In this document: positions 1-32,835 of the stretch, piece after piece
How positions within the stretch are numbered: position 1 is the first letter of the stretch
Layout of the letters: each line of letters begins with the position of its first letter
Source: Acidobacteriaceae bacterium
GTDB lineage: Bacteria > Acidobacteriota > Terriglobia > Terriglobales > Acidobacteriaceae
Assembly (NCBI GenBank): GCA_025355385.1
Contig: JANXZS010000009.1
Span: 1-32,835 of the forward strand
Reading direction: 5' to 3'
DNA: 32,835 nucleotides
The notes under the pieces: model-generated
The model's database searches: none
Told to the model about the DNA's origin: nothing
The model's input: only the letters and a program-made list of their open reading frames with translations
Translations under genes and position numbers: made by a program

Positions 1-1683
1 AGTTCGAATGTGGGAGCACAGTACTTCTGGATTGACAGGATCTTCGATTGGAATCCTGAATCGACCAGCTTTGTTTTTCAGCTCTTCCACACATCGCGGC
101 CGGGGACCCTGGATACGTCGCTCATCTCCACGGATAACATCAACAATCCCCGCAGTATGAATGCTGTCTACAGCCTGGGACCGCGGCTTGAACAAGCCAC
201 GCGCTGGGGTAAGGAAACAATGGCGGGGCCACAAAAAAACAATCGGCAGTTCAACGACTATGTAAGCTCGGGGCCGCTGACAAGGTTCTATCAGGCGCCG
301 GATAGGGTTTGGACTCCGCGAGTTTTGAAAGATGGGTCAGACTCCGTTGGTGCACTGGCTGCACTGAATCGCGTGTATCTGAACATTGGCGCCTTCTCTG
401 AAGAGTGGCTGCTGCACTTCAACGCGCTGGTAGGCGGCCAGACTATTTCTCCAATTGAAGTAAAGGTCGCAAGAGCCAATTCCAGTTATTTCGAAGCAAC
501 CGAGTCACAGACGCCTGCAATGGCTCTTTTCTTTTTGAAGAGCACTGCACCTCACCTGCTGAAGAATGCGCCTGGAGGTGGAGCCTACCTAACGAAGGAT
601 AAGGCAGTGCTGGGGCGCGGCAAGATTGCTTTCGCGGAACGCTGCGCGCGCTGCCATTCCAGCAAACAGCCAACACCGCCCGCGGACGCCAATCCCGCAT
701 CTTGTGCCGGATCAGGCTACATGGACTGCTGGAACCGCTATTGGAGTTGGACGAAGACGGAAGAATACAAGAAAGACATGCGCGCGATCGTGCTGGCTCC
801 CGACTTTACTGAGGGGAATTATCTTTCAACGGACCTGCGTGTTCCCGTGACGCTGCTACAGACCAACGCCTGCAGCCCACTGGCCACCAACGCAATTGCG
901 GGTAATATCTGGGACAACTTTTCTTCACAGTCCTATAAAGATCTTCCTTCGGCGGGCACTGCGACTATCTACGACCCATTTACCGGCGAGAAGAGGTCTT
1001 ACGTGTTACCCGCTGGTGGCCGGGGCTACACCAGGCCTCCCTCGCTGATCAGCCTGTGGTCCACGGCACCGTTTCTACTGAATAACAGCGTGGGAAAATT
1101 CAATCCCAGTCCCTCCGTCGAGGCCCGGATGGATTCGTTCCAGGATTCCATCGAGAAGATGCTTTGGCCTGAAAAGCGCGAGAAGGATTCGGTGCTGGGC
1201 GACAAGATTCCCGGAATGATCGACCGTACGACGGAGCGTAGCTACCTCAGAGTTACATCGGGCTACCTGCCGGATGCGCTCAACGATTTGCGTCGTCCTG
1301 CCGCACGCTTGCTGCCATGGCTGTTCAACGATCAAGGCATACAAATTGGTCCCATACCCAAGGGCACGCCAGTCGATCTGCTGGCAAACCTCAATCTCAT
1401 GCCCGAGACAACCGACCCGGTGGAGCGCTTGAAGTATCAGAAGAAGGTCGTCGAACTTCTTTTGAGAGCAAAGCACGATCTGGAGAGACTGCCGCCCAAC
1501 GCAAGTGATGCCGAGGCCGAACAAGTATTTGCTAACCTTGAGCATCCGCTGATGGAGTTGAACAAGTGCCCGGACTTCGTAGTCAACCGCGGGCATTATT
1601 TCGGGACTGGTTACGCCGGTGGCGAGCCTGCGTTGAGCGACAGCGATAAGCGTGCGTTGATTGAGTTCCTGAAGACTTTCTAA
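1..1683 (+). CDS. c-type cytochrome, C-terminal part (cut by left edge)
   Basis: The reading frame is open to the first base, so the N-terminus, including any export signal, lies outside the window. One haem c attachment motif, CARCH, is visible at about residues 215-219 of the visible part (Cys215, Cys218, His219). Further on, a segment reading TRPPSLISLWSTAPFLLNNS resembles the 'RxPSL..W.TAPYLHNGS' stretch common in cytochrome c and di-haem peroxidase-like proteins, where a Met or His nearby often supplies the distal ligand. The protein is therefore probably an exported redox protein; its substrate is unknown. A second haem could lie upstream of the edge. It ends 55 bases before a patatin-like gene on the same strand, so the two may be co-transcribed. 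A GTG at position 10 is in frame but is not a convincing start. Confidence 0.75.
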   Translation, partial: SSNVGAQYFWIDRIFDWNPESTSFVFQLFHTSRPGTLDTSLISTDNINNPRSMNAVYSLGPRLEQATRWGKETMAGPQKNNRQFNDYVSSGPLTRFYQAPDRVWTPRVLKDGSDSVGALAALNRVYLNIGAFSEEWLLHFNALVGGQTISPIEVKVARANSSYFEATESQTPAMALFFLKSTAPHLLKNAPGGGAYLTKDKAVLGRGKIAFAERCARCHSSKQPTPPADANPASCAGSGYMDCWNRYWSWTKTEEYKKDMRAIVLAPDFTEGNYLSTDLRVPVTLLQTNACSPLATNAIAGNIWDNFSSQSYKDLPSAGTATIYDPFTGEKRSYVLPAGGRGYTRPPSLISLWSTAPFLLNNSVGKFNPSPSVEARMDSFQDSIEKMLWPEKREKDSVLGDKIPGMIDRTTERSYLRVTSGYLPDALNDLRRPAARLLPWLFNDQGIQIGPIPKGTPVDLLANLNLMPETTDPVERLKYQKKVVELLLRAKHDLERLPPNASDAEAEQVFANLEHPLMELNKCPDFVVNRGHYFGTGYAGGEPALSDSDKRALIEFLKTF

Positions 1684-1738
1684 GTCGCAGGTAGGTTCGG
1701 GACGTTCACGGATCAAGTAAGAAAGCGGGACTACGCGA

Positions 1739-4700
1739 ATGGATGGAAATTCCTACCTGGAACGATTGTCGATGCGTACACGGCTTGCTTTCTGCACAAG
1801 ACTTTGTGGCTGCGAGACATGGCCCGCGAATGAGAGTGAAGCGCAGCGCCTGCTGGCAAGATTGGAGGAGCGGTTAGCGCAGACAGAAGATGTTGGCTTC
1901 TCAAGCCTGCCGCCGGCTATGCGGACGGCGTTGGATCTGAATGATCCCACCCGCCAAACACAGACAGCGATCGAACATCTATCCCATTTGCGGTCGCAGC
2001 CAGGCTCGGTCGATGCCGTCCTGGGCGATCGGGTGCTTCCGCAGTTGAGGAGCGATCCCCAATTGCAGGAGAGGCTGGCCCGGCTGGTCAACTACCCACC
2101 CAGTCGATGGTTACTGGAGCAGGAACTTCCCGTAATTCGACAGGCGCGCGCTCTGCGAAGGACCAAGGCAGCGGCAAAGGCCGCCGTTGAAGAAGGGGCT
2201 ACTCCGGGCCCAGCGGCGCCGGGAGACCAGGTCGCCCCGGCGATGAGTGAAGAGCCCCTCGAGGATGCCTACAGGTGGGCACATACAAATCACCTTGCCG
2301 GTCTTTGTTTTTCCGGCGGTGGAATTCGCAGCGCCACCTTTAACCTGGGTGTGCTGCAAGGGCTGGCCCAGCGCGGTCAATTGGGAACCTTCGATTACCT
2401 CTCCAGTGTGTCGGGCGGCGGCTACCTGCATCAATGGCTGGCGGCATGGATCAAACGCCAGGGAAGCGTGCAGGCCGTCGAGCAGGAGCTTATCCCTCAG
2501 CCAGAAGTTGGTTGCATGCCCGCGCATCCTCATACCATCCGCTGGCTACGCCGCTACAGCAATTACCTGACGCCGCAGCGGGGAGTGTTCACCGCAGACA
2601 CATGGGTAGCGCTGGCCATTTGGATACGCAATACGTTTCTTAACCAGATCATTCTTGTTTCCGGCCTATTCTGCATGGTGCTGCTGGCGCACCTCTTCGA
2701 CTTGCGCCTGGTGGCCACCGTACTCACGGCCGGTACCGCCAGCGTTGCACGACACAGCAGCCCCTACGAATTGCTGGTGCTGGTCGAGCTGGCCGTCATC
2801 GTCATCTCGAGCTTCTTCGCCATGGGAGTGATGGCGATCAACCTGCGGGCACAGCGTTGCCACCTGAAGCCGCCAGAGAAGCGGTCCAGATGGCAATCCA
2901 AGCTGGCAGACTGGATCTGCGGCAGCCTGCTGCGGTCCCCGACCGAGCCCATGGATGAGGTCGCCATTCAATTACTGGTCCTCGCGCCTCTCTTGCTGGC
3001 ATCGCTCGCTGGCACACAACTGTTGATCATGAAAGACAAGTTCGCGCCTTGCTTTCTACCAGACTTTATTCGCGCCGCGCTGCACCTGCCTGCCTACCCA
3101 TTGCCCACGATGGCCATCGTGGTATTTGCCCTTCTCTTTCTGCTGAATTACACCATTCTGGTTGCGGGTGGAGCGGTCGAAACATACAGGATCTCGAATG
3201 GCGACAAATACATTCACTGGGCACGAACTTATTTTTTTTGTTTCGTCCTGCTGGCTGCGGCTGCGGGAACCGGCTACTTCTATGCGGTGCGGTATGCGAT
3301 TCTTGTAACCTTGCCCCGATTGCTGCCGGCCGCAATCTATGCGCATGATGCGTGGCGCCTGGCTTTAGTATTTGGGCCTCCGATGCTGCTGCTGGTACCC
3401 TTTTTCTCCATCGTGGTAGGTTCGGGACTGGTGGGGCATGATTATCCTGACTGGCTGCGCGAATGGCTGGCACGAGTGCGGGCGTGGAGCCTTCTGCACG
3501 GCCTGTCTTGGACACTTTACTTTGGCTTTGCTCTGTTAGGCAGCGGGGTCGTGGACTGGATGTTAATCCCGCACCACTTCGGCTACTCGCTCCGATGGCC
3601 GGCCCTGCTTTCGTGGATCGCCACGACGGCAGGCGGCGTATTCTCGGGCAACAGCGCCAAAACTCACGGTGACGGAAAACAGGCCGAGTCAGATTCCAGC
3701 TCGTCCAAGGTGACACCGCTTCTGAACCTATTCGCGGTAGCAGCGCCTTACGTGTTTCTCGCAGGATTATTCCTGCTGCTGTCATACACCGCGGAGTACG
3801 CCCTGCTATGGGCGCACCGCTCCTACAACAGTGGATGGCTGACGTTCCTCATCTATGCACTCCCAGCGGGAATCTGTCTGCTCTTTGGTGCGAGGGTTGA
3901 TATCAATGAATTCTCCATGCACGCCTTTTATCGCAATCGGTTGATTCGGTGTTACCTGGGCGCAAGTAACCTGACCAGACGCCCAAATCCATTGACTGGT
4001 TTTGATGAGCGGGACTTCGCCGGGCTCGCGCTGTCAGAGTTCCTGCCCGGCAAATATGACGGGCCATTCCCGATATTTTGTACCGCCCTGAATCTCACCT
4101 TTGGAGAGGATCTGGCGTGGCAAGAGCGCAAGGCCGCCTCATTCGCTTTCACTCCCCTCTACTCCGGCTACTACGTGGGTTGGACGGCGGGCAGGGCTGA
4201 AAGCAAGGTGAGTTTCAACGGCTTTGTGCCCACGGCACTATTTGCTTATCCACAGGGCGGCATCAACATCGGAACGGCTGCCGCAATCTCAGGTGCGGCG
4301 ATGAGCCCAAACTGGGGCTACCACACTAATCCGGCGACGGCGTTTCTGATGACCATGTTCAACGTGCGGCTGGGTTGGTGGCTCTGTAATCCCCGGACAT
4401 CCAAACTGCACGCGCTGGAGGCCGTTCCACCCGACGCGCAAACGAAAGCTGACACTCCCAGCATTCCTTCCCGTGCGCCGGTTGACCATGCCACGCCTCG
4501 CTTTGCCCCGGCACAATTGGTCAAAGAGCTTCTGGGCATGGTGGATGACACATCCAAGTATGTATATCTGACCGATGGCGGCCACTTTGACAACCTGGGG
4601 TTATACGAACTGGTGCGCCGTCGCTGCTATCGCATCGTCATCTGCGATTCGGAGGGCGATCCCGAACTTTCTTTCAACGGCATTGGTGCAGCAATTAGAA

Positions 4701-5017
4701 AATGCCGCCTGGACTTTGGAGCAGAAATCACGTTGGATCTCAAGCCGCTGCAACGGGACCCTAAGACGGGATTCAGCAGCGAGCATGCGCTGTGGGGTGA
4801 GATTCGCTACCCAGAGACGCCGGCCGGCGAGCGCGGCCAGGTTCTCTACATCAAGTCATCGCTGGTTGGCGACGAGCCGGGGGACATCCTCAACTATGCG
4901 TTGGAGCATGGCGCCTTCCCCCATGACAGCACGCTCAACCAGTGGTTCACTGAATCGCAATTTGAGAGCTACCGCCGACTGGGCCTGCACATTGTAAACA
5001 CAGTTTATAGCGACTGA
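1739..5017 (+). CDS. Patatin-like phospholipase with large membrane region
   Basis: A 1092-residue protein. The patatin oxyanion/glycine loop is visible as SGGGIRS (residues 192-198), followed by the nucleophile elbow SSVSGGG with Ser225 as likely nucleophile. The catalytic Asp is in TDGGHFDNLG (Asp946). Patatins use this Ser-Asp dyad to cleave acyl esters of lipids. Normally the two residues are about 150-250 residues apart; here they are about 720 apart, and the space between holds roughly ten hydrophobic segments (about residues 295-720), so the enzyme is probably an integral membrane protein. The first 180 residues are soluble and unrecognised. The elbow has Ser instead of Gly two residues before the nucleophile. 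The ATG start has only a weak Shine-Dalgarno (GCGGGA), but no better start is evident. It follows the cytochrome gene by 55 bases and is convergent with the MscS gene. Confidence 0.85.
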   Translation: MDGNSYLERLSMRTRLAFCTRLCGCETWPANESEAQRLLARLEERLAQTEDVGFSSLPPAMRTALDLNDPTRQTQTAIEHLSHLRSQPGSVDAVLGDRVLPQLRSDPQLQERLARLVNYPPSRWLLEQELPVIRQARALRRTKAAAKAAVEEGATPGPAAPGDQVAPAMSEEPLEDAYRWAHTNHLAGLCFSGGGIRSATFNLGVLQGLAQRGQLGTFDYLSSVSGGGYLHQWLAAWIKRQGSVQAVEQELIPQPEVGCMPAHPHTIRWLRRYSNYLTPQRGVFTADTWVALAIWIRNTFLNQIILVSGLFCMVLLAHLFDLRLVATVLTAGTASVARHSSPYELLVLVELAVIVISSFFAMGVMAINLRAQRCHLKPPEKRSRWQSKLADWICGSLLRSPTEPMDEVAIQLLVLAPLLLASLAGTQLLIMKDKFAPCFLPDFIRAALHLPAYPLPTMAIVVFALLFLLNYTILVAGGAVETYRISNGDKYIHWARTYFFCFVLLAAAAGTGYFYAVRYAILVTLPRLLPAAIYAHDAWRLALVFGPPMLLLVPFFSIVVGSGLVGHDYPDWLREWLARVRAWSLLHGLSWTLYFGFALLGSGVVDWMLIPHHFGYSLRWPALLSWIATTAGGVFSGNSAKTHGDGKQAESDSSSSKVTPLLNLFAVAAPYVFLAGLFLLLSYTAEYALLWAHRSYNSGWLTFLIYALPAGICLLFGARVDINEFSMHAFYRNRLIRCYLGASNLTRRPNPLTGFDERDFAGLALSEFLPGKYDGPFPIFCTALNLTFGEDLAWQERKAASFAFTPLYSGYYVGWTAGRAESKVSFNGFVPTALFAYPQGGINIGTAAAISGAAMSPNWGYHTNPATAFLMTMFNVRLGWWLCNPRTSKLHALEAVPPDAQTKADTPSIPSRAPVDHATPRFAPAQLVKELLGMVDDTSKYVYLTDGGHFDNLGLYELVRRRCYRIVICDSEGDPELSFNGIGAAIRKCRLDFGAEITLDLKPLQRDPKTGFSSEHALWGEIRYPETPAGERGQVLYIKSSLVGDEPGDILNYALEHGAFPHDSTLNQWFTESQFESYRRLGLHIVNTVYSD

Positions 5018-5074
5018 GCCGTGAGACGTTGCTCCAATAACTCGCAACAGGACTGCACTGATAGGAGCCTCTGC

Positions 5075-6949
5075 TTACTTGGCGGGTGGTGATGCTCCAG
5101 CGTGTGTCGGCACACGATGGAGCAGATCGAGCACTACCTGATACAGTCGGTTGCGCATTTCAAAGCGATCGCCCGCCCGCGTGACATAACGCACAATGAT
5201 GTCCATACCAGAAGCCGCAGGGCGCATGTCCACGGCGGGGCTGGCGCTGAACTGGCTCAAGCCATTTTGCTTGGTGACACGCTGCCACTCCACCTCAGCA
5301 AGGTTGGCGTCCTTCTCGGTCTCCTTGACGACCGTGCTATGGATGAGATCGATAATCTCTTGACTATCCTCGGAAGATGGAATGTTGACCTTGATCTCGT
5401 CCCACATCCATTGGCCCGTCGTGGAGAAGTTGAAGTATTGGCCTGAGATAGCGAACTTATTGAGAAACGTGACCCGCCTGCCGGTCGGATAGCCCCTGGT
5501 CGTCCAGTTACCCGTCTCCAGAAGCGAGGTGCGGAAGAGGCCAATCTCGACAACCTCTCCCCCGACCCCGTTAATTTCAACCCAGTCGCCCACGCGTATT
5601 CCGTGTTTGCCCATCAAAACAAACCAGCCCAGAAAGGCGATGATGAAATCCTGAAAAGCGACGGTCAAACCGGCCGTAGCAAGACCGAGGATTGTGGGTA
5701 CCTGGTTGGGCGGACCGAAGATCACCAGAACAATGAACAGGAGCGCGATAATTTGCGTCGCCAGCGTAAGGATCGTTCGCAGGGTATGTTTGCGGCGTAA
5801 ATCAATCGCTGGTCGCTCCAGCACCGCATGCACCGCAGAGCCCACCAGTCCAGCGCACATGATGATGAATGCTATCCATGCGAAGGACTCGAGCATCAGA
5901 TGTAAGACGATGCGGTGCTGCAGCAATACCTGTGCAGCCCACTTGTCGTAGACCACTGAGAGCTGCTGCTGGGTTTGCAGGCGGTTGCCCAGTATACCCA
6001 TGATGCTGCTCTGCATCGATAGCCGCTTGAGTGATTCCAGCTTGCTGGCCTTACTCGCTACAAGCGAAGGGTGCTCTGCCGCGACAACGCTGCTCTCAAC
6101 TGGAAGGGGAGCGGCATGCGTGCTTCCGGCTGCACCGGAAGTCACCGAAGTCTCTAACTTTGCGTATTGAGCTTTGAGAGAATCGATGTCTCTGTCCGCC
6201 TGCTGCTTGGCCTGCACTACAGATGCATAACGGCTGCGTTGGCTAACCCAGAATTTTAGAAGGCGATACAGCGTTCCTTGCGCTCGCGCCGAGATCACTG
6301 CTGTTTGCCCACCGCTGTTAGCGTGCTCATCGTACGAGCGCATAGCTGCTTCTCGTTCTGCGAGTTCCTGCTGAATGGTGCCGCGATTGTCGCCACTTTG
6401 ACGCGCAAGGTCTGCTTCAGCATCGTTGAGGACGTCGTTGTCCAATGCAAGCTGTGCTTTCGCGAGTTCAAGATCGTCCGCTAGCGAAGCCGCATTCAGC
6501 CCTTTCGCCTGCTGGGTGAGGCTATCTACATAGTCCTGGTCGTCTCTGACCAGCTTCTGCAGATCCTCGACCTTGCGCGAAAGAGCCGAGGCCTCGCCGG
6601 AGAGCACGCGCGTCTCCAGATTGGCCTGACGCAGTGCTATGGCGAAGGCCTGATCCACTTCATGATCCGCGAGTCGTTGCGCTTCCCTGGCATAGCGCTG
6701 CTCTTCAACGGACTCGGCCAGGGGCGCCAACGCCTCCGCAGTCTTCCAGGGACTTTGATCAACCAACCCCTCTGAGGATTGAGCACCGCTTCGTCTCGAG
6801 AGATGGAGGTCGGCCATCGAATCCCGGGTCGAGTAGTTGGCCATCAGACAAAAGGTCAGTACCAGCGCCGGGATGACGATCAGCAGCGCGCGTCCATTCG
6901 ATAGCAGGCCATTGATAAACTGTAAACGTTTGTTGATGATTTTCCTCAA
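5075..6949 (-). CDS. MscS-family mechanosensitive ion channel
   Basis: A 624-residue membrane protein. Residues 20-37 form a hydrophobic anchor. About 80-270 is rich in Gln, Glu, Ala and Leu in a heptad-like pattern and probably forms coiled coils. Two more membrane spans lie near 350-380 and 395-415. The MscS pore helix and beta domain follow at about 418-475, with ATAGLTVAFQDFIIAFLGW and then GIRVGDWVEINGVGG, the hallmark of the family. The C-terminal alpha/beta part is present. MscS channels open under membrane tension to release osmolytes; the long coiled-coil region suggests a larger periplasmic or cytoplasmic sensor portion, as in extended family members. The start is a TTG without a clear Shine-Dalgarno, chosen because it precedes the first hydrophobic span; the next Met (residue 36) would remove it. 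It is convergent with the patatin gene. Confidence 0.9.
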   Translation of the reverse strand: MRKIINKRLQFINGLLSNGRALLIVIPALVLTFCLMANYSTRDSMADLHLSRRSGAQSSEGLVDQSPWKTAEALAPLAESVEEQRYAREAQRLADHEVDQAFAIALRQANLETRVLSGEASALSRKVEDLQKLVRDDQDYVDSLTQQAKGLNAASLADDLELAKAQLALDNDVLNDAEADLARQSGDNRGTIQQELAEREAAMRSYDEHANSGGQTAVISARAQGTLYRLLKFWVSQRSRYASVVQAKQQADRDIDSLKAQYAKLETSVTSGAAGSTHAAPLPVESSVVAAEHPSLVASKASKLESLKRLSMQSSIMGILGNRLQTQQQLSVVYDKWAAQVLLQHRIVLHLMLESFAWIAFIIMCAGLVGSAVHAVLERPAIDLRRKHTLRTILTLATQIIALLFIVLVIFGPPNQVPTILGLATAGLTVAFQDFIIAFLGWFVLMGKHGIRVGDWVEINGVGGEVVEIGLFRTSLLETGNWTTRGYPTGRRVTFLNKFAISGQYFNFSTTGQWMWDEIKVNIPSSEDSQEIIDLIHSTVVKETEKDANLAEVEWQRVTKQNGLSQFSASPAVDMRPAASGMDIIVRYVTRAGDRFEMRNRLYQVVLDLLHRVPTHAGASPPAK

Positions 6950-7235
6950 AAGATGAATTGGCGTGCGAATGATTTTGCACCGCGAAGCGGCCGGTGTGAA
7001 CGCACCTTTCGTCTGCTCAACGTGCGCTTCTGCACACTTCTCTCATTAACAGTATGACGGGAAATGGGAATTCGACCAAGGACCACGCGACGTGAAGAGG
7101 AACACAGGCGACTGCTGCGACCTCGTCTGAAGCGATGCCGACTGCACCCGCCCCGCAGCAGGCGATCCAGATTTAGGTATTCCCAAGCAGGCAGAAAACA
7201 TGTCTCACGTCAGCATTGCGCGAACGCCAAGGCGG
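6950..7235. other. Intergenic region upstream of the MscS gene
   Basis: A 286-base gap between the end of the GH13 gene and the start of the MscS gene, both on the minus strand. It should hold the MscS promoter and the GH13 3' end. I see no RNA gene, convincing terminator hairpin or repeat. The only open frame here encodes an arginine-rich, low-complexity peptide running into the GH13 gene antisense, which looks like chance. Confidence 0.5.
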
Positions 7236-10200
7236 TCAGGGCAACTCCTCTAACTCTTCTGCTGTCTGGTGGGCATCCTTGGCAACGCTGTTACGCGGCG
7301 CGGCATCCGGCTTCACGGTAGTCGTCTTCCCTGTTTCCGTGTCGATCTTTTTGGTTGCTGCTCCTTCTTCGGCAAATTCTCCAGCGCCCGTTTCGGTTTG
7401 CAAGTCTTCCCGCTTCAAAAGCAAGTCGAGGCGGTAGCCGACGTCGGCCGCTGTCTGCAGCGATTCGGAAATAATCCTGCTGATCTCCGCGATTGTGTTG
7501 CGATCCGGCACCGGCTGGGACGCCAGCTTGCACAAAGCCGGCAACTGCAGCCACCACAACAGATCCTCATAAGACTCGTGCACGAAATAGGAGTGGCCCT
7601 CGGCCTCATGCGCTCCGGTGAGCCAACGTACATCCGGATCCTGCCACAGCTCTGGGGAAAGAATGGGCACCAGTTCTTTTTCTTTCGCACCTGAGGGAGC
7701 CGGCCTCGTGGCCAAACCGTGCATAGCAGCGACCTTCTCCGGTATCCCTTTCATTCCCTCGGCCGGAGCTTCCATACCAGAATCGTCCCGCGTCTCCACC
7801 CTTGCCGCAGCCAGCAGGGCAACCCTGATGCGGGCTGCCGCGCGCCAGCCTTCCTCGCCCTCGAATCCCAGTGCTGCGAATGCATTCCCCAACGGCTGCC
7901 GCAGACGCAAGCGGTGAAACAAATCGATCGCCGTGCACTCTGGATTTTCACCACTAATGGACTCTGCCAGCATTTCGAGGACACAGCAGCTCAGCACAGG
8001 CCCCCATACCGCAGTCGCCGTCAATTTAGGACTCTGACTCGGCAATACGCGGCGGGCCCCGGCTGTCCATAGCTTGGGAAAAAGCTTCTCAAGCGACGGG
8101 AGTCGCATCGCAGCACGCGCGCGTTCACGGAAGTTCTCTGCCAGCGACGCGGGGTCTACCGGCTTGTTCGGGAAAGCCCCGTCGCAGCGAGAGCGATACG
8201 CAATCTGCGCTTCCCGCAGAAAGTTCTGCGTGCGCTCCGATCCCATCTCGAAGAATGCATTTCGCTGCGGTTCAAGGTTCTGGTACTTTTCGGAGCCCGC
8301 GGCGGCCCGGGGATGCTCGGCCAATTCAGCCAGCGAGCGGATCAGAACCGGGTCCAGCAGTCGGCGAAGAGCATCGTGAGCGGGACGCAATTCCAGGTTG
8401 ATCAGCGCATCGTCCAGGTTAGGAACACCGCTCCCCCGCAACTGGTCGCACAAGCGATCCCAGGGCTTGACCGCGGATACGCGCAACTCGCGCCAATCCA
8501 GAAAAATGTGGCACTGGTAGGCATGAAGCTCGAAGCTCAGTCCCTGCTCGTTGACCTGGGAGGCGCGATGCAGATATTCCAATCCGGTCAAGGAATCGCG
8601 ATACGCGAGGATGATCGACGGATCACCCGTCAGCTCCAGCCCTTCACGCAGTTGTTGCTGGCGCAGTTGTCCCGACTGCTTGTCGGCATAGGCGGCCGAG
8701 GAGTGAATCGTTCCCCGCGCCGTGGAATAGCGGTTGTTGTAGAGCACCAGTCCGCGCTGGCCTGCTCGCCTGTTCGAGTAGGCGAAGACGTTCTCGTCCA
8801 CCGTTCCATCCTGCTGGAAAAAATCGTAGAGCAGGAAGTTGTTGCTTTCGGCGAACAGCGAACGATCGTGCAGCAGCGGAGCGATCTCGCGCTGGTGCCG
8901 CTCAACCAGCCTGGGGTCGGAATTCTCGTCATAGCGAGGTCTGCGATACTCCATCCCATATTTCTCGGTGTAACCCTCGACCTGACCATGCCCGAACATC
9001 GGCAGACCGGGCAACGTCGCCATCATTGCTGTCACTCCAAAGCACTTGTCGCCGGTGCCGAACTGATCGATGGAGGTGCGTTCGTCAGGATTGCTCATGA
9101 AGTTCACATAGCGCTTCATGATGTCGGGATCGAATTCCAGCGTGTTCTTGAGCACCGAACGATACTTGGCATTCTGCTCATCGCGCATCATATTCATGAA
9201 GGCGCTGTTGTATACGCGGTGCATTCCGAGAGTGCGGACGAAGTAGCCCTCCATCAGCCAGAATGCTTCAGCCAGCAAAAGCGTTCCCGGTACCTCGACT
9301 GCTACGCGGTCGACCACCTCGCGCCAGAACTCCGCCGGCATCAGGCGGTTGAATTCGGCATCCGACATTCCGGATTCGGCGCGTGATGGGATGGCTCCGC
9401 TGCTGCCCGGTCCGGGAAACCACAACCGGTGAAAGTGGCGCTTGGCCAGGGTCATGGCAGCGTCAAAGCGAATGACCGGAAACAACCGCGCCACATGCAG
9501 GATGGTCTGGATGACCTGCTCCCGCACCGCCGGATTGAGGTAATCCAACTGTGCCGTGTCGTTCCACGGAAAGCTGGTGCCGTCGTTGCCGTGATAGATG
9601 TACCGCGTCTCCCCCGATGCCCGGTCGCGCCGCTGAAAAACCACCGCCGCATCGGTCTGCTCAAAGTAGTGGTTCTCAATCTTGATCTCAACCCGCGAAT
9701 CATGGGAGAGGTCGGGGCCATCGAAGTTATAAGCGGGATAGGGAACATCGGGGCGCGAGATAAACCACTCAGGATGCTCGATTACCCACGGAGAATCGAT
9801 CCCCATGTGGTTGGGCACCATGTCGCTGGCCAGTCGAATACCCCGCATATAGGCGCGATTCCGCAGATCCACATAGGCCGATTCTCCGCCCAGATCTTCG
9901 GCGATGCGGTAGTCGTATAGCGAATAAGCTGAAGCAACCGCATCAGAATTTCCGCAGAGTTGCTTGATGGTCTGGGACGCCCGGCTGCGCTCCCAAATGC
10001 CGATCAGCCACAGAGAGTTCAATCCCCGATGTGCGAGAGCATCCAATTCTTGATCGGGAATCTGATTCAGACGCGCGATCTCTCGCCCATATTGCTTCGA
10101 TAGCTGCGCCATCCACACATACGTACTTTTGGCGATCAATACCGTATTCGGCATCCAGTCGCGATCCTGGCTGAATTTCTCGTATTCATTGGCAGGATCG

Positions 10201-11150
10201 CCAAATACCGGCACCTGCGAATGCCCGGTTGTCGAAGACCAATTTTGCTGACCGCTCTCGCGGCGCCGCCGTGCGGCCTCCGCTGCCCGGGCTGCGGCCT
10301 CCGCCTCAGCGGCAGCCTGCGATTCGGCCGACTGAGGGTTGAACTGCAGCCAGATCGCCAATTCTTCTTCATGGAGGATCTCACCCGCAATCAATAGAAA
10401 GCGCTCCAGGCTTGCGCCCAGCAGCGACTTCCACTTCTTGCGGATCACGGCGAGCTGTTCCCTCAAAGACCCGGGAGCAGCAAGCGCGGGCGCCAGCAGC
10501 AGGTCAAGGACATTCATCCCCTGGGCACCCTCGACCTCGATCAGCGGACGTGTGGCAAAGTACGCCGGCAGCTTCTCTCCAACCCGCCGGTAAGCGGTCT
10601 GGGCGGCCAGGCTCTTATCCTCGAAAAGCTCGTCGAATGGCTGGAACGCCTGGTTGCGATTGGCCATCCAGAGCAGCATCATCTCTTCCAATGCGGCCGC
10701 CCGGTGTGGCATTCCATCGGTAGAACCGGCGAGCCATTCCGGGGCGGTTTTCAGGCCCTGATAGACGGTGGTTCCAGGAAAGTGTTCCACGAAGGTCAAC
10801 AGCATTTTGTCTAATTCCTTCGGGCCAATTTCCTCGGAAAGCCAGAAGAGGGCATCCGTCATCACGGTAGGATCCAACTCCTCGCGGTATCGCGCCATCA
10901 CGGCATGACTGGCCTCGTCAATCAGGCCCATGACATAGAGTGCCCCCGCGTGCACGGCGCGCTCCGGATGCTTCTGCACATCGCGAACCTGGTTCATACG
11001 GTGAGCAAACAGACGGCTCGCCGATAGATTCGCGAAGACAACATTACCTGTAAATGAAAACAGATTGCCCGCAAACCGATAACGGTCGCGTGCATCCTTC
11101 GAAATATGAAATTCCATCATCTGCCAGTTAACCCCAAACAAACCTGCCAA
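7236..11150 (-). CDS. Large cytosolic GH13 (alpha-amylase family) protein
   Basis: A 1304-residue protein with a GH13 (beta/alpha)8 barrel in the middle. Conserved regions seen: region I ASDMVPNHMG (about 445), region II VIRFDAAM with nucleophile Asp563, region III LLLAEAFW with acid/base Glu628, and region IV NPDER with Asp689 as transition-state Asp. All three catalytic acids are present, but the region IV His (normally NHD) is Pro688. The N-terminal 330 residues are mostly helical and unassigned, with an Ala/Glu/Arg-rich stretch near 277-298 that is probably a linker or helix; about 450 residues follow the barrel. No signal peptide is seen, so it likely acts on intracellular alpha-glucans or oligosaccharides. 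The listed start is TTG; two ATG codons at 11120 and 11117 are at least as likely. No start has a strong Shine-Dalgarno. The exact reaction (hydrolase or transferase) cannot be told. Confidence 0.82.
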   Translation of the reverse strand: MAGLFGVNWQMMEFHISKDARDRYRFAGNLFSFTGNVVFANLSASRLFAHRMNQVRDVQKHPERAVHAGALYVMGLIDEASHAVMARYREELDPTVMTDALFWLSEEIGPKELDKMLLTFVEHFPGTTVYQGLKTAPEWLAGSTDGMPHRAAALEEMMLLWMANRNQAFQPFDELFEDKSLAAQTAYRRVGEKLPAYFATRPLIEVEGAQGMNVLDLLLAPALAAPGSLREQLAVIRKKWKSLLGASLERFLLIAGEILHEEELAIWLQFNPQSAESQAAAEAEAAARAAEAARRRRESGQQNWSSTTGHSQVPVFGDPANEYEKFSQDRDWMPNTVLIAKSTYVWMAQLSKQYGREIARLNQIPDQELDALAHRGLNSLWLIGIWERSRASQTIKQLCGNSDAVASAYSLYDYRIAEDLGGESAYVDLRNRAYMRGIRLASDMVPNHMGIDSPWVIEHPEWFISRPDVPYPAYNFDGPDLSHDSRVEIKIENHYFEQTDAAVVFQRRDRASGETRYIYHGNDGTSFPWNDTAQLDYLNPAVREQVIQTILHVARLFPVIRFDAAMTLAKRHFHRLWFPGPGSSGAIPSRAESGMSDAEFNRLMPAEFWREVVDRVAVEVPGTLLLAEAFWLMEGYFVRTLGMHRVYNSAFMNMMRDEQNAKYRSVLKNTLEFDPDIMKRYVNFMSNPDERTSIDQFGTGDKCFGVTAMMATLPGLPMFGHGQVEGYTEKYGMEYRRPRYDENSDPRLVERHQREIAPLLHDRSLFAESNNFLLYDFFQQDGTVDENVFAYSNRRAGQRGLVLYNNRYSTARGTIHSSAAYADKQSGQLRQQQLREGLELTGDPSIILAYRDSLTGLEYLHRASQVNEQGLSFELHAYQCHIFLDWRELRVSAVKPWDRLCDQLRGSGVPNLDDALINLELRPAHDALRRLLDPVLIRSLAELAEHPRAAAGSEKYQNLEPQRNAFFEMGSERTQNFLREAQIAYRSRCDGAFPNKPVDPASLAENFRERARAAMRLPSLEKLFPKLWTAGARRVLPSQSPKLTATAVWGPVLSCCVLEMLAESISGENPECTAIDLFHRLRLRQPLGNAFAALGFEGEEGWRAAARIRVALLAAARVETRDDSGMEAPAEGMKGIPEKVAAMHGLATRPAPSGAKEKELVPILSPELWQDPDVRWLTGAHEAEGHSYFVHESYEDLLWWLQLPALCKLASQPVPDRNTIAEISRIISESLQTAADVGYRLDLLLKREDLQTETGAGEFAEEGAATKKIDTETGKTTTVKPDAAPRNSVAKDAHQTAEELEELP

Positions 11151-11333
11151 CCATCATGCCAGATACGACAGGTTATCGGCATTCTCCCAGTTGTACCCAG
11201 AGTTTTCCCAAGCTCCGAGAAGCGAGTTCCGAAGCGTCGTAGGCTTCCGCGCATCGCCATGCTCCTGGCCACCACCGAAAATGGACCCTTGGGCCTGCAT
11301 CCCTCATTGCCTTTCAAGCATCAATTATGATTA

Positions 11334-11350
11334 AATAACAATTCATTATT
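11334..11350 (+). promoter_or_regulatory. AT-rich imperfect inverted repeat, putative antitoxin operator
   Basis: Bases 11334-11350 read AATAACAATTCATTATT: AATAA and TTATT arms around an AATT centre. It lies just before the antitoxin Shine-Dalgarno, and a -10-like TATGAT is at 11326-11331; no good -35 was found. Xre-type antitoxins usually repress their own operon, so this is a plausible operator. The assignment rests on position and symmetry only. Confidence 0.3.
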
Positions 11351-11354
11351 GGAG
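11351..11354 (+). promoter_or_regulatory. Shine-Dalgarno deciding the antitoxin start
   Basis: GGAG lies 6 bases before the ATG at 11361. The frame also contains an upstream TTG at 11349, which overlaps this site, so the ATG is the real start. Confidence 0.7.
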
Positions 11355-11360
11355 CACGCA

Positions 11361-11804
11361 ATGTCTGCTGCCGTGATCCTTCCAAACGCTGTTGGATACG
11401 TCGTCGACGTCTCAGCTGACTTGTCGGACCCAAAAACGCAGAAGCGCTTAAGCGCGACTGCAATCAAGGGGTTCCTGCAGATCATGGAGAAGTGGAACAT
11501 CAAAGATTCAGATGCGCGAAAGTTGCTGGGGGGAATGTCTACCGGATCCTTCTACGGGCTAAAAAAAGACGCTCCCCCGCGCACACTCGATCAAGACACA
11601 CTTACGCGCATATCACTGCTGGTAGGCATCTTCAAAGCTTTGAACATTCTATACAGCCCATCACTGGCCGACTCATGGATCAACCTGCCCAACCGCAATC
11701 CGATGTTTCGGGGTGTGTCGGCCATTGCGTACATGATCCAGCGTGGGCAGCCCGGCATGCTCAACGTGCGCCAACTGCTGGATTCCCGACGGGGCGGCCA
11801 GTGA
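11361..11804 (+). CDS. Xre/MbcA/ParS-type antitoxin of a RES toxin
   Basis: A 147-residue protein. The middle part (about 35-75) has a degenerate helix-turn-helix typical of Xre-like antitoxins. The C-terminal half carries the toxin-binding domain formerly called DUF2384: a helix with LLVGIFKALNILY, then WINLPNRNPMFRG and a final MIQRGQPGMLNVRQLLD, which matches the family's 'W...pn..f.G..P...i..G..gl..V...L' pattern. Such antitoxins bind and block RES toxins and repress the operon. It ends in a GTGA overlap with the toxin start, the usual antitoxin-first order. The start is the ATG preceded by GGAG. Confidence 0.88.
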   Translation: MSAAVILPNAVGYVVDVSADLSDPKTQKRLSATAIKGFLQIMEKWNIKDSDARKLLGGMSTGSFYGLKKDAPPRTLDQDTLTRISLLVGIFKALNILYSPSLADSWINLPNRNPMFRGVSAIAYMIQRGQPGMLNVRQLLDSRRGGQ

Positions 11805-12511
11805 GTGCGGCAACCATCGAAATTGGTCTGACCGACACGCACCGGCTGATCCCATCAAAGTTCAGCGCAAGCGGTACGGTGCTCTCGCGCCTCTCAGAAA
11901 ATGAAGCCCACCTTCGCGAATTGATGGAACTCGATAGCGCTACCAATGACCGGCTGCTGGGTGAGGAGGGATTGCTGCCTGGAATCGGCATTCATGAACT
12001 GGTTTACGGCGTACGCTACGCGCACGTCGTGAATGCCGCGTTTACCCATGCTGCGCCGTACGGAGGACGCTTCAATAACCACGGGCGCGGCGCATGGTAC
12101 GCCGGTCTTGAACGCGAGACCTCGCTTGCGGAAGTGGCATTCCACAAACTTCGACAGCTGGAGGAAATCGATTGGCATCAGGAGGAAACCGGGACCTACG
12201 ATGATTACCTGGCAGACTTCGCAACCGAGATGCAGGATCTCCGCCCAGCTAAGCCAGGCTATAAGAAATATCTGCGCCCCGCTCCTATTCCGGATTGCTA
12301 CAAGGACTCGCAGCAGCTGGCCGCCAACCTGATGGAGGAGCAATCGAACGGAATCATCTATCCTAGCGTGAGGCGACTTGGTGGCACCTGCCTGGTTTGC
12401 TTCAGGCCCGCCCTGGTGTATCACGTGCGGCAAGACGCACGACTCGAGCTTCGACTACAGGCCGGACAAGGATTTAACGCTGAAGATGTTCGCGAAGTGA
12501 AGATCCGTTAG
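11801..12511 (+). CDS. RES-domain toxin (NAD+-degrading)
   Basis: A 236-residue protein starting at GTG, whose first four bases overlap the antitoxin stop codon (GTGA). RES toxins deplete cellular NAD+ by phosphorolysis or hydrolysis. The signature Arg-Tyr-Glu set is present: Arg90 in GGRFNN, Tyr100 in AWYAG and Glu111 in SLAEVAF. The spacing of 10 and 11 residues equals that of Arg31, Tyr41 and Glu52 in the Pseudomonas putida RES toxin. Ser189 in the YPSVR segment fits the fourth active-site position. The active site sits about 60 residues further from the N-terminus than in that protein, so there is an N-terminal extension of unknown role. The frame is open further upstream inside the antitoxin gene, but that part is a shadow. 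The residue set suggests an active toxin. Confidence 0.9.
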   Translation: MSAATIEIGLTDTHRLIPSKFSASGTVLSRLSENEAHLRELMELDSATNDRLLGEEGLLPGIGIHELVYGVRYAHVVNAAFTHAAPYGGRFNNHGRGAWYAGLERETSLAEVAFHKLRQLEEIDWHQEETGTYDDYLADFATEMQDLRPAKPGYKKYLRPAPIPDCYKDSQQLAANLMEEQSNGIIYPSVRRLGGTCLVCFRPALVYHVRQDARLELRLQAGQGFNAEDVREVKIR

Positions 12512-12620
12512 CTCCGAAGCTTCGACAGCTTGTTTGACCGGCAACCCGGCCTTCAGCAGTAACTAAAGGAGAAGCTGATCCGAAGCGTTGGACAGGATAG
12601 CAATGCGGATCAAGTCGCCT

Positions 12621-13661
12621 TTACTTTTCCTGAGTTCGTGGCTTGATCCGCGTCTTCGACGAGGATGCTCGAACCACTAACGATGGCTGCAGCACGATGC
12701 TCTTAGGGCGCGGAGGAGTTTTGGCTTCCACCAGGGCCAGCGCGAGTCGCGCAGCACGCTCCCCGATTTCTTCCGTATGCTGGTCGATACTGGAGAGCGG
12801 AACACGTAGCAGGGGAGCATAGTGAATGTTGCCGGAACCGATCACCGCGATATCCTCCGGTACTTTCAGGCCCGACTCGAGAATGCTGTTGATAGCTCCC
12901 ATCGCCATGGGGTCGTTGTAGCAAAATACCCCGTCAGGCCGTGGTTTAAGCGCGAGCAACTGTCTCATCGATTCAGCGCCGCTCTCTCTGCTCTGAACGT
13001 CGACGGTTCTTTGCTCTGAAACATAGTTGGGCAGGATCGGCAGATTGTGCTTCGCCATCGTGTCCCGGTAACCCTTAAGACGTTCCACCCCCGGGCTGTT
13101 TTCAGGACCGCGAAGATGGGCGATCCTTCTGCAGCCCATCTCAATCAGGTGCTCAGTTGCCAGCACACCGACCGCTTCATCATCGACACCTACGTAATTC
13201 GCGGGGGTACCGGCGAAACGCCGGTCAATCAAAACATAGGGGGTGCCATGCTCCTCGATTCCGCGAAGGATGTCCCGCGTGAGGCAGGATGAGGCAATTA
13301 CGAGCGCGTCCAAGCTACGCCCAAGCAGCTGATCGATCTCACGTGCTTCCAATTCCTCGTCCTCTTCAGAAGATGAAATGATGAGGTAATATCCTTTTTT
13401 TAACAACACCCGCGAGAGAGACTTTGCCACCTCCGCAAAGAACGGGTGCAACAGATCAGGAACTACCAGCCCAATTAAATACGTGTGGCCCGTAACCAGA
13501 CCACGTGCAGCAAGGTTTGGCCGATAATTGAGTTCCTTGACCCGGGCAAGAACTCGCTTTCGAGTCTCTTCGCTAATGTCATCATGATTGCGGAGTACTT
13601 TGGAAATAGTTACAACCGAGACGCCAAGATCCCGGGCAATGTCCTTCATAGTCACGGGCAT
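12621..13661 (-). CDS. LacI-family transcriptional regulator
   Basis: A 346-residue protein. The N-terminal helix-turn-helix and hinge are classic LacI: MKDIARDLGVSVVTISKVL, then NYRPNLAARGL. The rest is a periplasmic-binding-protein-like sensor domain, with GLVVPDLLHPFFAEV, IDRRFAG, VGVDDEAVG and the FCYNDPMAMGAI segment before the C-terminal subdomain. It should bind a sugar or sugar phosphate and control nearby genes, most likely the divergent fucokinase-like gene and itself. A frame extension of 27 arginine- and proline-rich residues upstream is probably not translated. Two ATGs (13661 and 13649) are possible; neither has a strong Shine-Dalgarno, and 13661 gives a normal length. It is convergent with the RES toxin gene. 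Confidence 0.92.
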   Translation of the reverse strand: MPVTMKDIARDLGVSVVTISKVLRNHDDISEETRKRVLARVKELNYRPNLAARGLVTGHTYLIGLVVPDLLHPFFAEVAKSLSRVLLKKGYYLIISSSEEDEELEAREIDQLLGRSLDALVIASSCLTRDILRGIEEHGTPYVLIDRRFAGTPANYVGVDDEAVGVLATEHLIEMGCRRIAHLRGPENSPGVERLKGYRDTMAKHNLPILPNYVSEQRTVDVQSRESGAESMRQLLALKPRPDGVFCYNDPMAMGAINSILESGLKVPEDIAVIGSGNIHYAPLLRVPLSSIDQHTEEIGERAARLALALVEAKTPPRPKSIVLQPSLVVRASSSKTRIKPRTQEK

Positions 13662-13818
13662 ACAGCGAATTGTACTACGCTGCAATTGCCTCCTTCGTGG
13701 AAATGGCGCCGCCGTGCGGGGTGGCTTAGGACGGTGGAACACGAGCCCTCCTGCCGGGTGGTTTTTGGAGAGATTTTGACAGCGTATGCCGACGCACAGC
13801 GGAGCAGGGCATTTGCGT

Positions 13819-13836
13819 GTTAACGTTAACGATAAC
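13819..13836. promoter_or_regulatory. Putative LacI-family operator between lacI-type and fucokinase-like genes
   Basis: Bases 13819-13830 form a perfect 12-bp palindrome, GTTAACGTTAAC, with a central CG step as in LacI/PurR-family operators. A third, near-identical hexamer (GATAAC, 13831-13836) follows directly. The site is in the 238-base divergent promoter region, about 64 bases before the kinase ATG, so one dimer could control both directions. The assignment is inferred from symmetry and position. Confidence 0.6.
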
Positions 13837-13899
13837 TTTAAAGCCCAAAGAACAGCAGGTACGGGCAGATAATCCCAATGGCGCCGGAGGATAACTGGA

Positions 13900-15480
13900 A
13901 TGATTCAGCACGGTATCTTGAACTCGGAGATCCTTGCGTTGCGCAGCCAGTTCGCCACTGAGAGCAACTTTTCCTCACACGATCTCGCCATTGCGCTCGG
14001 GAGTTCAGAGCACCCGGCACGCTTGGCTGCGGGCGTTCTGTCCCTCGCCTACGAACAAGTCGCTCCGAACGAAAGCGGTACTTTTGGGGGCTTTGAATTC
14101 TGCCGCATCGCGCATTGTCTGGGTGCGGCAATCGACGAGCTGGCCTCAGATGACGCGACGGTACTTGAATCTCTGATACCAGGATTTACCTCTGAACTTC
14201 CGGAGGAAGTGAAGACTTGGGCGGATTCCGTGTGTCTGACTCGCACTCGTTGCGGCACCGCTCGGGCGTGGGCCGCTTGCCTCAAGGAGTTGGCCTTTCA
14301 ACATATCCATGAAGCCATCGTTAAGAGTTCTCTGGGTACAGGGGCGCGCCCGCGGAATGCGCTGCGGCCGGACGAGACCATCTGGGGCAGGTGCCCGGCG
14401 CGCATTGAACTAGCCGGCGGGTGGACCGACACTCCTCCCTACACCCTGGAATGTGGCGGCGATGTCACCAACACCGCGATCAATCTGAACGGCCAGCCTC
14501 CCATTCACTGTTACTGTCGAATTCTGACCGAGCCTTTCATCTATCTGACTTCGATTGACGGTGGCAAGCGACTGCAGATCGACACTCTCGCGGAGCTGCT
14601 GGATTACCGCCGTCCCGGCGACCCCTTCGCATTGACGAAAGCAGCGCTGGCCATCTCCGGCTTCGCGCCGGGCATGGGAGATTGGCCGCAGGATATAACC
14701 ATGCGGGAGATGCTTGAGACATTTGGCGGAGGCATCGAGATAACCACCCTCGTAGGCATCCCCCAGGGCAGCGGCCTGGGAACATCGAGCATCCTTGGCG
14801 CCGTCATCCTCGGCGTGATCAAGAAAATGACCGGGCGAGCCATCGACCAGCAAGAACTCTTTCATGACGTTCTGAGATTGGAGCAGGCGCTGACGACTGG
14901 CGGAGGATGGCAGGATCAAGTCGGCGGCTGCGTCGGCGGCAGCAAAATTACAACTACGCAACCAGGTCTCTTTCCCGATGCTCACATCCAAAAGATTCCA
15001 AGCGATGTGCTCGATCCCAAGTTAAATGGTGGCTGCACGCTGCTCTACTACACCGGACTCACCCGCATCGCCAAGAACATCTTGCAGGAGATCGTTGGCG
15101 GGTATTTGAACCGTGACTCCTCCACAATGGCGGCACTTGGTGAGGAACATACGATTGCGCGGGATATCGCCGAAGCTATGTCGAAAAAAGATATCGAGTT
15201 ATTTGGAGCTTGCCTTGACACAGCCTGGGCACTGCAGAAGCGGCTTTGCAAGACGGTAACTAATCCTGCAATCGAGTCACTGCTGAATCGTGTACGGCCC
15301 TATGTTCATGGCATGCGTATTTCCGGCGCTGGCAGTGGAGGATTCCTGCTCATGGTCTGCAAGTCACCAGGGGATGCCGCCCATGTTCGCAAGATGCTGG
15401 AGAGCGACCCGCTCAATGAGCGTTCCCGCTTCTTCGAGTTCGAAGTCAACCATGCCGGCCTCGAAGTCACCACTTGCTAG
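13900..15480 (+). CDS. Stand-alone L-fucokinase-like GHMP kinase
   Basis: A 526-residue protein. The kinase part starts near residue 160 with WGRCPARIELAGGWTDTPP, which matches the start of the kinase half of bifunctional Fkp (L-fucokinase/GDP-fucose pyrophosphorylase). The ATP-binding GHMP motif is GIPQGSGLGTSS (about 286-297) and the C-terminal glycine motif is MRISGAGSGGF (about 472-482). The expected product would be L-fucose-1-phosphate. The N-terminal 155 residues are helical and may match the linker that precedes the kinase in Fkp; the pyrophosphorylase half is absent, and the upstream DNA is a promoter region followed by a divergent gene, so it has not simply been split off nearby. 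ATG is preceded by GGAGG at 13886-13890. A related heptose kinase is the main alternative. The nearby GH95 fucosidase supports fucose. Confidence 0.82.
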   Translation: MIQHGILNSEILALRSQFATESNFSSHDLAIALGSSEHPARLAAGVLSLAYEQVAPNESGTFGGFEFCRIAHCLGAAIDELASDDATVLESLIPGFTSELPEEVKTWADSVCLTRTRCGTARAWAACLKELAFQHIHEAIVKSSLGTGARPRNALRPDETIWGRCPARIELAGGWTDTPPYTLECGGDVTNTAINLNGQPPIHCYCRILTEPFIYLTSIDGGKRLQIDTLAELLDYRRPGDPFALTKAALAISGFAPGMGDWPQDITMREMLETFGGGIEITTLVGIPQGSGLGTSSILGAVILGVIKKMTGRAIDQQELFHDVLRLEQALTTGGGWQDQVGGCVGGSKITTTQPGLFPDAHIQKIPSDVLDPKLNGGCTLLYYTGLTRIAKNILQEIVGGYLNRDSSTMAALGEEHTIARDIAEAMSKKDIELFGACLDTAWALQKRLCKTVTNPAIESLLNRVRPYVHGMRISGAGSGGFLLMVCKSPGDAAHVRKMLESDPLNERSRFFEFEVNHAGLEVTTC

Positions 15481-15492
15481 TTTCTGAATCAA

Positions 15493-15533
15493 AATTGTGG
15501 GGAGCAACCGAAGACGGCTCGCTCCCCACAATT
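15493..15533. terminator. Strong hairpin between convergent genes, likely bidirectional terminator
   Basis: A perfect 13-bp inverted repeat, AATTGTGGGGAGC (15493-15505) and GCTCCCCACAATT (15521-15533), encloses a 15-base loop that itself can pair CCG with CGG. It begins 13 bases after the kinase stop, and the gene on the other side is convergent. Reading leftward, a short T run (TTTT) follows the stem; rightward the T run is weak. Confidence 0.7.
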
Positions 15534-15595
15534 GACTACGTTCTTCCTGTTTCTGCCACTAGTGCTCAGACGCTCGAAGGGTGAGTGCCGTCTGA

Positions 15596-16489
15596 TTACT
15601 TGATCGTGCCATTCAAACCGTTGGGGAAGAAGGCTCCGCTGGCGGAACCGCCTCCGTAAACGATCTTTAGTACTTGTGCCGTTGTCCTGCTGAAGGCAAT
15701 CGCGTTGCTATCAGCATTCACAATTGTCGCCGCGCCGTTGCTTACGCCAACCCCGATGTCGTCGTTCCCAGTTCCGTCCAGTGACGCCCGTGCAGCAGCG
15801 ATCTTACTAGCAGCTTGCTGTGCAGCGGTGCCGGCGGCAAAGATGCGGGTGCGGATACTACCTGCGTGATAGGCTTCAACGGCGAGGATTCCTGCCGCCT
15901 TGTCCAGATATGTCTTATCTGAGATCAACCCTGCTGCTCCATGGTATGCGGTCACTCCTACATCCTCGAAGATGAACGCACCCAGCAAAAAGTTCGTCTC
16001 GTTTGCAAAGGGATCGAAGGACGATCCCAGCCCGGCCGCCTGGGCCAGGGCATTGAAACTATTCTGCAGGTCGATATTCGGCTGTGCTACCGCGGCAGCG
16101 CCGAGAGCGCTGCGCAGAAAGGTAACGTGGTTGCGCTCATCCATGGCTGTTTCCATGGCGTATTGCTGCAGCAGCGTTGTTTGGAATGGCACTTGAGCGT
16201 TCGCCTTCACGGTCACTGTCCCGCCTGCCGATCCATTGGGGCCGGTTATGCCGACTCCCACTTGATCGATAGTCTGACCTTGCGTCGCGAGCTTGTAATA
16301 TTGCGCTTCAAGGTACTCAAGGTTAAGAGCAAAGTTGAGAATATCTACCTCCGTAATTGTGGTGGATTGGGCGTGTGCAAGCTTCCCCAGCGCCAGGCTG
16401 GCAAGTGCAGTCCCACCCAGCATCATGGCGGCCCTGCGGCTTGAGTACTGAGGGCCGACACTCATCTGATCTCTCTCCGTCGTTTCCAT
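15596..16489 (-). CDS. Tat-exported ferritin-like domain protein (second of tandem pair)
   Basis: A 297-residue protein. An N-terminal twin-arginine signal is visible: SSRRAAMMLGG, then a hydrophobic stretch ending in an Ala-His-Ala site near residue 40. The rest is a ferritin-like four-helix domain. Likely metal-ligand or helix motifs are ALNLEYLEAQYY, the MDERNHVTFLR segment, FEDVGVTAYHG and VEAYHAGSIR, giving the alternating Glu and ExxH pattern of di-iron ferritin-like proteins. Relatives are often annotated as desiccation-associated; the reaction is not known. The Tat signal fits export of an already folded, metal-loaded protein. AGGAG (16498-16502) is 8 bases before the ATG and overlaps the stop codon of the preceding paralogue, so translation is probably coupled. 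Confidence 0.85.
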   Translation of the reverse strand: METTERDQMSVGPQYSSRRAAMMLGGTALASLALGKLAHAQSTTITEVDILNFALNLEYLEAQYYKLATQGQTIDQVGVGITGPNGSAGGTVTVKANAQVPFQTTLLQQYAMETAMDERNHVTFLRSALGAAAVAQPNIDLQNSFNALAQAAGLGSSFDPFANETNFLLGAFIFEDVGVTAYHGAAGLISDKTYLDKAAGILAVEAYHAGSIRTRIFAAGTAAQQAASKIAAARASLDGTGNDDIGVGVSNGAATIVNADSNAIAFSRTTAQVLKIVYGGGSASGAFFPNGLNGTIK

Positions 16490-16497
16490 GTCACCTG

Positions 16498-16502
16498 CTC
16501 CT
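16498..16502 (-). promoter_or_regulatory. Shine-Dalgarno overlapping upstream stop codon
   Basis: AGGAG on the minus strand shares bases with the TAA stop of the first ferritin-like gene and sits 8 bases from the ATG of the second. This arrangement points to translational coupling. Confidence 0.6.
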
Positions 16503-17398
16503 TAGGATGCTGTTGCTGTGATCTTGCCATTGAGTCCGCTCGGGAAGAAGCCGCCACTCTTTACAACGCCCGTCGGATTCAGATAGACGATGTGCAGAAC
16601 CTGGTCAGTTGTCCGATCGAATGCGATGGAATTGGAATCGGCTGGCACAATCGCGCTGCCGGAAATTGCGACCTCGTTACCGCCGCCCGCTGCTGCTCGG
16701 AGTGCGGAAATCTGATTGGCATAGGTAAGGAAGTTGCCGCCCGTGTAGGCGAGTAGTGTACGAATCTCTGCGGCATGGTAGGCCTCGGTCGCCATAATGC
16801 CGGCAGCCGCACTTAGATAGGTCTTGTCCTGCAAGAGAGGGGCCGCACCGTGATAAGCGGTAACTCCAACGTCCTCAAAAGTAAAGGCTCCAACGATAAA
16901 GCTATTTTCATCCGCAAAAGGATTGAAACTCGGTCCGATGCCTGCGGCCATCGCTGCTGCGTTAAAGCTATTGGTGAGATCGATCGGCGGACGGCTTACG
17001 GCTGCAGAACCAAGCGCCTTCCGGAGGAATTGAACATGGAGTAGTTCGTCATTCGCGATTTCCAGGGCGTACTGCTGGATTGCTGGAGTTGTAAAGACGA
17101 CCTGGGTCCCGCCGGTTACTGCACCGGCACCGGAGCCTGCATCGGTAGCTGACAATCCTTGACCCGTGGTTGCACGCAGGTAAAACTCAGCCTCAAGGTA
17201 CTCCAGATTGAGCGCAAAATTCAGTATGTCTGCGTCGGTAATCCCGCTCGGAGTTGGCGTTGGCGTTGGTTTTTTGTTGTTACTGTTGCATCCTGCCGCG
17301 AATGCCACTGCCGCCATGGTTCCGGCGCCAGCACCAATTCCGGCCAGGAACTTACGGCGAGAGACCCCATTTTTCAGCAATTTCTTGACATTATCCAC
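16502..17398 (-). CDS. Tat-exported ferritin-like lipoprotein candidate (first of tandem pair)
   Basis: A 298-residue paralogue of the next gene, with the same helix motifs: ALNLEYLEAEFY, ANDELLHVQFLR, FEDVGVTAYHG and TEAYHAAEIR. The N-terminus carries a clear Tat motif, VSRRKFLAGIGAG, followed by FAAGC, which fits a lipobox with Cys at about residue 37. A short Asn/Lys and Thr-Pro linker (PTPTPTPS) then tethers the domain. It may therefore be a Tat-exported lipoprotein, while its partner has an ordinary cleavage site. The listed start is GTG with only a loose purine-rich site upstream; no other start keeps the Tat motif. The promoter should lie in the 207 bases before it. The function is probably di-iron redox or iron handling outside the cytoplasm, which is inference from fold only. 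Confidence 0.85.
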   Translation of the reverse strand: MDNVKKLLKNGVSRRKFLAGIGAGAGTMAAVAFAAGCNSNNKKPTPTPTPSGITDADILNFALNLEYLEAEFYLRATTGQGLSATDAGSGAGAVTGGTQVVFTTPAIQQYALEIANDELLHVQFLRKALGSAAVSRPPIDLTNSFNAAAMAAGIGPSFNPFADENSFIVGAFTFEDVGVTAYHGAAPLLQDKTYLSAAAGIMATEAYHAAEIRTLLAYTGGNFLTYANQISALRAAAGGGNEVAISGSAIVPADSNSIAFDRTTDQVLHIVYLNPTGVVKSGGFFPSGLNGKITATAS

Positions 17399-17533
17399 GA
17401 TTCCGTTTTCCCCCTACTCAAGGTTTCAGTCGACTCAGACCATCGACTGACACGGGAGGTACGTCGAGGGGGGCTATTTTGGATTCAAGGGCAGACGATA
17501 TTTTTGCAAAGAGCCTGTCATGACAAACAAAGT

Positions 17534-17562
17534 GCGCGCATTTTTATTTAGGCAACGCGCGC
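17534..17562 (-). terminator. Possible terminator after the GH95 gene
   Basis: On the minus strand an 8-bp stem, GCGCGCGT with ATGCGCGC (one G-T pair), has a 13-base A-rich loop and is followed by ACTTTGTTTGTC. It lies about 45 bases after the fucosidase stop and before the ferritin-like operon. The T tract is interrupted, so this is tentative. Confidence 0.35.
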
Positions 17563-17605
17563 TTCGCTGCTGTTGGCAGACTCAAGAGTTGTGGATTTCC
17601 GCTCA

Positions 17606-20209
17606 CTAAATTGCAGTGAATTCCAGCCGATAGGTCTCGCCCTGTTGCATGTCCAGACGCACGGTCTGAGGGTCCACTGCCGACCGGGTTAAATCTTTGA
17701 AGTTTCCCCGGACCTGTCTCGAAATGCGCTCCACTTTATGGCCCAGGGGAACGCGGAGGAGATGTCCTCCATCCTGCAGAACTCGGATGACCGCGATGGC
17801 CGTTTTGCCGTTCGTCCAGTCAATATCGATTTCCAGTCCGCCACGCGCTCTCAATCCTCGTACAGAGCCGCTCTCCCACGCCTGCGGCAGTGCGGGAAAA
17901 AACGAAATCTCATTGTCATGGCTTTGCAACAGCATCTCGGCCATGGCAGCGGTCGCGCCAAAGTTACCATCAATCTGAAATACAGAAGCCGGGCGAGCAG
18001 GCTGCTCAGCGGTGTTCTTTGCTCCGGTACTGCGCTTCAGCGCTTTGGTGATCGCTTCGCCGGAGGGACAGGTATCGAAGAGATTGTCCCCGGTGCTGTG
18101 TTCGATCAGCATCTTCAGCGAATCCCAAGCCATCTCACCGTCAGCGAGTCTAGCCCATAGTGCGATCGCCCAGGCACGGCTCCAACCGGTATATGCGCCA
18201 CCATTGGCGAGGCGCCGCTCGAGTGATTTTCGTGCTGCCACAGCCAGCTCTGGTGTAGCGCGTGGCGTAATCTGGAAGCCAGGATACAGCGGATACAAGT
18301 GGGACATGTGCCTTTGGCCCGGCTGGTTTTCAAGGAAGTCGATCGACCATTCCTGTAGCTCCCCGTAACGACCGGTCTTGTACGGCGGCAGGCGCTTCCG
18401 GGCAGCTGACAAATGAGATGCAAACTCCTGATCGTTGCCTAGTAAGGAGCTAGCCTCAATGCAGTTGCCAAACAGCTCCCAGATCAAAGCGACGTCCATG
18501 GTGCAGCCGCTGCTTACCTGCGCAGATTTGTCATTGGGGTCTAAAAAAGTATTTTCAGTCGAGACGGAAGGACAGGTGGTCAACCCTCCACTACCATCCT
18601 CGATGAGCCATGCCAGGCAGAATTCCGCCGATGCCTTCATGACTGGGTAAGCTGTCTGCTTTAAGTAATCCTTGTCCCTGGTAAAGAGATAGTGCTCCCA
18701 TAGATGCGCGCAAAACCAAGGTCCACTCATACAGAAATTTGCCCAAGTGGGATCGGCGAATTGCATGCCTGTACCGACGGGGGCCGATTGACGCCATAGA
18801 TCGACATTATGATGGGAGACCCAGCCCGGCGCACCGTAATTCACCATGGCGGTCTTCTTACCGTTGACGCTCAACTCCTGCACCATATTGATCAATGGCA
18901 GGTGGCACTCGGATAGGTTGCACGTCTCTACGGGCCAGTAGTTCATCTGCACATTGGTGTTGGCGGTCCAGTTACAACTCCAAGGTGGCCGAAGGTCTCC
19001 GTTCCAGATGCCTTGCAGATTTGCTGGTTGCGTCCCGGGCCGCGAACTGGCGATCATTAGATAGCGCCCAAAATTGAAGTAGAGCGCGAGCAAGGCGGGA
19101 TCGGGCTTAGCAGCGAAGCTAGCCAGACGCTTGTCAGTCGGAAGTGTATTGTTCGACGTTGGCTTACCGAGTTGAAAGCTGACCCGACTGAATAATTTGC
19201 GATGATCCTGTAGATGTCTCTCGAGCAAATGATCATATGGCTCCGCGTCAGCTGCAGATGCTGCTCTCTTCGCTGCCGCGACTACCTCGGCCAGAGGGAT
19301 ATCTGGATTCACCGCGAACCCGCGATATCCAGTAGCGGCACCGATCACCAGTATGGCGCTGCTTGCATTCTCAATGCGCAGGCTGCCGTCTGGCCGTGCA
19401 ACCACCCGGCCATCCAGGACGTGCGCCCGAAGGAGCGCAGCAAAGTGCATTCCCTTACCGTCTGCGTCGCTATATTCGACGGGGTGATCGCTTTTCAGAT
19501 AATTTGGAGCCGACTCGCTCGGCGCCTTCCCGGCAAGTAACATCTCGCCATTCTTAGCATCAAGTTTCGACCTTAACTGGCTGTCAAACTTTAAGGTGCA
19601 ACTGAGTGCCAGAGCCTTGCTGGAGGTCAGGCGACACACTATGACTTGATCCGGTGCTGAGGCGAATATTTCGCGGACGTAGTGCGATCCTGCGACCTGA
19701 TACTCAACCCGCACCACTGCGGCATCGAGGTCCAGCGAGCGGCGATAGGACTGCACATCTTCGCCGTGATCGAACTCGATCATCAGGTCTCCCAACGGTT
19801 CATATGCCTGGTTGAAAGGTCCCTGCATCTTACGGCACTCGTCGTCAGCGGCGGCGTAATTCTTCTCCTCTAAAACGAGTTTGCGAACGACCGCCAGGTG
19901 TGTCTTTGCTTCAGGATTGTTCCAATCGCGGGGCGAGCCCGACCAGAGCGTATCTTCGTTCAGCGCTATGCGCTCCGTCTTGGTGCCACCAAACACCATA
20001 GCTCCCAGGCGTCCATTTCCCAGGGGCAAGGCATCCGCCCACTGCTCGGCGGGCTGCTCAAACCAGATTGAGAGATCGCTCTTTGTGGCGCCGCTAGATT
20101 GGTGGGTGGGAGTCTTCCTTGACTTCGCGAATGCACCTGCAGGAGAGAGGTTGAAGACACTGACCATTGCACTGAGTAGTTCCATAAAACGACGCCGCGT
20201 GACCGACAT
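17606..20209 (-). CDS. Tat-exported GH95 alpha-L-fucosidase family protein
   Basis: An 867-residue protein, the usual GH95 size. It starts with a Tat signal ([14 protein letters not shown], hydrophobic run, cleavage near AFA at about 26-28). The N-terminal beta domain begins with [19 protein letters not shown], followed by [10 protein letters not shown], both typical of GH95. In the (alpha/alpha)6 barrel the expected catalytic set is present: Asn417 and Asn419 in [10 protein letters not shown], Glu552 in STENTF and Asp747 in [11 protein letters not shown], matching the spacing of Asn421, Asn423, Glu566 and Asp766 in Bifidobacterium AfcA. GH95 enzymes invert and remove terminal alpha-1,2-L-fucose, though some act on L-galactose. 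AGGAG lies 11 bases before the ATG. It starts 69 bases after pabBC and shares a fucose theme with the kinase at 13900-15480. Confidence 0.93.
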
Positions 20210-20278
20210 TCTTTATCTTTCTCCTAAGGATGCTTTTTGAATCATAGTCGTTAGTAGTACGGGTCACACTTCGATGGT

Positions 20279-22162
20279 TTATACGACCCTCGACTGCGGA
20301 GAGGAATGAGTATTGACACTGAAAGCAGCCACCTGACGAATGCCTCGAAGGGAATTGCAAATAAATACGGCTTCCGCGGATTCAATATCGTGAACGGTGA
20401 GGACACATTCTTCTGCGGTAGCATCGGTTTCCAGTAGATGACGGCGAAAAATCCCCGGCAAAACTCCGCCGCTAAGCGGGGGGGTTAACAGTTTTCCTGC
20501 CTGCCGTATGAAGATGTTGCTGATAGCCCCCTCTGTCACTTCTTCTCTTTCATTCAGGAAAATTGTCTCGTCGTATCCATCCGCATGCGCTCTCACATAC
20601 TCTTGTTCGTAGATCTCCCGATTGGTGGTTTTGTGACGGAGGAATACATCCTTTGAAAACGTACGTATCGGCGACATCCGCACATACCCGGTAGATTTGT
20701 GGGGGGCATGCCGCGTCGTGGTAATTAATACGCTGCCCGCAGCATCCAGTAGAAGCCTAACCCGGTAGCAATCTCCGGATGAAAGCAAAGCGGATCGTTC
20801 TTGTAGCTGGCGAGAAACATCTGCGCGGTTGAAAGGGAAATCAAAGTACGCGGCGGAGGATTCCAGTCGATCCAGATGCATGGAGAGAAAGCCATAGGCT
20901 CCATCCCAGAGCATGGTCTCGAAGAGTTGGAAACGAGGAACGCGACGAACGAGGAACTCCGCTTTCAACAGGCATTCGTTATATTCCTCGGCGGGGTCCG
21001 AGTCGGCAACGATGCCCCCGCCGACACCCATGTTCGCTTCCCCATCCTTCAATACGAGGGTTCGAATCGCAACATTGAAAATGGATGATCCGTTGGGCGA
21101 TATGAACCCTATCGACCCGGTATAAATTCCGCGGGGGCGATCTTCCATCTGGTGGATGATCTGCATGGTTCGGATCTTTGGGGCGCCTGTGATTGATCCG
21201 CTCGGAAATATGCTTTTGAAAATCTCGTAGTACGACAGGCCTGGACGAAGCGCGCCTGATACAGTCGACGTCATTTGCAGCAAAGTCTGATACTTCTCTA
21301 CCGCGAACATATTATTGACGCGGACGCTTCCCATGTTGCAGATGCGGCCAAGATCGTTGCGCAGCAAGTCCACTATCATCACGTGTTCACTACAGTTCTT
21401 TTCGTCATTCTGCAGCCGAACAGCCGCTAATGTATCCTCGGCAGCGTCTAAACCCCGGGGCATAGTACCCTTCATTGGGCGCGTGAGAATTTTACCCTGA
21501 TCAATCCTGAAAAACAGCTCGGGAGAAAGGGATAGAATTTGGTGGTCGGCTACGTTCAAGAAAGCACTGTATGCCACAGGCTGACGGTTCAACAATGTTC
21601 CAAATGCTGCACCGGCGGACATTTCCACGGGAAAGCGCACACGGTCAGTAAAGTTGACCTGGTATGTTTCGCCGGCTCCGATATATTCCTTGATCATTCG
21701 AATTCTCCGGCAGTATTCCCCTTCTGCAATCGTTAAGGAAACATGATCAACGAAGTGATCTGGCATCTCCTGCAACGGATCTTCACCCAGGGGCAGTAGT
21801 GGATTCCCTTCGAAGCATCCCTTCTCATGGTCGTACACTATGGGGCTTTGATAGATCCCGAACCAGGCCAGTGGCAGCCCTTGAGTGGCGACTGCAACAC
21901 CCGGGAAGCGCTCAAAGTGATAGCCGCATTCATAGCCAACAAAGCCCGCCACATGAAAGCCTTGCTCTAATGCTTCTTCAATCCGACGGAAGAGTTTTGG
22001 TATTTGTTCGAGCGTAAAAGCACTTATGGTATCTATCGCGTTGAGGAAGAGAAAGCTGAGCTTGTTATCGGGGTCAAAGCGAGAAGTCTGAAGCAGGACT
22101 GACCCTGGACTGCTCGCAACAATCGCGTGCACTTGCCGGGGGAGCTGGGTCCATCGATCCAA
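20279..22162 (-). CDS. pabBC: Aminodeoxychorismate synthase I / aminodeoxychorismate lyase fusion
   Basis: A 627-residue fusion. The N-terminal two thirds is the chorismate-binding domain of PabB, with AGFVGYECGYHFERFPG, TRPMKGTMPRG, the PSGSITGAPKIRTMQ active-site motif and a final GVGGGIVADSDPAEEYNE. The last 200 residues are PabC, a PLP fold-type IV lyase: the PLP lysine is probably in RHKTTNREIYE (about residue 510), followed by EGAISNIF and LPGIFRRHLLE. Together with a PabA glutaminase these steps turn chorismate into p-aminobenzoate for folate. The start is TTG, decided by AAGGAG 5 bases upstream; no in-frame ATG precedes the conserved region. It is divergent from the ECF sigma gene. 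Confidence 0.93.
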   Translation of the reverse strand: MDRWTQLPRQVHAIVASSPGSVLLQTSRFDPDNKLSFLFLNAIDTISAFTLEQIPKLFRRIEEALEQGFHVAGFVGYECGYHFERFPGVAVATQGLPLAWFGIYQSPIVYDHEKGCFEGNPLLPLGEDPLQEMPDHFVDHVSLTIAEGEYCRRIRMIKEYIGAGETYQVNFTDRVRFPVEMSAGAAFGTLLNRQPVAYSAFLNVADHQILSLSPELFFRIDQGKILTRPMKGTMPRGLDAAEDTLAAVRLQNDEKNCSEHVMIVDLLRNDLGRICNMGSVRVNNMFAVEKYQTLLQMTSTVSGALRPGLSYYEIFKSIFPSGSITGAPKIRTMQIIHQMEDRPRGIYTGSIGFISPNGSSIFNVAIRTLVLKDGEANMGVGGGIVADSDPAEEYNECLLKAEFLVRRVPRFQLFETMLWDGAYGFLSMHLDRLESSAAYFDFPFNRADVSRQLQERSALLSSGDCYRVRLLLDAAGSVLITTTRHAPHKSTGYVRMSPIRTFSKDVFLRHKTTNREIYEQEYVRAHADGYDETIFLNEREEVTEGAISNIFIRQAGKLLTPPLSGGVLPGIFRRHLLETDATAEECVLTVHDIESAEAVFICNSLRGIRQVAAFSVNTHSSPQSRVV

Positions 22163-22167
22163 TGCGT

Positions 22168-22173
22168 CTCCTT
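22168..22173 (-). promoter_or_regulatory. Shine-Dalgarno deciding a TTG start for pabBC
   Basis: AAGGAG on the minus strand, 5 bases from the TTG at 22162. It is one of the strongest ribosome sites in the window and supports the unusual start codon. Confidence 0.7.
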
Positions 22174-22399
22174 CCCTTCGTATATGCGAAAACTATGGAG
22201 CTGACGATAGATGTCTTCCATACCAAATATACTTTTCAAGCTATCACTTCGTAGAAACGCGATGATATTTGTCTGCACCACCCTGGCGAGCGCCGGACCC
22301 AATTCCGCCCTACTTAGTTCAGGCCGCTGAATGCAGGAATGCTGGTGCAGTCCGGGACGACTATACTTACCCTATTCCAGATTTTTGAATGGGCTGTTA

Positions 22400-23296
22400 A
22401 TGCGTCCGGAATTGATTCAGGCAACGAGATTATTGCGCAGCGACGACCTCGATTCTGTGAGCGAGGCGCTCCGCCTAATGCAGAGTACGGTGTACTCCTT
22501 CAGCGTGAAGGTGTGCGGGCATCCGGAAGATGCTGAAGATACGATGCAGGATGTGCTGGTCAGTTCCCTGCCGCATCTGGCAAAGATCCATGATCCTCGG
22601 GCTTTGGCGGTATGGCTTTACACCGCTGCGCGTAACCGGTGCTGGCGCATGCGTCGGCTAAAAGTGGACGCCCCGAGGCAGACCCTTTCCCTCGACGAGT
22701 TGATGCCCGACGAGTCCGAGTTGGGACTGCTGCTTCAAGATACAGCCGCTAATCCCGAAAGTCGCTTGCTGAGCGGCGAACAAGATCAACTCATTCACAA
22801 GGCTATTCTCAGCGTTCCACCACAGTATCGGATCGTTCTTGTCCTGCACGATATGGAAGACTTGACCACCCAGCAAATAGCAAAGGTCCTCGATATTCAG
22901 ACGGGAACCGTCAGGGTCCGTCTCCACCGTGCCCGTCTTTGCGTACGCAAAGAAATGAACCGACTGCTCGAGGAGCTTCCGAGCCCCCTACGCCCTATGC
23001 CGGAAAGGCAGAGCGGCAATAAAGTGCGAACCGCAGGACGACCGCGCGAATGCAGAGAACTTTTTGCAGATCTTTCTGAGTATCTTGACGGCAACGTTCG
23101 AGCTCAGAGCTGCAAAGAGATGCAGGAACACATCGAGGCATGTCCTGCCTGTGTCGCTTTCATTCGAGACCTTCGTCATGCCATCGACCGATGCCGCAGG
23201 CTGGATCTCAAGTGTGATCCAGAAATTGCACCGCGGCTTCGCTCTCTGCTATCGGTGGAATACCTTCGACTGCTTGGTACGCCGACCCACAAATAA
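22400..23296 (+). CDS. ECF sigma factor with C-terminal zinc-finger anti-sigma-like domain
   Basis: A 298-residue protein. Sigma region 2 spans about 15-90, including HPEDAEDTMQDVLV and a helix ending in YTAARNRCWRMRRLK. Region 4 is at about 130-195: SVPPQYRIVLVLHDME, then TTQQIAKVLDIQTGTVRVRLHRAR as the -35-binding helix-turn-helix. After a basic linker comes a zinc-finger domain of the anti-sigma (ZAS, zf-HC2) type: ECRELFADLSEYLDG, then HIEACPAC (His244, Cys248, Cys251). ZAS domains normally belong to a separate anti-sigma factor; fused forms suggest self-control by redox or metal. No separate anti-sigma gene is adjacent. The chosen ATG (22400) removes 23 unlikely N-terminal residues; the Shine-Dalgarno is weak. 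A -10-like TATACT at 22362-22367 lies upstream. Confidence 0.88.
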   Translation: MRPELIQATRLLRSDDLDSVSEALRLMQSTVYSFSVKVCGHPEDAEDTMQDVLVSSLPHLAKIHDPRALAVWLYTAARNRCWRMRRLKVDAPRQTLSLDELMPDESELGLLLQDTAANPESRLLSGEQDQLIHKAILSVPPQYRIVLVLHDMEDLTTQQIAKVLDIQTGTVRVRLHRARLCVRKEMNRLLEELPSPLRPMPERQSGNKVRTAGRPRECRELFADLSEYLDGNVRAQSCKEMQEHIEACPACVAFIRDLRHAIDRCRRLDLKCDPEIAPRLRSLLSVEYLRLLGTPTHK

Positions 23297-23373
23297 CTAC
23301 CCACCAAGCTGCGGCATTTCCCATTTCGTAGCGTTCTTCTCTTGAGAGTGCATGTCGCAGGAGAACGTTTCGG

Positions 23374-24153
23374 TCAAACGCCGGGCATACGGTGGCGTTC
23401 ATGAAGCATCAAGGGCACGAGCTTGCGGGCCTCCCAGTAGCGGGGGATGTATTGCTGCGGTCTCCACAAGCATCGCAGCAGCCAGCCAAGCGCCATGCGA
23501 TCAGCCCAGACGGGAATGTGTACCTGATCTCCGCTAAGAAAAGCGATAGCAGCGCCCGTGCAGTGGATCGCGGGAAGATAAGTGAGGTTTCGCTTGAGGT
23601 AGTAGCCAAGAATCTCCTGCACGCCGCCACCCAGCGTAATCATGACGTGTCGGGGGCGCCGCTGATTCAGCAACTCAACCAGGGCGGGATCTTCAACAGG
23701 CTTTCCGTAAAGCGGGGCAATGTAGAGATCATCATCAGCCACCTCGACTCCCTGCCCGCGCAGCCATGACAGGTTCTTCTCCGCACTGGCCGTGCTCGGC
23801 ATCACCCATAACGTGCCGTGGGGAGCCCGGACGTCCGGTTGCCGCAGCAGATCGCGCAGATACTCCAGGCCAGAGAGGCGGCGCAACGAATCGCGTTCCA
23901 GCAGATTCCATAGCAGGACCATCAGCCCGCTGTCGGCCAGCACCAGATCCGCGCCCAGCAGAGACTCGCGATAAGACTTGTCATAAGGCAGCGTCTTCAG
24001 CCCCGGGCCTGAAGGGACGACCACAAGCCCACCATGCTCGATCTGCCGAATAGCCTGGGGTCCATCCCCATTGAAAAAGCGAATGCCGAGGATGGTTCGG
24101 TATTGTGGACTGCCCAATATGGCTTGGTCCTCGGGAGGCGTATTAGCCTTCAT
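23374..24153 (-). CDS. WecG/TagA/CpsF-family glycosyltransferase
   Basis: A 259-residue protein of the family that transfers N-acetylmannosamine-type sugars to lipid-linked intermediates in surface polysaccharide synthesis. Family features: GPGLKTLPYDKSYRESL near residue 50, the ADLVLADSG stretch holding the likely catalytic Asp, a Rossmann-like middle with LGGGVQE, and a C-terminal appendage containing GAAIAFLSGD and W-rich helices. Several positions differ from the common pattern: LADSG instead of PDG, GGGVQE instead of GxPxQE, and VHIPVW instead of RAPxW. It may be a divergent subfamily. AAAGG lies about 8 bases before the ATG. It follows the HD gene by 184 bases on the same strand, with a hairpin between them, so the two are probably separate units. 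Confidence 0.82.
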   Translation of the reverse strand: MKANTPPEDQAILGSPQYRTILGIRFFNGDGPQAIRQIEHGGLVVVPSGPGLKTLPYDKSYRESLLGADLVLADSGLMVLLWNLLERDSLRRLSGLEYLRDLLRQPDVRAPHGTLWVMPSTASAEKNLSWLRGQGVEVADDDLYIAPLYGKPVEDPALVELLNQRRPRHVMITLGGGVQEILGYYLKRNLTYLPAIHCTGAAIAFLSGDQVHIPVWADRMALGWLLRCLWRPQQYIPRYWEARKLVPLMLHERHRMPGV

Positions 24154-24236
24154 CGATCAGGCCTTTCAGAAGAATGCGCATCGCACTCAGACGTTTGATG
24201 AACTGGTATTTTTACGCCCAAAATTGTGGGGAAGAC

Positions 24237-24265
24237 GCAAGTCTCTGGATTGTATCCAGTCTTGC
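24237..24265 (-). terminator. Hairpin between the HD-domain and glycosyltransferase genes
   Basis: GCAAG (24237-24241) and CTTGC (24261-24265) enclose CTGGAT and ATCCAG with a TGT loop, so an 11-bp stem with a small bulge can form. On the minus strand it lies about 70 bases after the HD gene stop and is followed by a C/T-rich run that includes TTTT. It may be a terminator or an untranslated leader structure. Confidence 0.4.
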
Positions 24266-24337
24266 AATAGGGTGCAGCTGCCGTTGTCCGAGATAAATCA
24301 GCTGAACCGTCAAGGAGCGAACTGAATGACTACAAAT

Positions 24338-24943
24338 CTAAAACAGCTCAGGCTTAGCTTCCAGGTCTACCGCTTCGAGAAACTGTTGCAGGATTCTTAC
24401 CTTGGGCTCGGCCAGCTTGCGCGCACTCTCCAGGCGCAACTTGGCGGGCAGTTCATGCAGGCAGCGGCGAAGGTTAGTGACAGCGGAGGTAAACGTCTTG
24501 TACCGGGTGTCGCGTCCCACTTTACTCACTCCGCGGAGAATGCCGATGGCGCCTAACTGCTCCAGAATATCCGCATCTCGAAGAATCGTGGCCTCAATCG
24601 TCTGCGGATCGTCGTGAGGCTGGTGAGTACGGATGGCGTCTACCACAGCAGAAATTTTATCCGTCGGAAAGCCCGAGAGTTCCAGAATGCGGTGGACCCT
24701 CTCGACCGTGTAGGCGACGTGATCCCAATGCGCGAGTTTCTGAGGATCTTCCGGACAATGACCGACGAAAACGCCCAGGTCATGCAGCCATGCCGTCGCG
24801 TAAACCACATCGTCGTCGTACTCAGTACCCTCGCCTATCTCTTGCGTAAGAGCGTACAGACGCGGTTGATGACCGTACTTATCTTCTGGTTTAGCTTCAC
24901 GGCGTATATAGCCGGCGAGCTCAGTGCGAAAGTCGGCGGCCAT
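24338..24943 (-). CDS. HD-domain metal-dependent phosphohydrolase
   Basis: A 201-residue soluble protein. The HD metal site is visible: His25 in GHQPRLYALT, His54-Asp55 in TAWLHDLG, and a later Asp in ILRDADILEQLGAIG, with further His residues (HWDHVAYTVERV, RTHQPHDDP) typical of the fold. HD proteins cleave phosphomonoesters or phosphodiesters of nucleotides and related compounds; the substrate here is unknown. ATG is preceded by GAGAGGG. It starts 70 bases after the phosphomannose isomerase stop on the same strand, which allows co-transcription. Confidence 0.88.
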   Translation of the reverse strand: MAADFRTELAGYIRREAKPEDKYGHQPRLYALTQEIGEGTEYDDDVVYATAWLHDLGVFVGHCPEDPQKLAHWDHVAYTVERVHRILELSGFPTDKISAVVDAIRTHQPHDDPQTIEATILRDADILEQLGAIGILRGVSKVGRDTRYKTFTSAVTNLRRCLHELPAKLRLESARKLAEPKVRILQQFLEAVDLEAKPELF

Positions 24944-25013
24944 TCTTAGCCCTCTCCACGCGTGCAGGTGCGCACCGCCTCGACGCAGCGATTCATTCGA
25001 ATGCCGGAGCCCG

Positions 25014-26000
25014 TCATCGAACGGGGTCGCCTTCCTGCGGGATCATGCGAATAAGTTCCAACCTGCCCTGGGCCTCCAACTCCCACGTGCCAGCGGATGC
25101 CGGGATCACTGAGACCTGGCACCGGCTCAGGGTGAAGGGATCAAAACCCTCCCCTGAAATCGTCGCACTGCCTTCCGCCACAAAAAGTATCTGCAACTGT
25201 TTCTTGCCGTCCTGCGCCAGATCTTTGGAACTGCTCCGACCCTCGAGTACCAAGCGGTCAATACGAAAATATTTCTCGTTTACGAGCGTGGTGTGGTTAC
25301 CCTCCGCGCGCGGCGCCACCTTACCTGCATGCGTTGAACTCCGCATCGCCTCAAGCGCTTTTTCCAGGTGCAATTCTCGCGGACGACCGTAGTCGTAAAG
25401 GCGGTACGTGATGTCGCTGTTCTGTTGCGTTTCGAGTATTACCGAGCCCGGCAAGATCGCGTGCACCGTGCCCGCATCAACGAAGATCATGTCCCCATCG
25501 GAGACGGGCAGATAGTTCAGCAGATCTTCAAGCGTCGCATCTTCTATTGCACGCCGAACCTGGTCCTTGGTGACACCGGGTTTCAACCCCAGCGCCACAT
25601 TTGCGCCAGACTCGGCTTCGAGCGCATACCATGACTCCGTTTTGCCGCGAGGTTGCCCATACCTTTGAGCCAGGGCATCGTCAGGATGTACCTGCACGCT
25701 GAGCTTCTCCTTGGGAAAGAGCACCTTGACCAACAGGGGGAAATCTTCTCCCGCATGTTGCGCGCCCAACAGAGCCGCGCCATGGTCGGCGGTAATTTGC
25801 TTAAGGGATCTAGCAGCGAGTGACCCGGTCTCCGCGACGCAGGCATCTCCGGTCAGCCATACCTCGCCAACCGGATCGCCCGAGGACCTGTAATCGAACC
25901 ATGGCGTCAGATTTTGGAAGCCCCAAATGCGCGCATGAAATTCCGGCGCAAGTCGGAAGGGAGGAAGTACCTGAATTTTTTCTACCACCGATGATCCCAA
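25014..26000 (-). CDS. manA: Class I mannose-6-phosphate isomerase
   Basis: A 328-residue zinc enzyme that interconverts mannose-6-phosphate and fructose-6-phosphate, feeding GDP-mannose or glycolysis. Visible family features: an N-terminal RIWGF, GEVWLTGD, LLVKVLFPKEKLSVQVHPDD with a zinc His, the ESWYAL region, DGDMIFVDAGTVHAI with another zinc His, and the LETQQNSDITYRLYDYGR block. The length matches the short Bacillus-type class I enzyme. The start chosen is TTG at 26000, because GAGGAG lies 6 bases upstream; a GTG 12 bases further in is the alternative, and an upstream TTG would add 29 unlikely residues. It could belong to polysaccharide synthesis together with the glycosyltransferase downstream. 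Confidence 0.92.
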   Translation of the reverse strand: MGSSVVEKIQVLPPFRLAPEFHARIWGFQNLTPWFDYRSSGDPVGEVWLTGDACVAETGSLAARSLKQITADHGAALLGAQHAGEDFPLLVKVLFPKEKLSVQVHPDDALAQRYGQPRGKTESWYALEAESGANVALGLKPGVTKDQVRRAIEDATLEDLLNYLPVSDGDMIFVDAGTVHAILPGSVILETQQNSDITYRLYDYGRPRELHLEKALEAMRSSTHAGKVAPRAEGNHTTLVNEKYFRIDRLVLEGRSSSKDLAQDGKKQLQILFVAEGSATISGEGFDPFTLSRCQVSVIPASAGTWELEAQGRLELIRMIPQEGDPVR

Positions 26001-26516
26001 AACACTCTCCTCGAAAGTTTGCTGGCGCTGCTGAACTTCTCCGGTCCCGCACGCCCAAGACCGCCTGGCGCGCGGACCTGAGGGCAAGTGGCCTCCTCCA
26101 TATTAACCGAGAGCAAAGCGCAGCAGAGACCGCGATGCGTTCCCGCGATTGCCCAGATTTAGTGGCTGTGATCGTGCTATCCACCAGCGCTCAACACGGA
26201 TCGCGTGGCGGTTTCCCAACCGCTGACATTGACAACAACATATGAAACACCGTGCATGAAGTATTGCCGGTCGCCAAGCAATCGCGAAGAAGCCCGGTCA
26301 ATCTGAGCTAATGGACAGGCGCTAACCAGTCAGGTTCGCGGATGGGCCTATCACAGATGAACTGGCAGTTGGCGATCAAATTCACACTTTTAAGCGACAA
26401 GTGCGCTTTGATAAGTCGTTCACTTATCGAGCGAAACGGCCACAGAGGGACTTCGCGGGGGTTACCATGCGCGCCACCGCACCTCCTGTTCACACAAATT
26501 GGCTTAAATTAAAGGT
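26001..26516. other. 516-base intergenic region with a small hairpin
   Basis: The region separates the divergent manA and secreted-protein genes and must hold both promoters. It contains a perfect 7-bp inverted repeat GATAAGT/ACTTATC at 26410-26428 with a 5-base spacer, about 90 bases before the secreted-protein start; this could be an operator. I see no tRNA, repeat or convincing small gene. A 61-codon minus-strand frame (26308-26493) has no Shine-Dalgarno or recognisable product. Confidence 0.5.
26007..26012 (-). promoter_or_regulatory. Shine-Dalgarno deciding a TTG start for manA
   Basis: GAGGAG on the minus strand, 6 bases from the TTG at 26000. Confidence 0.6.
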
Positions 26517-29006
26517 ATGCCACTGAAATCCTGGTTGATTCGCACGATTGCTGCAATTGTGTTTCTGCCCGTCAGTTTCGCGAACTGCCAGACGGCGGCT
26601 TTCGACCTCGCCGGGCCGGCGGTGGATGTGCGCGTACAGCGATCCGGCGAAACTCTGCCGATTTCTCGCGTTCCGAACTTGATGCCTGGGGACCGTTTGT
26701 GGCTGCATCCCCAGTTGCCTGATAGCCAATCCGCGCACTATGTGATGATTGTTGCCTTCCTTCGTGGCGCCACCAATCCTCCGCCCCCGCAATGGTTTAC
26801 TAAGGTGGAGACCTGGACGAAAGCGGTCAGGGAAGAGGGCGTGTATGTCACGGTACCGAATGAAGCCGAGCAGGCGCTTATCTTTCTCGCCCCGGAAACG
26901 GGCGGAGACTTCGCCACTCTTCGCAATGCCGTACGCGGCAAGCCCGGCGCCTTTGTGCGTTCGGCGCAGGATCTGCAGCAGGCTAGCCTCGATCGTGTCC
27001 GGTTGGAAAAATACCTGGCGTTGCTCAGGGACATCTCCGAGGATCCTGCTGATTTGAAGCAGCGCACTGTCATGCTGGCGCGAGGCTTGAACATTAAGCT
27101 CGATCACGAGTGCTTTGATAAGCCGAGCTCACAACAGGTTCCTTGCCTGATGCAGAATACTGATCAGCTTGTGCTGGACGATGCCCATACAGAGACCATG
27201 GTGGCAAGGATCACCTCCGGCACCGCTGTGGATCTGGTCTCTCACATCGCCTACATGCCAACAGCGGGTGCCGGGTATCTCAGCCCTTATGTCGGTGCGG
27301 TGGTGGATATGGTGCGGATTCTGGCGTCGACCCACACCGCGCAATATCAGTACATTCCCGCGCTCGCCCTCCCCACGGGCGATAAGTTGAATCTGCGGCT
27401 GAACAACCCCCCATCGTTCCGCAATCCCAAGTCTGTACTCGTAGTGGGCTTGCCGCCCGTTGGCCCCTCCCCGCTGCCTCCCCTGCGCCCGGTGGACCCC
27501 AAGCAGATCTTCTGCGCCGAACAGCCTGACCTCATTCTGCCGATCGAAGGCGCCCCACTGGTCTTTGCCAGCGACCTTGCTCATAACTTCACACTCCATC
27601 TACAGACCAAGGACACGGGAAGTCATGGGGTCGATCTACCTGCCAAAGTGGACCCCACGCGAGGCGGCCTGGTCGTGGACACCCGCTCCATTCAGCCAAA
27701 CTCCCTCAATGGAGAACTGGTGGGAACGCTGCATGGCTTCTGGGGATTCCAAACTTTCGAAGGGCCCACCTTCCATCTGCGCAGCTCCCAGGCAGGAGCA
27801 CGGTGGATCGTGGCCTCGAAGGATGCCAGCGCATTAATCGTTGGCCGCCTGGACGAACTTCATCTGGGATCAGAGCAGGCAGCGTGCGTGGAAAGCGTCG
27901 CCCTTCGCGACCCACAGGGAAAGAAGATCGATGCCTCATGGAAAGTGGTAAAGTCCGACGAATTGGAGCTTGAGATTCCCCTTGAAACGGCCGCGCCCGG
28001 ATCTGTCGTCGTAGTCGTCAAGAAGTACGGTAACCACCACCCGGACGACGAAATAAGTCTGCATACCTTCTCGGAAGCAGGCAGCCTTGACACGCTCAAT
28101 CTTCATGCTGGCGATAACGAAGGCACTCTGAAAGGAACGCGACTGGACCAGGTGATGGATGTGGAGTTAAAGGGCGTTCACTTCGCTCCCGCAGATCTCT
28201 CTCGCGCAAATCAGAAAGATGAGTTGAAGATCGCGACCAAAGACGAAAGGGCGGCCGCGGTGTTGAAGCCCGGAGACACGATGCAGGCGCAGGTCATACT
28301 GAAAGATTCCCGCGTCCTGGTGCTGAACACTACGATTGGTACGCCGCGCCCCCGCGTGAAACTCATCAGCAGAAGTGTGCAGTTTGACCCCGCCGCCATA
28401 ACAGTAGCCTCGGTGAAGCTCGGCAGCCCAGACGAAGTGCCGCAGGAGGCGCGGCTGAACTTTTTCCTCAAGTCTCAGGTCCCCGAGACTTTTTCGCCGC
28501 AGCAGAAGGTCGAAGTGGCTACCCTGGACGAATCGTTCCGCGTGCTGCTATCCGTCGCCGACCAAAACCTGACACTGCAGGATTCAACAACTGAGTTAGC
28601 TGTTTTAGATCCGATGAAACACCTTGGACCCTCGGCGTTTGGCCCTCTCAAGATGAGGCCGGTCGCTGCGGATGGAGCGCTCGGTGATTGGCAACCGCTC
28701 GCGAACCTGGTGCGCATCCCTACGCTGAAAGAAATTCACTGCCCGCCAGCGCCCAGCAAACAGTGCATCATCCTCGGGGAGAAGCTGTTTCTCATCGATT
28801 CGGTGAGCACGAATGCCGGATTCACCGATGCCGTTTCGGTCCCGGAAGGCTTCGCCGAGCAGACGCTGACTGTGCCCGCTCCGCACGCTCGTGCACTCTA
28901 CATCAAGTTGCGCGATGATCCCTCTGCGGTGGATACCATCGCGTGGCCGGCACCCGCTGCTGCGCCTGTGGTGCCCCCAGCAGCCACGGTAGCAACATCA
29001 CCGTAG
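26517..29006 (+). CDS. Large secreted protein of unknown function
   Basis: An 829-residue protein that I do not recognise. Residues 1-25 form a Sec-type signal peptide (basic start, hydrophobic IAAIVFLPVSF). There is no further membrane span. The first 220 residues include GDRLWLHPQLP and a helical part; a proline-rich segment (GPSPLPPLRPVDPKQ, about 318-332) separates this from a beta-rich remainder with several repeated-looking segments that begin with charged strands, suggesting Ig-like modules. The end is a Pro/Ala tail (about 800-829). Six or so cysteines are spread along the chain, compatible with disulfides outside the cytoplasm. The ATG is only one base after AAAGG, closer than usual, so initiation may be weak or leaderless; no alternative start keeps the signal peptide intact. 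It is convergent with the FAD oxidoreductase. Confidence 0.8.
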   Translation: MPLKSWLIRTIAAIVFLPVSFANCQTAAFDLAGPAVDVRVQRSGETLPISRVPNLMPGDRLWLHPQLPDSQSAHYVMIVAFLRGATNPPPPQWFTKVETWTKAVREEGVYVTVPNEAEQALIFLAPETGGDFATLRNAVRGKPGAFVRSAQDLQQASLDRVRLEKYLALLRDISEDPADLKQRTVMLARGLNIKLDHECFDKPSSQQVPCLMQNTDQLVLDDAHTETMVARITSGTAVDLVSHIAYMPTAGAGYLSPYVGAVVDMVRILASTHTAQYQYIPALALPTGDKLNLRLNNPPSFRNPKSVLVVGLPPVGPSPLPPLRPVDPKQIFCAEQPDLILPIEGAPLVFASDLAHNFTLHLQTKDTGSHGVDLPAKVDPTRGGLVVDTRSIQPNSLNGELVGTLHGFWGFQTFEGPTFHLRSSQAGARWIVASKDASALIVGRLDELHLGSEQAACVESVALRDPQGKKIDASWKVVKSDELELEIPLETAAPGSVVVVVKKYGNHHPDDEISLHTFSEAGSLDTLNLHAGDNEGTLKGTRLDQVMDVELKGVHFAPADLSRANQKDELKIATKDERAAAVLKPGDTMQAQVILKDSRVLVLNTTIGTPRPRVKLISRSVQFDPAAITVASVKLGSPDEVPQEARLNFFLKSQVPETFSPQQKVEVATLDESFRVLLSVADQNLTLQDSTTELAVLDPMKHLGPSAFGPLKMRPVAADGALGDWQPLANLVRIPTLKEIHCPPAPSKQCIILGEKLFLIDSVSTNAGFTDAVSVPEGFAEQTLTVPAPHARALYIKLRDDPSAVDTIAWPAPAAAPVVPPAATVATSP

Positions 29007-29108
29007 CGTGAAGTCTACCTTGGTGTTTCCGACACCATAGCCAGACTGTTTGGATCGCGTTCGGGCAGTACTCCCTCTCGAGGATAGTGGAGCGCCCACA
29101 CATCACTT

Positions 29109-30677
29109 CTACTTTTGCTCTTCGTGGTATTCCTGCTCTGTATTGATGTCCCAGACGTTCGCTTTGTCCACCACTCCCGCGAGGATGTTGTCCACCGCTG
29201 TCCTGGCGGTCAGCATGGAGTGATCCTGATTGTTGTACTTGTGCATACCGTTTCTTCCTACCAGAAACAGGTTCTTGTATCCATCCATGTAGTTACGGAT
29301 GACATCGAAGCGATCATAGGTCCCGAAGTAGGCAGGGTAGGTTTTAGGTACACGAACAACATGTCCGTCGATCACATTCTCGCTCCGCAAAATGCCAATC
29401 TTTTCTAACTCGCCGATGGCAAACTTCAGCAACTTGTCGTCCGGCAATTTCCAAAGCTCGTCCGTGTCGTAGCAGAAATACTCCAACCCAACCCATGTCT
29501 TAGCGGGGTCGGCGACCATGTAGGGACTCCAGTTATTGAAGATCTGCAAACGGCCAAGTAGTACGTCTGGTTCTTGAATATATATCCAGGTATCTTTGAG
29601 CGGGCTTCCGTCCGCTTCGGTCAATTGCAGCTTTTCTACCAGTAATCCCACCGTTACAAAGTCTCGGTACATCAGACCATCGCTCACCTCGCGCACGTCG
29701 CTCGGCACAGGTACATCCAGAGAATGAATAAGGTCGCGTATCGGCATGGTCGAAAAGAAGTAATCCCCCTCGAATCTGCGGCGCTCACCTTCCTTGTTGG
29801 TAGCTTCAATTGCGATCACACGGTTGTCTTCCGTCAACACCTTATCGACGCGCCAGCCTAACAGGACTGAGCCGCCCTTCTTCTTCACTAGCGAAGCCAC
29901 ATGCTCCCACAACTGGCCTGGGCCATATTTCGGATAGAGAAACTGCTCAATCAGAGACGTTTCAGTGCCTTTCTGAGAGATATTGTTCGCCCTCCGCTTG
30001 AGCGCCCTTTTGAGGATGTGCGTAATCGCGGTTGTCAGCGAAAGTCCTTTGATCCGTTGCGAACCCCACTCCGCACTGATCTTGTCACACGAAACTCCCC
30101 ATACCTTCTCTGTATATGACTTAAAGAATGTCAGGTAGAGTTGGCGTCCAAAGCGGTTGATCAAAAAATCTTCGAGGCTCCTTTCGGGCTTGCGCTGATT
30201 AAATTTGGCCAGTAGATAGCTCGCTCCTACCTTCACCGTGCGAGTTAGACCGAGGCCTCGCAGCGTTCCGACGGTGAGCGTGACAGGATAGTCAAAGAAC
30301 TTTCGCAGAAAATAAATACGGCTCTGGCGCCGCCTCACAAGCATGACCAGATCTTCATTTGCCGGACCATCAACAGGGGTCGGTGCACAAACGCTGCGTT
30401 CCTTATTTTGATAGCGGATGGTCGTATCTGAAGCTACGCTGGGCTCGATCGGCAGCAGTTGAGTCCACCAATTCATTACCCAGTCATTCTTCGAGAAAAA
30501 TCGGTGGCCCCCGATGTCCATGCGGTTTTCTTTGAATTGGACCGTACGAGAGAGACCCCCGATCTCGTCGCTACCTTCGAGCACGATGGGCTCTATATCG
30601 GAGCGCCGCAAAAATTCGAGTGCGGCCGTAAGTCCAGCGGGCCCCGCTCCTACAATGACAGCCTTTCTGTTCGCCAT
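29109..30677 (-). CDS. NAD(P)/FAD-dependent oxidoreductase (amine oxidase / UGM-like)
   Basis: A 522-residue flavoprotein. It opens with the dinucleotide-binding fold [20 protein letters not shown], the acidic end of strand two ([14 protein letters not shown]), and GGHRFFSKN, the pattern shared by protoporphyrinogen oxidase-like and UDP-galactopyranose mutase-like enzymes. The C-terminal FAD contact is [19 protein letters not shown]. Proteins of this type often sit in polysaccharide gene clusters, which suggests a role in modifying a nucleotide or lipid-linked sugar, but the substrate is unknown. The frame extends 30 residues upstream to 30767; the ATG at 30677 is preferred because the FAD fold follows directly and an AGGA lies about 10 bases upstream. 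Confidence 0.85.
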
Positions 30678-30776
30678 TTTTAACGCAATCCTGTCCGAAA
30701 TCCGATCATCCAAATTGACTTTTCCCTTGGGGCGGGAAGGCAAGCACGTCTCAGGACATTGATACATATATATCTT

Positions 30777-30914
30777 ATGAAAGGGAAAGATGCCGAGCGT
30801 CCTACCTCCTCTTCAGATCACAGGACTCTTCCCGTGAGAGGACTCGCGTGGCAGCTAACGGACGGCGCTTCGGCCTGGTCTGCTAGTCTCATCTTCAAGG
30901 CCCTGCGTAAATAG
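30777..30914 (+). CDS. Possible 45-codon small ORF before holB
   Basis: An ATG-to-TAG frame of 45 codons ends 27 bases before holB. It starts [15 protein letters not shown] and ends SLIFKALRK. There is no Shine-Dalgarno and no recognised motif; third-position GC is only middling. It may be a leader peptide or chance. Confidence 0.2.
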
Positions 30915-30927
30915 CCATCCAACGGAT

Positions 30928-30933
30928 AGGGAG
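30928..30933 (+). promoter_or_regulatory. Shine-Dalgarno deciding a TTG start for holB
   Basis: AGGGAG lies 8 bases before the TTG at 30942. Confidence 0.55.
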
Positions 30934-30941
30934 ATTCGACC

Positions 30942-32039
30942 TTGGGGTTTGACGCCTTTTTCGGGAATGCGACGACCGTCCGGCACCTGCGCGAAGGGAT
31001 TCGTGCGGGGCGTATCCCTCCAGCTTTGATTCTGGCGGGGCCGAAGGGCTCAGGAAAATACACGCTGGCGCTGATGCTCGCCCAAGCCATCAATTGCCTG
31101 CGCCAGCCCGAATCGGACGGCCTGCCGGATTTCTGCGGTGAGTGCAAGAACTGCCTCCGCATAGCGGAAGCGCAACCGCTTGAGACACGAGTGGAAGAGG
31201 CCGTCACCGCCCGCGAAGACATGCGCGATGCCGACAAAAAAGAGACACGCATCCTGATACAAACGCATCCTGACATTCTGATTGTACCTCCGGATCCACC
31301 GCAGTTGCTCATCAAGATGGGCCAAGTGCGTCGCGTGATCCACAGCATGTACCGCTTCCCCTCGGATGCGCGGCATGCCATCTACATCTTCACCAGTACG
31401 GCGTTTATGAAGGAGGCCGCCAACTCCCTGCTGAAGATCCTTGAGGAGCCGCCGGCATTCGCCAGCATATTTCTGCTTGCGGAAAATACCGGAGAACTAC
31501 TGCCTACCATCCGTTCACGCTCAGTTGTCTATCGTTTGGGAGCGCTGCCGACGGCAAGCCTCGAGGCTCTGCTTTCCCAGCGGCATCCTGAGTGGAAGCC
31601 ACCCCAGCGAGCGCTCGTGGCCCGACTTGCAGAGGGGGCGGTCGGCCGGGCGCTCGGCTTCGATCTGCCGGGCTATGCGGCCAGTCGGCAGGATGCGCTA
31701 ATCATGATTAAAAATGCTCTCACCGAACCCGACCACTCAGTACTTTTCCGAATGACCGAAACCTATCGCGCCGGCGCTGACGGTCAGCAAAAAACCTCGG
31801 CGCTGCTGCGAGCCCTCTCCAGCCTGCTGGAGGATCTAATGCTGCTGCAGTCGGGTGCCGCCAGTCTGGTACGCAACATCGATATGCTGCCGGAACTTAC
31901 CCGGCTCAGCACGGCCATCAGCCTTGGCTGGATCGAGTCCGCAGCACGGGGATTGAATCAGGTAGAAGCCGGTATGCGGCGCAACCTGCTGCGTTCCCTC
32001 TCGCTTGATGCCTTTGCGACGGAACTCGCTTCCTCCTGA
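30942..32039 (+). CDS. holB: DNA polymerase III subunit delta-prime
   Basis: A 365-residue clamp-loader subunit. It shows the AAA+ layout: FFGNATTVRHLREGI, a Walker A GPKGSGK (33-39), four zinc cysteines (Cys52, Cys65, Cys68 and Cys71, around FCGECKNCL), and ANSLLKILEEPP, followed by the sensor segment ending in TIRSRSVVYRL in place of the usual SRC motif. The C-terminal third is the helical oligomerisation collar. Delta-prime helps to load the sliding clamp at the replication fork. An intact Walker A is present, although delta-prime often binds no nucleotide; a DnaX-like identity is unlikely because of length and the missing C-terminal tau part. The start is TTG with AGGGAG upstream. Confidence 0.9.
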   Translation: MGFDAFFGNATTVRHLREGIRAGRIPPALILAGPKGSGKYTLALMLAQAINCLRQPESDGLPDFCGECKNCLRIAEAQPLETRVEEAVTAREDMRDADKKETRILIQTHPDILIVPPDPPQLLIKMGQVRRVIHSMYRFPSDARHAIYIFTSTAFMKEAANSLLKILEEPPAFASIFLLAENTGELLPTIRSRSVVYRLGALPTASLEALLSQRHPEWKPPQRALVARLAEGAVGRALGFDLPGYAASRQDALIMIKNALTEPDHSVLFRMTETYRAGADGQQKTSALLRALSSLLEDLMLLQSGAASLVRNIDMLPELTRLSTAISLGWIESAARGLNQVEAGMRRNLLRSLSLDAFATELASS

Positions 32040-32252
32040 CGCCAAGATCCCTGTTGAGGCGGATCGAAATTCACTGGCTGCTTGCGATTTCGCTGGAGTG
32101 CCGCCCATAGGCGGGATACGATAATGTCGGAATCTCACCATTTGAAAGGCAGTGCAGATTGCAGGGGAACTATGCCCGGCCGAGCGCTGGAATGACCCAA
32201 ACGCGTCCGGCTTCGGCGGCATCTAAAACGGACAGCTAGCAAACTTATTTTT

Positions 32253-32696
32253 ATGCGGAATCTAGGCCCACTCACGTCCCCGGCGGCAAAGCAGCTTCGC
32301 CTCCCCAGCAACGGATCCGTCTCCGAGAAGCCCAAGGGTCGTGTATCCGTACCCCCGCCCAACCTCGGACCACGCAGGCTGGTCAGCCCGATCATGCCCG
32401 AACGGGTCGTCGGTATTAAGAGATTTGTGCGGCGGGAATCCTCTCCTATGCTGACCCACCAGATGGCGCTCACAAGCCCGGCCTGGCACGACGCGTCCCA
32501 TGCAGAAGCGTTTTATTTTCAGAAGCAAATGCAGTCGCAAACGCCGATGGTCTTCGTTCTGGAAGATGGAGAGCGTATCGAGGGCTGTATCGAATGGTAC
32601 GACCACAACGTGATCAAGGTACGAAATAGCGGTAGGACACTCATTTATAAGTCGGGCATCAAGTATCTCTACAAGGCCAACGAGGTTCAGCCCTGA
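32253..32696 (+). CDS. Hfq-like (Sm-fold) RNA-binding protein with N-terminal extension
   Basis: A 147-residue protein. Residues about 86-142 resemble Hfq: FQKQMQSQTPMVFVLEDGE followed by a Gly-containing strand and YDHNVIKVRN (Sm1), then LIYKSGIKYLY (Sm2). The Sm2 His of canonical Hfq (YKHA) is Ser here. Hfq forms hexameric rings that pair small RNAs with mRNAs. The first 65-85 residues are basic and proline-rich, with no match known to me; their codons have the same high third-position GC as the Hfq part, which suggests they are translated. An internal ATG at 32448 would give 82 residues, the normal Hfq length, so a shorter product is possible. Neither start has a strong Shine-Dalgarno. It lies 213 bases after holB on the same strand. 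Confidence 0.72.
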   Translation: MRNLGPLTSPAAKQLRLPSNGSVSEKPKGRVSVPPPNLGPRRLVSPIMPERVVGIKRFVRRESSPMLTHQMALTSPAWHDASHAEAFYFQKQMQSQTPMVFVLEDGERIEGCIEWYDHNVIKVRNSGRTLIYKSGIKYLYKANEVQP

Positions 32697-32710
32697 AGCA
32701 GGAGTGTTCT

Positions 32711-32835
32711 CTATTTAGCTGCCTTTTGCAGTCGATCGCGGATCGCGACGCCAATGCCCGTCGCCACCGGTAACGGGCATAAGATCACTGCTACACCAGC
32801 TTCGTCCAACTGTCGAAGTCCGGAAAATAAGCGGT
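32711..32835 (-). CDS. Sua5/TsaC-type threonylcarbamoyl-AMP synthase, C-terminus (cut by right edge)
   Basis: The minus strand carries an open frame of about 41 codons ending at TAG (32713-32711). Its residues GLRQLDEAGVAVILCPLP and GIGVAIRDRLQKAAK match the end of the Sua5 C-terminal domain, where a 'LR.LD..g.d.i...P...G.G.Ai.dRL.kAA' pattern is usual. Sua5 enzymes make threonylcarbamoyl-AMP for the t6A tRNA modification. Only the tail is visible, so the catalytic domain cannot be checked. Confidence 0.65.
   Translation of the reverse strand, partial: RLFSGLRQLDEAGVAVILCPLPVATGIGVAIRDRLQKAAK

Follow-up and report, generated by a model that had tools for sequence, protein, structure and literature searches.

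A gene at positions 32,253 to 32,696 of the forward strand encodes an Hfq-like Sm protein with a motif-bearing N-terminal tail, which is probably a member of a separate and undescribed branch of the Hfq family in Acidobacteriota; the label RKLIRP-Hfq was coined for it in this analysis. The Sm fold, the distinct grouping among Hfq-like proteins, the tail motif, the signal of selection and the replaced RNA-contact residues are computed observations. The window, that is the whole stretch of 32,835 nucleotides analysed, is contig C30 of an Acidobacteriaceae genome of 4.63 Mb in 321 contigs. The gene starts with ATG, codes for 147 amino acids, includes the stop codon in its span, and was delimited by its open reading frame, the Pfam Hfq score and the presence of relatives at the same place after holB. 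The latter gene (DNA polymerase III delta'; PF13177, 112.6 bits) lies upstream on the same strand at 30,942 to 32,039, and on the reverse strand the gene is met by the 3' end of a convergent Sua5 gene (threonylcarbamoyl-AMP synthase; PF03481 Sua5_C, 41.4 bits), which is cut by the contig end and whose coordinates, 32,711 to 32,835, were taken by eye from the sequence. A promoter and terminator scan found none.

The comparisons were made with two sets of relatives. The near set consists of 43 distinct proteins, including that of the window, collected by a family search and by a scan of genome contigs, with the incomplete loci L023, L041 and L055, the second paralog L002, the window duplicate L003 and identical proteins left aside; its starts were chosen by hand by the analyst. 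The deep set comprises 40 loci under 37 other family codes, picked by the analyst from the listed, stronger profile matches, with starts likewise analyst-chosen, mostly as the nearest start before the motif.

Residues 94-145 of the window protein match the Pfam Hfq family PF17209 with 27.3 bits (28.7 bits when the genome was scanned) at a gathering cut-off of 27 bits, under which two relatives fall (L034 at 25.5 and L088 at 19.5 bits). Every one of the 40 deep members matches this family with an E value of at most 0.01. The score is 26.5 bits for Hfq_1 (cut-off 27), 24.5 bits for the NCBIfam Hfq equivalog TIGR02383, far under its cut-off of 61.7, and 21.3 bits for NF047718, the cyanobacterial Hfq-related family, under the cut-off of 52; the Pfam and NCBIfam matches span the Sm domain and not the tail motif. 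In the AlphaFold model of the window protein, built with 21 sequences, a helix at residues 83-95 is followed by five strands to residue 141, so that the Sm/Hfq fold occupies residues 83-141 (32,499 to 32,675, forward strand), and residues 1-80 have a pLDDT of 49-61 per block of ten. All 50 PDB matches at E 0.001 or better are Hfq entries; another list of 30 PDB matches likewise consists of Hfq proteins, one of which, entered as Asl2047, is an Hfq of Anabaena. For the short relative L051, a model built with 19 sequences reaches a pLDDT of 95-97 over residues 41-90, its Sm domain, with the motif disordered in the monomer, and matches Hfq chains with Z 12.4 (3hfo_B, 65 aligned, 1.8 Å; 3rer_F, 61 aligned, 0.7 Å). 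As modelled, the window protein is of the Hfq-type Sm fold, with an N-terminal helix and a five-stranded barrel, which agrees with the Hfq-like identity proposed for it by the initial annotation. Some near relatives (L035, L039, L037, L024 and L031) have as many as about 17 extra residues inserted in the Sm loop, close to position 48 of E. coli Hfq.

The genome contains three PF17209 matches, namely a canonical Hfq on contig C45 (100 bits, FKHA), a paralog on C69 (32.9 bits, YKQQI) and the window gene. A tree was computed from 65 Sm-core columns, few in number, with a midpoint root and a bootstrap that did not settle; in it one branch (96/99) has the 83 family members together on one side, and another (100/100) sets apart the 25 canonical Acidobacteriota Hfq proteins, with the window protein (row L004) inside the 83-member group beside L005. 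The second paralog, represented by seven tree rows, falls on the family's side without forming one group. Its copy in the present genome (locus L002, C69:1-2035, open reading frame 296-646) shares this side of the tree with the family but has no motif and carries YKQQI as its Sm2 sequence; the motif may nevertheless predate the C69-type paralog, because the kin L146 and L147 in other lineages begin with MRKLIRP. The C69 gene directly precedes a gene which by eye resembles an inositol monophosphatase.

A profile of 42 family sequences found matches in 263 of the 396 sampled genomes of the phylum (E 0.001), some of which are other paralogs without the motif, and canonical Hfq over the TIGR02383 cut-off was present in 182 of the 396. 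Thus, at least 81 genomes (263 minus 182, with which the listed genomes agree) combine a profile match with no Hfq over the cut-off, while those lacking any canonical Hfq are maybe fewer, because the canonical-looking L178 lies just under it at 60.3 bits. In genus g105, the listed genomes match the family at E about 1e-33 and match TIGR02383 only weakly (E about 5e-4). Among the matches listed, genus g34 has no profile match, and a canonical Hfq is present in those of its genomes that are listed; within genus g31, the gene is found in G127 and G147 and is missing from G031, G094, G165 and G179. In eight genomes of these two genera that keep canonical Hfq, the open reading frames after holB showed no relative of the family, and in five of the eight the gene next after holB is Sua5 (by reading, one of them Pfam-checked), as would be expected in the window if the gene were taken out; genus g34 and part of g31, within the taxonomic family of the window, therefore offer natural knock-outs for comparison. 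G034 gave one more match to TIGR02383, a weak one (E 8e-4). A scan of genome contigs with short exact peptides of the window gave 22 loci, whose titles all name Acidobacteria or a taxon within them; the cultivable soil members Paracidobacterium acidisoli and Granulicella are among the sources of these relatives. A search for relatives on mobile elements gave no phage match, and the plasmid matches were only four Paracoccus records at 29-32% identity, one annotated as hfq and three without a feature.

The disordered basic tail, delimited by low pLDDT, charge and selection, covers residues 1-82 (32,253 to 32,498, forward strand) and has a net charge of +9, which bears out the basic extension of 65-85 residues described earlier; the mean tail charge is +3.4 in the 43 near and +4.9 in the 40 deep members. 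In an ungapped comparison with L005 of the same genus, codons 1-82 show 57% amino-acid identity, substitutions of 21, 23 and 40 by codon position (chi-square p 0.02) and NG86 estimates of dN 0.31 and dS 1.14, with dN/dS about 0.27, and codons 83-147 show 88% identity with substitutions of 5, 5 and 31, that is 31 of 41 in the third position; NG86 gave no dS for codons 83-147 and no value for two tail sub-ranges. The pattern indicates that the tail is under selection as a protein, in line with the initial annotation, which had regarded the extension as coding. Its conservation among relatives had also been raised there, and this holds in part: a motif of 6-13 residues is kept phylum-wide, but the surrounding sequence is variable and the extension is not kept whole, its length in the near set ranging from 33 to 120 residues.

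The start at 32,253 lines up with the starts of the other 42 near relatives, which gives it weak support, because those starts were analyst-chosen. A second, standard-length product had been suggested from the internal ATG of Met66 (32,448 to 32,450, forward strand), a residue that is Met in only 3 of the 43 aligned near proteins, that of the window among them. Met48 is likewise Met in 3/43 and Met71 in 6/43, and the poor conservation of all three points to the long form as the conserved one. The production of two proteins from one gene was accordingly rejected as a conserved feature, a statement that applies to the family rather than to this species alone. Of the outcomes named by the initial annotation as contrary to its reading, an unconserved extension with a start only at 32,448 and a protein without the Sm fold, neither was borne out.

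A motif of the general form R-[KRQ]-L-[IVF]-x-[PTS], in many cases RKLIRPxL, occurs in the tails of 42 of the 43 near and 39 of the 40 deep members, as compared with at most two matches to this general form in shuffled tails (1000 rounds), and in 42/43 and 36/40, respectively, when P is required. The strict form R[KR]L[IVF]R is found in 41 of the 43 near tails, with a median start at residue 42, and in 39 of the 40 deep tails, where in 31 of the 39 it begins within residue 4. The near consensus reads G-P-R-K-L-[VI]-R-P-x-L-P (R41 in 43/43, L43 in 42/43, P46 in 43/43), and the deep consensus continues as RKLIRP[SNT]LxE[IVL]KE. The window copy, GPRRLVSPIMPE, was placed from the column counts of 43 aligned sequences at residues 39-50 (32,367 to 32,402, forward strand); its RRLVSP agrees with R-[KRQ]-L-[IVF]-x-P, and at position 45, which is Arg in 41/43 near members, it has Ser (32,385 to 32,387), either a lineage change or a sequencing error.

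The near relatives of the window protein have extra residues ahead of the motif. Of the 40 deep members, 20 lack any further in-frame ATG, GTG or TTG codon ahead of the chosen start; because 16 of these 20 have the motif within residue 4, the N-terminal position is likely the original one. The linker between the motif and the Sm domain spans 26-65 residues in deep members and 26-87 overall. Selection bias in the deep set was checked with 26 loci from 24 genomes with weak profile matches, picked by eye: R[KRQ]L[IVF]xP was present in 19/26 (11 of the 19 reading R[KR]LIKP by hand count), the strict form in 4/26 and neither form in 7/26. By reading, some of these seven are truncated where a contig ends, and others belong to different paralogs. 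Since the strict form is scarce and the general form with P common in these loci, the core of the motif is taken as RKL[IV]-x-P. A search for the motif in other proteins of the same genome with a degenerate 17-base DNA pattern was uninformative, with three matches versus eight for the reversed control.

The RNA-contact positions were numbered from the alignment with E. coli Hfq and counted over the 83 family members and 25 canonical Acidobacteriota Hfq proteins. The contact residues of Hfq, as given in the portions of PMC5379935 consulted, are Gln8, Phe42, Lys56 and His57 on the proximal face, Asn13, Arg16, Arg17 and Phe39 on the rim, and Tyr25 on the distal face. The window protein has Glu, Asn, Lys and Ser at the proximal positions, with one of the four kept, Gln, Met, Gln and Tyr at the rim positions, with none of the four kept, and Val102 at the distal position. 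The stretch Y55-K56-H57-A58 of E. coli corresponds to Y132-K133-S134-G135 (YKSG), with Lys133-Ser134 at 32,649 to 32,654 of the forward strand standing for Lys56-His57, and the initial annotation was therefore right in reading the key His of YKHA as Ser. It had missed that the genome has three Hfq-like genes with a separate canonical Hfq, and that many contact positions are changed.

On the proximal face of the family, Gln8 is replaced by Glu in 83/83, Lys56 is kept in 83/83, and position 42 is Asn in 39/83, aromatic (Phe or Tyr) in 4/83 and non-aromatic in the other 79. His57 is kept in 25/40 deep, 0/43 near and 25/25 canonical proteins; its loss is derived, and it is one among many changed RNA-contact positions. 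On the rim, Arg16 is found in 0/83, position 17 is Gln or Asn in 63/83 and position 39 is Tyr in 80/83; on the distal side, Tyr25 is found in 0/83 and position 30 is Glu in 74/83, and residues 22-37 carry a net negative charge in all 83 family members versus a net positive one in 25/25 canonical proteins. Each of the 25 canonical Hfq proteins from this phylum has Gln8, Arg16 and His57, with an aromatic residue at position 42. Asp40, Lys56 and Gly34 are retained in 83/83 of the family, which has acquired the near-invariant Trp38 in place of Ser38 (83/83), Lys or Arg60 (83/83) and Tyr61 (82/83). Annealing activity tracks the number of rim arginines, according to the parts of PMC6561178 seen, and from this relation and the loss of rim arginines poor annealing would be predicted for the family. 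Given the invariant Lys56 and the His57 of 25/40 deep members, some proximal RNA binding may remain, and the basic motif and tail could make direct contact with RNA.

The gene is preceded on the same strand by holB in 47 of 53 near loci (39 of the 43 distinct proteins). In the deep loci, pdxA lies 3' of the gene in 19/40, and the genes found mostly upstream are holB (8 loci), PSP1/RicT (7), mfd, named from its sequence (6, one downstream) and peptidyl-prolyl isomerases (5 and 4), all these counts being lower bounds, for the clustering missed diverged genes and split even the family itself (21/40). Pfam confirmed PSP1 in four deep loci and PdxA, holB and rotamase in one each. The neighbours pdxA, holB and PSP1/RicT are all housekeeping genes; they vary by lineage and indicate no single pathway. 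The gene stands directly after PSP1/RicT in L088, L102, L104 and L127, the last with the order tmk-holB-ricT-hfq-like-pdxA, where tmk was likewise named from its sequence. RicT works with RNase Y in Firmicutes, and gene adjacency makes it a possible partner candidate.

Among the known systems, canonical Hfq (PF17209, TIGR02383) shares with the family the Sm fold with its N-terminal helix and five strands and the conserved Asp40, Lys56 and Gly34, but the family differs in its motif-bearing N-terminal tail, in the replacement of most RNA-contact residues and in its separate tree group. The cyanobacterial Hfq-related protein (NF047718; 3hfo, 3hfn) is also a diverged Hfq, and 3hfo belongs to the best structural matches, at the same score as others, whereas the window protein scores under the NF047718 cut-off. 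The Hfq of Synechocystis is recruited by a protein partner, PilB1, as stated in the part of PMC4390875 covered, which is a precedent for a protein-recruited Hfq. Of the Hfq proteins with long C-terminal tails, Burkholderia Hfq2, as described in passages of PMC7074383, resembles the family in carrying a disordered tail on an Sm core and in being encoded by an additional Hfq gene whose tail is variable; however, that tail is C-terminal with glycine-rich repeats, in contrast to an N-terminal one with a conserved linear motif. The Hfq tree in PMC7074383 marks an Acidobacteria group, for which the passages covered describe no tail. No description of the RKLIRP motif or of the family was found in the open-access literature searched, including passages of PMC7074383, PMC9029176 and PMC6561178. 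The fold is a known one, and the branch, the motif and their combination appear undescribed.

The preferred reading, to which we give about even chances, is that of an old Acidobacteriota Sm branch in which the Sm domain would still form a ring, as its fold family suggests, and the ring would present one tail motif per subunit to a conserved putative partner, for which a protein active in RNA metabolism or translation is the likeliest choice, the Hfq-like protein thereby acting as a multivalent adaptor rather than a canonical sRNA-mRNA matchmaker. Docking by the motif is proposed because a short conserved peptide stands in a disordered, variable tail, and the disorder of the motif in the L051 monomer model fits the expectation for a docking peptide. 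The strongest rival, direct RNA binding by the tail, may hold together with motif docking. The protein would then be a true RNA chaperone of altered specificity, with the tail and motif as extra RNA-binding arms and RNA ends held in the proximal pore, a possibility that we entertain tentatively. In its favour are the basic tails, +9 in the window protein, the invariant Lys56 and the His57 of 25/40 deep members, and the protein may replace Hfq in some of the at least 81 of 396 genomes that match the profile but show no Hfq above the cut-off of TIGR02383. However, the Glu at position 8 in 83/83, the scarcity of an aromatic residue 42 (4/83), the absence of Arg16 and Tyr25 and the acidic distal segment argue against it, and if the arm acted by charge alone, the order Arg-Lys-Leu-Ile-x-Pro would presumably be unnecessary.

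An autoinhibitory arm, the basic motif docking on its own ring, for example on the acidic distal segment, is unlikely in our judgement, although the tail and residues 22-37 are oppositely charged: the linker varies from 26 to 87 residues, and the motif is disordered in the monomer models, in which a between-subunit site would be invisible. Such tail-core autoinhibition has a precedent in Caulobacter and E. coli Hfq, where, as reported in the portions of PMC6561178 consulted, an acidic C-terminal tip packs on the basic rim, of which the arrangement considered here would be the mirror image. A paralog in decay, with no separate function, is a very improbable reading of the gene, since its Sm domain is 88% identical to that of the nearest relative, 31 of the 41 substitutions there fall in the third codon position, and the family is widely conserved in the phylum; the points in favour of decay are that eight genomes from two genera, all with canonical Hfq, have no profile match and showed no relative after holB, and that the window copy deviates at Arg45.

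Carried further, the reading of the protein as a multivalent adaptor leads to a speculative picture, which we regard as rather doubtful in its entirety: in an early Acidobacteriota ancestor, a second Sm ring would have lost its RNA-matching surfaces, and its roughly six RKLIRP peptides would recruit a single conserved housekeeping machine, be it the ribosome, an RNase or a factor like RicT, so that where canonical Hfq is absent, the sole Hfq-like protein would have taken over post-transcriptional control by protein docking. Among the RNA-binding rings of bacteria Hfq serves as the model, and discussion of how it varies has usually centred on the C-terminus. If the proposed role is true, the Hfq ring would have been reused as a scaffold, in a phylum-wide paralog with an N-terminal docking-like motif and rewritten RNA surfaces, and the Acidobacteriota, whose post-transcriptional machinery is hardly studied in the literature searched, would gain a testable candidate with a core motif of six residues.
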